NCBI GenBank assembly: GCA_035653615.1
Contig: DASRBN010000024.1
Span: 1 to 55,225 of the forward strand
DNA length: 55,225 nucleotides
From: Ktedonobacteraceae bacterium
GTDB lineage: Bacteria > Chloroflexota > Ktedonobacteria > Ktedonobacterales > Ktedonobacteraceae
Direction: 5' to 3'
The number at the start of each line of letters is the position of its first letter. Positions within the stretch are counted from its first letter, which is position 1. Below are positions 1 to 55,225 of this stretch, in pieces. The position numbers were made by a program, and so were the translations under genes. A model generated the notes under the pieces. It was not told the DNA's origin. It saw only the letters and a list, made by a program, of their open reading frames with translations, and ran no database searches.

Positions 1-1644
1 GCCATTTAGCCTGCTTTCTGCCTGTGGGTTAAGCAAATAGGGTATGAGGTTTCAATCCCTAACGGGCGTCCCAGGCCATTTAGCCATTTTTGCGGCGATT
101 TTCACGCATGAACATAGAGGAAAGTTTCAATCCCTAACGGGCGTCCCAGGCCATTTAGCCCGTCAAGAAGCAAGAGGTCAACAACAAGGGCAATCGTTTC
201 AATCCCTAACGGGCGTCCCAGGCCATTTAGCCCCTCTTGATGAAACAAGAAGCGATGAGGATAGAGAAGAGTTTCAATCCCTAACGGGCGTCCCAGGCCA
301 TTTAGCCCTACCAGGCCATCCAGCAGACCAACGCGGCCAACGGCGTTTCAATCCCTAACGGGCGTCCCAGGCCATTTAGCCATTATCGGCCTGCACAATC
401 CAGTTCTCCAGATCGGTGTTTCAATCCCTAACGGGCGTCCCAGGCCATTTAGCCTATACGCCCATTCCACCGCCTCCGCCGGTCAGCAAATCGTTTCAAT
501 CCCTAACGGGCGTCCCAGGCCATTTAGCCCGTATCACCGGCTGCCGAGTGCTTGCCATACAGCGAGAGTTTCAATCCCTAACGGGCGTCCCAGGCCATTT
601 AGCCGAAGCCGAAACAAGACGAAAACGGAAAGTATCTCCCTGTTTCAATCCCTAACGGGCGTCCCAGGCCATTTAGCCGAAAAGGCCGAATACGTACAGG
701 GTGAGGGCTACTTGGTTTCAATCCCTAACGGGCGTCCCAGGCCATTTAGCCCAAGCGTGTCTTCTCCGGCAATGCGCGTATCACGATCAGTTTCAATCCC
801 TAACGGGCGTCCCAGGCCATTTAGCCCCCATCGCTTGCCAGTTGAGCAGCCCCGGCGCGATGAGTTTCAATCCCTAACGGGCGTCCCAGGCCATTTAGCC
901 AACGATCAATAGCGGCGCGTCCGTTCGCTACGCCTATGTTTCAATCCCTAACGGGCGTCCCAGGCCATTTAGCCTCCAACAAAAATTGGCTTCTAATGCT
1001 CCCCTTGCTTTAGTTTCAATCCCTAACGGGCGTCCCAGGCCATTTAGCCTTTCATAGCAGTAATCCCCCTTTCGCACGCGCGCGCCGTTTCAATCCCTAA
1101 CGGGCGTCCCAGGCCATTTAGCCCTGGAGATGAAAACTGTGATCTGTTTGAGCGAGAAGGAGTTTCAATCCCTAACGGGCGTCCCAGGCCATTTAGCCTC
1201 ATCTTCGCTGCCAGCGCCGCCATCGACGTACTCAGTTTCAATCCCTAACGGGCGTCCCAGGCCATTTAGCCATAAACTCCGCTCACGACGGAAACAGGGC
1301 TTTTAATGGTTTCAATCCCTAACGGGCGTCCCAGGCCATTTAGCCCTCGTACCTGGCTTGTGCCTGTGCAGCAGATGGAGTGCGTTTCAATCCCTAACGG
1401 GCGTCCCAGGCCATTTAGCCTCGGCAAGGATAATCTCACTTCCGATATAGGGCACCGCAGTTTCAATCCCTAACGGGCGTCCCAGGCCATTTAGCCCTCA
1501 TCATGTGGTTTTGGATACACAAACAATTCGGAGTTTCAATCCCTAACGGGCGTCCCAGGCCATTTAGCCGGCGAGAGAGCGGCCCTGGGAACTTGAGAAT
1601 GGTTCTGGTTTCAATCCCTAACGGGCGTCCCAGGCCATTTAGCC
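1..1644 (-). CRISPR. Type I-D CRISPR array, 22 complete repeats plus one cut at the window edge
   Basis: A 37-nt repeat, beginning GTTTCAATCCCTAACGG and ending GGCCATTTAGCC on the plus strand, occurs 22 times in full (first 49-85, last 1608-1644) and once as its final 11 nt at 1-11. Spacers are 35-39 nt and all differ. No base change was noticed in any repeat by eye, including the leader-distal ones. The reverse complement ends in ATTGAAAC, the usual 8-nt crRNA 5' handle, so the array is read on the minus strand, as are the cas genes. The leader side is therefore on the right and the newest spacer should be 1570-1607. The array continues beyond the left edge. The neighbouring Csc1/Csc2/Cas10d genes assign it to type I-D. 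Confidence 0.98.
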
Positions 1645-2006
1645 ACCTACCCCCGTAGTATAGCATAACAAGCCGATCCATGCAAGCGTTTGCGAGAGAC
1701 TCGATTTTTGGGCTATTTTTGGGTCAAAAAAAGAGGGCATTTTTGGGGTGTTTTGCCCTGAAGTCGCTTCTGGCGGGCTGCGAGAGATCGTGCTCGGCGA
1801 TCCCGTCACTGCGACTCTCGCGGCAGAGCTTATAATATAAGGGGTAGAGCATTTCCTCCCATCAGGATTGCATTCCTGGTGTTTGCAAGAGCAAAGATTT
1901 TTGCTTGCGTTCCCGCTCATTGCGCCAATGGCGTTGGCCATTTCGTAGCCAGGCTGCGCGAACAGACCTATTGCCGGTCGTTCGATTAGAGTAGGATTCG
2001 GAGTAG
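1645..2006 (-). promoter_or_regulatory. CRISPR leader
   Basis: This 362-bp stretch lies between the DUF262 gene and the first repeat and holds no convincing gene. Read on the minus strand it carries three direct copies of CCCAAAAAT (plus-strand 1704-1712, 1715-1723, 1739-1747), as expected of leader motifs used in spacer integration, and an AT-rich patch near 1830-1840. A promoter ends just before the first repeat and is listed separately. Leader function is inferred from position and from the crRNA-handle orientation of the repeat. Confidence 0.75.
1657..1685 (-). promoter_or_regulatory. Predicted promoter for the CRISPR array
   Basis: On the minus strand TTGCAT (1680-1685) and TATACT (1657-1662) are separated by exactly 17 bp. 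A start about 7 nt downstream falls near 1650, only a few bases before the first repeat at 1644, so the precursor crRNA would begin almost at the repeat. Confidence 0.65.
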
Positions 2007-4430
2007 TCATGCATAGACCGCTTCCCAATGCTTCTCAAAGGATTGACGTACCAGGTCCATTACGTCATCGAGTTGTTCGGCTGAAGAGATATTTACCTCC
2101 ACATCACCATTGCCATGATGACCTATGTTTGTTACGTCCCTACAATAGCCCCAGGGATCCGAAATTTCGCTGAACTTCATGTTCAAGAACAGGCGCAGCT
2201 GGCTCTTTTGCGGCTCGATATCCACAAAGTTCGTGTTTATCTTATATGCGATATACAACTTCCTGAACTCCTCACGCACCCCTGGATCAAGGTTCAGGAT
2301 ACGTTTGCGTAACCGCTCGAATAAATCTCGCATATCCCCTTGTAGAAATAGATAGCTCTCCACACTATAGCTAGTGCTGCCACCGGCATCTTCCTTCTCG
2401 AAGTCTATCAATATACCGGGTATAGTTGTCGCGGTTGGGAGTGGATAATCGGCTGTGCTTCCCACACCTGACGGCATTTCATCTTTGCGCTGTTTTTCCC
2501 GCGCCCACTCGCCTGCCCAATGCCAGGAAAGAGCATACCAGGCCCTCTTACCATCACCATAGGGTATCCATTCGTTCTTAACAAGACGGTAAAGATAGAA
2601 GCGTTTTTCCGAACGACGAATAATCTTGAAACCAGCTGGAATGAAGCCGGCCAGAGGAAGTTGTGTCGGCCCGGTTACCTCTAAAGGTATCTGCTGCATG
2701 AGCATATTATACTGGCTAATCTGTTCGGGCGATAATTTCGGCATAGGCCATATAATTATTGCCATGCCCGCCAGTACCTGTGCCCGTTTCTCAATTTCTT
2801 CTGCGTTCCAATGATCTACTAGCGCCAGGCTCTTGTTTAGTTGTAGGGGACTACGAGCAAATCCGCCATCTATCGTGCGCTTCTCTTGAAACGACCGGTC
2901 GCTCAATTCAGAATTATACCCGGTAAGCGTCAGATTTCCGATGGTATGCAGGTATTTGTCATGCACCTCTTTCCAGTTGCTGCCTAGCTCCTGTTGCCAT
3001 TGAGTAGAAAGGCGCTGATTCTGTGGCATAACATGTTCGATGGTATACTCGTCAACGTTTACCCGCTCCTTGCGTTTATAATTCTCGAGTTTGTCAAGGA
3101 GATAATGACGGTTGCGAAAGTTATACATATCTTTCACTACAAAGGCAGCGCGAAACTCTTCGTCGCGTGGGAAGCGAGCACCCGCTCCTTTCTGGAGAAA
3201 AGTTGCCTGTACGCTTTCAAGGTAGTGCTCTTTGTCGATCTCCTTAGAAAGAGTTGCGAATACTTTGTTAAGACCATGGGTAGGTATGCCACAGACAAGC
3301 CGTCGAAAAATATAGCTCTCGATTAGCTTGAGAATAGCTATAAAATCTGTTCTTGAGAGCCGGTGATTTTCATAGTCGTCGTAGACCTCTAGCAGAAAAG
3401 GATAGGCAACATACACCTCCAATGTGTTGATATCATTCAAGACCTGCCGGATCTCAGCATCTTTTTCCCGCAAAAACGCCATTCTGGTGAAGTATCTTGA
3501 GTAGCGGTAGATATCCGCAACAATTTCTCTTATGGGGATATTGCTTTTGCCCTGATGATACACCTTAAAGGTCGCATACACCTTATCCATGTTAGGAATC
3601 TCACCTGAGCCGGACTTAATAGTCAGATAATCACGCATGAAGCGGTTAAAGAGCGCCACATCTTGAATTTGTCCTGACTGCGCGTGACCAAAACTCTGTT
3701 CCATAGGATACCAGTACGTCTTATAGAGCTTGACCTGCTCTTCATGATCCAATCCCATCAATACATAATTGCGGATCAGGTCTGCTTGTGATAAGTCCAT
3801 ACCGGTAGAGTTGAGGCTCTCAAAGATGAGCTGGGGATTGTCTTGTTGTTCCAAAGCAATATCTACGATGATCAGCTTACTGATACCCCTATATAGGGTA
3901 ACCGGGTCGATTCCACTCTGGCGTATCTGATCCCTAAAGAATTGGTAATTCTCTTTAATGCGAGCCGAAACAGGAGATGGCTCTTCCCCACCTTCAAGCA
4001 GGTAGGTCAGCGTTTCCTTATCACTCTGAGTCAGCAATAACTTGTAATGAGCATCTCCGCTTTCTTCCGCGTTAAAGAGGTAATAGTTACAGATCTTTTT
4101 TCTTGTTATTTCAACAGAGCCTTTGTTGCCAGATTCATCAAGCGCTTCGCTCAGAGCGATGAGCAGCAAAGATAATGTGGTCAGCCGCTGCTGCCCATCT
4201 ATTACCAGCAATTGAGTTATTGAGCTGATATGGTAGATACCTTTTTCCACATACACAATGGATCCAAGAAAGTGTGCTGATATCTTCTCATCTTGTGCGA
4301 CCCTGAGCACATCATTCCAGAGTTGCTGGCAATCAGAAATCCTCCAGCTATACGTCCGCTGGTATATAGGGATAATGAACTGTTTTGTCCCTTGAAGGAA
4401 CTTGAGTAGATTTGTAGCTGTAGCTTTCAT
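2007..4430 (-). CDS. GmrSD-like DUF262/DUF1524 endonuclease with C-terminal DUF5655-like domain
   Basis: This 807-residue protein has the DUF262 signature near its N-terminus: IPIYQRTYSW at about 20-29, then DGQQRLTT, the nucleotide-binding motif of the family. A DUF1524 HNH-type region carries IEHVMPQ and TIGNLTL, followed by N..LS and F..K residues. The last ~120 residues resemble DUF5655. In GmrSD and BrxU proteins the DUF262 part senses nucleotide and modified DNA and the DUF1524 part cuts it, so a nuclease acting on modified phage DNA is likely here. GGGGGAG precedes the ATG. The gene lies between the leader and the cas operon in the same direction. It is not a known part of the interference complex and is better seen as a second defence gene inserted there. 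Confidence 0.85.
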   Translation of the reverse strand: MKATATNLLKFLQGTKQFIIPIYQRTYSWRISDCQQLWNDVLRVAQDEKISAHFLGSIVYVEKGIYHISSITQLLVIDGQQRLTTLSLLLIALSEALDESGNKGSVEITRKKICNYYLFNAEESGDAHYKLLLTQSDKETLTYLLEGGEEPSPVSARIKENYQFFRDQIRQSGIDPVTLYRGISKLIIVDIALEQQDNPQLIFESLNSTGMDLSQADLIRNYVLMGLDHEEQVKLYKTYWYPMEQSFGHAQSGQIQDVALFNRFMRDYLTIKSGSGEIPNMDKVYATFKVYHQGKSNIPIREIVADIYRYSRYFTRMAFLREKDAEIRQVLNDINTLEVYVAYPFLLEVYDDYENHRLSRTDFIAILKLIESYIFRRLVCGIPTHGLNKVFATLSKEIDKEHYLESVQATFLQKGAGARFPRDEEFRAAFVVKDMYNFRNRHYLLDKLENYKRKERVNVDEYTIEHVMPQNQRLSTQWQQELGSNWKEVHDKYLHTIGNLTLTGYNSELSDRSFQEKRTIDGGFARSPLQLNKSLALVDHWNAEEIEKRAQVLAGMAIIIWPMPKLSPEQISQYNMLMQQIPLEVTGPTQLPLAGFIPAGFKIIRRSEKRFYLYRLVKNEWIPYGDGKRAWYALSWHWAGEWAREKQRKDEMPSGVGSTADYPLPTATTIPGILIDFEKEDAGGSTSYSVESYLFLQGDMRDLFERLRKRILNLDPGVREEFRKLYIAYKINTNFVDIEPQKSQLRLFLNMKFSEISDPWGYCRDVTNIGHHGNGDVEVNISSAEQLDDVMDLVRQSFEKHWEAVYA

Positions 4431-4597
4431 CTGTCTCCCCCGAACCAGAGTTTCTTTTCGATTCCGCTGAGGTTGGCCGGCATTGAGTATAGACCCCTCT
4501 ATCTACACTGTTCTCAGCTATTGAATGAGGTGCGCATAGTATAGCAGAGAATAGATTGAAGAAAAAGAGGGAATCTCGTAGTCTCCCTTATTTGAAT

Positions 4598-5551
4598 CTA
4601 CACCAGCCGCGAGCGGCCCATACCCATGGCCGGCTTATACCCGATGCCCGTATAAAAAGCCAGCAGCATGAGCAAAAACAGTTGCCGGCGTACCGGAAGC
4701 GCATCTTCCTCGGTCAGGTCGTCATCCGTGCCGCGCAGGTGATATGTGCAGGTTCCTACGAATCCTTCCTGTGGATGATTGACCAGGTGGACGAGGTGCG
4801 TTTTCAGCTCATAATCCTTGATGATAATGCCCTCCTCGTTGATGTAACGTTCGATCTGCTCTGTTTGCACCAGACCTGCTAAATGGGGCGGAGCCAGGTC
4901 CTGCCAGCGGCGGATCAATCCCCAGAAGACATACTGCGGCAGTGGAAGGCAGGCATAATGTTTTCCATATCCGGTTTCCCTGGTAGTACTCCTATTGAAT
5001 GTGGTCAGGGAGTCGAATTGCAGCGTGAGCGCTTCAGGATTTCCCAGCCGGGCAGTCCTTGCCTCTTCCACGAGGTTAGCAAATGTTGTAAAGCCTGTCC
5101 AGCCCGATGGATCATCATTGCCGGAGATCACCTCTTCCAGCAGGAATTGCTGCTTGCCGATCTGCATGAAAGGCAGTTTCTTTGTTCCTGACTCGGCCAT
5201 ATTGAAATGCAGCAGCGAATTGTAAAACAGGGGGAATAACTCGCCCAGCAGCAGGGTGATACGAATGGTATAGGTTTTCTGCGGGTCCAACGGCAAATGG
5301 ACGTTTTCCCGCTCGGCAAGCCGCATTTTGTCCGGCGGAACCGGAAATTGCACGCTGGAGCAGGTGAAGAGCCGCCGTTTATTGCCGCCATGCAGCATGT
5401 CCGCGACATCCGGGGCCGCCCTGCGAATCCAGTCCAGCCACGCGGCATGCACCAGTTCGCCCGAAAAAGGCATCAGCGTCCCCTTCTCAAGCGGTCGCAG
5501 CTTGAGCAGCAGGGCGTAGAGCTTGGAGGGAGATGACGATATTCTATCCAT
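4598..5551 (-). CDS. cas6: Cas6 crRNA-processing endoribonuclease
   Basis: 317 residues from the ATG at 5551, which has AAGGA 8 nt upstream; a TTG 24 nt earlier is a weaker start. The C-terminus carries the glycine-rich GYKPAMGMGRSR loop typical of Cas6, and the two-RAMP-domain length fits. Cas6 cuts the precursor within the repeat, leaving the 8-nt ATTGAAAC handle seen in this array. It is the last cas gene of the operon, 57 nt after csc1, as is usual in type I-D loci. A candidate catalytic histidine is not obvious by eye. Confidence 0.9.
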   Translation of the reverse strand: MDRISSSPSKLYALLLKLRPLEKGTLMPFSGELVHAAWLDWIRRAAPDVADMLHGGNKRRLFTCSSVQFPVPPDKMRLAERENVHLPLDPQKTYTIRITLLLGELFPLFYNSLLHFNMAESGTKKLPFMQIGKQQFLLEEVISGNDDPSGWTGFTTFANLVEEARTARLGNPEALTLQFDSLTTFNRSTTRETGYGKHYACLPLPQYVFWGLIRRWQDLAPPHLAGLVQTEQIERYINEEGIIIKDYELKTHLVHLVNHPQEGFVGTCTYHLRGTDDDLTEEDALPVRRQLFLLMLLAFYTGIGYKPAMGMGRSRLV

Positions 5552-5607
5552 GAATATGATCCTTCTATCAATCAAACCGGGTGGCTATTGCCGCCACCCG
5601 GTTCCAT

Positions 5608-6300
5608 TCACGCTGACTGCCGGTGACGATGATCTGGCTGGTAACTCATGCCCGCGGGCAGACGAACGATAGGCGCGTTTTTCTCCTCGCCGCATTTCAG
5701 TTCGTAGTAGCTGCCGGTAAAATGCGCGTTTGTAATCAGGCTGGCCGGAGCCATTGCCACGATATTGCAGTGTTCGGGCAGCTGCCCCAGGTCGAGTGGG
5801 TTGAGTGCGCCATTGGCGCGATAATCGCCCTGTTTGAGTTCCGCATAGCCCTCGCATGTAACTTCTACGTGTGCCTTCGCCATCCACTTGCCCAGGCGAA
5901 TCCAGCGCGGCAAACGCGGTTGTGACTCACTCAGCACAAAAAACTCAAAGGTACTCTCCGGCGCAAGCTCTTTCGCTCGCCCAAACACGACCTGGTTTGT
6001 ACTCACCTGGGGCGTGAAACTATAGTAGCGCACATTCGCCATTTTGAAGGTGTTGAACGAGAAGGTAGTGCGCAAGGGGTGGGCCGGTGTCACATACACC
6101 CCTTGCTCGTTCATCACCTGCAGGTCTTCCTGGTAGCGCGGCACCTGTACAGGATGCGCGTAGGGAGGCCTGACCAGGCCAAGCGCGTATGTCAGCCCGT
6201 AGTTATGCAGGTACTTTTCCGTCTCGTAGAGACGACCCATCTCACGCGAGGCATAGAAAAGGTAGTCATGCAGCTTCAGGCGACAAACGGTGATGAACAT
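5608..6300 (-). CDS. csc1: Type I-D Cas5 family protein Csc1
   Basis: 230 residues starting at the ATG at 6300, preceded by GGAGG at the proper distance; the longer reading frame upstream overlaps csc2 and has an arginine-rich, non-native look. The N-terminal part carries YLHNYGLTYALGL, a hallmark of Csc1, the Cas5-like subunit that caps the 5' handle end of crRNA in the type I-D complex. The gene begins 10 nt after csc2 ends, so the two are translationally coupled, matching the conserved csc2-csc1 order. Confidence 0.93.
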   Translation of the reverse strand: MFITVCRLKLHDYLFYASREMGRLYETEKYLHNYGLTYALGLVRPPYAHPVQVPRYQEDLQVMNEQGVYVTPAHPLRTTFSFNTFKMANVRYYSFTPQVSTNQVVFGRAKELAPESTFEFFVLSESQPRLPRWIRLGKWMAKAHVEVTCEGYAELKQGDYRANGALNPLDLGQLPEHCNIVAMAPASLITNAHFTGSYYELKCGEEKNAPIVRLPAGMSYQPDHRHRQSA

Positions 6301-6310
6301 GGGATACCTC

Positions 6311-7294
6311 CTACTTCCTGGCCTTCTCCTTCGAATCAACGCCATAGCTCTTCGCGTACTGCATGGTCTCGGTGTTCGCCTGCGCCAGCACGCGGCGCAA
6401 CTGCGATTCGTCGCTGGCAATCTGCGTAATCTCTTGCAACAGGCGATTCAGGCGCTCGCCCATAACGAGATTGGCTACCACTCCATCCTCCGCCAGCAGA
6501 TCAGGAATGACGGCCTGGGTAGAGGACAACACATCGGTCAGCGCAAGCGGCGTGCGCTTCAACTGATCCGGCGTCAGCGCGTCGTAAACGGCCTGCGTCA
6601 AGTGCAGATTGGAGAAAATTTCTCCATCGGCGAAGATTACGGCCATCATATGGTTTTCAACTGTGCCGGTACGTGTATTCTGCGCGCCATAACGCTTCGT
6701 GCGCAGAATATTGTTCAGCACATAGATAAACTCGGCCTCGGTCGGGTCCTTGATCGTCACTACTGATGGGAAGTACACCTGCGGCAGCACGTAATCCTGC
6801 TCGCCCAGCGCCGTCTTCATCTTACCACCCTCGCTCATCGTGCCATTTTCAAAAGGCGCGTTGAAGGTGAATTGCTGGTGCGACATATCATAACCGGTGA
6901 TCGAGAAAGCCGAATCGACCAGCACCTTGGAGCGTTCCGACCCCTCGCTGCCGATAGCAAAACCGTAGTAGATGCAGTCAGGGCAGCGTTTGCAGAACTT
7001 GTCCGAGTTGTATTCGCAGCTTTCGACCAGCCCATAGCGGCGCAGCAGTTCGCGGCCCGTCAGGCGCTCAGGCGTCGATTGCTTGCGCTTGAAAAGGACG
7101 ATGCGCGTCGCCTGGTCCTGGCTTTCGGCTTTCCGACCCTTGCTGACGCGGCTGATGTTCAGTTCGCCATCTGTCTGGAACAGCGCGAACGAGTTTGTCT
7201 CGCGCACAATCACGATATGCGCGTATTTGCCCATCGGCAGGCGCGGAATCTCACTATGAAAAACGTCCAGCGATTCGAGTGTGTTTAAGAACAT
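6311..7294 (-). CDS. csc2: Type I-D Cas7 family backbone protein Csc2
   Basis: 327 residues, the normal length for Csc2. The protein starts MFLNTLESLDVF and contains a cysteine cluster (C..C..C in FCKRCPDC plus an earlier Cys), the zinc-binding insertion known in this family, and the conserved region around ILRTKRYGAQNTRTG. Csc2 polymerises along the crRNA to form the backbone of the surveillance complex. It lies 36 nt after cas10d and just before csc1. Confidence 0.94.
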   Translation of the reverse strand: MFLNTLESLDVFHSEIPRLPMGKYAHIVIVRETNSFALFQTDGELNISRVSKGRKAESQDQATRIVLFKRKQSTPERLTGRELLRRYGLVESCEYNSDKFCKRCPDCIYYGFAIGSEGSERSKVLVDSAFSITGYDMSHQQFTFNAPFENGTMSEGGKMKTALGEQDYVLPQVYFPSVVTIKDPTEAEFIYVLNNILRTKRYGAQNTRTGTVENHMMAVIFADGEIFSNLHLTQAVYDALTPDQLKRTPLALTDVLSSTQAVIPDLLAEDGVVANLVMGERLNRLLQEITQIASDESQLRRVLAQANTETMQYAKSYGVDSKEKARK

Positions 7295-7330
7295 GGGTAA
7301 TTTCTCCTTCTTTCTTTGTACTTGATGATG

Positions 7331-10300
7331 CTACACGACAGCAGCCTCGGCTTCGGATTCCTCTTCCTCATCCTCAATGCGCTTCTGGTGAATCAGGTGC
7401 ATGTAATAGGCCTCGCAGCCATCCTTGAACTGGTTGATACGACTGCGCAGGACGCCACGTTCGCCCTGGCAATACTCCTTGAAGACAGCATTGTAGAAGT
7501 ATTGCACGAAAGCGCGAATAGCAGGCTCCTCCTTCTCGGTGATCTCCTTCCCATAAAACATCGCGCGGCCTGCTGCCTGCCGGCTACGCACGCGGTCAAG
7601 CCAGTTCTTGAGTTCGCCTTGAATCTGCCAGAGTAGATCGGCCTCCTCAATGTCAAGCGGGCTGTTAATAATTGCTTTGGCGACAATATCCACCGGTTTG
7701 AGAACGGAATGAGATTTCCATCCGCCCTGGTAGAAAACGGTGTAGAGGTCTACACATTTTTCGATTTTGCTCACATCTGCCTCCAATATCTCTGTATAGA
7801 TGTGCAAGTAGCGTTCTGCATCTTCGACACGGAACGAATCGCGGTTATCGCGCCGTTCCTGCTCGTGCAAGTAGCTGAACAACAATAACGGGTCGGTATC
7901 GAGGTCGCGGGCAATGGCGCTGAGATGCTGCCATTCGGGCTTGCCTCCCTTCGCATACGTATCCAGGTTGACGGTGTACAGGCTTGCCAGCAGCTTGAGC
8001 CGCGATTCAAGCCGGTTAACACGCAGGCGTTTACCTTTGAGCAGACGGTCAAGGTAGGGATGCGGCGCGTCGAATATGACCGTCTCGCGAAAATCGCGAC
8101 CGGATGAGAAGAGCGGCAGGGTCATCTCCGAGATCACGACTTTAGCACCGGTGATGAGCGGCAGCGCCAGCGCCAGGAACGCGGGCATCGCCCAGGCCGC
8201 CGAGTCCGTGTCATCGCTGGTCGCCTTCACACCAAACAAGCACATGCCGGGATAGCGTGATGGCTCATATTTGATGTACATGCGGTCGGAAGCCTTTGCC
8301 TGTACCGGTGCTGCTGATTCGCTTTCGTCCTCCTGCTCCAATTCGCTGTCATTTTCAACCAGTGCCGGGCGCAATTGGGCCGGTGGGGGTGCCTCAGCTT
8401 CCGCTGACTGGAAAGCATCGAGTTCCAGCAGCCTGGCCACGGTCAGATCATGGCCATTCAGTTCGCGCCGGATGGTGAAGAAGTTGATGCTCTGGAGCTG
8501 GTCGAGCACACCCTGTACAAGCGCGCCTGTTTCCGCCGTGAAGAAGAAATTGGGATAGACAGCCAGATATTTGGGCCGCAACCCCTCGAACTTCGAGCCG
8601 GTCAGCCGCAGCGTACCGCGCTGTAAGTTCTGTCGCAGCATCAATTCGAGCGAACAGATCGCGCAGACGCCGCCCGCGTTCTTCCCAGCATAGAGCGCGA
8701 GCTTGTTCTTGTAGACCCAGGGCTGGAACAACACCGCGTTATCCGATTGTTCATCGGTTGGGAAGGCGCTGTTGCAGAGCGTACAGATCAGTTCTTTGCC
8801 GCTCTTCTTTTTAGCACCAGCATACCGCTCCAACTCGGCAGCAAAATCGGGCAAGGCACTACCGGCAAGTACTGCTTTTGGCAATTCGACAATGCTGTTC
8901 AGGTAAGTGACAAGATGCGGCAAGTATTTTGGCGGCATCGCCTTGCGCAGCGGCTCCCCTGCCATCTCAATCACCATACGCAGGATCGACCGGAACACCG
9001 CCTCCAGATCGTTTTCACTCAAGCCAGGATGATCGTGGATATAGCAAAGACCGAGCCAGAACCAGCGATACTCTGTACCACCCTTGTTGGGAATGGCCTT
9101 CGATTGTTCCCAATAAGATGCCAGCCCCAGTTGCTCAACTACGACTTTCTCAACCGATGCGCGCAAAGCTTCCTGCTTCTTGTCGAGCCTGCCCAGCAGC
9201 GACAAGAAAACGATCGAGAGGAAACGGCTCATCATACCCGCGCGCACATCAGGTCTGAGATTCAAATCGATATCCGCCGGAATCTCCCCTCGTGCCTGCA
9301 TCTGGCGCAACTTCTCCAGCGGACCCGCTGTGATATCGCCGCGCGTGATGTTGACGGTGAAGCGTGCCAGCAACTCAGCGTAGTCTTCGAGCGAGAGAAA
9401 GTCGAAGTAATAGTCGGGATGCTTCACGATGCCCTTGTTGTCGAACTTGAAACCCGGCGCTCCATTCTTGATCCTGGGCGCGCATATCTCTCGCAGTCGA
9501 TTCTGTGCCACCTCCACAATCTGCTCCCTGCTAATGGCCAGGGATAACTTCTTGCGCGTGATGTACACGACGCCATCCGAGAAGAACAGGTAGGGCCAGA
9601 TGCCGCCGCGCCTCCCATCATCCGTGTAGAGACTGACAAGGCTATCGTTGATGACATTGCTGAGCAGACCGCGCACCTCGCGCAGTTGATGATAGCTAAA
9701 GACCAGTTCGCCGTCGCTCAACTCTCCCAGGATACGATTCAGCTTACGCGCGTCATCTGACGAGAGAATCGCCGAGGGCATGGGTACCAGGTAAGCGATG
9801 CAGTCGGAATAGGTGCAGAGACTGCGCAATTCCAGAATGCGACGTTCCGGCAGCCGCAGATGCCACCCGTAGGTAATCAGGTGCGTCCCCCACTGCTCCT
9901 GTGTATTGACGACGAGGTAGGCGATATCCTCCAGGTAGGCGCGCCAGTCAGGGAAAAAGGCATCCGCGCCGCACTGCTCTAATTCGCCGGCAATCACTCC
10001 CTTCGCTTCCTCGATTGCCGCGCGCGTGCGTGTTTCGAGGTCGCGAATATTGAGAATCTTGTTGACATCGTGCATCAGGTAGGCCAGGATATACACCCGG
10101 CGCTCGATAGCCGAATAGGGCGCAATCGCAAGGTCTTCCGCCTCCAGAATATTGAGCAGGCGCAGCGCGGGAAAGATGCCGTTCAGCTGGTGACTCAGCA
10201 TACTCTGATCATCTTTTTCCTCAAATGTGCGCTTCGTTCGCTCATCATACATATCATCCCTGGCGTGATCGCCGCCCTTGGCCGATTTATCGCTGTAATG

Positions 10301-10393
10301 CACGATCAGCTGTGGAACCATTGTTTCTACAAACGCGCGCGTCACCTCGTCGCCAGGATCGACGGCGCGCAACAGAAAATCACGAATAAACAT
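7331..10393 (-). CDS. cas10d: Type I-D large subunit Cas10d (Csc3) with HD nuclease domain
   Basis: 1020 residues. An N-terminal HD domain is visible with H68 (LSHQL) and H108-D109 in LMHDVNKIL; in type I-D the nuclease HD sits on Cas10d rather than on Cas3. A CxxC...CxxC zinc finger (ICTLCN and CAICS) lies around residues 550-600. No GGDD cyclase motif is seen, as expected for this subtype. The C-terminus is rich in acidic residues. AGGGG precedes the start. It follows cas3' by 48 nt and precedes csc2. It should supply the target-cleaving activity of the complex. Confidence 0.94.
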   Translation of the reverse strand: MFIRDFLLRAVDPGDEVTRAFVETMVPQLIVHYSDKSAKGGDHARDDMYDERTKRTFEEKDDQSMLSHQLNGIFPALRLLNILEAEDLAIAPYSAIERRVYILAYLMHDVNKILNIRDLETRTRAAIEEAKGVIAGELEQCGADAFFPDWRAYLEDIAYLVVNTQEQWGTHLITYGWHLRLPERRILELRSLCTYSDCIAYLVPMPSAILSSDDARKLNRILGELSDGELVFSYHQLREVRGLLSNVINDSLVSLYTDDGRRGGIWPYLFFSDGVVYITRKKLSLAISREQIVEVAQNRLREICAPRIKNGAPGFKFDNKGIVKHPDYYFDFLSLEDYAELLARFTVNITRGDITAGPLEKLRQMQARGEIPADIDLNLRPDVRAGMMSRFLSIVFLSLLGRLDKKQEALRASVEKVVVEQLGLASYWEQSKAIPNKGGTEYRWFWLGLCYIHDHPGLSENDLEAVFRSILRMVIEMAGEPLRKAMPPKYLPHLVTYLNSIVELPKAVLAGSALPDFAAELERYAGAKKKSGKELICTLCNSAFPTDEQSDNAVLFQPWVYKNKLALYAGKNAGGVCAICSLELMLRQNLQRGTLRLTGSKFEGLRPKYLAVYPNFFFTAETGALVQGVLDQLQSINFFTIRRELNGHDLTVARLLELDAFQSAEAEAPPPAQLRPALVENDSELEQEDESESAAPVQAKASDRMYIKYEPSRYPGMCLFGVKATSDDTDSAAWAMPAFLALALPLITGAKVVISEMTLPLFSSGRDFRETVIFDAPHPYLDRLLKGKRLRVNRLESRLKLLASLYTVNLDTYAKGGKPEWQHLSAIARDLDTDPLLLFSYLHEQERRDNRDSFRVEDAERYLHIYTEILEADVSKIEKCVDLYTVFYQGGWKSHSVLKPVDIVAKAIINSPLDIEEADLLWQIQGELKNWLDRVRSRQAAGRAMFYGKEITEKEEPAIRAFVQYFYNAVFKEYCQGERGVLRSRINQFKDGCEAYYMHLIHQKRIEDEEEESEAEAAVV

Positions 10394-10441
10394 TGAACAT
10401 AACCCCTGCCTTTCACTACATCGATTTCAGAGAAAAATTGT

Positions 10442-12481
10442 TTACATGCCCTTGTTTTTCTGCCACGAGAATAGCGAGTCCAACAGCAACGCCTCCTGCC
10501 CGAAGGCGACGGAATATCTCTCGCCGGTCACATCCTGCACGCACTGGATCGGGAAAAGCGCGGGCAGGTTCAACTTTCGTTTGAGTTCCGCCCGTGGCAT
10601 GGCGCTGAACACACACACGAGCTTTTTGGCCTTGAGCGATTTGTTGACGCGATCCCGCCAGGTAAACGCCGGTTCCTGGATGAAGAAACCGTTTAGTTCG
10701 AGCGCCTGGTGCATGATCTGCGGCTGGCCGCCCAGGTCTATATTCAAACCCAGCACGAGGCGCTGGCTCTCAGGGATATACCGGTGTATCTTCAGATAGA
10801 GCAATGATTCGCGGAAATCGCGCTCGTAGACCTGCTCCTGGCCCAACTGTATACGCCTCCTGACCTCGCTCATAAACTCCGCTTCGGTCATGGATTCGAT
10901 TTCCGTATTGGCAACCAGGAAAAAGAGATCGTATGTTTTGAGATGATCATCCACGTCCCAGACGGCACAGGAAAGCGGACTCTGGCCGCGGAAGCTGCTC
11001 AACTCGGCCACGATTTCAGGAGCATTTTTTTGTAAGTACGAGAATTGTTTGAGCTTCTTGGGCATGATCGGCTGCTCGGGCGAACCATAGAGCCGCTCGT
11101 ATTCATCCGTCAGGGCGGCCACGAATTCGTCGTTGGCATCCTTCCTGCCCTCGCTTTGTAGGGCTGCCAGCACCTGCGCGGCCTGCATCACACCCCAGCG
11201 CCGCGTGTAGCCCGAAAATTCCGCCTCCAACGGGAAAGCTGAGCGCACCGCCATGTTGAAGCTTTCGCGGTCAACCTCACTCTCCGCCTGTAGTTTGCTC
11301 TGCAATCGTTCCAGCACAAAGCGCGGAACCAGCGCGAACGCGCGATACGCATCAAAGTCCGCGTGCCGCCCCAGGCGCCCAAAACGCTGCAAGAACGAGC
11401 CAGCATTAGACGCCTCGAAGATGAGATAGTTGATGCGAAAATCGACACCGATATCGACGGTCGATGTCCCGACCAGGATTTGCTTTTTAAGGGCTTCGCG
11501 CCGGTCGTCTCGATACGTCAATCCTGTATTTTCTCCAACGGTAATGCCATTCTGCTTCTCAAAGAAATCGTAGAGGCGCGCATATAAACGGCGCGCGGTC
11601 GCTACCGAATATACCAGGATGGCCGCTTTGGATTTTGGATACTGGTGAAAGAACGCCAATATCTCCTCCAGGTGTTCCTCGACCCATACCTCGATAGGTC
11701 TCTCCTGGCTCAGTTCATGCAGTTCCAGTTCGCAAGGCTGCAAGATGCGGCGATATCCATCCTTGTCTGTTGAGCTATATGTACCCTCGACCGTTCTCAC
11801 ACGCAATCCACTATTTTGCAGCAAAGTATTCATAAGCTTATTGGGGGTGGCCGAGAGGAAGACGAATTTCTTGCGCAACTCCGGCCTCTCCTGGTAATTG
11901 ACCGCCAGGTAGCCGAGCATATTCATCACATTGATAATCTGCGGCACGCCAAAGACGTGAAACTCATCGAAGATAAAGTAATCAAAGTTCGCGGAGAGCA
12001 GCGTGGGCAGTTCTTTGCGCAAATAATCCCACCCATATTGATGGCTCATAATCAGGTGAACGAGGTCAGGATTGGTCAGCAGGATCGGGTTGCGCCTCAA
12101 CAAACCCCTCACCGCATGAAGTCGCGCAGCGATATCGCGCTCCTGCATAATGCGCGTGATCTCCTGGCCATACATCAAGGCATTGCGCGGCAGGGTAATA
12201 CCCAATCGCTCTTCATAATGTGGAAGCGCAACGAACTGATCCTGGATCAATTCGTTGGTGGGATACATGGCGATGGCCGCTTTCCTATCCCGGAAGACCG
12301 GCAAATACGCCGCCAGGCTCTTGCCATCACCCGTCATGGCCACATTGAAGATGACATCGACTTCAGAGTCTCGAAATGCTTCCCATGTTTCGACCTGGTG
12401 CTTCAACAAATGTATATCGCCAATCTGAGCGCCAGCATATTCTTCGGAATAGACAGGTAGAATTTTCAAATCCAACTTCAT
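10442..12481 (-). CDS. cas3: Type I-D Cas3' helicase lacking an HD domain
   Basis: 679 residues with superfamily 2 helicase motifs: Walker A in AMTGDGKS (residues 48-55), a DEFH box in IFDEFHVFG, the SAT motif in FLSATPNK, and motif VI as QRFGRLGRH. No HD nuclease domain is present at either end, matching Cas3d of type I-D, where the HD lies on Cas10d. It would unwind DNA after target recognition. AAGGGA stands 6 nt before the ATG. The gene lies 74 nt downstream of the WYL regulator. Confidence 0.92.
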   Translation of the reverse strand: MKLDLKILPVYSEEYAGAQIGDIHLLKHQVETWEAFRDSEVDVIFNVAMTGDGKSLAAYLPVFRDRKAAIAMYPTNELIQDQFVALPHYEERLGITLPRNALMYGQEITRIMQERDIAARLHAVRGLLRRNPILLTNPDLVHLIMSHQYGWDYLRKELPTLLSANFDYFIFDEFHVFGVPQIINVMNMLGYLAVNYQERPELRKKFVFLSATPNKLMNTLLQNSGLRVRTVEGTYSSTDKDGYRRILQPCELELHELSQERPIEVWVEEHLEEILAFFHQYPKSKAAILVYSVATARRLYARLYDFFEKQNGITVGENTGLTYRDDRREALKKQILVGTSTVDIGVDFRINYLIFEASNAGSFLQRFGRLGRHADFDAYRAFALVPRFVLERLQSKLQAESEVDRESFNMAVRSAFPLEAEFSGYTRRWGVMQAAQVLAALQSEGRKDANDEFVAALTDEYERLYGSPEQPIMPKKLKQFSYLQKNAPEIVAELSSFRGQSPLSCAVWDVDDHLKTYDLFFLVANTEIESMTEAEFMSEVRRRIQLGQEQVYERDFRESLLYLKIHRYIPESQRLVLGLNIDLGGQPQIMHQALELNGFFIQEPAFTWRDRVNKSLKAKKLVCVFSAMPRAELKRKLNLPALFPIQCVQDVTGERYSVAFGQEALLLDSLFSWQKNKGM

Positions 12482-12555
12482 ACTATGTCCCTTCCATGGT
12501 TCATATACCTTTATTTATACCTGTGCCATTGCGGAAAGCGGAAAGTTAGAAAAAA

Positions 12556-13629
12556 TTACTGCTCTTCATACATCCTATACATACTTCCCGCGCTCTCCCG
12601 CATCATTGCCACCAGTTCCGGCGGCTCCAGCGCCCGCACCTGCTCGCCGTAGCCTGATAGCAGGCGCCTGGCCCACCAGAGCGAGCGCGCGGTTCCCTCC
12701 ACAATTGCCCCGCCGTCGTTCTCTAACATCGTGACTTGCTGGTCGCGCAGGCGGGCGCTCAGGCTGCCATGGCGGGCCAGCATGGGTGAGACCCAGTAGC
12801 GTATCCTCACACCGGGGCGGCGGCGATTCCCCGGCAAAAAGCGATCCTTGTCGAGAGAGAGCGAGCCGGGCTGGATGCGATCCACACGATAATCCAGAAA
12901 GGTATTCAGGTCGCGCACGTAGGCCGTGAAGTACCAGTGACCATCGCGATATTCGAGCTCGTATGGCTCTACTCGTTCATGTGTTACCGTTTCCCCCGCC
13001 AGCGGAGTGTAGGCAAACGAAACATACGCGCCATCTTCCAGCGCCTGGTCTAACGCCAGGATGATCTCGGTATGCCGGCTGTAATCCACGACCGGCGATA
13101 ATGGCAGTTGCACCGGGTGCGCGCGGCGCTTGCGCTTCTGTTGCACCAGCCGGCGGCTTTTCTCGCTGAATAGCCACTCCCAGCGCCTCAACAAATGCTG
13201 CACGGCCCCGGCATACGGCGTGCCGGGCGAAAATCCCTCCTGCAGGGCCGCGAAAGCTCGCGCCTCCTCCTCGCTGATATCTATCGCGAACAGCGAACGT
13301 TCCAGGCCAAAGGTACCCTTTTCACGGTCATAGCTGATCGCCATGAAGCCCCGCTGCTGCTGACCGGCGCACCATTCGTCCAATCCCTCACTATCCGGTT
13401 CCGGCAATTCCTCGACATAGCAGCCGGTAAGCGTTGCCAGGTCACGGTACAGCGCCGGGACGGGCGTCTCTCCATAGAACGAGGAAAGCTTTTTGATGAT
13501 CTCCTCTTTTGACAGGCGCTGCGGCCAGTAGGTGTGAAACAATACGGCCAGCAGCACTGTGCGCCATGCCTTGTCCCTGCTTGCGCGTTTACCTCTCGCG
13601 AACCGCTCGCTCGAAGCCTCCCTGTCCAT
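12556..13629 (-). CDS. WYL-domain transcriptional regulator of the CRISPR locus
   Basis: 357 residues. An N-terminal winged-helix region (about 20-80, with LSKEEIIKKL and ALYRDLATLTG) is followed by a WYL domain at about 190-260, whose conserved stretch reads EYRDGHWYFTAYVRDLNTF. WYL domains are thought to sense nucleotide ligands; related proteins regulate CRISPR and other defence operons. GGAAAGG precedes the ATG. Being first in the block with cas3' and the effector genes, it likely controls their transcription, probably as a repressor. The 242-bp gap before it (13630-13871) is where its own promoter is expected, but no clear -35/-10 pair is seen there. Confidence 0.88.
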   Translation of the reverse strand: MDREASSERFARGKRASRDKAWRTVLLAVLFHTYWPQRLSKEEIIKKLSSFYGETPVPALYRDLATLTGCYVEELPEPDSEGLDEWCAGQQQRGFMAISYDREKGTFGLERSLFAIDISEEEARAFAALQEGFSPGTPYAGAVQHLLRRWEWLFSEKSRRLVQQKRKRRAHPVQLPLSPVVDYSRHTEIILALDQALEDGAYVSFAYTPLAGETVTHERVEPYELEYRDGHWYFTAYVRDLNTFLDYRVDRIQPGSLSLDKDRFLPGNRRRPGVRIRYWVSPMLARHGSLSARLRDQQVTMLENDGGAIVEGTARSLWWARRLLSGYGEQVRALEPPELVAMMRESAGSMYRMYEEQ

Positions 13630-13871
13630 ATTGCGACCTTTCCAGAAGAGCAGGTGAAGTGTTCACCTTGAAATTTGCCGGAAGCTATTCTTTCAAGACT
13701 GCATCTCTTTGAGCTATTTCCCTTACCCCTGTGACATCTCAAGCATACCATAAACACTGCAACAAAATCTGTTTTTAGCAACTGAATTTGCATATACTGT
13801 TTTTTCGTGCTGAAATACACAAGGGATAGACTAGCCCTTTTTAGCTATCGCGCCTGGGGGCGGATATTCAC

Positions 13872-14177
13872 CTACACCACAAACAACAGCTCTTCCTCCG
13901 GCGGCGGGCCACCAACCGTTTCAACGCGCGCTACACAGTTCGCGCACAAGGGATAAAAGCGCACGCTGTCCTCCTGTGGAACCAGGTGTTCCGCCAGCTT
14001 TGAACGCAGCAGGATGAGCTGCTTTTTGGTCAGGAAGCACTCGAACAGCGAGTATTGCGTCCACTTGCCAAAGCCCAGCAGGGTTTTATGAATGCGCGTG
14101 CGCCGGCGGTCGTCTGGAATATCGTAGGCGACGACGTAGCAGGTCACATCATCGCTCACTTTTGCGCTGTTTTTCAT
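13872..14177 (-). CDS. cas2: Cas2 adaptation protein
   Basis: 101 residues from the ATG at 14177, which has GAGAGGAAAT just upstream; a longer frame starting at 14252 is less likely. The first beta strand carries YDIPDDRRR with D19 in the metal position, followed by the RIHKTLLGFG..TQYSLFE region typical of Cas2. With Cas1 it forms the integrase that inserts new spacers. It is separated from cas1 by about 200 bp containing an inverted repeat, so the two are not tightly coupled. Confidence 0.95.
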   Translation of the reverse strand: MKNSAKVSDDVTCYVVAYDIPDDRRRTRIHKTLLGFGKWTQYSLFECFLTKKQLILLRSKLAEHLVPQEDSVRFYPLCANCVARVETVGGPPPEEELLFVV

Positions 14178-14258
14178 GTTGATTTCCTCTCCCGATCTCC
14201 ATCGTTGAGCGGTGCCGATAATGAACTTTGCCAATCCAAAACGCTCATACAAGCGGCC

Positions 14259-14301
14259 CCAACCGTGTCATTCTTCGCTGCGCTCAGAATGACACGGTTG
14301 G
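14259..14301. repeat. Inverted repeat (REP-like element) between cas1 and cas2
   Basis: Perfect 16-bp arms, CCAACCGTGTCATTCT (14259-14274) and its complement (14286-14301), flank an 11-nt loop. Its core (TCATTCT...AGAATGA with a GCGCTC/TCGCTG loop) is of the same type as the repeats at 27698-27836, so it is a dispersed palindromic element rather than a CRISPR feature. It could act as a hairpin in the cas1-cas2 transcript. Confidence 0.8.
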
Positions 14302-14374
14302 AGTGGCTCGGATCGCCGATTTGGTCGTGAAACTTCATAATCGGCGGCGAGCGCGATCCATCGACCCCGACGGA

Positions 14375-15472
14375 TTATCTGACCACGAATGGTGGATATT
14401 CGTTGATTTCGCCGGTCAGAAATTTGGCCACGAGCCGCGTCTGCAATTCGATGCAGCGCCGGTAGGTTACCTGGTAGCCGAAGATGGGATGCTGGATTTC
14501 TTCGCGCATGCGCTCCTCAAACTGCGTGAAGAAGATCTTGCGCTTCTCGTCCTTGAGGCGGTACGCGCCTAATTCAACCACGAAGTCGTTTGCTGTCAAC
14601 ATGCGCTTGTTGAGCAGGCTCAGCACCACGGAATCGACGATGATCGGGCGAAATTCTTCCATGATATCCAGCGCCAGGGCGGGACGGCCATAGAAGGAAC
14701 TGTGCAGGTAGCCAACGAAATGATCGAAGCCGACCAGTTGGACGGCGCTGGCAACCTGGTTAGTGAGCATGGCATAGCCGAAACTGAGCAGCGCGTTCAC
14801 CGGATCGGTGGGCGGGCGCTTGATACGCTTCTCGAAAGGCCATTGCTCCGGGTCCGACAGCAGCTTGCCGAAACACTGGAAATAGGCCGCGCTGCCCGCC
14901 CCTTCCATGCCAAGGATCGATTCGAGAGGCGTTCCCTCGACCCGATTGTCGCCAGTAGCCAGCGCGCGAGTTGAGGTCGCCGTATCTACCGGTAACGCGT
15001 GCAGTTGAGAAAGCAGACCGGCAATCTGGTCGATGGCCTGGCTCATTTCGCTATCGGACTGGCGACGATTGTAGCGTTGCAGCATCGTGCGTTGATTCGA
15101 GAGCTTGCCGATCACAAAGCGTCGCGCCAGCTCGCAGCGCCGCGCCATATCGTTATGCGCGCGGTACTGCGCCATACGCAAAATCGCGTTCTTTGAGAGC
15201 GACGGTGAAAGGCGGCCCTTGAATTTACCAAAATGGGTCAGGAAGTTGATCTCGATGTTGTGGTCCAGCAATAAGTGGAGCGCCGAGGCCGTTAATGTCA
15301 CCTCGCCCATTACCACGACATCATCGATTTTCACCAGCGGAATGCGTTCATTGCGGGCAGGCGCAGGGGCCATGCCGTCTTTCCCGCGCCTCTCAGGAAT
15401 CTGTACCAGCAGGCAATCTTCGGTATCGCGGCGCACCAGGGCGCGGTTTTCTGTCAGGTAGAGTGTTGGCAT
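14375..15472 (-). CDS. cas1: Cas1 integrase
   Basis: 365 residues. The catalytic residues are recognisable as E190 (MEGAGSAAYF), H257 (GYLHSSFYGRP) and the acidic pair E272/E273 in DIMEEFRP. The NALLSFGYAML stretch is typical of Cas1. It catalyses spacer integration with Cas2. AAAGGA stands 8 nt before the ATG. It follows cas4 by 43 nt, giving the cas4-cas1-cas2 order expected of type I-D adaptation modules. Confidence 0.96.
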   Translation of the reverse strand: MPTLYLTENRALVRRDTEDCLLVQIPERRGKDGMAPAPARNERIPLVKIDDVVVMGEVTLTASALHLLLDHNIEINFLTHFGKFKGRLSPSLSKNAILRMAQYRAHNDMARRCELARRFVIGKLSNQRTMLQRYNRRQSDSEMSQAIDQIAGLLSQLHALPVDTATSTRALATGDNRVEGTPLESILGMEGAGSAAYFQCFGKLLSDPEQWPFEKRIKRPPTDPVNALLSFGYAMLTNQVASAVQLVGFDHFVGYLHSSFYGRPALALDIMEEFRPIIVDSVVLSLLNKRMLTANDFVVELGAYRLKDEKRKIFFTQFEERMREEIQHPIFGYQVTYRRCIELQTRLVAKFLTGEINEYPPFVVR

Positions 15473-15515
15473 GTGCGTATTCCTTTCTTTTCTTTTTGTG
15501 GCTTTTTGGCTGGAA

Positions 15516-16133
15516 TTACGAGCGGGTTCTCGCTTGCAACATCCTGACTTCCTCCGGCATGCAGAGGGGCTGGAGACTGCATTTGGGGCAGCGCGCAGTC
15601 AGCGGGCCGTCGAGCGGCGGTGGCACTGTCTCCTGGGTCGAGAGCGCGAAAGCGCGCGCGATTGTATTGAGGGTTTGCTGGCGCAGTTCTGGCGTGAAGT
15701 CGATCTGCACGCGCCGCCGCGAGCCGATGTAGTAGATGTAGCCGTGAGAAATTGGCGCTTTGCCCGCCTGCCTTTCCTCGAGGCACAGCGCCTGAGCGCA
15801 GAGTTGTATTGAGTCGTTGAGCCATTGCCCCTGCCGTCCATGTTTGTATTCAACCGGAACCAGCATGCCATCTTGTTCCTCGATCACGTCGGCAAAGCCG
15901 GAGAGGTGCAGCGATTCGCTGAACAGGTATAGATGCGTCGTCTGTATTTCGCCCTCGCGCGTGGTTTCTTTCCCATGCTGGTGTACGTGCTCGTGCTGCA
16001 ACGTGCCTTCGAGCACGTATTCGTTGACCAGCATATCGCACTGGACATACTCGTAGTAAAAACGGCGCGGGCAGTATTGCAGGGTATTGAGAGACGAGAT
16101 CGAGACAGAATCAGGCGCCATCCGGGTGGTCAT
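15516..16133 (-). CDS. cas4: Cas4 family exonuclease
   Basis: 205 residues. An N-terminal cysteine in LQYCPRRFYYEYVQ and a C-terminal cluster (RCPKCSLQPLC) make the four-cysteine iron-sulfur site of Cas4. The central VPVEYKHGRQG holds the E-x-K of the PD-(D/E)XK nuclease fold. Cas4 trims prespacers and sets their PAM and orientation. GGAGG lies 7 nt before the ATG. It lies between herA and cas1 in the same direction. Confidence 0.94.
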   Translation of the reverse strand: MTTRMAPDSVSISSLNTLQYCPRRFYYEYVQCDMLVNEYVLEGTLQHEHVHQHGKETTREGEIQTTHLYLFSESLHLSGFADVIEEQDGMLVPVEYKHGRQGQWLNDSIQLCAQALCLEERQAGKAPISHGYIYYIGSRRRVQIDFTPELRQQTLNTIARAFALSTQETVPPPLDGPLTARCPKCSLQPLCMPEEVRMLQARTRS

Positions 16134-16184
16134 AAGGAAACCTCCGTTGTTTAGAATAGTGAAATTGAATAAGATTTCTGCTTA

Positions 16185-18047
<1,863 letters not shown>

Positions 18048-18063
18048 GAGGAGTGCCTCCTTC

Positions 18064-19302
18064 TTATCTCGTCTCGCGCTCTCCAAGGTAGCGGAATGGC
18101 TCGCCGGCCTCGGCATAGGCCTGCTGGATCATGCTTTGAAATGTACCTGCGCCAAAGGTGGAGCGGCAGATCATATCCGCCAGGTCGATCAGCATTGGAA
18201 AGCCGCGATGTTCTTGCAGCACGCTATCGGCCATTACAATCAGGGCCGCCAGGTGCGCGCAATCGCGATGCGCGTAAAACATGCGCACCGGCGCCTGGGC
18301 CGATGCCCTGTACACGCCGATCACGATTTGCGGCCCCAGTTCCTCCACGAACTCCCGCACACGCGCCTTCAGCCCTGTCTGCACGGGCAGGTTCCCGCTC
18401 GCGATATCGCGCATCGATTGCAGCGGCGTGTCGACCAGCGCGAATTCAAGCGGGTCGAGCGCATCGCCCAGCGTAAGCCAGACACGATCAGCGGGCGCGC
18501 TTACCACAAACACCCAGCGTTTATGCTCCATCAGCAGTCCGCGCCACATCTTCATACTGTATTCCAGCAGCGGCATCTGTTTGTTGATGACCAGCCCTCC
18601 TCCGGTCAGCAATTCATAAGGCACAGGATGTCCGTGGCCCATACGCCATACCGCCTGCGATTTATGCAGCAGGATAGCGCGTTCCGCGTAAATCATGATG
18701 CCGCGCTGGGTGAAATCGCTGAGCCGGTCGCGCGTGCTTTGTGTCGCGTCGGTGCTGTCGCGCTTCCTGCGCTGTTCGAGCAAAGCGATGGCTTCATTAA
18801 TCGGATCAACGCCGCCCATACGCAGGTCGCGGCGATACAGGCGATGCAACCAGGTACCCGCGTCCCCCTGGTACGAGACAAGCGAAACGCCTATCTGCGC
18901 CAGCGTAATCGGCAGCGTATCGTGAATCGTACTCGTCCCATCGCACGCCTCGACGCCGCCATTGAAGAGTAGCCCACGGTGAATCTGCTCGATGGTTGAT
19001 ACATCGACCTTGTAACACCCGGCATTTTCAGGCGCCTGTGGATGTTTGAAGGCCTTCGGGAACAGCTCCGAGCGGATTCGTTCGCGAATTCTTCCACCCT
19101 GCTTTACCGCGTCCGCGACCTCGCGCTCGAGTTTCGCGTACATATCCGCGAGATCTTCTCCCAGTCGCCAGGTATCGATATCGAGCGTTTGATCCACCGA
19201 TTCCCCGAAGGCCGCCTGGAACTCGTCGCCTCTCATTGCCAGGGCATGATCCTGACCGGCATCATCCGGCGGATGTTTGTCAGCTGCCTGGTCGTTTTGC
19301 AT
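18064..19302 (-). CDS. NurA-like 5'-3' nuclease partner of HerA
   Basis: 412 residues. The NurA-domain hallmark aspartate is D121 in EACDGTSTIHDTLPITLAQIG; a second conserved region near the C-terminus (FPMLIDLADMICRSTFGAG) fits the end of the NurA domain. In archaea and some bacteria NurA and HerA form a DNA-resecting complex; HerA paired with nucleases also acts in phage defence. The assignment rests on the DGT motif, length and pairing with HerA. The start at 19302 is uncertain because no strong ribosome site precedes it; an ATG at residue 23 is an alternative. Confidence 0.75.
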   Translation of the reverse strand: MQNDQAADKHPPDDAGQDHALAMRGDEFQAAFGESVDQTLDIDTWRLGEDLADMYAKLEREVADAVKQGGRIRERIRSELFPKAFKHPQAPENAGCYKVDVSTIEQIHRGLLFNGGVEACDGTSTIHDTLPITLAQIGVSLVSYQGDAGTWLHRLYRRDLRMGGVDPINEAIALLEQRRKRDSTDATQSTRDRLSDFTQRGIMIYAERAILLHKSQAVWRMGHGHPVPYELLTGGGLVINKQMPLLEYSMKMWRGLLMEHKRWVFVVSAPADRVWLTLGDALDPLEFALVDTPLQSMRDIASGNLPVQTGLKARVREFVEELGPQIVIGVYRASAQAPVRMFYAHRDCAHLAALIVMADSVLQEHRGFPMLIDLADMICRSTFGAGTFQSMIQQAYAEAGEPFRYLGERETR

Positions 19303-19382
19303 CGCAATCTTCTTCTTCTTACCCTACCCCATGCTCTCTCTATACTACATTCCCGACTCCTGTGTTTATTTTGACACAAATA

Positions 19383-20144
19383 TTAGAAAATTTCATCCCC
19401 TGTTGCAAAAAGCCAGTCATGCACACCCGATTCTCCTAGTTGTGCAAGGATATAACGGGCATAAGCATCCGCAATCGCCGCCGGTAAACCATATGTGCCC
19501 AGTAACTGCTGCGTTAAAAAGGACAGCCGCCTGTTAAAACCACGCGGAGCTGCCGGCGTACCCATCATCTCCTGCAAGGATGAGGCGGGCGCGAGCAATT
19601 CCAGGGCAAGACGGTCGGCGCGATTCTCGACATCAAGTACAATCGACTCCGGCAGGCCATCGTCTGGCCGCTCCATGAAATGACTCATTGTGCCCAGCGA
19701 AACATTGCTGAGAACGGCGTGGACGCGTTCCGATATCGTGGGCGGGCGGTCGCCATTCAACACGGGCAGAATGGAAGGCCCAAGAATCATGACCGCCCGC
19801 CGGCGCGGAGCCTGGTAATCGAGCAAGAAATGCGCCAGTTCGTGCGCCAGGGTGAAACGCTGCTCATCTTCGGAGTCGCCGGCATCGTAAAAAATAGTCC
19901 CTTTATCTCTATCGGCCAGCAGGCACCCGTGCAGGCGGCGATTATGCCCTGGCATGGAATAGGCAATGCCCACTTTCTGTGTCCATTCCAGCACATCGGC
20001 AACGCGCAATCCGGGAACACCGTATAGCTCAAGCGGCATCGTCAGCGTGATCGCCATTTTGATATCGCAGGGATAGCCGGGCGCTTCTCCCGCGAGCGCC
20101 CAGAATTCCTGCGCCGTATTCTCGATGAGAAAAGCGCTATTCAT
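19383..20144 (-). CDS. ImmA/IrrE family zinc metallopeptidase
   Basis: 253 residues from the ATG at 20144, which overlaps the stop of the preceding gene by 8 nt. The zinc motif HELAHF (H101, E102, H105) in RFTLAHELAHFLLDY is the ImmA/IrrE signature. Such proteases cut a partner HTH repressor or anti-sigma protein in response to stress; here the likely substrate is the acidic 128-residue protein encoded just upstream. The nurA-like gene follows after 80 nt, so the protease set may control the HerA-NurA-cas operon. Confidence 0.88.
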   Translation of the reverse strand: MNSAFLIENTAQEFWALAGEAPGYPCDIKMAITLTMPLELYGVPGLRVADVLEWTQKVGIAYSMPGHNRRLHGCLLADRDKGTIFYDAGDSEDEQRFTLAHELAHFLLDYQAPRRRAVMILGPSILPVLNGDRPPTISERVHAVLSNVSLGTMSHFMERPDDGLPESIVLDVENRADRLALELLAPASSLQEMMGTPAAPRGFNRRLSFLTQQLLGTYGLPAAIADAYARYILAQLGESGVHDWLFATGDEIF

Positions 20145-20523
20145 CACCTGGCCCGGCCTCATCTTCTTCATTGTCATCTTCATAATCGCGCGCGGCCAGC
20201 AATGCTGGCAGCGTAGCATTCTGCCTGGAACTGAGCGCCTCTCGCGACTCGGCAGCGCGGATCAGCAGCGCCAGTTGTATCGCATCGGCACCAATATAGC
20301 TGGCGATGCGCTCAACGTCCTGGCGAAAATGAGGAGCCGGTCGCGGGCGCTCGCAGAGAGCCAGCTTTGGCAGCGCCTCAATATCGCATCCCAACTTAGC
20401 CGCGAGCTGCTGATCATCCAGCCCCTCCTGCTCTGAATAGAGAGCAAGCGGCCCGGCCAGCAAATTGGGGCGTCCTTGTGCAAGCAATGCCAGGCGCTCG
20501 AGAGATGGATGTTTGGAATTCAT
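20137..20523 (-). CDS. Small acidic HTH-like protein, possible protease substrate
   Basis: 128 residues, not matched to a named family with certainty. The segment LDDQQLAAKLGCDIEALPKLALCERP resembles the helix-turn-helix of XRE-type regulators. The C-terminus is strongly acidic (YEDDNEEDEAGPGDE). The gene overlaps the sigma factor by 4 nt (ATGA) and the ImmA/IrrE gene by 8 nt, so all three are translated together. A DNA-binding or sigma-binding partner of the protease is inferred. Confidence 0.6.
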   Translation of the reverse strand: MNSKHPSLERLALLAQGRPNLLAGPLALYSEQEGLDDQQLAAKLGCDIEALPKLALCERPRPAPHFRQDVERIASYIGADAIQLALLIRAAESREALSSRQNATLPALLAARDYEDDNEEDEAGPGDE

Positions 20524-21149
20524 GAAAGTTTCCCTCCTGTACGTTGAAGCTCTTGTTTGACGTGGCGGCGTAATCGCTTCGTGATGCGATTTTTTGCCAG
20601 TTGAACCTGTTTGAGACGCTCATCTTCGGGCTGGTCACTGAGTCCCAATGCGCGAGCATATGGCTCTGGCGAGCGAATCCCATTCATGAGCAGGGTCACG
20701 ATTCGACGTTCGATGGCATCGGGAAATGCCTGGCTGATGATCTGCATAAGCGCTTCCGCCTCCAACAGCCCCTCTACCATATCCGCGATTCCCAGGCTAC
20801 CGGCAATGTCCTGCTCTTGAAAACTGGGATCGAAGATGGATACCTGGCGCTTTGTGGTACGATGTTCTTTGGCCCGCGCATTGAGGAAATCACGATAGGC
20901 GGCCATAACCAGGTAACTATGCAAACCGGCACGCGCCGGATCATAGCTTTCCGGCTTATCATGATAATCCAGTAGCGCCTGGCCGACGGCCTCTTCAACA
21001 AGCGCGGAATCCGCATAGCTGCCCGCGCGCCTGCCTACATCCTGCACGAGTGAAGCATAGAATGCCTCGGCAAGCTGCGCAAAGGCAACCGGGTCATCCC
21101 TGGCGAGAATTCGTTGGTGAAAGTCATATTCTTGTGCTGTTGCTTTCAT
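20520..21149 (-). CDS. Sigma-70 family (ECF-like) RNA polymerase sigma factor
   Basis: 209 residues. The N-terminal half looks like sigma region 2 (RDDPVAFAQLAEAFY through SYLVMAAYRDFLNARAKEHR) and the C-terminal half like region 4 (IERRIVTLLMNG..., ending with a basic helix NRITKRLRRHVKQEL). An insertion-rich linker lies between them. The ATG follows AAGGAG and the gene overlaps the downstream HTH-like gene by 4 nt. It probably drives transcription of its own operon and perhaps of downstream nurA-herA-cas genes. It is divergent from textbook ECF factors. Confidence 0.75.
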   Translation of the reverse strand: MKATAQEYDFHQRILARDDPVAFAQLAEAFYASLVQDVGRRAGSYADSALVEEAVGQALLDYHDKPESYDPARAGLHSYLVMAAYRDFLNARAKEHRTTKRQVSIFDPSFQEQDIAGSLGIADMVEGLLEAEALMQIISQAFPDAIERRIVTLLMNGIRSPEPYARALGLSDQPEDERLKQVQLAKNRITKRLRRHVKQELQRTGGKLS

Positions 21150-21180
21150 GTTACTAGTGACTCCTTGTCGCTATGATTAT

Positions 21181-21207
21181 TCTGCTATATGTTGTTCCCA
21201 TAGCAGA
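21181..21207. promoter_or_regulatory. Palindromic operator candidate upstream of the sigma/HTH/protease genes
   Basis: Perfect 8-bp arms TCTGCTAT (21181-21188) and ATAGCAGA (21200-21207) with an 11-nt spacer lie 32-58 nt before the sigma factor start. On the minus strand the spacer contains GGGAAC, similar to the -35 of ECF promoters. This could be a self-control site for the sigma factor or the HTH-like protein. Confidence 0.45.
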
Positions 21208-21236
21208 GCCGGCTTTGGACAAAACGACGAAAAATT

Positions 21237-22643
21237 TCATCTTTTCTTGAACACCAGCACATACTCTTCGGGATAGGCGCGCACATCGCTTTGCGCGGTC
21301 GAGGAGAAACGCCCGGACTTTTTATCGCGCGTACTCACCAGCACGCGCGCAGGCACCTTGCGTACAATCCTGCGTTCCAGGTCCAGTCCAACCTGGGCGG
21401 CCATCTCACAGAGTCCCTGCGCGGTCGGAATAGTAATACCACGGCGATAAGAATCGCCAACAACCAGCACCAGGTACTTGCCAGGAATAGTGACCCGCGC
21501 CATCTCGCCCATGGCAAGAGACATATCTTGAAAATAGTGTTGCAGGGCGCGCACCTCGCGATGCACCGTCTGCGTCAACGATCCGCTTGCCAGCAGTGAC
21601 AGTTCGGCCAGCGCCGCATCGACACTGGTCGAACCGGTTTGCAGCAAGGTAAACTGTTTCGACGACGCGCGATGAGAAACGCCTTTCGAGCCAATCCATG
21701 CTTCCTCTCCAGCAGGAACAATACCATATCGCTCGAACCAGAGCTGCGTGAGCTGGTGAATCTCTTTGTATTCGTAGCAGGTAGCATAGGGCGGGCTGGT
21801 AACAAGCAGGTCAAGCGAGGCATCAGGCAAGCTAAGTTGCCGCACATCTTCATGCGCAATACGGCAGCGATCTCCTATTGCAACCGGGTCGAGTCCGCGT
21901 TGCTCGATATCCTGCCAGTAGAGGCGATTGCGCTTCAGCATATCGCGTACCTGCCTGCGAAACTCATCGGCGGGGTCGCCCAGCACTTTATGAACATCTT
22001 TCTGTGCCTTGGTGCTGCCACTGAGCCAGGTGGAACAGCGCCGCAAAATATTGGAAAAGCCGCACAGGAAGAACGCGCGCGCGTCGCCCTCGCTATACAA
22101 AAGAATGCGTTGCAGAATAGCCGCGAGGCTCTCGCGATACGGCAATGGAAACCAGTAGGTGAGGCGTTCTTCTGCGCTGGCATGAGCGCTATCAATAGCC
22201 TTGATCGCCTCGATTTCAGAATCTGTCAAATGCCGCCTGCCAATGCGAGGAACCCCGTCAAGCTGAGCCTCAAGCGCTGTCCAGGCCGTCAAAAGGTTAG
22301 AAGGAACAAGCGGGCGACATTTAGCGCGGCTGATGAGCAGGGCAACCGCGTTGATATCCGCGCCCCAGAAACGCCTGCCAGCGCGCAGGGCCTCGATTCC
22401 GGTCGTCCCTGAACCAACAAACGGGTCGCCGACAAGCTCGCCAGGAGCAGAATAGGCTTCGATGAGCCGTCGCACGAGTTGCGGAATGAATTTGGCGGGA
22501 TAGCGATGATAGCCATGCGGCCCCCACAAGGTCTCCTCGCGCGTCAAATGCGCGAAAGACCAGTCTTCTTCTGAGGGATCTTCTTGATTGTCAAATAAGG
22601 GATAGCTCTCTCCGGTAAGATACACTTTTTGCGCCATAGCCAT
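21237..22643 (-). CDS. DNA methyltransferase, N4-cytosine/N6-adenine type
   Basis: 468 residues. The AdoMet-binding motif I is DPFVGSGTTG (about residue 75) and the catalytic motif IV is TSPPY (about 285), followed by the C-terminal motif VVGDSYRRG. The N-terminal HGYHRYPAKFIPQLV is shared by a group of stand-alone methylases. The order IV after I fits the beta or N4 class. No restriction subunit is adjacent, so it is solitary or protects the host DNA from the nearby nucleases. AAGGGG precedes the ATG. A promoter lies directly upstream. Confidence 0.88.
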   Translation of the reverse strand: MAMAQKVYLTGESYPLFDNQEDPSEEDWSFAHLTREETLWGPHGYHRYPAKFIPQLVRRLIEAYSAPGELVGDPFVGSGTTGIEALRAGRRFWGADINAVALLISRAKCRPLVPSNLLTAWTALEAQLDGVPRIGRRHLTDSEIEAIKAIDSAHASAEERLTYWFPLPYRESLAAILQRILLYSEGDARAFFLCGFSNILRRCSTWLSGSTKAQKDVHKVLGDPADEFRRQVRDMLKRNRLYWQDIEQRGLDPVAIGDRCRIAHEDVRQLSLPDASLDLLVTSPPYATCYEYKEIHQLTQLWFERYGIVPAGEEAWIGSKGVSHRASSKQFTLLQTGSTSVDAALAELSLLASGSLTQTVHREVRALQHYFQDMSLAMGEMARVTIPGKYLVLVVGDSYRRGITIPTAQGLCEMAAQVGLDLERRIVRKVPARVLVSTRDKKSGRFSSTAQSDVRAYPEEYVLVFKKR

Positions 22644-22666
22644 GCACTCACCCCTTTTTTATGCAT

Positions 22667-22695
22667 AGTGTACAAAAGCTCAGGCGCATTGGCAA
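22667..22695 (-). promoter_or_regulatory. Predicted sigma-70 promoter of the methyltransferase
   Basis: On the minus strand TTGCCA (22690-22695) and TACACT (22667-22672) are 17 bp apart, 24 nt before the start codon. As the first gene of the defence strand, it may begin a long transcript. Confidence 0.55.
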
Positions 22696-22725
22696 GATAT
22701 CAATTGACAGCGGATGAGTTTCTGC

Positions 22726-23232
22726 TTACCCCACCGCCGCCATATCTGCCCGCATCTGCTCCAGGTGGGCAATCAGATGCCCGGTCACAAATTCCTCGAT
22801 GAACCAGTCGAGGGATTTCTCGCCATAGCGCACATGCACACCCGTCAATTGCAGGTCGCTATCCTTCAAATTGTCCAATACTTCTTGCAGGCGCGCATAG
22901 GCGGGGGGCAACAGGGTTTTGATCTGTTGCAGGCTATCGTGGCTATGCTCTTCGATGGCGCGCAGGCGGCCCTCGTGTTGCATCGTGCGCCCAAAATTCT
23001 GCCCTGGATGGGCTACCAGCTTCTCGATCTCGTTGGCCCAGTAGGGCATGAATTCAACAATATGCGCCAGGTTTTGCATGATCGACCATTCGTTTTCCGC
23101 CGGCGCTTGATAGAGTTTTGTCGAGTCTAATTGGGCCAGTGGGCCGTCAATAAGCCGATTGAGTTCGTCGTAGGAATGCTGCACGCTGAGGCGAATGGCC
23201 TCTACCTGTGGATTGGCTGGTGATGTAGTCAT
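22726..23232 (-). CDS. DinB-like four-helix protein
   Basis: 168 residues with the DinB-superfamily pattern: an N-terminal helix with HSYDELNRLIDG, the WSIMQNLAHIVEF segment carrying a likely metal-binding histidine, and a C-terminal histidine region (EFVTGHLIAHLEQM). Members bind a metal and often act as thiol-dependent transferases or have no known substrate. AAAGGGG precedes the ATG. It is a single gene divergent from the dehydratase at 23316; no function beyond the family can be given. Confidence 0.8.
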   Translation of the reverse strand: MTTSPANPQVEAIRLSVQHSYDELNRLIDGPLAQLDSTKLYQAPAENEWSIMQNLAHIVEFMPYWANEIEKLVAHPGQNFGRTMQHEGRLRAIEEHSHDSLQQIKTLLPPAYARLQEVLDNLKDSDLQLTGVHVRYGEKSLDWFIEEFVTGHLIAHLEQMRADMAAVG

Positions 23233-23315
23233 GTCTTTGCCCCTTTACTTACAGGTTGTTTTCTTCCATTATGCTATAGAAATCGGCAAACAACAACCGC
23301 AAAGGAGTTTCCACG

Positions 23316-24275
23316 ATGTATATTCCCACCTTTACTGATGTCCTGCTGGCGCAACGCCGCATTCGCCCCTATTTGCCGCGCACACCCTTGCACAGCTACC
23401 CGGCCATGAATGCCCTGCTCAACGCCGGGGTCTATATCAAGCATGAGAACTATCAACCGGTCGGAGCATTCAAGGTGCGCGGTGGAATCAACCTCATCTC
23501 GCAACTGACGCCCGAAGAGCGCGAACGAGGCGTGATCGCGGCCTCTACCGGCAACCACGGGCAATCGGTTGCCTATGCCGCGCGGCTATTCGATGTCCAG
23601 GCGCGTATTGTCGTGCCCGAAAAGGCGAATCCCGGCAAGGTGGCCGCGATGCAGGGCATGGGAGCCGAAGTCATCTTCTACGGCGCGACTTTCGACGAGG
23701 CCAAACAGCATTGCGAGGCGCTGGCGCGGGAATATGGCTATCGCTACATTCACTCCGGCGACGAACCGATGCTGATTGCCGGTGTTGCCACGGAAGTGCT
23801 GGAGATGCTGGAAGATGAGCCGGAATTAGAGGTAATCATCGTACCCATCGGCGGTGGTAGTGGCGCTGCCGGAGCCTGTATCGCGGCACAGGCCATCAAT
23901 CCGGCCATTCGCGTGATAGGCGTGCAATCGGAAGCATCTCCGGCGGCCTACGAATCGTGGCGGCAGCGCCGCCTGGTGAATGCGCCCAATCGCACATTGG
24001 CCGAGGGCCTGGCAACGGGCACACCTTTTGAGCTACCCCAGCAGATCATGCAGCAATTGCTGCACGAATTCTTGCTGGTGACAGAAAATGAGATCATGCA
24101 GGCAATGGTCTGGATGATCGAGCGGGCGCACACGCTAGCCGAAGGCGCGGGAGCCGCGTCTCTGGCAGCCGCCTACAAGCTGCGCGAAGAACTGCAAGGC
24201 AAAAAAATCGGCCTGGTCTGTTCCGGTGGCAACACCTCGCTGGAACACCTGAGGAAAGCCCTGGGAGTGCTGTAG
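23316..24275 (+). CDS. Threonine/serine dehydratase (PLP-dependent)
   Basis: 319 residues, fold-type II PLP enzyme. The lysine that binds PLP is K53 in PVGAFKVRGG; the phosphate-binding glycine loop is IGGGSGAAG, and ASTGNHGQSVAYAA is the asparagine loop. This is the catabolic or one-domain form without the regulatory ACT-like domain. It removes ammonia from threonine or serine to give 2-oxobutyrate or pyruvate; racemase activity is also known in relatives. AAAGGAG precedes the ATG. It stands alone. Confidence 0.88.
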   Translation: MYIPTFTDVLLAQRRIRPYLPRTPLHSYPAMNALLNAGVYIKHENYQPVGAFKVRGGINLISQLTPEERERGVIAASTGNHGQSVAYAARLFDVQARIVVPEKANPGKVAAMQGMGAEVIFYGATFDEAKQHCEALAREYGYRYIHSGDEPMLIAGVATEVLEMLEDEPELEVIIVPIGGGSGAAGACIAAQAINPAIRVIGVQSEASPAAYESWRQRRLVNAPNRTLAEGLATGTPFELPQQIMQQLLHEFLLVTENEIMQAMVWMIERAHTLAEGAGAASLAAAYKLREELQGKKIGLVCSGGNTSLEHLRKALGVL

Positions 24276-24330
24276 GGACAGGGACAGGCCGCTGTCCCTA
24301 TAGGTCGCCCTCCATCCAGCTTTGCACCAC

Positions 24331-24377
24331 ATCCCAAAAGCACAACCGTGGTTAAGAAATGGTTGAGTTTTTGGGAT
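24331..24377 (+). terminator. Stem-loop downstream of the dehydratase gene
   Basis: Outer arms ATCCCAAAA (24331-24339) and TTTTGGGAT (24369-24377) and inner arms CAACC/GGTTG form a stem followed by a T-rich run. A second small hairpin built on GGGACAG/CTGTCCC lies at 24277-24299. Together they probably end transcription of the dehydratase gene. Confidence 0.5.
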
Positions 24378-24497
24378 TTTGGTACTATTTTTCACCCCTT
24401 ACTGTTCCAAAATTTGACGAACCACAGTCTATTCCTGTAGAGTCATCAGAAAGCTATGACGAAAACTGTAGTAGACAAGACTAGTAAGAGGTAGGAT

Positions 24498-25550
24498 ATG
24501 CCGCAATTCCGCCCATTTGCACCATTTCCGGAAACAAATGGAGTTGGCTTGATAGAAAAGCCAGAGGAAGAAAACATTCCAGCTTACCCGACCGTTAGTC
24601 CCAGAGAGAGCGACTTCAAAGGTCCCACCCCTATCACTACCATTAGATGGGATGAGGGCGACCACAAGGGTTCCACCCCCACCACTGCTCCTCTCCCGCC
24701 CCTACTGAATTTGTTCCCAGGACAAGTTGCAGAAACCGGTACTCGCACTACCGAAGATCTCAAACCTGTTTCAGATACAGCCCCGTCAACCGGCCCAATA
24801 TCTCTTACGAGCGCTTTGAAGGCCACGATGCCGGCTGATAAAGCCGCTCAAAAGCGCATCGTGATTATCCCTGGCACAATGAAAAGCAGGGTGTCCAATG
24901 CGACTGATGCGCCGGCAAAACGTAAGAATTCGCGGCTCCGCAATGGCATCATCCTGGCCGTGATGGGAGTTATCCTGGTCACCACGCTGCTGTCATTGAC
25001 TCCCCTGGCTTCCGGTCAGGGCGCGACTCCACCGCTGATCCGCTTCGGAATCTGGGTGCAATCGCAGGTGGCGAACTGGCAGATTATTTCTCACGACAAC
25101 ACGCCGCCTGTTGCTCAAGATAATCCTCCTCAGATACAAGCTCCCCCTCAGATGCAATTGCCGAAGAGCCAGTATATTGCCATCGCGCAACAGGACGCGA
25201 TAAACGCGGGCATCTCCCCCGATTATTTTGTGCGGCAGATCAACCAGGAGAGCGGTTTTAATCCCAACGCCTATTCCCCCTCCGGGGCCGAGGGCATCGC
25301 CCAGTTCATGCCTGCGACAGCCAGGGGACTCGGTATCGATCCCTGGGATCCTATCCAGGCATTGCGCGCTGCCGCCAACGTAATGGCCGGTTATGACCAT
25401 CGATATGGCGGCAATTACGCCATGGCCCTGGCCGCCTACAATGCAGGTTCAGGCACCGTTCAATGGGCCGTTCAGAACTGCGGCTCGAACTGGATGAGCT
25501 GCCTGCCCGCGCAGACACAAAATTATATCTATGTCATCATGGGGATATGA
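24498..25550 (+). CDS. Membrane-anchored lytic transglycosylase (SLT domain)
   Basis: 350 residues. The first ~140 are low-complexity, proline- and threonine-rich and cytoplasmic; one membrane segment (GIILAVMGVILVTTLLSL) sits near 150-170. The extracellular C-terminal third is a soluble-lytic-transglycosylase domain with the catalytic glutamate in INQESGFNP, then GAEGIAQFMPATARGLG and ALAAYNAGSGTVQ. It would cleave peptidoglycan. The long N-terminal tail inside the cell is unusual. GTAGGAT precedes the ATG. Confidence 0.9.
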   Translation: MPQFRPFAPFPETNGVGLIEKPEEENIPAYPTVSPRESDFKGPTPITTIRWDEGDHKGSTPTTAPLPPLLNLFPGQVAETGTRTTEDLKPVSDTAPSTGPISLTSALKATMPADKAAQKRIVIIPGTMKSRVSNATDAPAKRKNSRLRNGIILAVMGVILVTTLLSLTPLASGQGATPPLIRFGIWVQSQVANWQIISHDNTPPVAQDNPPQIQAPPQMQLPKSQYIAIAQQDAINAGISPDYFVRQINQESGFNPNAYSPSGAEGIAQFMPATARGLGIDPWDPIQALRAAANVMAGYDHRYGGNYAMALAAYNAGSGTVQWAVQNCGSNWMSCLPAQTQNYIYVIMGI

Positions 25551-26035
25551 ATCAGTAGTGCGTCAAGATTATTGAAAGGGATATAGCCCAGGAAGATAGT
25601 TCCAAAGCAGGTGAGAAGCAAAATCCAATTGCGCCCGCGAAAGAAGACAACGAGTAACAGGATGGGATAGATTTTTGTCAGTGTTGCCATACCAATCAAA
25701 AATCCGGTCAGGACCTGCCCTTTGCGTCCATCCGTGCCAAAGATGGTCGCGCTCAACGCCACCAGCACCGTAAATAGAATAACCAGTACATCAAGATGGC
25801 CCTCAATGGCGAATTCAACAATCGGAAGCGGGCACCATGCATAGATAACGACCCGCCGTGCATCCAGCCCTTTCTTTGCAAGCAGCCATGCCAGCGCCCC
25901 GCAGGTTACCATGTCACATAGAACGAACAACGCTTTTAGCCCCAACAGGTTGGTTGAGGAAAGCAAGTATCCCACCACAAAAAATAGCTCGGCTCCTGGC
26001 GGATATTTGGTAGGCGTATTGCGGAAGCTTTCAAC
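25529..26035 (-). pseudogene. Remnant of a GT87-like membrane glycosyltransferase
   Basis: The reading frame from about 26017 to 25529 encodes only the middle part of a polytopic transferase: YPPGAELFFVVGYLL, DMVTCGALAWLL, RRVVIYAWCPLPIVEF and GFLIGMATLTKIYPIL. It matches the intact gene at 49774-51396 in the same order and spacing, but lacks roughly the first 170 and last 250 residues. The frame stops inside the transglycosylase gene, and its upstream end runs into the paa promoter. This is a decayed partial copy. Confidence 0.75.
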
Positions 26036-26065
26036 TTGACAATCCTCCTTGCTATACCATACAAT
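26036..26065 (+). promoter_or_regulatory. Predicted promoter of the paa operon
   Basis: TTGACA (26036-26041) and TACAAT (26060-26065) are separated by 18 bp, about 60 nt before the paaA start. It lies right at the edge of the glycosyltransferase remnant. Confidence 0.6.
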
Positions 26066-26068
26066 TTG

Positions 26069-26088
26069 ATATATCCATATGGAGATAT
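26069..26088. promoter_or_regulatory. Palindromic operator candidate of the paa operon
   Basis: A near-perfect 20-bp palindrome, ATAT-A-TCCATATGGA-G-ATAT, centred at 26078/26079, begins 3 nt after the -10 box and so covers the expected transcription start. A repressor of the PaaR/TetR or GntR kind, released by phenylacetyl-CoA, is a reasonable guess; no regulator gene is in the window. Confidence 0.5.
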
Positions 26089-26125
26089 GAGAGTCACCGA
26101 TGTGCATCTCAAAAGGAGCGTCACC

Positions 26126-27076
26126 ATGACTACGACCGCCCTACGCAGCGAAGAGGACGTACTGAATCGCATCCACAAGCAGCAGTTGATCGAGTCCATC
26201 GACCAGATGAGTCCTGTCTACCTGGAAGGAATGAAGCGCATTCTTACCGTCTCCGCCGATACGGAATTGATCAGCGCACCCGCATATTACCACGCCGCCG
26301 TGCATGCCCCATCCCTTAACACCTTTGGTACCGCCGTCTCAATTATACAGGATGAATTGGGACACGCGCACATCGCCTACCGGTTAATGCGCGATCTAGG
26401 GGTGGACACCGAAGCATTGATCTTTGAGCGCGACCCCCGTAATTTCAAGTACCCATATGCATTTGACGTTCCGCTGGATAGCTGGGTGGAACTGGTCGTC
26501 GCCAACGCCTTCTACGACCGCGCCGGCTATACCCTGCTCGGCGATGTCTATCAAAGTACCACTTTTGGCCCCTGGAAGCGCGCGCTGGTGAAGGTAGACA
26601 AGGAAGAGACGTTCCACCTGCGCCATGGCGAGCAGGGCATGCGCAGGATCAACCAGGACCGCGCCGGACACGAGGAGCTGCAAAAGGCTGTGGACTGGAT
26701 GTTCCTGCTGACCGTCGAATGGTTCGGCCTGCCCGACGACCTCAAGAAGCATAGTGAGCAACTCGATTACGGCTTCAAGGGCCATAGCAACGACGAATTG
26801 CGCCAGATCTGGATGTCTACCGCCGTACCGCTGTGCAACGAACTGCAACTGAAGGTTCCCGCGCACTACGACGAAGAGCAGAAAAAATATGTCATCGATT
26901 GTCCGTTCCCGGCACATTTCGATGCGAAGGCCAAGCACTGGCTGCTCGAAGATGGTCCCTGCACCTGGGACGACGTGATGAAACGCTGGAAGGCGCGCGG
27001 CCCCAAGAACGAGGAATTTGTCGGCATGGTGCAGCGCGGCAAACGCGAGATGCTGCGCCTGTTGGAGCAGGATTGA
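26126..27076 (+). CDS. paaA: Phenylacetyl-CoA epoxidase catalytic subunit A
   Basis: 316 residues from the ATG at 26126, preceded by AAAAGGAG; the frame further upstream is not coding. The ferritin-like di-iron protein has the metal motifs DELGHAHIAY and KEETFHLRHGEQG, both of the E-x2-H type. With PaaC and PaaB it oxidises ring-1,2 of phenylacetyl-CoA to the epoxide. It is the first gene of an operon paaA-DUF59-paaB-paaC-Zn ribbon. The reductase subunit PaaE is not in the window. Confidence 0.93.
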   Translation: MTTTALRSEEDVLNRIHKQQLIESIDQMSPVYLEGMKRILTVSADTELISAPAYYHAAVHAPSLNTFGTAVSIIQDELGHAHIAYRLMRDLGVDTEALIFERDPRNFKYPYAFDVPLDSWVELVVANAFYDRAGYTLLGDVYQSTTFGPWKRALVKVDKEETFHLRHGEQGMRRINQDRAGHEELQKAVDWMFLLTVEWFGLPDDLKKHSEQLDYGFKGHSNDELRQIWMSTAVPLCNELQLKVPAHYDEEQKKYVIDCPFPAHFDAKAKHWLLEDGPCTWDDVMKRWKARGPKNEEFVGMVQRGKREMLRLLEQD

Positions 27077-27079
27077 ATC

Positions 27080-27433
27080 ATGGCGACTACGTATCCATCA
27101 CTTGAAACCCACCCGCAAAACGATACGTCATGTCCCGCCCTGTGGGACGCGCTACGCGATGTAGAGGACCCGGAGATCCCCATCAGCGTGGTCGATATGG
27201 GCCTGATTGTCGATATAAAGCAGCAAGACGGCATTGTTGCCCTTAAGCTGACCTTTACAGCAATGGGATGCCCGGCGATGGACTTCATTATGGACGATAT
27301 TCGCACGCGCCTGCTGCGCGAACCGGGCGTGCGTGAAGTGCGTATCGAGACCGTCTGGGACCCCGTCTGGACCAAGGCGCGACTCAGCGAAGAGGGAATA
27401 GATATCCTGAGAACGTGGGGGATTGCGACATGA
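27080..27433 (+). CDS. DUF59 (MIP18-like) half of PaaD
   Basis: 117 residues carrying the DUF59 fold: DVEDPEIPISVVDMGLIVDI, the conserved LTFTAMGCPAMDF with its cysteine, and a C-terminal ETVWDPVWTKARLSEEG region. In E. coli-type PaaD this domain is fused to a C-terminal zinc ribbon; here it ends after the DUF59 domain and the ribbon is a separate gene at 28684-28899. The likely job is to help assemble the metal site of the epoxidase. GGAG lies upstream, 3 nt after paaA. Confidence 0.85.
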   Translation: MATTYPSLETHPQNDTSCPALWDALRDVEDPEIPISVVDMGLIVDIKQQDGIVALKLTFTAMGCPAMDFIMDDIRTRLLREPGVREVRIETVWDPVWTKARLSEEGIDILRTWGIAT

Positions 27434-27675
27434 ATACAACAACGACCGAAACGGCGCCATCTCCGGCGACCAGGCGCCAGGCATTAAACGAAACACAGGT
27501 CTGGCAAGTCTACGCGCGCCGCAAATACGATGAGCCACTGCACGAAATCGGCAACGTAATGGCCGATGACGTAGAACTGGCCAAAGTCTACGCGCGCAGT
27601 ATTTACGACGAGTTCAGCTGGATCGAGATGGTGCTTGTACCGCGCAATTGCATTGTTACCGTGATCGAATCGTGA
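27430..27675 (+). CDS. paaB: Phenylacetyl-CoA epoxidase subunit B
   Basis: 81 residues from the ATG overlapping the previous stop (ATGA). QVWQVYARRKYDEPLHEIGNV and the DDVELAKVYARSIYDEF region are PaaB features. PaaB is the small structural subunit that joins PaaA-PaaC pairs and is needed for electron transfer. A 139-bp block of repeats separates it from paaC. Confidence 0.9.
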   Translation: MNTTTTETAPSPATRRQALNETQVWQVYARRKYDEPLHEIGNVMADDVELAKVYARSIYDEFSWIEMVLVPRNCIVTVIES

Positions 27676-27697
27676 TCGATTGTAAGGGCCTCAGCCA

Positions 27698-27836
27698 TGT
27701 CATTCTGAGCGAGAGCGAAGAATCCGGGTGCGACGAGGCACAATCGGGAAGCAACTGCTGGTCGTGTCATTCTGAGCGAGAGCGAAGAATCCGGGTGCGA
27801 CGAGGCAGAGATTCTTCGCTCTCGCTCAGAATGACA
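27698..27836. repeat. Composite direct and inverted repeat inside the paa operon
   Basis: A 43-nt unit, starting TGTCATTCTGAGCGAGAGCG, appears at 27698-27740 and again at 27765-27807. A 26-nt inverted copy (27811-27836) follows the second. The inverted copy can pair with either direct copy as a long hairpin. The same core recurs at 14259-14301. It looks like a REP/MITE-type element inserted between paaB and paaC. Confidence 0.88.
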
Positions 27837-27905
27837 TGGCCAGGCATCTCGGATTACCGATCTTGATTGTAAAAACCCATTATCGGCCAAAAGGAACAAA
27901 AACAT

Positions 27906-28682
27906 ATGTCCAACACACGCATAGACAACGCGGCGCTATTCGCCATCCTATCATCCCTGGCCGACAACAAACAGGCCATCGGGCGGCGCTATGCCTACTG
28001 GTGCAACGGCGCTCCGGCATTGGAAGCTGCCGTCGCCGCCGCCGCCATGACACAGGACGAATTGGGGCACGCGCGCACGCTCTATCCACTGCTCGAAGAC
28101 TTCAAGCAGGCCGAAGCCGATCCCGCCCAGATCGAGCCAATGACGCGCACGCTCAACTACCACCTTGCCTATCTCGACCACGACTTCTCGGGCTGGGCCG
28201 ACTTCGTCGCCACCAACTTCCTGCTGGATAACGCGCTCACAACGTTCTTTGAGTCCGCCGAGAACTCGACATACGAGCCGCTACGCCAGCGTTCGCGTAA
28301 AATCGTGCAGGAAGAGCGCCTGCACCAGATGCACGCCGAGGGCTGGGTGCGCCGCCTGGCGAAAACCGGGGGCGCTGTACGGGCGGCGCTCGCCAACTCG
28401 CTCGCGCGCCTGTGGGATGAGACGCTGTGCTGGTTCGGCCCCAACGACGATCCCAATATGCAGCAACTCTACCATGAGGGGATTATCGACGCGACCCCCG
28501 ATGAGTTGCGCAGTCGCTACCTGCAAAAGATCATGCCCACGTTAAGCGGCCTGGAAATGGACGTACCCGTTTCCTTCGACGCGACAACCAAACGCTGGGA
28601 ACCCAACCGGCCACTACCCTGGCAGGAATGGGATGCTACAAGCAGGCGGCTGCCCGCGCAGGATACCGCGAAGGTGAGTTGA
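27906..28682 (+). CDS. paaC: Phenylacetyl-CoA epoxidase subunit C
   Basis: 258 residues, PaaC-like: ferritin-fold protein with DELGHARTLYPLLED near residue 60 and VQEERLHQMHAEGW near 140. It forms a heterodimer with PaaA and holds the complex together. AAAGGA precedes the ATG by 10 nt. It follows the repeat block and leads directly into the zinc-ribbon gene, 1 nt after its stop. Confidence 0.92.
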   Translation: MSNTRIDNAALFAILSSLADNKQAIGRRYAYWCNGAPALEAAVAAAAMTQDELGHARTLYPLLEDFKQAEADPAQIEPMTRTLNYHLAYLDHDFSGWADFVATNFLLDNALTTFFESAENSTYEPLRQRSRKIVQEERLHQMHAEGWVRRLAKTGGAVRAALANSLARLWDETLCWFGPNDDPNMQQLYHEGIIDATPDELRSRYLQKIMPTLSGLEMDVPVSFDATTKRWEPNRPLPWQEWDATSRRLPAQDTAKVS

Positions 28683-28683
28683 G

Positions 28684-28899
28684 ATGGGATATAATACAAA
28701 CAACCTGGATGGGGCTGCGAAAAAGGCCGTGGTAGTCTGCCCTTTTTGCGGCTCAACTGATACCGAGCTATTCTCGCTGTTCGGCCAGCAATTGCTGACT
28801 GTACAATATTATTGTAACACGTGTCATACCCCTTTTGAATGTATCAAGGATGATGACATCCTGGACGCCTATGCAAGAGGAAAGGAAGAGCGATCATGA
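28684..28899 (+). CDS. Zinc-ribbon half of PaaD as a separate small protein
   Basis: 71 residues with two CxxC pairs: VVCPFCGSTDTELFSLFG and YYCNTCHTPFECIKDD. This is the zinc beta-ribbon that in fused PaaD proteins follows the DUF59 domain, here cut off as its own gene behind paaC. The start lies 1 nt after the paaC stop and its end overlaps the hydratase gene by 4 nt. It is expected to work with the DUF59 protein encoded by 27080-27433. Confidence 0.82.
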   Translation: MGYNTNNLDGAAKKAVVVCPFCGSTDTELFSLFGQQLLTVQYYCNTCHTPFECIKDDDILDAYARGKEERS

Positions 28900-29696
28900 C
28901 AACAACAACTGAACGAACGCTGGTCAATTATACGGTAACCGATGGCATTGCCATTATCGAGTTGACGAACCCGCCCGCCAACACCTACAGCTACGAGATG
29001 ATGCGCCAGCTGGACGAGGCTATTTTGCAGGCGCGTTTTGATGAAAATGTGCATGTATTGTTGCTGCGCGGGGCAGGCGAAAAGTTCTTCTGCGCCGGCG
29101 CTGAAATCTCCATGCTGAACTCAGTATCCCCAACCTTCAAATACTATTTCTGCCTGCACGCCAACGAGACGTTGCTGCGGCTGGAGCAGACGCCCAAGCT
29201 GGTCATCGCCGCGCTCAACGGGCATACGGTTGGCGGCGGCCTGGAGATCGCGCTGGCCTGCGATATTCGCATCGCGCGCCGCGATGCCGGAAAGGTTGGC
29301 CTGCCGGAGATCAATCTTGGTGTGCTTCCCGGCACCGGTGGCACGCAGCGCCTGGCACGCGCCCTGCCCAAGAACAAGGCCATCGAAATGATGACCGAGG
29401 GCAAGCTGATCAGCTTTGAGGAAGCCCAGGAACTCGGCCTCATCAACTACATCTACGATTCCGAGGGCTACTGGGACAAAGTCATGGAGTACGCGCGCGG
29501 CTTCTGCCCACCCAATAAAGCATCGAAGACCGTCGGTCGCATCAAGCGATCCGTGCAATCCGGAGCCGAGGTTTCGCTTTCCGAAGCCCTGGCCATCGAG
29601 CGCGAGTTGCAACAGCTCTGCTTCCAGAGCGAGGATGCCAAAGAGGGTCTCGCGGCCTATACCGGGAAACGCCAGGGGAAGTTCGCGGGTAAGTAG
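28896..29696 (+). CDS. Enoyl-CoA hydratase/isomerase family protein
   Basis: 266 residues, crotonase fold. The oxyanion-hole region is AGAEISMLN with GGGLEIALACDIRIA, and the catalytic glutamate lies in GLPEINLGVLPGTGGTQRLAR. It fits an enoyl-CoA hydratase; in a paa cluster the likely role is hydrating or isomerising the opened-ring intermediates (PaaF/PaaG type), but the exact step cannot be told from sequence. Overlaps the zinc-ribbon gene by ATGA, so it belongs to the same operon. Confidence 0.85.
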   Translation: MTTTTERTLVNYTVTDGIAIIELTNPPANTYSYEMMRQLDEAILQARFDENVHVLLLRGAGEKFFCAGAEISMLNSVSPTFKYYFCLHANETLLRLEQTPKLVIAALNGHTVGGGLEIALACDIRIARRDAGKVGLPEINLGVLPGTGGTQRLARALPKNKAIEMMTEGKLISFEEAQELGLINYIYDSEGYWDKVMEYARGFCPPNKASKTVGRIKRSVQSGAEVSLSEALAIERELQQLCFQSEDAKEGLAAYTGKRQGKFAGK

Positions 29697-29702
29697 TTTT
29701 GC

Positions 29703-29749
29703 TGATCGACGCTTATCATGACCCTGAGGAGCGTGATAAGCGTCGATCA
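29703..29749. repeat. Long perfect inverted repeat between the two hydratase genes
   Basis: Arms of 16 bp, TGATCGACGCTTATCA (29703-29718) and its complement (29734-29749), enclose 15 nt. It may be a terminator or another dispersed palindrome; it separates the operon's first hydratase from the second. Confidence 0.75.
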
Positions 29750-29772
29750 CAAAATACCAGTAGGTAGTATGT

Positions 29773-30390
29773 ATGCCCGACTTGCATATTCGTCGTCACA
29801 ACAACATACTCTGGCTGATTCTTGACCGGCCCCCGCTCAACATTCTCTCTATCGAGATGCTGGATCACCTGACGGCGGCCATGCGGCAGGCCATCAAGAA
29901 CGCGCCGGGGTTAATCGTCATCACGGGGGCGGGCGAGCGTGCTTTCTGCGCCGGGGTTGATATACACGATCACCTGTACGGGCGCGAAAAAGAGATGCTG
30001 CGCGCCGTGTACGATAATTGCGCGGCCTTTGAAGAATTGCGTGCGCAACATATTCCTACCGTGGCGCTGGTAAAAGGTCACGCGCTCGGCGGGGGTTGCG
30101 AATTAGCCGCTCTATGTGATACCGTGATTGCCCGCGAAGACGCGACTTTCGGCCTGCCGGAGATCAAACTTGGCGTCTTTCCACCGGTGGCTGCCGCCTA
30201 TTTCCCCTCATTGATCGGTCGCGTTGCCACAATGCGCCTGATGCTGACGGGCGAGACCCTTTCTGCTGACGAGGCATTGCGCCTTGGCCTTGCCCATCAA
30301 GTCCTCTCCTCGCGCCGCTTCCTTCCCGATGCTGAAGAACTCCTTACCATGCTGGCAACCCCGAACATGAACGGGCTGGTACGTTCATAG
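29773..30390 (+). CDS. Short enoyl-CoA hydratase/isomerase family protein
   Basis: 205 residues, about 50-60 shorter than normal crotonase-fold enzymes because the C-terminal helical part is missing. The active-site region FCAGVDIHDH, KGHALGGGCELAALCD and GLPEIKLGVFPPVAAAYFP are intact; the substitution of GTGG by PPVA resembles cyclohexa-1,5-diene-carbonyl-CoA hydratase-like members. It probably belongs to the same aromatic pathway. The missing C-terminus, which in relatives supports oligomer contacts, is odd, though the reading frame ends cleanly. Confidence 0.75.
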   Translation: MPDLHIRRHNNILWLILDRPPLNILSIEMLDHLTAAMRQAIKNAPGLIVITGAGERAFCAGVDIHDHLYGREKEMLRAVYDNCAAFEELRAQHIPTVALVKGHALGGGCELAALCDTVIAREDATFGLPEIKLGVFPPVAAAYFPSLIGRVATMRLMLTGETLSADEALRLGLAHQVLSSRRFLPDAEELLTMLATPNMNGLVRS

Positions 30391-30467
30391 TTTGTAGAAA
30401 CAGGAGCCAGGGCAACCGCAAGAATGCGAGCGGGAACTTTTCTCTCCTGGCAAACGTTCAGAAAGTA

Positions 30468-30555
30468 GTTTCAATCACTCAACGGATTGAGAAAAGGACC
30501 TGGCGCCTGCCGCTCTTATGAGCGACCGGAAGCACCCAAACCTGAAAAGGTCAAA
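30468..30555 (+). other. Putative structured RNA element, copy 1
   Basis: An 88-nt sequence begins with GTTTCAATC and contains CTGGCGCCTGCCGC at offset 32, then a hairpin CGCTC-TTAT-GAGCG (30511-30524), and ACCTGAAAAGGTCAAA, in which ACCT and AGGT can pair around a GAAA loop. A similar element of 91 nt lies at 54948-55038. It ends about 50 nt before the lipoprotein start, so it would be in its 5' leader. Confidence 0.5.
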
Positions 30556-30605
30556 CGCAAATACACCTGGAAATAAGGACGATAGCGAGGTAAGGAGTTA
30601 CTCTA

Positions 30606-31127
30606 ATGCGTACATTGCAGATATCGAAACGGAAATCGTTGCTTATGGTTGTTTCGCTCGTCATAGTAATGACGTTCATCCTCTCGGCCTGTGGCGCCAC
30701 GGCAGGGGCGGGATCAGGGTCCGGCTCAAGCGGGAGCTCGCCAACGCCAACCCCTACCGCCAGTGGCACGGGCGGCACAGCTGATGGATGCCCCAGCAGC
30801 GCCACCGTGAGTTCTAAGCCAAAACCCAATGTCACAGTAAATCTCAAGGATATGAATTCCACGGTGACCGCGCATGTTGCCGATATCATCGAAGTCGATC
30901 TGCCGTTCGGGCAGATGTGGCAAGGCCCGGCCACTGTACCGAGCAATTTGACGCTGCAACAGCCCGCCGGATACGCACAGTCGGCCAGCAAGGTCTGCGT
31001 CTGGCAATTCACCGCTCAGAACGCCGGCACTGCCCAATTAATATTCGCCGGCAGGGCCATCTGTAAGAAAGGCCAGGCCTGCCCGCAATACGTGATGCAG
31101 GTGCCATTTACAATAGATGTGAAGTAA
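30606..31127 (+). CDS. Secreted lipoprotein, chagasin-like domain possible
   Basis: 173 residues. A signal peptide with lipobox (VIVMTFILSAC) is followed by a Ser/Gly/Thr/Pro-rich linker of about 40 residues. The rest, from VTVNLKDMNSTV to the end, resembles a chagasin/I42 inhibitor fold (VADIIEVDLPFGQMW, then AGTAQLIFAG), but the typical NPTTG and RPW motifs are not clear. Two cysteines near the C-terminus (AICKKGQACP) may form a disulfide. AAGGAG precedes the ATG. Lipoprotein status is firm; the domain name is tentative. Confidence 0.75.
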   Translation: MRTLQISKRKSLLMVVSLVIVMTFILSACGATAGAGSGSGSSGSSPTPTPTASGTGGTADGCPSSATVSSKPKPNVTVNLKDMNSTVTAHVADIIEVDLPFGQMWQGPATVPSNLTLQQPAGYAQSASKVCVWQFTAQNAGTAQLIFAGRAICKKGQACPQYVMQVPFTIDVK

Positions 31128-31148
31128 GACTCATCCGGCTTTGGGGAC

Positions 31149-31196
31149 AATACGAAGCGGCCTGGTGGCGAACGCGCTGTCAGGCCGCTTCGTATT
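31149..31196. terminator. Bidirectional terminator hairpin between convergent genes
   Basis: Perfect 16-bp arms, AATACGAAGCGGCCTG and its complement, with a 16-nt loop lie between the end of the lipoprotein gene and the end of the oxidoreductase on the other strand. Confidence 0.75.
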
Positions 31197-31210
31197 CTTC
31201 CTGAACTTGC

Positions 31211-33649
31211 TCAGGCCTTGATCTTCGCGTTTTTCGGGTCATACAACGGCTCTTTCATCACCGTTGCCCCGTATCTCACTCCGAACAACTGCACTTCTAC
31301 CCTGGTTCCCGCCGACGCGTACTCGACGGGCAAATAGCCATAGGCGATACTTTCCCTGATAGTATAGCCATAGCCGGCGCTCGTCACGCGTCCCAGCACC
31401 CGCTCTCCATCGACCTCTAAAAATGGCTCGCCTCCCAGGGCCACGGCTCTGGGATCGTCAAGCACCAGGCAGCACAGCTTGCGTGTCACACCCTGCGCCT
31501 TGATGCGTTCTAAAGCCGCTCTGCCGAGGAAATCGCCTTTCGCCAGCTTGACGGCGAAACCAAGCCCCGCCTCATAAGGGTTGTATTCCGAATGAATATC
31601 GGTGCTCCAGTAGCGATAGCCCTTCTCCAGGCGCAGCGATTCGATGGCGCGGTAGCCCGCCGCGACGATGCCCAATGGTTGCCCGGCCTCCCAGAGCGTA
31701 TCCCAGAGTTTGAGGCCATATTCCATAGGAGCGTAGATTTCCCAGCCGAGTTCGCCCACGTAGGTAACGCGCAGAGCCAGGGCCGGAATATCGCCTATCG
31801 CCACCTGCCGGGCCGTCAGATAGGGAAAGCCTTCATTGGAGAAATCGTCTTCACTGACCTGCTGAATCAGGTCGCGCGCTCGCGGTCCCCACACGCCAAT
31901 GCAGCAGCGGCTGGAAGTAATATCGTTGACATATACCGAGCCATCAGCAGGCATCTGGCTGCGAATCCAGGCGAGATCGTGGTTGCCAAAAGCGGTGCCG
32001 GTAATGATCTGGAAACGGTCAGGAGCCAGGCGCGTGACGGTCAGATCGCACTCTATGCCGCCGTGTTTGTTCAGCATCGAGGTGTAGGTGATGGCTCCCA
32101 CCGGCTGATCCACCTGGTTACCGGTAATATATTGCAGGAAGGCCAGCGATCCGGGGCCGATTACCTCTATTTTGCTGAAAGAGGTCTCGTCGAATAGCGC
32201 GACACGCTCGCGTGTTGCCACGTGTTCCGCGCCAATAGCAGGCGACCAGTAGCGAGCGGCCCACCCATAGGGCACGGGCCAGTTCTCGCCTTCAGCAAGG
32301 CGTTCGTTGGGCGCGAACCAGTTGGGCCGTTCCCAACCGACTTTCTCGCCAAAGACCGCGCCCAATTCCTCAAGCCGGTTGTAGACAGGACTGAGACGCA
32401 GCTTGCGCGCGCTGCCGCGTTCCTGGGCGGGATAGCTGATATCGTAATAGGTGCTGTACACCTCGCGAACGCGGGTCGCGATGTAGCGGCGGCTGGCGGT
32501 ATAGGCTCCAAAACGACGCCAATCCATGTGCCAGAGATCAAGGCCCGGCTCGCTATCAACAATCCACCCGGCAATCATCTTGCCGACTCCCCCGGCCCCC
32601 GAAACGCCATGCGCGCAAAAACCACAGGCCGCCCACAAACCGCGCACTTCTGGCGACTCGCCGAGAATAAATTCTCCATCCGGCGTAAACGATTCCAGGC
32701 CGTTTACTCGCCTCGCCAGTTCCACATGCTTTAAAGCAGGAATGCGCTCGACACAGCCCTTCATCAAGCTGGCGAAACGCGGTGGGTCGAACTCGAGGAT
32801 GGTCGGATTGGGAGTACCGGGAATGGCATCGACAGCGAGCGCTGCCGGATTGCGTTCGTAGCCGCCCAGTACCAGACTCTGCCCGTCCTGCCGGAAATAG
32901 ACCAGTTTGTCGGGGTCGCGCAAATTGGGGATGGTAGTGTCTCCGGCCAGTTCGGGCAGCGGAGCGGTCATGACGTACTGGTGCTGCATGGGAATAAGCG
33001 GAATGGCGATGCCGGCCATGCGTCCGATGCGCGGCGACCAGATGCCGGCGGCAATCACCACAATCTCGCTGCGAACGCGACCGCGCGAAGTCTGAACGGC
33101 CTGCACGCGCCCATTCACTACCTCGATTCCGGTCACGCGGGTATCCGCGTAGAAGCTAGCTCCACGCTGCCGGGCAATATTCGCCATCGCCTGGGCCAGC
33201 ACAGGCGCCTTCGCGGAGCCATCGCTAGGAAGATAAAGAGCGCCCTCGACTCCTTCCAGACTCATCAGTGGAAACAATCTTTTCGCTTCACCCGGACTAA
33301 TCAACTCGGCTTCCAGGCCAACACTTTTCGCGAATCCGACCTGTCGTCGGAGTTCTTCCATACGTTCTTTAGAGGATGCCAGGCGCAGGCTGCCCACCGA
33401 GAAATAACCGGGATTGCCATCGACCGCGAGTTGCTTGTAAAGCGAAACGCTATAGACCAGCATTTTTGTCAGGCTGACGGAAGAGCGCAGTTGACCCACA
33501 AGCCCTGGCGCGTGCGAAGTGGTGCCACCAATCAGCGGCCCCTGTTCAAGCACAACGATGTCACGCCATCCCAGTTCCGTGAGGTGATACGCAATACTCG
33601 AACCCGCGATGCCGCTGCCAATAATGACTACGCTGGCCTGCTCGTGCAT
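31211..33649 (-). CDS. FAD-dependent dimethylglycine/sarcosine-dehydrogenase-like protein fused to GcvT
   Basis: 812 residues from the ATG at 33649 (GGAGA 7 nt upstream). The first ~380 residues are a DAO-type FAD enzyme with VIIGSGIAGSSIAYHL and the GGTTSHAPGLVGQL flavin-attachment region. The middle is the FAO_M-like region around GWERPNWFAPNERLAEGE. The last ~360 are GcvT and GcvT-C, which pass a methylene group to tetrahydrofolate. It would demethylate dimethylglycine, sarcosine or a related N-methyl amine. The choline-kinase-like gene upstream is in the same direction, 25 nt away. Confidence 0.9.
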   Translation of the reverse strand: MHEQASVVIIGSGIAGSSIAYHLTELGWRDIVVLEQGPLIGGTTSHAPGLVGQLRSSVSLTKMLVYSVSLYKQLAVDGNPGYFSVGSLRLASSKERMEELRRQVGFAKSVGLEAELISPGEAKRLFPLMSLEGVEGALYLPSDGSAKAPVLAQAMANIARQRGASFYADTRVTGIEVVNGRVQAVQTSRGRVRSEIVVIAAGIWSPRIGRMAGIAIPLIPMQHQYVMTAPLPELAGDTTIPNLRDPDKLVYFRQDGQSLVLGGYERNPAALAVDAIPGTPNPTILEFDPPRFASLMKGCVERIPALKHVELARRVNGLESFTPDGEFILGESPEVRGLWAACGFCAHGVSGAGGVGKMIAGWIVDSEPGLDLWHMDWRRFGAYTASRRYIATRVREVYSTYYDISYPAQERGSARKLRLSPVYNRLEELGAVFGEKVGWERPNWFAPNERLAEGENWPVPYGWAARYWSPAIGAEHVATRERVALFDETSFSKIEVIGPGSLAFLQYITGNQVDQPVGAITYTSMLNKHGGIECDLTVTRLAPDRFQIITGTAFGNHDLAWIRSQMPADGSVYVNDITSSRCCIGVWGPRARDLIQQVSEDDFSNEGFPYLTARQVAIGDIPALALRVTYVGELGWEIYAPMEYGLKLWDTLWEAGQPLGIVAAGYRAIESLRLEKGYRYWSTDIHSEYNPYEAGLGFAVKLAKGDFLGRAALERIKAQGVTRKLCCLVLDDPRAVALGGEPFLEVDGERVLGRVTSAGYGYTIRESIAYGYLPVEYASAGTRVEVQLFGVRYGATVMKEPLYDPKNAKIKA

Positions 33650-33674
33650 AAAGAAGTCTCCTGTGATGAATATG

Positions 33675-34580
33675 TCAATCTCCATCTCCTACATCGCGCA
33701 GCCATTCTTCAAACGGCGACGTTTCGACGTTATGCAGGAAACGGTTGAGGTGATGATAGGCGTATGCTTTGTAATCAAAGTCCAGCTCGGAAATGCCCAG
33801 TTGCAAAAATCCCCAGAACGATTCGCGCAAATCCGAAGCGAGGCGCATGAGGTGCAGATGAGCCAGGTCCACGGGACGCACTTCACCAAAGTATGAGCGC
33901 AGCAGTAGCTCGCATTGTTCCTCGTTCAACGACTGGTTGACGGAAAAGTTGCCCAGGTCGAAGAACATATCCCCCATCGCCGCGTATTCCCAATCGAGTA
34001 TCCAGATACGCTGCCCATCATCGATAAAATTGCTGGCCAGCAGGTCATTATGGCATGGCTTCGGCTCAAAGGTGCTCCCTGGCGCCTGTTCAATGCGTGC
34101 CATCAACGCGAAAACCTGGGGCAGCATGTCTGGAAACGAGACGCCATATTCGAGCGCCAGCTTATGGTAGTTACGCACGGTCTCGAAAGGCGAGAACGTG
34201 CCAGGGAAAGCAGGCCCGGCATGGTAGCGTTTCATGGCATCGACGATGCGACGCAGCACCGGGGGTCGGGCCGCGGCTTCCGGCGTCAGGACATCGCCAT
34301 CAATGAAGCGTGTTACCAGCACCTCTTCAGACGCGAGAAAATGAACTACTGGCGCTCCGACACCAAGTGAAGCAGCAATCGCCGTAGAGACGCTCTCACG
34401 CTCGCGGTCGATGCCAAGCAGGTGCGTCCCTTTGCCACCGATGCGCAGCACAAACGTTTCACCGCCGGTATCCACGCGATAATTCTGGTTCGTGATGCCG
34501 CCCGGCAGCGGAGTTACCTGGATATCTGAAGCATTCCAGCCCGGCACCTGGCTTATAATGCGCTTAAGGCGTGAATCCAT
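33675..34580 (-). CDS. Choline-kinase-like phosphotransferase (APH family)
   Basis: 301 residues of the APH/ChoK fold. The catalytic loop is PCHNDLLASNFIDD with HND in place of the usual HGD/HND, and IWILDWEYAAMGDMFFDLGNF holds the DWE metal site, both typical of choline/ethanolamine kinases. N-terminal TNQNYRVDTGGETFVLRIGG is the nucleotide-binding lobe. It is co-oriented with the dehydrogenase, so the pair probably handles methylated amines such as choline derivatives; the direct link is inferred. Confidence 0.85.
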   Translation of the reverse strand: MDSRLKRIISQVPGWNASDIQVTPLPGGITNQNYRVDTGGETFVLRIGGKGTHLLGIDRERESVSTAIAASLGVGAPVVHFLASEEVLVTRFIDGDVLTPEAAARPPVLRRIVDAMKRYHAGPAFPGTFSPFETVRNYHKLALEYGVSFPDMLPQVFALMARIEQAPGSTFEPKPCHNDLLASNFIDDGQRIWILDWEYAAMGDMFFDLGNFSVNQSLNEEQCELLLRSYFGEVRPVDLAHLHLMRLASDLRESFWGFLQLGISELDFDYKAYAYHHLNRFLHNVETSPFEEWLRDVGDGD

Positions 34581-34757
34581 ACAGTCCTTTCCTGGAAAGG
34601 CGAATCAAACCTGGTAAATTTTGACAACCCAAATCCGGTTTTTGTTACGATATCATGAGATTACACGCTGCATGAGGTTGCGTCAAGCGGCTGGATTGTC
34701 CATAATTTCTCCATATGATATAGCTGGAACCGTACTTCCCATGGCTCAAGGAGTCTT

Positions 34758-36005
34758 ATGACGAATATCAGTTCAATTGTGCGCTTACTGGAACTGCTCT
34801 TGCTCATCGCCTTAATTGTGATACTGGTGACGAGAAGATTGCGCATTCCTTATACGCTCGGGCTTGTAGTCGTGGGACTGGCTGCCAGTCTCTCTGGTTT
34901 TTTCCCAGGTGTTCACCTGATGCCAGACCTGGTACTGTTCGTTTTCCTTCCTGCGCTCCTTTTCGAGGGTTCCTGGTCGATAGAAACAAAACACCTGCGC
35001 CAGAACTGGTTCCATATCTTCTTACTGGTAGGTCCTGGACTGCTGATTTCTGTAATCTTGATAGCGCTACCGCTGCACTTTTTCGGTGGCATCAATTGGT
35101 TAACGGCCCTTTTGCTGGGCGCCATTCTTTCGCCGACCGATCCCGTTGCTGTATTGGGATTGCTGCGCCAGTCGAAAGTTGACGCGAACCTCTCGTCGAT
35201 CATCGAGGGAGAGAGCCTTTTGAACGATGGAGTTGCCGGGGCGCTCTACTCGATCTTTCTCGCGCTCATCCTGCTTTCAATGCAAGGTCAGTCGCTGGCA
35301 GGCTTCCAGCCCTGGCTCAACAGCTTCTTGCTGTTCCTGCTCGAAGCCGGTGGTGGCACGCTTATCGGCCTGGCCGGTGGATTTATCGTGAGCCGGCTGG
35401 TGAGGTTGATCGATGAACCGCTGATAGAGACGACAATTACCATTGTGACTGCCTATGGAATCTACCTGCTGGCCGATACGCTGCATACTTCAGGTATCCT
35501 GGCAGTTATTTTTGCCGCTCTATTGTTGGGCAGTTATGGGCGGCGTACCGGCATGGCGGAGCGCACGATAGAGGCGGTCGATAATTTCTGGAGCGTGATC
35601 GCTTTTATTGCGAATGCGCTGGTCTTCCTGCTGGTAGGCGCCGAACTCAATCCCACAAGGTTTCTTTCAAGTACATCATTGCTGCCATTGCTCGTCACGG
35701 CGGGTATAACGGTTGTGGCAGTCTTGCTATCGCGCCTGATCGTCGTCTTGATGCTGCCATCGGTAACACAACCGCTCATTCCTGAGACCTTGTGGAGCTT
35801 TCTGCCCACCTCGTGGCGCGTCGTCATCTTCTGGAGCGGCCTGCGGGGCGCTCTATCGCTGGCCCTGGTGCTGGCATTGCCCTTAAATATACCCTCATAC
35901 GATATCCTGGTAACCTCGACGTATGCCGTCGTGTTATTCACCTTGCTGGTGCAGGGTTTCACCTTGCGCTTCGTTTTGAAAGGGCTGCCTTCGGTGTCGA
36001 AATAA
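34758..36005 (+). CDS. CPA1-family Na+/H+ antiporter
   Basis: 415 residues with about 12 hydrophobic segments. The ion-binding region GAILSPTDPVAVLGLL carries the DP pair in the fifth to sixth segments, and IEGESLLNDGVAGALYSIFLA follows; both are hallmarks of NhaP/NHE-type exchangers. It exchanges cytoplasmic sodium for protons. No cytoplasmic regulatory tail is present. Upstream, TTGACA (34621-34626) with TACGAT 19 bp later is a weak promoter candidate. Confidence 0.93.
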   Translation: MTNISSIVRLLELLLLIALIVILVTRRLRIPYTLGLVVVGLAASLSGFFPGVHLMPDLVLFVFLPALLFEGSWSIETKHLRQNWFHIFLLVGPGLLISVILIALPLHFFGGINWLTALLLGAILSPTDPVAVLGLLRQSKVDANLSSIIEGESLLNDGVAGALYSIFLALILLSMQGQSLAGFQPWLNSFLLFLLEAGGGTLIGLAGGFIVSRLVRLIDEPLIETTITIVTAYGIYLLADTLHTSGILAVIFAALLLGSYGRRTGMAERTIEAVDNFWSVIAFIANALVFLLVGAELNPTRFLSSTSLLPLLVTAGITVVAVLLSRLIVVLMLPSVTQPLIPETLWSFLPTSWRVVIFWSGLRGALSLALVLALPLNIPSYDILVTSTYAVVLFTLLVQGFTLRFVLKGLPSVSK

Positions 36006-36026
36006 TGATTGATTAGATGAAGCCGC

Positions 36027-36051
36027 GGATGTAGTGGAGTTTCCTACATCC
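36027..36051 (+). terminator. Hairpin after the antiporter gene
   Basis: GGATGTAG (36027-36034) and CTACATCC (36044-36051) with a 9-nt loop follow the antiporter stop by about 20 nt. There is no strong T-run directly behind, so efficiency is unclear. Confidence 0.45.
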
Positions 36052-36277
36052 TGTCAACAGGCTCATTCAGGCTTTCAGGCTTAAAAAAAGATCATCCTAT
36101 CCTGGTTGTGATATACTTGGCACTAACTGTGGATGACTTGCGCAAGCTGCTTTGATCTGGAGGATAAAGTCATCTCAATTTTCCATGATGTATTGCCACC
36201 CGGCGCAGGTGCGAACAATTCTCATAAACAAAGTTGCCGCGATACTCATACCTACCACGGAAGGATATTTCAAAAAC

Positions 36278-37342
36278 ATGACGACAGACTCAGCATCTTC
36301 CAACGCACGAGCCTATAGCAATCGCATCGGGCTGACGGCCGATTCTCCGAATTTTCCGGCAGATTGGAATTCGGTGATGGAAAAGGTGCGTATTGCCGAT
36401 GAACTGGGCTACGATTCGATCTGGCTCGGCGAGTCCTGGGGCTACGAACTCTTTACCTCGATGGCCGACCTGGTGCGTGTTACGAAACGCATCAAAATCG
36501 GGGCCGGTATCGCCAATATTTACTCACGCACGCCCGCGCTGATCGCCAGCACGATTGCCACACTGGACGAGCGTTCCGGCGGTCGCATGATCCTTGGACT
36601 CGGCCCATCGGGAGCCAATGTGATCGAACACTGGCATGGCGTGCCATTCCAGAAGCCGGTGCAACGCACGCGCGAATATGTGGAGATCATTCGCATGATC
36701 CTGCGCGGCGAAAAACTGGTCTACCATGGCGAAATCTTCAATCTTGAGCGCGGTTTCAAGCTGCGTTTCACGCCTCCGCGCACGAACATTCCTATTTATA
36801 TCGCGGCCATGGGGCCGAAAAATGTGGTGCAGTCGGGCGAGATTGCCGATGGCGTCCTGCCCGTCTACTGGCCCGCGAGCAAATGGGGCGCCTTGCGCGC
36901 CCAGCTTGACGAGGGAGCGCGTATCGCGGGCCGGCCACCGCACAGCGCCGCCATTGCCCCATATATCACTACTGTGATCATGAGCGAGCAAGCTGATGAA
37001 AATGAGCGCGCGACGGCTCGTACTATCGTTGCCTCACCTCTGGCCTACTATATCGGCAGGATGGGCGTCTATTACGCGCAAATGCTGGCGCGCAACGGTT
37101 TTGGAGCCGAGGTCGAAACCGTTCAAAAGGCCTGGGAGCAGGGCATGAAAAGCGCCATAGCTGCCGTTCCTGACAACCTGCTGGACGCCACCTCTATTGT
37201 TGGCACCCCGCGGGAGATTGTCACCAAACTGGATGTATGGGTGGCAGCAGGCGTGGATGAGCCAATTTTGAGTATGCCCGCTGGCACACCGGATGAGGCG
37301 GGAGAGAAATTGGCGGGGCTAATGCAGGCGCTGAAGGGGTAG
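36278..37342 (+). CDS. LLM-class F420-dependent oxidoreductase
   Basis: 354 residues from the ATG at 36278, the length normal for this family; the frame further upstream looks non-coding. TIM-barrel luciferase-like motifs: ADELGYDSIWLGESWGYE, the RIKIGAGIANIYSRTPALIA region, GRMILGLGPSGANVIEHWHG, and IYIAAMGPKNVVQSGEIADG. Such enzymes use F420 (less often FMN) to move hydride on diverse substrates; the substrate is unknown. A purine-rich AAGGA is 12 nt upstream. It is a single gene. Confidence 0.88.
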   Translation: MTTDSASSNARAYSNRIGLTADSPNFPADWNSVMEKVRIADELGYDSIWLGESWGYELFTSMADLVRVTKRIKIGAGIANIYSRTPALIASTIATLDERSGGRMILGLGPSGANVIEHWHGVPFQKPVQRTREYVEIIRMILRGEKLVYHGEIFNLERGFKLRFTPPRTNIPIYIAAMGPKNVVQSGEIADGVLPVYWPASKWGALRAQLDEGARIAGRPPHSAAIAPYITTVIMSEQADENERATARTIVASPLAYYIGRMGVYYAQMLARNGFGAEVETVQKAWEQGMKSAIAAVPDNLLDATSIVGTPREIVTKLDVWVAAGVDEPILSMPAGTPDEAGEKLAGLMQALKG

Positions 37343-37343
37343 G

Positions 37344-37359
37344 GGCCGATTTATCGGCC
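37344..37359. repeat. GGCCGATTTATCGGCC palindrome at a convergent gene end
   Basis: This 16-bp palindrome overlaps the stop codon of the M48 protease and starts 2 nt after the stop of the oxidoreductase. Copies of the palindrome also lie at 42879, 43669 and 50491, so it belongs to a dispersed family and here may double as a two-way terminator. Confidence 0.8.
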
Positions 37360-38526
37360 TCGCTTCCCACGCGCTTCAAACTCGTCCGCGTGCTTCAAAC
37401 GTTTGCCTACTGATGGATGGTCGTGGAACAGGAATTCGATGATAGGCGATGGCTCGACGTCGGACAGGTTCTGGTTGGCCAGGCGCTTCATTGCTCCCTT
37501 GAATGCCTCTACCATACCGGTCGATTGCAGCGCATACTCGTCGGCCTGGTACTCAATTAAGCGGCTAATAGCGTTTCCTAGCGGCATAATGATCAGGCCA
37601 TACGCGCCGAGCAGCGCCAGCAGCAGCGGTATCGTGGAAGCATCGGCCAGCGCGGGATAGTAATGCCGGGTATCGACCGCCCAGTGCAATATCAGATTCA
37701 CGATGTACAGGCCGCCCAATGTCAATATCGATTGGCTGATAATGAGCTTCCAGATATCGCGATGCACGTGATGACCTAATTCGTGCGCCAGCACAACCTC
37801 GATCTCGTCCGGCGTATAGCGGTCCAGCATTGTATCGCCGATCACGATACGGCGCGTGTTGCCTAATCCCATCAAGGCGGCATTTGCGGCCGTCGTCTTG
37901 CTGCTCATATGCATGGTGAAGACGCCGCGCACGCGTGTATGGGCGCGTTCGGCCAGCGCCAGCAAGCGCTTCGACAGGTCGCCTTCAGGCAAGGGAGTAA
38001 ATTTGTAGAACAGGGGCAAAATCAGTACCGGCGCGAGATTTGCCATAATCACTGTGAAGAACAGCATCACGATAGCGACCCATAACCACCAGCTAGCAGG
38101 CTGGAAAGCCAGCAGCACGTAGACCAGCTCGATTGCCAGCCCTTCCAGTACTAAGCCGAGCAGCAATCCCTTGAGCAAATCGCCCAGCCAGCCGCTCAAC
38201 TTCATCGTTGAAAGCCCGTAACGGTGTGGCAAAACGAAGCCATTGTAATATGCCAGGGGAGCAGTAAGTATCTCGTAGCCCAGCATCAGGATCAGGAAGT
38301 AGGCCAGCACCTGCCAGGGGAACCAGCCCGCAACCGGCTGCCATCCTAAAGGCTGCAACAGGTCGCGCAGCCAGCTATTCAGGTTGGTGGCAAGTAAAAT
38401 GATAACTCCTGCCGCACCTATCGCCATATTCACAAGCGAGAGACGGCGTCGTATCCGCGCGTATTCTTTGGCTTTTTGTTGCCGTCCCGCGTCGATTTCG
38501 ATGTGTTGTTCTATTTGAATGTCCAT
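37351..38526 (-). CDS. M48-family membrane zinc protease (Ste24-like)
   Basis: 391 residues from the ATG at 38526. An N-terminal part with about five membrane segments resembles the CAAX-protease N-terminal domain; the zinc motif HELGHHVHRD lies near residue 255 in VVLAHELGHHVHRDIWKL, and a downstream glutamate in IEYQADEYAL completes the metal site, as in M48. It would cut membrane or misfolded proteins. The weak ribosome site (GGGAAAA) leaves the start somewhat open. Confidence 0.9.
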   Translation of the reverse strand: MDIQIEQHIEIDAGRQQKAKEYARIRRRLSLVNMAIGAAGVIILLATNLNSWLRDLLQPLGWQPVAGWFPWQVLAYFLILMLGYEILTAPLAYYNGFVLPHRYGLSTMKLSGWLGDLLKGLLLGLVLEGLAIELVYVLLAFQPASWWLWVAIVMLFFTVIMANLAPVLILPLFYKFTPLPEGDLSKRLLALAERAHTRVRGVFTMHMSSKTTAANAALMGLGNTRRIVIGDTMLDRYTPDEIEVVLAHELGHHVHRDIWKLIISQSILTLGGLYIVNLILHWAVDTRHYYPALADASTIPLLLALLGAYGLIIMPLGNAISRLIEYQADEYALQSTGMVEAFKGAMKRLANQNLSDVEPSPIIEFLFHDHPSVGKRLKHADEFEARGKRGR

Positions 38527-38606
38527 GATTGTATTTTCCCGGTATGAAATGTGAAGAGCATGATTTGTTTGCATTTTACCACAACCGGGCCGCTGAAAAG
38601 GAATCT

Positions 38607-39770
38607 CTAACTCATTTCATGATGCATCATCTCATGCCCTGGTCGATTCATCATGCGCAGCATCGGTACGCCGCCGCTGCGAATAAAGCGGATGATCAGC
38701 ACAGCTGCCAGGATAAGAAAGAAGATGTTCAAGAACGTTGTGTAGTTCCATTGTATCCCTTCGGTGATCGCGACAATATTGCGGTTCTGTGGTACGATGC
38801 CCAATGCTCCAAAAAGGAACTCCACAACATATCCGGCAGCGGCCATCGTCACATAGAACGTGACCAGAATATAGGCCATCACCTTCCAGCCGTAATATTT
38901 GCGATAAATGTCCAGGATGGGTAGGATGATCAAGTCCGCGAAGATGAAGCTTACCACGCCACCAAAACTAATGCCGCCGCGCCACAAAACGGCCGCCAGC
39001 GGCACGTTGCCGACGGAACAGACGAAGCTGATGATGGCGACGAGCGGCCCAACCAGCGGGCCTTCAATTTTCGCGATGGTTGGATCGTTGGAGAAGAAAA
39101 ACGCGCGCCAGAAAGAATCCGGCACCCAGGCGGCTAAAGCACCGGCAATCAGCAGCCCAATCACAATATCCACCCACACAGAGGCCCAATCCATGACGAA
39201 ATAGCTGCTCACGGCGGTAAAGCCCTTGCCGCTGAACAACTTTGAGAAAAAAGAGCCGCCGGACACGCTCATATCCATTGTCGCATGTCCCTCCATCCTA
39301 CCCACCAGATTTTTCTCCGCTTGCGCCTTTGCTGCCTGCACAAGCTGTGGTCTTAGGGTCAAACGGAAGATGATCGAGATAAGAATCACCATGAGGATGC
39401 CGCCGATAAATTCCGCCAGCGCGAATTGCCAGCCCATTAATACGATTAAAATGATGCCAAGCTCAATAACAAGGTTGGTAGAGGCAAGTTCGAATGCCAT
39501 CGACGCGGTGAAACTCGCCCCCTTTTGAAAGATGGAACGCGCCAGGGCGACGGCGGCATAGGAGCAGGAGCTTGAGGCAATGCCAAACAACGTGGCAAAG
39601 GTAAGGCACTTCGGCCCGTCGCAGCCAAGCGTCTTAGCCATTGCCTGGTGCGAAACAAGCGCCTGGATAATACCTGAGAGGGTAAAGCCAAGAATTAAAG
39701 GCCATAAGATTTCCCAGAACATGCTGAATGACATAAATAGGGCCTGGATGATGCCGTTGAGTATCTGCAT
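38607..39770 (-). CDS. PF03773 (UPF0718/ArsP-like) permease, copper-type regulation
   Basis: 387 residues with eight to ten membrane segments. FGIASSSCSYAAVALARSIFQKGA carries the conserved cysteine region, and IISFVCSVGNVPLAAVLWRGGISFGGVVSFI is the paired half; both are features of the SO_0444/ArsP permease family, which exports metal(loid) ions. The C-terminal tail is rich in Met and His (PMLRMMNRPGHEMMHHEMS), a likely metal-binding end. The CsoR-type operator upstream at 39838-39858 suggests copper control. Confidence 0.85.
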   Translation of the reverse strand: MQILNGIIQALFMSFSMFWEILWPLILGFTLSGIIQALVSHQAMAKTLGCDGPKCLTFATLFGIASSSCSYAAVALARSIFQKGASFTASMAFELASTNLVIELGIILIVLMGWQFALAEFIGGILMVILISIIFRLTLRPQLVQAAKAQAEKNLVGRMEGHATMDMSVSGGSFFSKLFSGKGFTAVSSYFVMDWASVWVDIVIGLLIAGALAAWVPDSFWRAFFFSNDPTIAKIEGPLVGPLVAIISFVCSVGNVPLAAVLWRGGISFGGVVSFIFADLIILPILDIYRKYYGWKVMAYILVTFYVTMAAAGYVVEFLFGALGIVPQNRNIVAITEGIQWNYTTFLNIFFLILAAVLIIRFIRSGGVPMLRMMNRPGHEMMHHEMS

Positions 39771-39837
39771 AGAGGCTCCATTTCATTATTGACTCGCGAA
39801 TTTGTTTTTGCTCAACATTATGATCTTCGTAAGACCC

Positions 39838-39858
39838 ATACCCCCCTGGTAGGGGTAT
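39838..39858 (-). promoter_or_regulatory. CsoR-type operator of the permease
   Basis: ATACCCC (39838-39844) and GGGGTAT (39852-39858) form an inverted repeat with a 7-nt spacer, the pattern bound by CsoR/RcnR metal-sensing repressors. It overlaps the promoter of the permease: on the minus strand TTGACA (39881-39886) and ACATAT (39857-39862) are 18 bp apart. No csoR gene is in the window. Confidence 0.7.
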
Positions 39859-39886
39859 ATGTTTAGATTGTAGGAGATATTGTCAA
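39857..39886 (-). promoter_or_regulatory. Predicted promoter of the permease
   Basis: TTGACA (39881-39886) and ACATAT (39857-39862) on the minus strand, 18 bp apart. The -10 box touches the CsoR-type repeat, so a bound repressor would block polymerase. Confidence 0.55.
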
Positions 39887-40031
39887 GAGGTTACTTACTT
39901 CTCATCTATCCGGCATTTCAGGGTACTATCGAATGAACGATATGGCTGGCATCTCAGACTCCTATTGTATAATGTCGTTATTGCTTTTGCAGCATAAGAT
40001 GAGCCTGAAATATAAAGAAGGAGATTAAAGC

Positions 40032-40919
40032 ATGAGCGAACAGATTGGTTTTATCGGATTAGGGAACATGGGTCAGCCCATGGCCCGCAACCTCTTGAAG
40101 GCCGGTTTTGAGCTGCGTGTCTATAACCGCAACCCGGCTAAAGCGGAGCCCCTGGTTGCGCAAGGAGCGCGGCAGGTTTCCCGGCCAGGTGAAGTCGTGG
40201 AGCCGGGTGGGATTGTGATTACAATGGTCGCCAATGATGCTGCTTTAGAGCAGGTTGTGCTGGGGGAGAGCGGATTGTTAGAACGACTGGGTTCAAATGG
40301 CATCCATCTCTCAATGAGTACCATATCGCCTGCTACAGCGCGAAAACTCGCGGAGCTGCATGCTAAGCACGGAAGTATATATGTCGCGGCGCCAGTTTTT
40401 GGCAGGCCGGAAGCGGCAGCGGCCCAGCAATTGTGGATCAACATCTCCGGCCCGCAAGCAGCGAAGGAACGAGCACAGCCCGTGCTGAAGGCGCTTGGGC
40501 AGGGCATCTTTGACTTTGGTGAAGACCCCGGGGCCGCCAACGTGGTGAAGCTGGCCGGCAATTTCCTGGTTGCCGCTGCTATGGAAGCAATGGCCGAAGC
40601 CCTGACGCTTGCCGAAAAGAATGGTATCGACCGTTCTCAGGTAATCGAGATGTTTGGGCAGACCATTTTCAACAGCCCCATTTATCGCAATTATGGGAAA
40701 GCCATCGCGCAAAAGCGTTATACACCGGCCGGTTTCTACCTGTCGCTGGGCCTGAAGGATGTCAGCCTCGTTTTACAAACGGCCAACGAAGCGCGGATGC
40801 CGATGCCATTTGGGAGTCTCCTGCATGATCGCTTTATGTCCTCCATCGCTAAGGGGCGAGGCGAGATGGATTGGTCGGCCCTGGCGCTAGGGGTTTCGGA
40901 AGATGCCGGTTTATCGTAG
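40032..40919 (+). CDS. 3-hydroxyisobutyrate-dehydrogenase-like NAD(P)-dependent oxidoreductase
   Basis: 295 residues of the beta-hydroxyacid dehydrogenase family. The nucleotide-binding motif is IGFIGLGNMGQPMARNLL (residues 5-22), the substrate signature SMSTISPATARKLAE and the catalytic lysine region AANVVKLAGNFLVAA (K in VVKLAGN) are all present. Members act on 3-hydroxyisobutyrate, tartronate or glyoxylate; the specific substrate is not decided. AAGGAG lies 8 nt before the ATG; TATAAT at 39969-39974 is a possible -10. It is a single gene. Confidence 0.9.
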   Translation: MSEQIGFIGLGNMGQPMARNLLKAGFELRVYNRNPAKAEPLVAQGARQVSRPGEVVEPGGIVITMVANDAALEQVVLGESGLLERLGSNGIHLSMSTISPATARKLAELHAKHGSIYVAAPVFGRPEAAAAQQLWINISGPQAAKERAQPVLKALGQGIFDFGEDPGAANVVKLAGNFLVAAAMEAMAEALTLAEKNGIDRSQVIEMFGQTIFNSPIYRNYGKAIAQKRYTPAGFYLSLGLKDVSLVLQTANEARMPMPFGSLLHDRFMSSIAKGRGEMDWSALALGVSEDAGLS

Positions 40920-40959
40920 CTACCTTCCAGCATTCCCAGGCGGTCTTACACATGTAGGT

Positions 40960-41080
40960 TTTTAGCAAGCGGTCCAGATCAGTAGGGGTGGGACCCAGCT
41001 CGGAAGAGCTCAAAGCGAGTCCCAGCATTCCCAGGGCGGAGCAAGCGCCCCCTCCCCTACTGGTATCCGCACCATTTCGA
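40960..41080. repeat. Dispersed repeat-rich spacer between convergent genes
   Basis: The 200-bp gap after the dehydrogenase holds TTCCAGCATTCCCAGG-like direct copies (near 40923 and 41021) and outward-facing CAGTAGGGG...CCCCTACTG arms (40980 and 41054). Part of it (CGGAGCAAG, then a C-rich run and CTACTGG) resembles bases 48125-48165 inside another gene. No gene is seen. Confidence 0.55.
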
Positions 41081-41121
41081 AAGACCTGCACATGTCAAAT
41101 TCCTGCCGTTATCCTATGCCC

Positions 41122-42060
41122 TTACAGCACGTGCGTCTCAAACAGCCGCCACTCGGGATCAAAATCGAAAGCAGCAAGCGCTCGCTCGCCTGCGGGGCCG
41201 CGGCGCAGCATGACGCGGGAATTTTTGCCATCCACCAGAATCCAGCAGTTGTGATCGACATCGTAGCGGCAATCTTGCAGCCAGGTGGTGCCGGAATTGA
41301 TCTCCTGGATAACTCTTCCGCCATCTTTGTCGATGTTGACCAGCAGCGCACGGCCCCGCACCGTATCCGCGACGGTAAAGTGATTCTCGTCCAGCACGCG
41401 CACGGCATGAGGATGGTCCAGACCCTCCAATATGGTCTGCCACTCGCCGGTTTCGCGGTCGATGGCAATCACCATCCCCTGGTGGAAAAGCGAGGCCAGG
41501 AAGCGGCCGTCGGGCAGTTCCGCGGCTGAATTGATGTGCGTGGTCTGGCTCAACGTCCCATACTGGATAGCGCGATGGTCGGCGCTTTTATCGATCTTGC
41601 GGCGGCGACCACCGGGTGTGAACTCGAAGCCGTGGTCGGTCGCCCACCAGCTCCACAGCGTCTCGCCATCGCGGTTGAATTCAAGCAGCAGGTCCAGGCC
41701 GGTGCTGGCAACCAGGTAGCCACGGCGCGTGCGCGATATCGAGTGCAGCGCGTTGAACTGCGGCAAACTGACTACATTCTGGCGCAGGCCAAGGTTGGAG
41801 TCAACTTCATGCACGCTGCCAAAAGCGGTGACGAAAACACCCCTGTCCGAATCAACCATACCCGCCGCCAGCTTCAGATCAACCGTTTTTTGCGTGCAGC
41901 CCATGTCCTCGATCAGGCACAATAGCCCGCCAGGGTCTTCTTCCGGCTTCTGATAACTGCCTAAAACGGTGAGCGGGCACGAAGTATTCGAGCTTGTTTC
42001 GGTCCAATGCTTTTTGAGGACCGAATGTTTCGTTGAAATACAACTGAGTAGCAACCTCAT
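41122..42060 (-). CDS. Beta-propeller-like protein of unknown function
   Basis: 312 residues. Repeated blade-like units with a central aromatic or Gly core, e.g. RRGYLVASTGLDLLLEFNRDGETLWSWW, LPDGRFLASLFHQGMVIAIDRETG and DENHFTVADTVRGRALLVNIDKDGG, suggest a six- or seven-bladed propeller of the NHL or arylsulfotransferase kind, but no catalytic residue is recognised. A good AAGGG stands before the ATG at 42060. Another frame from 42088 reads naturally for its first ~40 residues, so a frameshift near 41970 cannot be ruled out. It has no signal peptide. Confidence 0.6.
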   Translation of the reverse strand: MRLLLSCISTKHSVLKKHWTETSSNTSCPLTVLGSYQKPEEDPGGLLCLIEDMGCTQKTVDLKLAAGMVDSDRGVFVTAFGSVHEVDSNLGLRQNVVSLPQFNALHSISRTRRGYLVASTGLDLLLEFNRDGETLWSWWATDHGFEFTPGGRRRKIDKSADHRAIQYGTLSQTTHINSAAELPDGRFLASLFHQGMVIAIDRETGEWQTILEGLDHPHAVRVLDENHFTVADTVRGRALLVNIDKDGGRVIQEINSGTTWLQDCRYDVDHNCWILVDGKNSRVMLRRGPAGERALAAFDFDPEWRLFETHVL

Positions 42061-42098
42061 CTGTTATCCCTTGAAACCTTTCTTCCAACAGGTGTCTT

Positions 42099-42959
42099 TT
42101 ACACCGTTACTTTGCCAGTATCCGCGCGCATCGCCTCGTACCAGGCGAGAGCTTCATGCAATGAGACGACCGCGCCGATGACCACGACTGCCGGGGAAGT
42201 GATACCGGCTCTGATGGCGCGGTCGGCAATTGTTTCCAGCGTCCCCGTCACCACGCGCTGCTCAGGCACAGTGCCTTCCTGGATAACTGCCGCGGGGGTA
42301 TCGGGATGGAGACCGCCGTTTCGCAGGCGTTCGACGATATGTGCTAGCGTGGCGACCCCCATCAGGATGACCAGTGTGCCATCCAGCTTTGCCAGCGCTT
42401 CCCAATCCACGCGCGAGAAGGTATGCGCGGCATCTTCGTGCCCGGTCACAATCGTTACCGAGGACGCGAGGTGGCGATGCGTGACCGGTATGCCCGCGTA
42501 GGCGGGTACAGCAATGGCCGAACTGACACCGGGCACAACCTCAAACGGGATACCGGCCTGCGCCAACGCCAGCGCCTCTTCACCGCCGCGCCCGAAGACG
42601 AACGGGTCGCCACCTTTCAATCGCACCACTATCTGACCCTGCTGCGCATACTGAATAAGTAGCGCATTTATCTGCTCCTGTTTCATACAGTGGTGGCCGG
42701 CCCTCTTGCCGACGTAGACGCGCTCCGCCCGCGGATGCGCCTCTTCAAGTAGTTGCGGGCTGGCCAGGCTATCATAAATCACCACATCGGCCACACGCAG
42801 GCAGCGCAACCCCTTGACGGTGATCAGATCAGGATCAGCGGGTCCCGCGCCGACGAGGTAGACTTTGCCGGGCTTGCGGGCCGATAAATCGGCCCCCGTC
42901 GCTGTATTAATTTGGATAAGTTCATCACTGGTGGACTCGATCAACCGTTCCTTACGCAT
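42099..42959 (-). CDS. cobA: Uroporphyrinogen-III C-methyltransferase
   Basis: 286 residues from the ATG at 42959 (AGGAG 7 nt upstream), overlapping the previous gene by 8 nt. The methyltransferase motifs are [59 protein letters not shown] and VTIVTGHE. It adds two methyl groups to uroporphyrinogen III to give precorrin-2, the first step to siroheme. The N-terminal stretch GADLSARK is encoded by an inserted GGCCGATAAATCGGCC palindrome. It is co-transcribed with precorrin-2 dehydrogenase and sulfite reductase. Confidence 0.94.
42879..42894. repeat. GGCCGATAAATCGGCC palindrome inside cobA
   Basis: A perfect copy of the dispersed 16-bp palindrome lies in frame in the N-terminal extension of cobA, encoding part of GADLSARK, before the conserved methyltransferase core. 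Confidence 0.85.
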
Positions 42960-43647
42960 ATGCTCGCTCCTCTTCAAGCCCTGCCGCCAATGTCTTCGCC
43001 GGAACCTCAATGCCATATTGTTGCAAAAGAGACGAAGTGATAGCCGTCGCCTGCGCAACATCTCCTTCAACGAGTTCCTTCAACACCTCTGAAGTGTGGT
43101 AGTCATTGAAGAATTCATCGCGCTGCTCATACGAGACGCCATGCTGCCGCAAGTATGCGCGAGCCAGGGCCGCTAATTGCAGGTAGGTGCCATAGGCGGG
43201 TGGAAAGATTTCTTCCAGGTCGTGGCGAATGCGCTTAGCAAGGCTGGGGTTGGTGCCCTCAGTTGAGACGGCGATTGTCAGCGGTTCGCGGCGCAGGATC
43301 GAGGGCAGGATGAACGAGCAATAGGCAGGAACGTCTACGATATTGACCAGTTGCCCGCGTTCCTGCGTCTCATTCCAGATGTCCTGGATGAGCTGCGGAT
43401 CGTTGGTCGCCGCAACGACGACCAAGGCCCCGGCCAGGTCGCCCGGCTCGTAGGCTTTATAGCGCAACGTAACACGCTTATGTTCGGCCTGCTTCAACAA
43501 TTCCTCGCAGAATTGAGGAGCTATTACGCGTACTTCAGCGCCACTGGCGCTAAGCCCGGCGGCTTTTTCGGCGGCCACCCGGTCGCCACCAATGACAATG
43601 GCCAAACGGCCACGAACATCGAGCATTACAGGATAGTAGTTCGGCAT
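42952..43647 (-). CDS. sirC: Precorrin-2 dehydrogenase / sirohydrochlorin ferrochelatase-like
   Basis: 231 residues. The NAD-binding start is YYPVMLDVRGRLAIVIGGDRVAAEKAAGL and the conserved ATNDPQLIQDIWNETQERGQLVNIVDVPAYCSFILPSI region follows; the GTNPSLAKRIRHDLEEIFP segment is typical of Met8p/SirC proteins. It oxidises precorrin-2 to sirohydrochlorin and may insert iron. It overlaps the cobA start by 8 nt. The upstream gap to sulfite reductase (43648-43817) holds a run of palindrome repeats. Confidence 0.9.
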   Translation of the reverse strand: MPNYYPVMLDVRGRLAIVIGGDRVAAEKAAGLSASGAEVRVIAPQFCEELLKQAEHKRVTLRYKAYEPGDLAGALVVVAATNDPQLIQDIWNETQERGQLVNIVDVPAYCSFILPSILRREPLTIAVSTEGTNPSLAKRIRHDLEEIFPPAYGTYLQLAALARAYLRQHGVSYEQRDEFFNDYHTSEVLKELVEGDVAQATAITSSLLQQYGIEVPAKTLAAGLEEERAYA

Positions 43648-43667
43648 TTATATTTACTCCTGGCGTG

Positions 43668-43800
43668 GGGCCGATAAATCGGCGATGCCCGCGATAAATC
43701 GGGGCCTACAGCACCGTAGGGGCCGATTTATCGTGCCCACCGCCGATTGATCGGCCCACCATCGATTCATCGTGCCCATCGCCGATTGATCGTGCCCACG
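43668..43800. repeat. Cluster of degenerate palindrome units between sirC and sulfite reductase
   Basis: At least six variants of the palindrome in tandem, beginning with GGCCGATAAATCGGCG at 43669, then GCGATAAATCGGGG, GGCCGATTTATCGTGC, GCCGATTGATCGG, ATCGATTCATCGTGC and GCCGATTGATCGTGC. They fill most of the 170-bp gap and could be expanded by repeat amplification. Confidence 0.8.
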
Positions 43801-43817
43801 GCATCACCATAAATTTT

Positions 43818-45635
43818 TCAGTCACCTGCAATCGGCTGCGCCAACGCCCTGGCCGGTACGTGTTCTTTGACGTGGTCATTGTGGGAATGTCCATTGCTGG
43901 CCGGAAGTTGCTCGCCTATCTTTGCCCGCAGGTAATCGATGCCGACGCGGTAGCAAAAATCGCCGAAAGCTTCACCCGGCAGGCGTTCATCGCGCCATAA
44001 AACCAGGAGAGGACGAATGGTTGGCGCTAAATCGTGCGTGCGTACTGAGGGCGCGTACAGGATGTTCAGGCGCGTGTTGAGCAGGTCGCCGCCGATGTAC
44101 ACGTTGTAGACATCCTTGGTGCGACCCACAAAGCCGATATCGCCCATAAAGGGGCGCGCGCAGCCGTTCGGGCAGCCCGTCATGCGCATACTCAGGGGCT
44201 CACCGGCCAGCCCCAACGCCTGCAAGTCCGCCTCAATTTCCCGTACCACCGCCGGCAATGCGCGCTCGGCCTCGGCCAGCGCCAATCCGCAGGTCGGCAA
44301 TGCCGGGCAGGCCAGCGCCAGGCGGCGCGTGCCCACTTCAGCCGGGTTCATCGCTATGCCATATTCAGCGAGCAATGACGTGATGGGAACGCGTTGGGCC
44401 TCGGATATATCAGTCAACAGTATGTTCTGTTGAGCAGTCAGGTGAACGCCGGGACGAAATTCGGAGATAACATGGCGCAGGCCGGTGCGCAGTTGCATGG
44501 TTTCATCATCTTGAATGCGACCATTCTCAACATACAGGCCCAGGAACCAGCGTCCATCGCCCTGTTCGTGCCAGCCAAGATGATCCTCTATATCATGCCA
44601 GCTTAGCTCGCGTGGGTCCTGTACCTTGCGGCCCAGCCTGCCTTCAAGTTCCTCGCGGAACCAGGCGATGCCGCGCTCCTCAACCACATATTTCATACGC
44701 GCGTGCTTGCGGTTCTGCCGGTCACCATAATCGCGCTGGATGGTCACAATCGTCTCCGCCACTTCCAGCACTTCATCGACGGTGGCAAAGCAGAGAGGTG
44801 TAGCGAGCCGCGGATAGGTCTCGGTTTTGCCGTGCGTCATACCCATGCCGCCGCCGACCAGGACGGTGAAGCCAATTAATTGATCCTGTTCGATACAGGC
44901 GACAAGACCAATATCCTGGGTATAGACATCGATACAGTTATCGCCGGGAAAGGCAACGCCGATCTTGAATTTGCGCGGTAAATAGGTGGGGCCATAAATT
45001 GGCTCGACTACTTCATCCGCGGGTTGCTCTACCGTCTTTACCTGCTCGCCATCGACCCAGATTTCATGATAAGCACGACTGTGGGGAGCCAGGTGCATGG
45101 CAATGCGATGAGCCATCTCTGCTACTTGTTTATGGGCGCCATCATGAATAGGAGCGGGACAGGCCATGACGTTGCGGTTCACATCGCCACAGGCGGACAT
45201 GGTGGATAGTAACGCCTCATTAATCGCGTGGATGGTGGCATGCACGTCTCTTTTCAGGACGCCATGCAACTGGAAGCTCTGGCGCGTGGTGATGCGCAGC
45301 GTACCGTTGCCATAGCGTCCGGCAAGTTCGTCTTCTACCAGGTACTGTTCAGCCGTCAGCACGCCACCGGGAATACGCGAGCGTACCATGAGCTGGTAGG
45401 CTTTATCCTCGCCGGGCTTGCGCGCGTGGCGGAAGTCGCGGTCTTCTTGCTGGTAAATGCCGTGGAACTTGATGAGCTGCACCTGGGCCTCGGTGAAACG
45501 CGGGCTATCCTGGGCAAGTTCTTCAGCTATCTGCCCCCGCAGATAGTTGCTCTCGCGCTTGATATGCTCAACTTTGCTTCCCTCGCCAGGACCCAGTTCG
45601 AGCAAATTCTTTGGCTTCTCTTCTTGATCAGACAT
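43818..45635 (-). CDS. Ferredoxin-dependent sulfite/nitrite reductase (siroheme and 4Fe-4S)
   Basis: 605 residues. The siroheme and iron-sulfur cysteines are in ALACPALPTCGLALAE and the MTGCPNGCARP segment, which fit the C-x5-C...C-x3-C pattern. TTRQSFQLHGVLK and GDVNRNVMACPAPI are substrate/siroheme-binding regions. Electrons come from ferredoxin; whether sulfite or nitrite is the natural substrate is not resolved, but the operon with cobA and precorrin-2 dehydrogenase supplies its siroheme. AAGGAGAGG precedes the ATG. The promoter and operator are upstream. Confidence 0.9.
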   Translation of the reverse strand: MSDQEEKPKNLLELGPGEGSKVEHIKRESNYLRGQIAEELAQDSPRFTEAQVQLIKFHGIYQQEDRDFRHARKPGEDKAYQLMVRSRIPGGVLTAEQYLVEDELAGRYGNGTLRITTRQSFQLHGVLKRDVHATIHAINEALLSTMSACGDVNRNVMACPAPIHDGAHKQVAEMAHRIAMHLAPHSRAYHEIWVDGEQVKTVEQPADEVVEPIYGPTYLPRKFKIGVAFPGDNCIDVYTQDIGLVACIEQDQLIGFTVLVGGGMGMTHGKTETYPRLATPLCFATVDEVLEVAETIVTIQRDYGDRQNRKHARMKYVVEERGIAWFREELEGRLGRKVQDPRELSWHDIEDHLGWHEQGDGRWFLGLYVENGRIQDDETMQLRTGLRHVISEFRPGVHLTAQQNILLTDISEAQRVPITSLLAEYGIAMNPAEVGTRRLALACPALPTCGLALAEAERALPAVVREIEADLQALGLAGEPLSMRMTGCPNGCARPFMGDIGFVGRTKDVYNVYIGGDLLNTRLNILYAPSVRTHDLAPTIRPLLVLWRDERLPGEAFGDFCYRVGIDYLRAKIGEQLPASNGHSHNDHVKEHVPARALAQPIAGD

Positions 45636-45865
45636 TCCCGTTCCTCTCCTTGAAATGAAAGAACAGCGTCACTGCCTTCTCAGCTAATGTAGGGGAAAAT
45701 GACAAAAAATACCCAGGCAAAGGATGAAAACCAGGCTTCGTTGCCTTCCCCCTATGGCATAGCCTGTTGCATCACTCCTCTTAGTAGTAAAGCACCAGGG
45801 ATGTAAGAACAATGCATCACCACGCGCATGGCCAGGGCAACATGTTGACGCAGTTATGTTAAGGC

Positions 45866-45894
45866 ATATTGTTGATGATGTTGATCAACAATAT
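45866..45894. promoter_or_regulatory. Palindromic operator of the sulfite reductase operon
   Basis: Perfect 11-bp arms ATATTGTTGAT (45866-45876) and ATCAACAATAT (45884-45894) with a 7-nt spacer lie just downstream of the -10 box and cover the expected start. A repressor should block transcription by binding here. No regulator gene is near. Confidence 0.6.
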
Positions 45895-45896
45895 TA

Positions 45897-45924
45897 ACTA
45901 TATCCTTTACTACTATACAGTCAA
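45897..45924 (-). promoter_or_regulatory. Predicted promoter of the sulfite reductase / siroheme operon
   Basis: On the minus strand TTGACT (45919-45924) and TATAGT (45897-45902) are 16 bp apart. The -10 box abuts the palindrome at 45866-45894, so the transcription start lies within it. The 5' leader is about 250 nt, and the rest of the gap 45636-45865 shows nothing further. Confidence 0.6.
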
Positions 45925-45973
45925 AGGCAGGGAATGTCAAGTCTTTAGATGGGGTTTTGTTTCTGGCAGAAGA

Positions 45974-46007
45974 GAAGAAGCCCTCACCGGTTGGTGAGGG
46001 CTTCTTC
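45974..46007 (-). terminator. Strong hairpin terminator of the FHA gene
   Basis: Perfect 15-bp arms GAAGAAGCCCTCACC and its complement around a 4-nt loop, 19 nt after the FHA stop on the minus strand, followed by a T-rich stretch (TCTTCTG). It separates the FHA gene from the sulfite reductase operon. Confidence 0.75.
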
Positions 46008-46025
46008 CGAATACAGGTGGTTTGA

Positions 46026-47498
46026 TTAAGCCTTCTTAAAGGTGCAGGACACTTTACCGAATTGGAGTGTATCGCCATCTTTGATAGGAGTGGGCTTATC
46101 GGGTTCCAGGCGCTTGCCGTTGACGCGCGTAGAGTTGGTGCTATTCAAGTCGGTGAGCGTGTAGGTGCTGCCGATATGCTCAAGCGTGGCGTGAATGCGC
46201 GAGACGGTATCAGACCCTTGCATAGTACTCAGGTCTACCTCTGGATCGAGGCCGCCGATATCGTGGTCGGCGCGTCCCACCATGGCGCGTTCGCCGGAAA
46301 GTCTTATCTCTTTCCCGTCGCTAAAGGTCAGGACACCCCATACGGCATTGGGATCGAATGCTGATTGGTTAGCCGGTTTTGGCACAATAGGTTTGCGAGC
46401 CGGTATGGTCTGCGATGACGGCGAGACATCCGTCTGTATTGTGGTCGGAGCCGGTTGCACCGGTTGTGGTTGCACCGGAGGCGTATAGACCGGAACAGAG
46501 GGCTTTCTGGGCGGCTGCGGCGCGGGCGGTATCTCCGGTTTAGCTGATCCCGGTATCATCGTAATCGTTGGCTTCGGCATTACCGGTGGCTCCTGCGGCG
46601 TAGGTGGCACGTATGGCTGCGGTTGTGCCGGTGGCTGCGGCGCTGGCTTAGGCGGTTGCGCCGGAGGGGTATAAACGGGCACAGGCGGTTTCTGCTGAGT
46701 TGGTGGCTGTTGCTGAGCTGGCGGAGTATATGCCGGAATGGTTGGCGCCGGCGCAGGGGTCGAAGGCAAAATGGTCGCCTGTGAAGGCGAACTCGCCTGG
46801 AACGTCGAGGCGCCGCACTTCGGGCAGAAAGCCAGTCCGGGCTTGATCTCCGCCTTACAATTTGGACACAGCGTCTTTAGTGACTTCCCACACCCGCTAC
46901 AGAATGTATCTCCTTCCTCATAAGGGGTGTTGCAGCTGGGGCAGCGCAGCTTAGCAGATGTGGCAGGCAAGGCATTGACCACGTTGGAGGCGGGTGGAAC
47001 ATACTGCGGCACCTGGGGAGGTGGCAGGTACTGTGGTGGAGGTGGCGCCCACTGCTGCTGAAGCATGGGCATGATTTGCACCGGGACAGGTCCTAAGCGT
47101 ACATTTGGGTACTGTTGATGTATCAGGCTGTCCACGGCGTTGAGTACCTGGTTGCCCAGGCTGGCCTGGCGAATGGCGCCCGCGCCCGCGGTAATCATCA
47201 GCGGCCACAGGACGGGGGCAGCGACCAGGCCAACCGCGCCCACGGCGGCTTTATCTATCCATTTTTGCTGCCCGATCATCGCCACGACGCCGCCCGAAGT
47301 GCGCTGGAGAATTACGCTCAAAGCTGCCTGAAGACCGATCAGGGCCTCCAGGTCGCCGCCTTTCTTCAACTGTACCATTACCTGGTTTCCACCGCCGATC
47401 TGCTGCACCTGGTAGCCCTGGATGCGGTACATATTTTCAAGATCATTGGCGAGCCGTTCAATATCTATTTCTTCGCTATTGTAAAACCTGGCATCCAT
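46026..47498 (-). CDS. FHA-domain protein with zinc ribbons and long proline linker
   Basis: 490 residues. An N-terminal region with a possible hydrophobic segment (GAVGLVAAPVLWPLMITAG) is followed by two double zinc-ribbon units (LRCPSCNTPYEEGDTFCSGCG and LCPNCKAEIKPGLAFCPKCG), then about 150 residues rich in Pro and Gln, and a C-terminal FHA domain (AMVGRADHDIGG, VSRIHATLEHIG, LTDLNSTNSTRVNG). FHA domains bind phosphothreonine, so it is likely an adaptor in kinase signalling. No kinase is in the window. Confidence 0.88.
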   Translation of the reverse strand: MDARFYNSEEIDIERLANDLENMYRIQGYQVQQIGGGNQVMVQLKKGGDLEALIGLQAALSVILQRTSGGVVAMIGQQKWIDKAAVGAVGLVAAPVLWPLMITAGAGAIRQASLGNQVLNAVDSLIHQQYPNVRLGPVPVQIMPMLQQQWAPPPPQYLPPPQVPQYVPPASNVVNALPATSAKLRCPSCNTPYEEGDTFCSGCGKSLKTLCPNCKAEIKPGLAFCPKCGASTFQASSPSQATILPSTPAPAPTIPAYTPPAQQQPPTQQKPPVPVYTPPAQPPKPAPQPPAQPQPYVPPTPQEPPVMPKPTITMIPGSAKPEIPPAPQPPRKPSVPVYTPPVQPQPVQPAPTTIQTDVSPSSQTIPARKPIVPKPANQSAFDPNAVWGVLTFSDGKEIRLSGERAMVGRADHDIGGLDPEVDLSTMQGSDTVSRIHATLEHIGSTYTLTDLNSTNSTRVNGKRLEPDKPTPIKDGDTLQFGKVSCTFKKA

Positions 47499-47703
47499 TC
47501 TTCTCTCTCCTTCAGACTTGTTTTGCTTGCTTTATGATACATTTTTCAAGCCGCTTATATGATTGCCGCGAGCATCTGGTAACGTACACAGCAAACCGTC
47601 ACAGCATTAACAATTCTTCGCCTTCATTTACGATTGTCGACGCTTAAGGTTGGAGGAATATTTGTCCCACGTGAAGAGTATATCATGTGATCGATGCCGC
47701 TGC

Positions 47704-48180
47704 TTAAAGATACACTGTCCGTTCGCGTTTAAAATCGTAGAGCGCAACTATCTTGCGTTGCGCTCTATGACAGAGGGCGATTGCCTCGCGTCGAGCGTCA
47801 TCCAGGCACGTATAAATGCAGGTAATATCGAGGTAGCAATAGTTTGTTTGTGGGTTGATCCAGGTGCCGAGCCAACAATTTTTCTCCTTGAAAAAGTCGG
47901 CGTTCTTATGAATGAATGCCGTCACTTCTCCGGCAAGATTCGCATCCGGTGGCAAGATCACCGTCCGATCAGGATATTTCGGTAGTCCCCACGCTTCGAC
48001 AAACGAGAGGAATTGATACGTATCCGGGCTGGAGGTCGTTCCACCGTGTTCCAGCGTGGCAATACAGACCTCCAGCACATAGCGTTCAAAGTAATAGTGT
48101 TCCAGGAACTGGTGAGATTCCTCGCGCCACTCCAGAGCGGAGCAAGAGTCGCCCCTACTATACTGGCTCGATTTCAACAT
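47704..48180 (-). CDS. Small protein coupled to the molybdopterin oxidoreductase, function unknown
   Basis: 158 residues from the ATG at 48180, which lies 2 nt after the stop of the oxidoreductase gene. No known domain was recognised; NADFFKEKNCWLGTWINPQTNYCYLDIT and LDDARREAIALCHRAQRKIVALYD look like a compact alpha/beta protein with several cysteines. Near its N-terminus RGDSCSALEW is encoded by a dispersed repeat similar to one at 41030-41065. A longer frame upstream overlaps the oxidoreductase and is ignored. Confidence 0.6.
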   Translation of the reverse strand: MLKSSQYSRGDSCSALEWREESHQFLEHYYFERYVLEVCIATLEHGGTTSSPDTYQFLSFVEAWGLPKYPDRTVILPPDANLAGEVTAFIHKNADFFKEKNCWLGTWINPQTNYCYLDITCIYTCLDDARREAIALCHRAQRKIVALYDFKRERTVYL

Positions 48181-48182
48181 AT

Positions 48183-49805
48183 TCAACCTACCTGTACAGT
48201 TACGAAGTGATAGCCGGTTCCACCGCCGGGTACGGTGCCTGTTTTCTTGCTCGTTTGAACCGCTCCGGTGCCGTCGGTCGAACGCGCAACGAGCTTGTAG
48301 CGGCCTGGAAGCAGCGGCGTCCACTCCCAGGTCCATAGCACCCACGTGTCCTGGGAAAGCGGCGGGTCAAGCTTCGCTGAATTCCATGATGTACCACCAT
48401 CGACACTGACCTCTACCTTTGAGATGCCCCGATTCCCCGCGAAGGCGATGCCGCCGATTTGAATACGGGAACTGAATGGGATATGGCCAAAGGGACGGTC
48501 AATGCGCGTGATGGTGTGCAATGGCCCATTGTACCATCCCTGATCTGAGTAGAGGCCGCCCACGAAATGATCGGTTAATTCGACACGTGTGAGCCACTTC
48601 GGATTTTCCTCGCCATAGCGGCCAGGGATCAAGACACGCAGCGGATAGCCATGGCGCATTGGCAGCTCCACGCCGTTCATACGCCAGGCCAGAATCGGAT
48701 CGACGGCGAGTACTTCGTCGAGTGGCAGGCTCACGGTATAGCCATCGACGCCATAAAAGGCGATATAACGGGCGCCAGGTTGCGCGCCGCCATGTTTTTC
48801 CAGCAATGTTTGCAGCCTTATACCCTGCCAGATAGCGGTGCTGATGAGATGCCCGCCGACACCGCTCGCGATACATTCAAGCGTGATGGCCCGCGAGACG
48901 GAGGGCAGGCTCTGGATTTCCTCGTATGTGTATGTTCCAGCCTGCCCGACAAGCCCTCCTACTTCCAACCGCCAGATAGTGATATCAACTGTGGGGTCGA
49001 TGGCATTCTGGGTGACAACGTAGTGCTCATTGCTAGGAGTAATGGGAGCGGTGAAACCATTTATAGGAAATGTTTCCGAACCATCATAGGCAGCATAATT
49101 ATTCAGATATGCCTTCACTATTGCCCCCGCGCCTGCTGCCGCACCAATACCCAGGGCTGCTACGCCTGCACGGGCAAGAAATTGCCGCCGCCCGCGTGAT
49201 ATCGCTGTATTATTGTCAAACTGTTGTTCAGGCAACAGAATGTAACAGATGAGACAAAGGGCAAGGCTATAGATGCTGAAATCGGCCAGCAGGCCAATCG
49301 CCGTAACCACCCTGGCCCATTCTAAAGGTAAACCAATAAAGCTTTGTGCAATCTCGCCCCAGAATAGAATGATACCAACTGCAGTCATCGCAAGCGCCAG
49401 AAACGCAGCTGCCAGCCATGCACGCCGCGAGGGTCGGTTATTTGACGCCGGTACTCTCGCATGTACAAATGCGGCGTAGGGCAGTCCAAACGCTGTTCCG
49501 AGAGCGATCATACCCAGCAAGGTCAGACCGAGCGGGATGGTTTTAGAATGTGGGCTGAATTCCAGCAGAAGATTGACGAATTGGTAAACGGTCAGTTGCT
49601 TAAGGACGTGATCGCCTAAAAGCTCTACAGGCGTTGGCACGCCGGCAGCTAGACGTAATATGCCCATCAATATTACAGCCAGCAAAGATGCTATCAAACC
49701 GGCCGCTAATGCTGCAAGACTCGAAGCCAGCAAGTATTTTATACTATGTGGCCTGTCCAGGGGCTGTTTTTCATCAATGCCCTTTTTGTGTTGAATGGTT
49801 CGCAC
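48183..49805 (-). CDS. Membrane-anchored sulfite-oxidase-like molybdopterin oxidoreductase
   Basis: 540 residues. The first ~200 hold several membrane segments; a twin-arginine-like patch RGRRQFLARAGVAALGIG precedes a soluble domain. The molybdopterin domain has the cysteine ligand in ITLECIASGVGGHLIS, then GYPLRVLIPGRYG and the PKWLTRVELTDH region; a C-terminal Ig-like dimerisation domain (ISKVEVSVDGGTSWNSA) follows. It fits a sulfite oxidase or YedY relative facing outwards. The start is GTG at 49805, overlapping the transferase gene by 32 nt with AAAGGA 7 nt upstream. Confidence 0.85.
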   Translation of the reverse strand: MRTIQHKKGIDEKQPLDRPHSIKYLLASSLAALAAGLIASLLAVILMGILRLAAGVPTPVELLGDHVLKQLTVYQFVNLLLEFSPHSKTIPLGLTLLGMIALGTAFGLPYAAFVHARVPASNNRPSRRAWLAAAFLALAMTAVGIILFWGEIAQSFIGLPLEWARVVTAIGLLADFSIYSLALCLICYILLPEQQFDNNTAISRGRRQFLARAGVAALGIGAAAGAGAIVKAYLNNYAAYDGSETFPINGFTAPITPSNEHYVVTQNAIDPTVDITIWRLEVGGLVGQAGTYTYEEIQSLPSVSRAITLECIASGVGGHLISTAIWQGIRLQTLLEKHGGAQPGARYIAFYGVDGYTVSLPLDEVLAVDPILAWRMNGVELPMRHGYPLRVLIPGRYGEENPKWLTRVELTDHFVGGLYSDQGWYNGPLHTITRIDRPFGHIPFSSRIQIGGIAFAGNRGISKVEVSVDGGTSWNSAKLDPPLSQDTWVLWTWEWTPLLPGRYKLVARSTDGTGAVQTSKKTGTVPGGGTGYHFVTVQVG

Positions 49806-51396
49806 GTTGTAGTCCTTTCATTATCAGCCACCAGCGCCTGTCTAGATTCGCAACCGCGATCATGGCGGCAACAGCCAGCCCTATCACTACCGGCCAGTAG
49901 ACGAATTTATAATAAGGAGTCCAATCGGGCACCGGGTGAGGGCGTCCAGGTATGCCCTTAAAAAAGTAGCCATAGATGGAACTGAGCGTAAAAAACCAAA
50001 CTACGATAATTGCCAACCTTCTACCCACCAGCATTTTATGCTTCCAGAGCGGGCCGATCAGCACCGGCACCCAGAGCAGGAGCGTGGTGGCGTACCAGGA
50101 AAATACATGGGACGAAATCGAGAGAATAATCCCGAACAGTAGGAAAGTAGCGGCTTCCATGCTGATACGATCAGATAAACGCAATACAAAAACGAGCAGC
50201 GATACAGCATCTACGAGCAGAATACCGGTAATATGTTCGAGAGAAATGATGGATGCAAGAGGCAGGTGGTAGCGCGCGCCCCACCAGCTCACAAATTGTT
50301 GTACGATGCCGGCATTTTCTCCCTGCTGGTTGGCATAGGTGGCAAAATAGCCCATCACCTGTCCATGACCCAGGATAAAATAGGGCAGGTAGCCGAGTAC
50401 AATCGTGACACAACAGGTAATGAAGATGGGGGAATGGTAGCGCATGAGGCCGCGAATGATTTGCCAGAATATTTGCCGGGGATGATTCGGGGCCGGTTTA
50501 TCGGCCTTTTGCCGCGTCGTTTCATCAAAGCCCCCGCGGATTACCGATAGGGATGGTGCGAGGGCGACGAGTAACAGAATGGGATAAATTTTGGTGAGCG
50601 TTGCCACGCCGATCAGGAAACCGGTCAGCAGCCGCCCGCGCAAGCTGGTATTGGTCGCGGCGAGTACAGCCAGAATGGTGAACGTCAGGGTAATCACATC
50701 AACATGCCCCTCGACGGCAAATTCGATGATCGGCAACGGGCACCAGGCATAGAGTAGCACGCGGCGCTGATCTAGCCCCTTGCGACCGAGCAAGATAACT
50801 AGCGCGATACAGGTGACCATATCAAACACAAGAAAAATGCCCTTGAGGAAGAATAAGTTCGGTCCCCTCAGCAGGTAACTCAGCAGGAAGATTGCTTGTG
50901 CGCCGGGTGGATAAATGGTGGGCGAGGTGCGAAAACGGCTGTTGGCGAAGAGTATGGAGTTGTGCAACGGCGCCAGGACTTTCGCAACGGGAGCATAGAC
51001 ATAGGGACTGTAGCCGTGCAGCGTTACCAGCGCATCCCACAGATAACGCCAGGAGTCATGAGATAGCCCCGGTGGTAAGCGCAGTAGCATAGCGCGAAAT
51101 ACAAGCGCAGCTACAAGGATAGTGCCGATTTCGACCCGGTGCCAGCGTCCCGTCACTGGCCTGGTTAGCAGCACGAAAATGCACGCTGCTAAATATGGAA
51201 CATAGCTGAGTATTTCGACATGCAGAAATGGTAAGACATCATAATCATTGGACGGTGCCGCACCAATCAGCAAAATATAGATGATGACCGAGAGTAAAAA
51301 TAACGCACAGAATACCAGCAGGCGCCACCAGGGATAAACAAGCATCACAGCCCTGGCCTTTATCTGTACGCCTCTCTGCTCGTACAATATTCGCAT
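49774..51396 (-). CDS. GT87-like polytopic membrane glycosyltransferase
   Basis: 540 residues with about 12 membrane segments. Conserved parts are LPPGLSHDSWRYLWDA, with the acidic loop typical of GT-C enzymes, TIYPPGAQAIFLLSYLL, LLYAWCPLPIIEFAVEGH and FLIGVATLTKIYPILLLVA. Such enzymes use polyprenyl-phosphate sugars to modify lipids or polymers outside the membrane. A partial copy of the middle part is at 25529-26017. A short insertion ADKPAP is encoded by the palindrome at 50491-50506. The gene overlaps the oxidoreductase start, so the two are coupled. Confidence 0.82.
   Translation of the reverse strand: MRILYEQRGVQIKARAVMLVYPWWRLLVFCALFLLSVIIYILLIGAAPSNDYDVLPFLHVEILSYVPYLAACIFVLLTRPVTGRWHRVEIGTILVAALVFRAMLLRLPPGLSHDSWRYLWDALVTLHGYSPYVYAPVAKVLAPLHNSILFANSRFRTSPTIYPPGAQAIFLLSYLLRGPNLFFLKGIFLVFDMVTCIALVILLGRKGLDQRRVLLYAWCPLPIIEFAVEGHVDVITLTFTILAVLAATNTSLRGRLLTGFLIGVATLTKIYPILLLVALAPSLSVIRGGFDETTRQKADKPAPNHPRQIFWQIIRGLMRYHSPIFITCCVTIVLGYLPYFILGHGQVMGYFATYANQQGENAGIVQQFVSWWGARYHLPLASIISLEHITGILLVDAVSLLVFVLRLSDRISMEAATFLLFGIILSISSHVFSWYATTLLLWVPVLIGPLWKHKMLVGRRLAIIVVWFFTLSSIYGYFFKGIPGRPHPVPDWTPYYKFVYWPVVIGLAVAAMIAVANLDRRWWLIMKGLQRANHSTQKGH
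50491..50506. repeat. Variant palindrome GGCCGGTTTATCGGCC in the glycosyltransferase gene
   Basis: A one-base variant of the dispersed palindrome lies in frame inside the coding region and encodes part of a hydrophilic loop (QKADKPAPN). The remnant gene at 25.5 kb lacks this stretch, so it can show insertion. Confidence 0.75.
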
Positions 51397-51452
51397 GAAT
51401 CAACCTGAGCCTTTCCAGTCTTTCATACCTTCTGCACGAAGATGGACAGTAC

Positions 51453-51511
51453 ATATTTACAAAGCTGGACAGTGCTTCGCCGGGCGGTGAAATGTCCAGC
51501 TTTGTAAATAT
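51453..51511. repeat. Perfect 19-bp inverted repeat between divergent transferase genes
   Basis: Arms ATATTTACAAAGCTGGACA (51453-51471) and its complement (51493-51511) enclose 21 nt. It lies between the divergent genes at 51396 and 51604. It may be a MITE, a binding site or a transcript hairpin; no transposase is near. Confidence 0.8.
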
Positions 51512-51603
51512 CCCTCCCTTTTCCCCGTGATAGGGAACATAGACATGGGCAAACAAGTATATCCTCTTGTTGGTCTTAGAGTTAGAAGGAGAAAAGAGCG
51601 TGT

Positions 51604-52314
51604 ATGATGACCGATAAGATTGCTATTGTCATACCGGCGCTGAATGAAGAAGATGCCCTGCTCCAATTGCTGGCAGAGTTCCCCAGGGATTTCGCCTCGT
51701 GGGTGATCGTAGTGGACAATGGCAGCACAGACGCGACCGCCGCCGTAGCGCGAAGCGCGGGGGCGATTGTTGCCTGCGAACCGGTACGTGGCTATGGGAG
51801 AGCATGCTTGAAAGGCTTCAAGACGGCGTGCAGCCTGGGGGCTGAGATCGTTATTTTCATGGATGGGGATGGCAGCGACGACCCTGCTGATCTACCCAGG
51901 ATGCTGGCACCGGTCAGTAATTTTCAGGCGGATTTTGTCATCGGCTCGCGCACCGGCAAATACTCTGAACGAGGCGCGGTGCCTCTCCAGGCTCGAATAG
52001 GCAACTGGCTGGTGAGCCGCATGATCCAGATATTGTACGGCGTGCGTCTTCACGATATCGGATCTTTTCGCGTATTGCGCTGCTCAATGCTCGCTGCTCT
52101 AGCTATGAGCGAGATGACCTTTGGCTGGCCTGTCGAAATGCTGGTCAAGGCTGCGCGTGCGCGTTATCGAATTGTAGAATTGCCCATTCACTACCGTCGC
52201 CGCAGTCATGGCCGCTCGAAAGTTGCCGGGACGATCACCGGCAGTATCAAGACGGGATATTTTATGCTAAGCACTACGCTGCGCTACGCAAGAATGAGAG
52301 ATATCTATGCCTGA
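51604..52314 (+). CDS. Family 2 glycosyltransferase, dolichol-phosphate-mannose-synthase type
   Basis: 236 residues, single GT-A domain without membrane segments. N-terminal IAIVIPALNEEDALLQLL, VVDNGSTDATAAVA, FMDGDGSDDPADLPRML (DGD metal site) and FVIGSRTGK are typical; a C-terminal HYRRRSHGRSKVAG basic patch fits the group that transfers sugars to polyprenyl phosphate. It would feed GT-C enzymes such as the divergent one at 49774. A second ATG at 51607 is equally likely. Overlaps the next gene by 8 nt. Confidence 0.9.
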   Translation: MMTDKIAIVIPALNEEDALLQLLAEFPRDFASWVIVVDNGSTDATAAVARSAGAIVACEPVRGYGRACLKGFKTACSLGAEIVIFMDGDGSDDPADLPRMLAPVSNFQADFVIGSRTGKYSERGAVPLQARIGNWLVSRMIQILYGVRLHDIGSFRVLRCSMLAALAMSEMTFGWPVEMLVKAARARYRIVELPIHYRRRSHGRSKVAGTITGSIKTGYFMLSTTLRYARMRDIYA

Positions 52315-53023
52315 TACCGCACTTGTAATCATGGCTCGTTATCCGCAGGTCAGTACAACAAAAACACGCTTAGCTCGCGCGATTGGTAATGAAGCAGCCA
52401 TCCTGCTGTACAAGGCATTTCTTACCGACCTAGCTTATAAATTTGCGGGACACAATGCCGACCTCTACTGGGCATATACGCCATCCAGGGTAGATTACGC
52501 CGATTTTATGGCATCCCTGGCGCCATCGCTCGCGCAATACATGCATTATTTTGCCCAGCAGGGAGCCGATCTTGGTGAGCGCCTGTTAGATGCCTTTCAA
52601 CACATGTACGAGTTGGGCTATAAACGCACCATCGTCATCGGTTCGGATTCGCCACATATTCAACAGGATATTCTTGCGGCAGCATGCCAGGAACTCAATG
52701 AAGCTGATGTTGTGCTGGGCCCGGCGGATGACGGCGGCTACTATTTGATTGCCATGTGCCAACCATATGATGTCTTTCGCGGCATCCTCATGAGTACGAG
52801 CAGGGTGGCGCGGATGACCATCGAGCTGGCACGGAGCCAGGGTCTGAAGGTCTCAACGCTGGAAACACTCTTTGATATTGATGAATTGCCAGACCTGGAG
52901 CGCCTGGAACAATTGCTGAGAGCCGATAGTTCGCCTGCTCCGGCAACCGCTGTCCTGTTATCAAAAGGTATTCACAAGGGATTAACGGGCGACCATAAGG
53001 ATCTGACATGGGTAGGTTTTTGA
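52307..53023 (+). CDS. TIGR04282-family glycosyltransferase-like protein (DUF2064)
   Basis: 238 residues. VIMARYPQVSTTKTRLARAIG is the nucleotide-binding start, with IVIGSDSPHIQ and VVLGPADDGGYYLIAM as the family motifs. Members occur in arsenosugar and other glycoside clusters and are named after them. It overlaps the GT2 gene by 8 nt and precedes the radical SAM gene by 15 nt, so all three form an operon. No arsenic gene (arsM, arsS) is in the window, so the name should not be read as function. Confidence 0.88.
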   Translation: MPDTALVIMARYPQVSTTKTRLARAIGNEAAILLYKAFLTDLAYKFAGHNADLYWAYTPSRVDYADFMASLAPSLAQYMHYFAQQGADLGERLLDAFQHMYELGYKRTIVIGSDSPHIQQDILAAACQELNEADVVLGPADDGGYYLIAMCQPYDVFRGILMSTSRVARMTIELARSQGLKVSTLETLFDIDELPDLERLEQLLRADSSPAPATAVLLSKGIHKGLTGDHKDLTWVGF

Positions 53024-53038
53024 GAAATAGGAGTTTGT

Positions 53039-54043
53039 ATGACAACGACAACCGAAGTTAAGCTGCCGCGTTCGATCTATATTGAGCCGACCAGCCGCTG
53101 CAATGAGTTGTGCCAGCAATGCCCGCGTACATTGCTCTCGCGGGAAGATGATCGCGACCTGAGCTTCGACGATTTCCGCTCTATCGTCGATCAGTTCCCG
53201 GTTTTAGAGCGCGTTGTCTTGCACGGCCTTGGCGAACCGCTACTCAACAAAGATCTAGCGCGTATGATCAGTTATCTCAAAGCGCGCGGAACCTACGTGC
53301 TTTTCAACTCCAACGGCATTGCTCTAACTGCTAAACGCGGCCAGCAATTGATCGATGCCGGACTGGACGAGTATCGCCTCTCGATGGATGGCGCGACACG
53401 CGAAACCTATGCTCGTGTGCGTGGTGTAGATGCTTTCGATAAAATCTGGCGCAACATCCGCGCTTTCATTACTATGCAAAATGAACAAAATGCTGGCAAA
53501 CCTGCGGTCTCGCTCTGGTTCACGGCCATGAAAGAGAACCTGCACGAACTACCGAGCTTGATCGACCTGGCGTACGAGAATGGTATACGCGAGGTCTACA
53601 TGCAGCGTCTCGTCTACTTCGAGCACGGACTGGCCAGTTCCAGACAGGCCTTATTTCGTCGCGCCACGCGCGAAGAACTGGATTTGATTCGACACTGCGA
53701 GCAGGCATGCAAGGAACGGGGTATCGCTTTCAACGCCGCAGGCTCTGCCACACCGGTCGAGAGCCTCATACGGGATTTTGGGGATCGTCCCTGGTCTGGC
53801 TGCCGGCGTCCCTATACGCTGACCTACATTACGTCGAGCGGGAACGTCCTCTCATGCTGTTTCGCTCCATTCGGCCACAGAAGCGCCAGGGAGTACAAAG
53901 AGGAGCGCGTACTGGGCAACATTTTCCAGGAGCCAATCGAGGCCATCTGGCACGGCGAACGCTACCGGGCATTCCGCGAAGCTTTCGAGAGCGACCACCC
54001 GGCGAGACATTGCTCGCAGTGCGGGTTGAACTGGAGCTACTAG
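53039..54043 (+). CDS. Radical SAM protein with C-terminal SPASM-like domain
   Basis: 334 residues. The iron-sulfur cysteines are CNELCQQC (C-x3-C-x2-C) near residue 20, followed by VVLHGLGEPLLNKD as the AdoMet-binding GGE-like strand and the LFNSNGIALTA region. C-terminal cysteines in NVLSCCFAPFG and HCSQCGLNW form the auxiliary cluster. It could modify a peptide or small molecule linked to the glycosyltransferases in the operon. No precursor peptide gene was recognised. Confidence 0.88.
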   Translation: MTTTTEVKLPRSIYIEPTSRCNELCQQCPRTLLSREDDRDLSFDDFRSIVDQFPVLERVVLHGLGEPLLNKDLARMISYLKARGTYVLFNSNGIALTAKRGQQLIDAGLDEYRLSMDGATRETYARVRGVDAFDKIWRNIRAFITMQNEQNAGKPAVSLWFTAMKENLHELPSLIDLAYENGIREVYMQRLVYFEHGLASSRQALFRRATREELDLIRHCEQACKERGIAFNAAGSATPVESLIRDFGDRPWSGCRRPYTLTYITSSGNVLSCCFAPFGHRSAREYKEERVLGNIFQEPIEAIWHGERYRAFREAFESDHPARHCSQCGLNWSY

Positions 54044-54092
54044 CTATTTTCCTCTTTCCATCCTCCAAAAAAGAATACCTACATGACCGAAC

Positions 54093-54121
54093 TTGACAGA
54101 AAACGCTGTCACTTGTATAAT
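54093..54121 (+). promoter_or_regulatory. Consensus sigma-70 promoter of the Rad52/ERF-like gene
   Basis: TTGACA (54093-54098) and TATAAT (54116-54121) match the consensus exactly with a 17-bp spacer, about 45 nt before the start codon. It is the strongest promoter in the window. Confidence 0.85.
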
Positions 54122-54142
54122 GTTCTAGAACAAACTTTCGAA
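54122..54142. promoter_or_regulatory. Possible LexA-like operator after the promoter
   Basis: Just downstream of TATAAT is the 10-bp palindrome GTTCTAGAAC (54122-54131). Its end continues as GAACAAACTTTC, which is one base away from the Gram-positive SOS-box pattern GAAC-N4-GTTC. It covers the expected transcription start, so repression by LexA or another dimer is plausible. Confidence 0.4.
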
Positions 54143-54166
54143 TCGATAGCAGGATAGGAGCTAGAG

Positions 54167-54937
54167 ATGAGCGAATATACCAACGGAAACGGACGTGAAG
54201 AGCAGCGCAGTCGCGCATTCAACCCGAACGAGCATGTCATTCAACTGAAGAGTAAAAACGGCAGTTCCGATTACCTGCCCGTGCAGTGGCGCTTAGTCTG
54301 GTTCCGCGAGCAATGCCCGGAAGGAACCATCGAAACTGAATTAGTACATCTCGACCTCGACCGCGAAACCGAGGAAGAGGGGTATGCCTGGAACAGCGAG
54401 ACGCGCCGCAGTGAAAAAATCACGAAACGTGCAACTGGTATCGCTGTTTTCCGGGCTACGGTGAAAGATGGCAAGGGTGGGGTCGCAACCGGCACGAAAT
54501 CCGAGAAAGCGGCTAGCTTCCCCGATTTCATCGAGAAGGCTGAAACCGGCGCGATTGGCCGTGCTCTCGCCGCGCTCGGTTATGGCACGCAGTTCGCGCC
54601 AGAGCTGAATGAGGAGCATCGTATCGTAGACGCCCCCGTAGAGCGGTCCTCGTATACACCGGCAACATATGAAAATAGCGGCTACGGCAATGGCAATGCG
54701 CGCAAGCCCCTGTCTTCGGTCAGACCAGCTGCGCTAAACGGCAACGGGGATACTGAAGAGAAAGCCACCAGCGCCAGCGCAACCGCTACGGAGCAGCAGC
54801 TGGCGAGTATCCGCAAATTATGCCAGCACCTGGGCAAGCCCGAACCCGAAGACCCGGAAAATATGAGCTATCTCAGCGCCAAAGAGTTGATTTCTCAGCT
54901 GAGCGCCGAGTACAGGCAGAGTCGGAAGGCTTCGTAG
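54167..54937 (+). CDS. Rad52/ERF-like single-strand annealing protein candidate
   Basis: 256 residues. The core between about 30 and 150 has TGTKSEKAASFPDFIEKAETGAIGRALAALGYGTQFAPEL, a stretch that resembles Rad52- or ERF-type recombination mediators of phages and some chromosomes. The C-terminal ~100 residues are low-complexity with a final helix (ATEQQLASIRKLCQHLGKPEP), likely a regulatory or protein-binding tail. No signal peptide. It has a strong promoter with a possible SOS-type operator. The assignment is by pattern only. Confidence 0.55.
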   Translation: MSEYTNGNGREEQRSRAFNPNEHVIQLKSKNGSSDYLPVQWRLVWFREQCPEGTIETELVHLDLDRETEEEGYAWNSETRRSEKITKRATGIAVFRATVKDGKGGVATGTKSEKAASFPDFIEKAETGAIGRALAALGYGTQFAPELNEEHRIVDAPVERSSYTPATYENSGYGNGNARKPLSSVRPAALNGNGDTEEKATSASATATEQQLASIRKLCQHLGKPEPEDPENMSYLSAKELISQLSAEYRQSRKAS

Positions 54938-54947
54938 CGGTTTCAAT

Positions 54948-55038
54948 GTTTCAATCCCCAAACGAGTTCAGGAAAGAGGCTGGCTCCTGCCGCTTCCCGC
55001 GTGGGAACAATATAGTAGGTGAACCATAAAAGGTCAAA
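54948..55038 (+). other. Putative structured RNA element, copy 2
   Basis: A 91-nt sequence with the same plan as 30468-30555: GTTTCAATC at the start, CTGGCTCCTGCCGC at offset 32, then hairpin TTCCC-GCGT-GGGAA (54994-55007), and AACCATAAAAGGTCAAA at the end. The stem differs in sequence from copy 1 but stays paired. GTTTCAAT is also directly repeated just before (54940-54947). It lies 11 nt after the Rad52/ERF-like gene and upstream of a small ORF at 55066. Confidence 0.5.
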
Positions 55039-55065
55039 GTATAAATGCATTAGGGAGTAAACGCA

Positions 55066-55131
55066 ATGACTTTAGCAGAGCTTGACAGGGCTTGTGAATT
55101 ATTGCAGAGAAAGGCTTGCCCTAAGAGATAA
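55066..55131 (+). CDS. Possible 21-residue leader peptide
   Basis: ATG with AGGGAG upstream starts a 21-codon frame (MTLAELDRACELLQRKACPK then R and stop). It follows the structured element by 27 nt. Its stop lies in the left arm of a hairpin (GAGATAAG at 55125-55132 with CTTATCTC at 55153-55160). It could be a short leader peptide; coding is not proven. Confidence 0.35.
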   Translation: MTLAELDRACELLQRKACPKR

Positions 55132-55160
55132 GATAGGCATAACAAAACTCAACTTATCTC
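55125..55160 (+). promoter_or_regulatory. Hairpin before the gene at the window end
   Basis: GAGATAAG (55125-55132) and CTTATCTC (55153-55160) pair around a 20-nt loop. It lies directly before AAGGAG and the start codon at 55176, so it may control translation of that gene or attenuation after the small ORF. Confidence 0.45.
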
Positions 55161-55175
55161 AAGGAGAAGCCTCTC

Positions 55176-55225
55176 ATGTATTGTATCGCACGTCGCTGTG
55201 TCCTTCCTTCTCTGACGACAGAGCA
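55176..55225 (+). CDS. Start of a gene cut by the window edge
   Basis: ATG at 55176 has AAGGAG 9 nt upstream and opens a frame (MYCIARRCVLPSLTTE) running off the right edge. Too little is present to name it. Confidence 0.35.
   Translation, partial: MYCIARRCVLPSLTTE

Follow-up and report, generated by a model that had tools for sequence, protein, structure and literature searches.

How bacteria time the acquisition of new CRISPR spacers is an open question, and most known control of cas genes is exerted by global or local regulators. A locus in which genes for a sigma factor, a small helix-turn-helix (HTH) protein and an ImmA/IrrE-family protease precede herA and a type I-D CRISPR-cas operon raises the question of whether these three genes form a control unit, and of what. 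The locus lies in a 55,225-nt stretch of Ktedonobacteraceae DNA (the whole stretch analysed, hereafter the window). A sequence-only reading of it had proposed that the protease cleaves the small protein, and that the sigma factor thereby released switches on the defence genes downstream.

Overlapping genes for a sigma factor, an HTH-like protein and a metalloprotease

The trio and its immediate neighbours in the window are the following:

21237..22643, minus strand: N6/N4 DNA methyltransferase (domain match), a frequent but not constant neighbour
20520..21149, minus strand: ECF-type sigma factor, 209 aa, sigma2-linker-sigma4 (Pfam, PDB profile, predicted fold)
20137..20523, minus strand: small HTH protein of the XRE-like kind (128 aa); a conserved AARD motif lies close to the acidic tail at its C-terminus
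19383..20144, minus strand: ImmA/IrrE (M78) metalloprotease, CapP-like (Pfam, conserved zinc site)
18064..19302, minus strand: NurA-position gene, 412 aa, candidate nuclease by its place before HerA
16185..18116, minus strand: HerA ATPase/helicase (Pfam, match to a solved HerA)

The gene arrangement first described from the letters alone was recovered in full: the sigma stop and the small-protein start overlap by 4 nt (20520-20523), the protease gene starts at 20144 within the final 8 nt of the HTH gene, and 80 nt separate the protease gene from the NurA-position gene. The 8-nt overlap is also kept in L033, the nearest relative of the window locus. This layout supports the view that the three proteins are made together.

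For the window sigma factor by itself, the Pfam match to Sigma70_r2 is weak (E=0.02), and the assignment becomes firm once relatives, profile and model are added. Sigma70_r2 was matched in 17 of 21 sigma relatives (best E-value 4.9e-7), while the family profile retrieved solved ECF sigma factors from the PDB with both domains covered (E=9.7e-10). The predicted model (pLDDT 87.6) yielded a structural match list consisting of sigma factors throughout, and its region 2 superimposed on sigmaE with a Z score of 11.7 (1.9 Å over 91 residues). Profile and model agree on a sigma fold with the sigma2 and sigma4 domains only, as in ECF sigma factors, and the original call of a sigma factor is borne out.

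The protease contains an M78/IrrE domain (Pfam, E=2.7e-8) with an HExxH zinc site. Residues H101, E102 and H105 are invariant in 20 members, and HExxH with a downstream Glu was found in all aligned family members. For the small protein, Pfam matches were sub-threshold and no match was found in NCBIfam or PADLOC. Structure prediction gave an XRE-like HTH followed by a disordered acidic tail, near which the AARD motif is invariant; its initial description as HTH-like agrees with the XRE-type fold of this model.

The trio belongs to a five-gene module in three phyla

Relatives of the protease were sought in 400 Chloroflexota genomes, in 396 genomes from the phylum to which an acidobacterial match belongs and in 195 from that of the Myxococcus matches. 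The 61 loci read lie in three phyla, and type I-D was seen again in L033. The order sigma-HTH-protease on one strand was found in 61/61 loci, far beyond chance. Most loci come from metagenome-assembled genomes, and loci from one genus, or from Myxococcota, do not count independently. Wherever the contig continues past the trio, the NurA-position gene comes next (58/58), then HerA (55/55). An independent search of the 400 Chloroflexota genomes with the NurA-position protein identified the same carriers as the protease, bar one distant match and a single carrier in which the contig breaks off after the trio. Since the trio, the NurA-position gene and HerA are constant companions, they constitute a five-gene module rather than a trio that stands beside CRISPR genes by accident.

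The expectation of a HerA-NurA pair downstream of the trio held for HerA, which is matched by Pfam DUF87 (2e-20) and by the solved HerA 4d2i; the name NurA reflects the position before HerA, and that protein had no match in Pfam, PADLOC or a PDB profile search. Its 15 aligned relatives share many invariant residues despite the absent database matches, and the Myxococcota proteins at this position do not have the aspartate of the conserved DGT motif.

CRISPR-cas genes are frequent but not obligatory neighbours

In the window, herA is followed by a type I-D system with cas10d, csc1, csc2, cas3 and a cas1 of the I-D type:

15516..16133, minus strand: cas4, 51 nt after herA
14375..15472, minus strand: cas1 (type I-D)
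13872..14252, minus strand: cas2
5608..12481, minus strand: cas3, cas10d/csc3, csc2 and csc1 (type I-D interference genes)
48..1626, no strand assigned: CRISPR array, 22 repeats seen, reaching the contig edge

Between cas2 and cas3 of this operon lies a gene for a WYL/WCX-domain protein (12556-13629), possibly a second, separate regulator of the interference genes.

Outside Myxococcota, 7 of 16 loci have cas genes directly after HerA and co-directional with it, and no cas genes were found upstream. These systems are of type I-D (window and L033), I-A-like (L043, L046 and L047), III-B (L048) and I-B/MYXAN (L065, an acidobacterium), and CRISPR arrays occur within or next to the window, L043, L046 and L065. 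The other 9 of the 16 loci have no adjacent cas genes, and none were found near the Myxococcota loci (about 40). The idea that the trio is a CRISPR-specific control device was therefore not upheld, as the sigma-HTH-ImmA-NurA-HerA block stands without cas genes in Myxococcota. Outside that phylum the trio was not found mostly away from defence genes, so that its association with defence stands while its exclusive tie to CRISPR does not.

These distributions bear on a reading in which the methyltransferase, HerA and its partner nuclease, with regulators of their own, make up a self-contained system for defence or DNA repair, and the module's closeness to CRISPR genes only reflects clustering in defence islands. 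A DNA methyltransferase adjoins the module in 14 non-Myxococcota loci, in either orientation, cas genes are missing from the nine loci and from all Myxococcota loci mentioned above, and other defence genes (PsyrTA-like) can occupy the place of cas. We nevertheless regard this reading as unlikely, because the cas genes lie only downstream and are co-directional in 7/7 cases, and because the module's own promoter-like motif recurs in cas operons, some of them on separate contigs (see below).

Some neighbourhoods carry further genes of note. The methyltransferase of the window (21237-22643) looks like an orphan. In L038 (13497-17632), the genes after HerA encode a PsyrT-like protein, in which an N-terminal RNase H is combined with helicase and phosphoribosyltransferase-like parts, and a PsyrA-like DprA-family protein. 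In L039 (13709-17604), a full sigma-70 factor (regions 2-4), the second sigma factor in that neighbourhood, and an MrfA-like helicase come after HerA.

A conserved promoter-like motif precedes the NurA-position gene or the sigma gene

The gap between the protease and NurA-position genes contains a bipartite promoter-like motif, TGTCGAACTT-N12/13-GGAA (TGTCGmACTT-N12/13-GGAA as written for this gap). It is present in 16 of 18 Chloroflexota and Acidobacteriota loci, against 0.24 expected over all loci; in two of these 16 the gap is closed and the motif lies within the 3' end of the protease gene. The gap is closed in Myxococcota, and 35/40 loci there have a close variant of the motif (GTCGAACTC-N13-CGAA) 75-92 nt before the sigma gene (1.0 expected). 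The window and L033, its nearest relative, have the motif before both sigma and nurA. The window sites, both diverged copies, are:

21190..21221, minus strand: promoter-like motif before the sigma gene (TGTCCAAAGCCGGCTCTGCTATGGGAACAACA), conserved at 295-326 of L033
19345..19376, minus strand: promoter-like motif in the ImmA-NurA gap (TGTCAAAATAAACACAGGAGTCGGGAATGTAG), a diverged form with a leave-one-out score of 10.7

Across the window genome (G000), the family-specific pattern gave five matches, of which only the two module sites were convincing. Before or just after herA, the motif occurs at background level only. A pattern with an N13-14 spacer missed most true sites, and N12-13 was used.

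A copy of the motif inside the Myxococcota sigma gene might have been a coincidence of coding. This was rejected, since codon choice at these sites is skewed (CTT in 18/24 versus 70/589, GTC in 23/24 versus 97/304), which means that the motif is held at the DNA level.

The conserved two-element motif fits a dedicated promoter of an ECF sigma factor, and we infer that the module's own sigma factor reads it. The earlier proposal that the sigma factor switches on the genes 80 nt downstream is thus plausible, as a conserved ECF-like promoter motif lies in exactly that gap. The motif could instead be the operator of the HTH protein, with the sigma factor acting elsewhere, and the HTH gene is indeed as constant in the module as the sigma gene. 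This we consider highly improbable: the motif is asymmetric, has a fixed length of 26-27 nt and an ECF-like -35 element (GAACTT), its spacer shows no palindromic excess over shuffled sequences, and it is found about 20-35 nt before the starts of cas6 and cas2. A palindromic operator in the spacer was rejected on the same absence of any excess over shuffles.

The motif recurs before cas operons elsewhere in module-bearing genomes

A strict pattern of the motif was scanned over 28 whole genomes. The 16 module carriers yielded 26 matches, 20 of them in the module, five in cas operons and one elsewhere, and the eight relatives lacking the module yielded none with this pattern; G299, which has a remote protease match only, gave three. 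Since a reversed control pattern gave 14 matches in the same genomes, the argument rests on the placement of the motif and not on the total number of matches. The cas sites score 18-28, and in Markov sequence false positives at a score of at least 18 occur at 0.24 per Mb-strand. The identity of the cas genes at the motif sites was verified:

G182: 18 nt before cas6-cas2-cas4-csa1
G081: 22 nt before cas2-cas4-csa1
G217: immediately ahead of cas2-cas4-csa1, with an array, on a different contig from the module
G112: between cas6 and cas1-cas3-cas8a, on a different contig
G140 (L114 / L183, G140:C148): inside the cse1 coding sequence, upstream of cse2; the weakest case

The strong copy inside cse1 of the type I-E operon in G140 may be an internal promoter or a coincidence.

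With the same motif before cas operons of other module-bearing genomes, in part on other contigs, the link from the sigma factor to cas genes is well supported, and the control of cas genes envisaged from the window sequence is strengthened. In the window, no motif was found in the 51-nt gap between herA and cas4, so that cas4-cas1-cas2 would depend on read-through. The sequence-only reading can therefore be followed in part: its control of cas genes by the sigma factor is supported, its restriction to CRISPR is not.

Is the small protein an anti-sigma factor or a repressor?

In the model proposed from the window sequence, the small protein is an anti-sigma factor that binds the sigma factor, which is freed when the protease cuts its partner. 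Co-encoded sigma/anti-sigma pairs often overlap, and the sigma and small-protein genes do so by a few nucleotides in most loci. The invariant AARD motif near the disordered tail also suits this model, as does the finding that no palindromic operator was detected upstream of sigma in Chloroflexota. On the other side stand the XRE-type HTH fold of the protein, with the CapH DNA-binding domain as its best, though weak, structural match, and the structure lists, in which no resemblance to known anti-sigma folds surfaced, although the absence of an anti-sigma-like match there does not prove that none exists. Moreover, the Myxococcota loci have a palindrome upstream of sigma of the kind that a dimeric repressor would need: TACC-N8-GGTA is present in 31/41 loci, mostly 146-163 nt before the gene, against 0.11 expected. 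The anti-sigma model is accordingly possible but doubtful; HTH fold and palindrome suit a DNA-binding repressor no less than a protein that holds the sigma factor.

Upstream of sigma in L015/L016 and L067-L104, the conserved TACC-N8-GGTA is directly followed by CAGACA, with CAACCT about 17 nt further on. Such an arrangement could mean that an operator overlies a housekeeping promoter.

The module resembles ECF sigma/anti-sigma systems in its two-domain sigma fold, the ECF-like spacing of the promoter-like motif and, in some loci, the motif before its own gene. It differs in that the partner is an XRE-like HTH protein together with a soluble zinc protease, and not a membrane or zinc anti-sigma factor.

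Comparison with known systems

In the PBSX prophage of Bacillus, an XRE repressor occurs together with an ImmA-like protease and a sigma-like activator. DdrO of Deinococcus has a genome-wide palindromic operator and is induced by DNA damage, and its unit is not known to include a sigma factor. The IrrE/PprI-DdrO system shares with the module a metalloprotease and an XRE-type partner (PMC10904395). In Myxococcus xanthus proteomics, the ECF sigma factor MXAN_4535 and the HerA-like helicase MXAN_4539 fall after mitomycin C (PMC12288472). Judged from gene order only, these two genes most likely represent the operon described here, and their fall argues against simple induction by mitomycin C or DNA damage; in this the module differs from IrrE-DdrO.

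In CapH and CapP, an HTH repressor and an ssDNA-activated protease control adjacent immune operons through repressor cleavage (PMC13373217). The likeness is that genes for an HTH protein and an ImmA/IrrE-family protease stand just upstream of defence genes. The protease is homologous to CapP (PADLOC capP, 5.7e-10; PDB 7t5t, E=3e-4, the only solved relative of its profile). For the HTH protein, the N-terminal DNA-binding domain of CapH was the top but weak structural match (Foldseek E 0.24, Z 4.5), with no match to the CapH sequence family and no CapH-like second domain seen. Unlike CapH/CapP, the module adds a sigma factor with a putative sigma-type promoter that also precedes operons elsewhere, and it is linked to HerA and CRISPR genes.

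Csa3a and Csa3b of Sulfolobus are CRISPR-linked regulators that act on csa1/cas adaptation genes; they also act on DNA-repair genes, nurA-herA among them (PMC7480081). They are, however, archaeal CARF-HTH factors that involve neither a sigma factor nor a protease, and Csa3b binds a cyclic oligoadenylate analogue (PMC7480081). The nurA-csm6-herA clusters of Pyrobaculum likewise tie nurA-herA to CRISPR loci (PMC3396285), NurA/HerA are listed among putative CRISPR auxiliary genes (PMC10910872), and a role in spacer acquisition has been proposed for nurA-herA at CRISPR loci (PMC3396285, PMC10910872). Those cases differ in being archaeal or unspecified, and no control unit of sigma factor, HTH protein and protease is reported for them. 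In the open-licence literature searched, we found no sigma-protease-HerA system, no link of an ECF sigma factor to CRISPR and no CRISPR locus switched by a sigma/HTH/protease unit, in line with the initial impression that no CRISPR locus controlled in this manner had been described.

A proposed switch and its implications

We propose that the five-gene module is probably a switch, gated by the protease and amplified by the sigma factor, that governs DNA-end processing and CRISPR adaptation, with the trio as its control unit. The sigma factor would bring RNA polymerase to the dedicated promoter before nurA-herA and, in several genomes, to the same promoter before the adaptation genes cas2-cas4-csa1 or cas6-cas2-cas4-csa1; in the window, transcription of cas4-cas1-cas2 would start at the nurA promoter and run through herA. 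On the model of CapH/CapP and DdrO/IrrE, the HTH protein would be the brake and the protease the release, destroying the HTH protein upon a signal, which the same analogies would lead one to expect to be invader DNA or exposed ssDNA. Where the motif precedes its own gene, the sigma factor would amplify itself. The output during an attack would be more DNA-end-processing enzyme and more spacer-acquisition machinery.

The wider proposal is an inducible immunisation regulon of bacteria, spanning at least four CRISPR types and two phyla. An ImmA/IrrE-type protease would act on an XRE-like protein and so release or derepress a dedicated ECF sigma factor, and this factor would turn on HerA, the partner of HerA and CRISPR spacer acquisition together. 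We hold its chances to be evenly balanced.

What is new here is a promoter-like motif that occurs almost only within the five-gene block and before CRISPR genes. Because the motif names the target genes and the protease names the signal step, this self-contained sigma/HTH/protease unit makes the question of when new spacers are acquired directly testable, and Myxococcus xanthus relatives have the core operon in a host amenable to experiment. HerA has long been suspected to aid CRISPR adaptation in archaea; if the proposal is true, shared control would tie HerA to the adaptation genes of bacteria. Our findings suggest that some bacteria switch on the making of new CRISPR memory when a protease is triggered.
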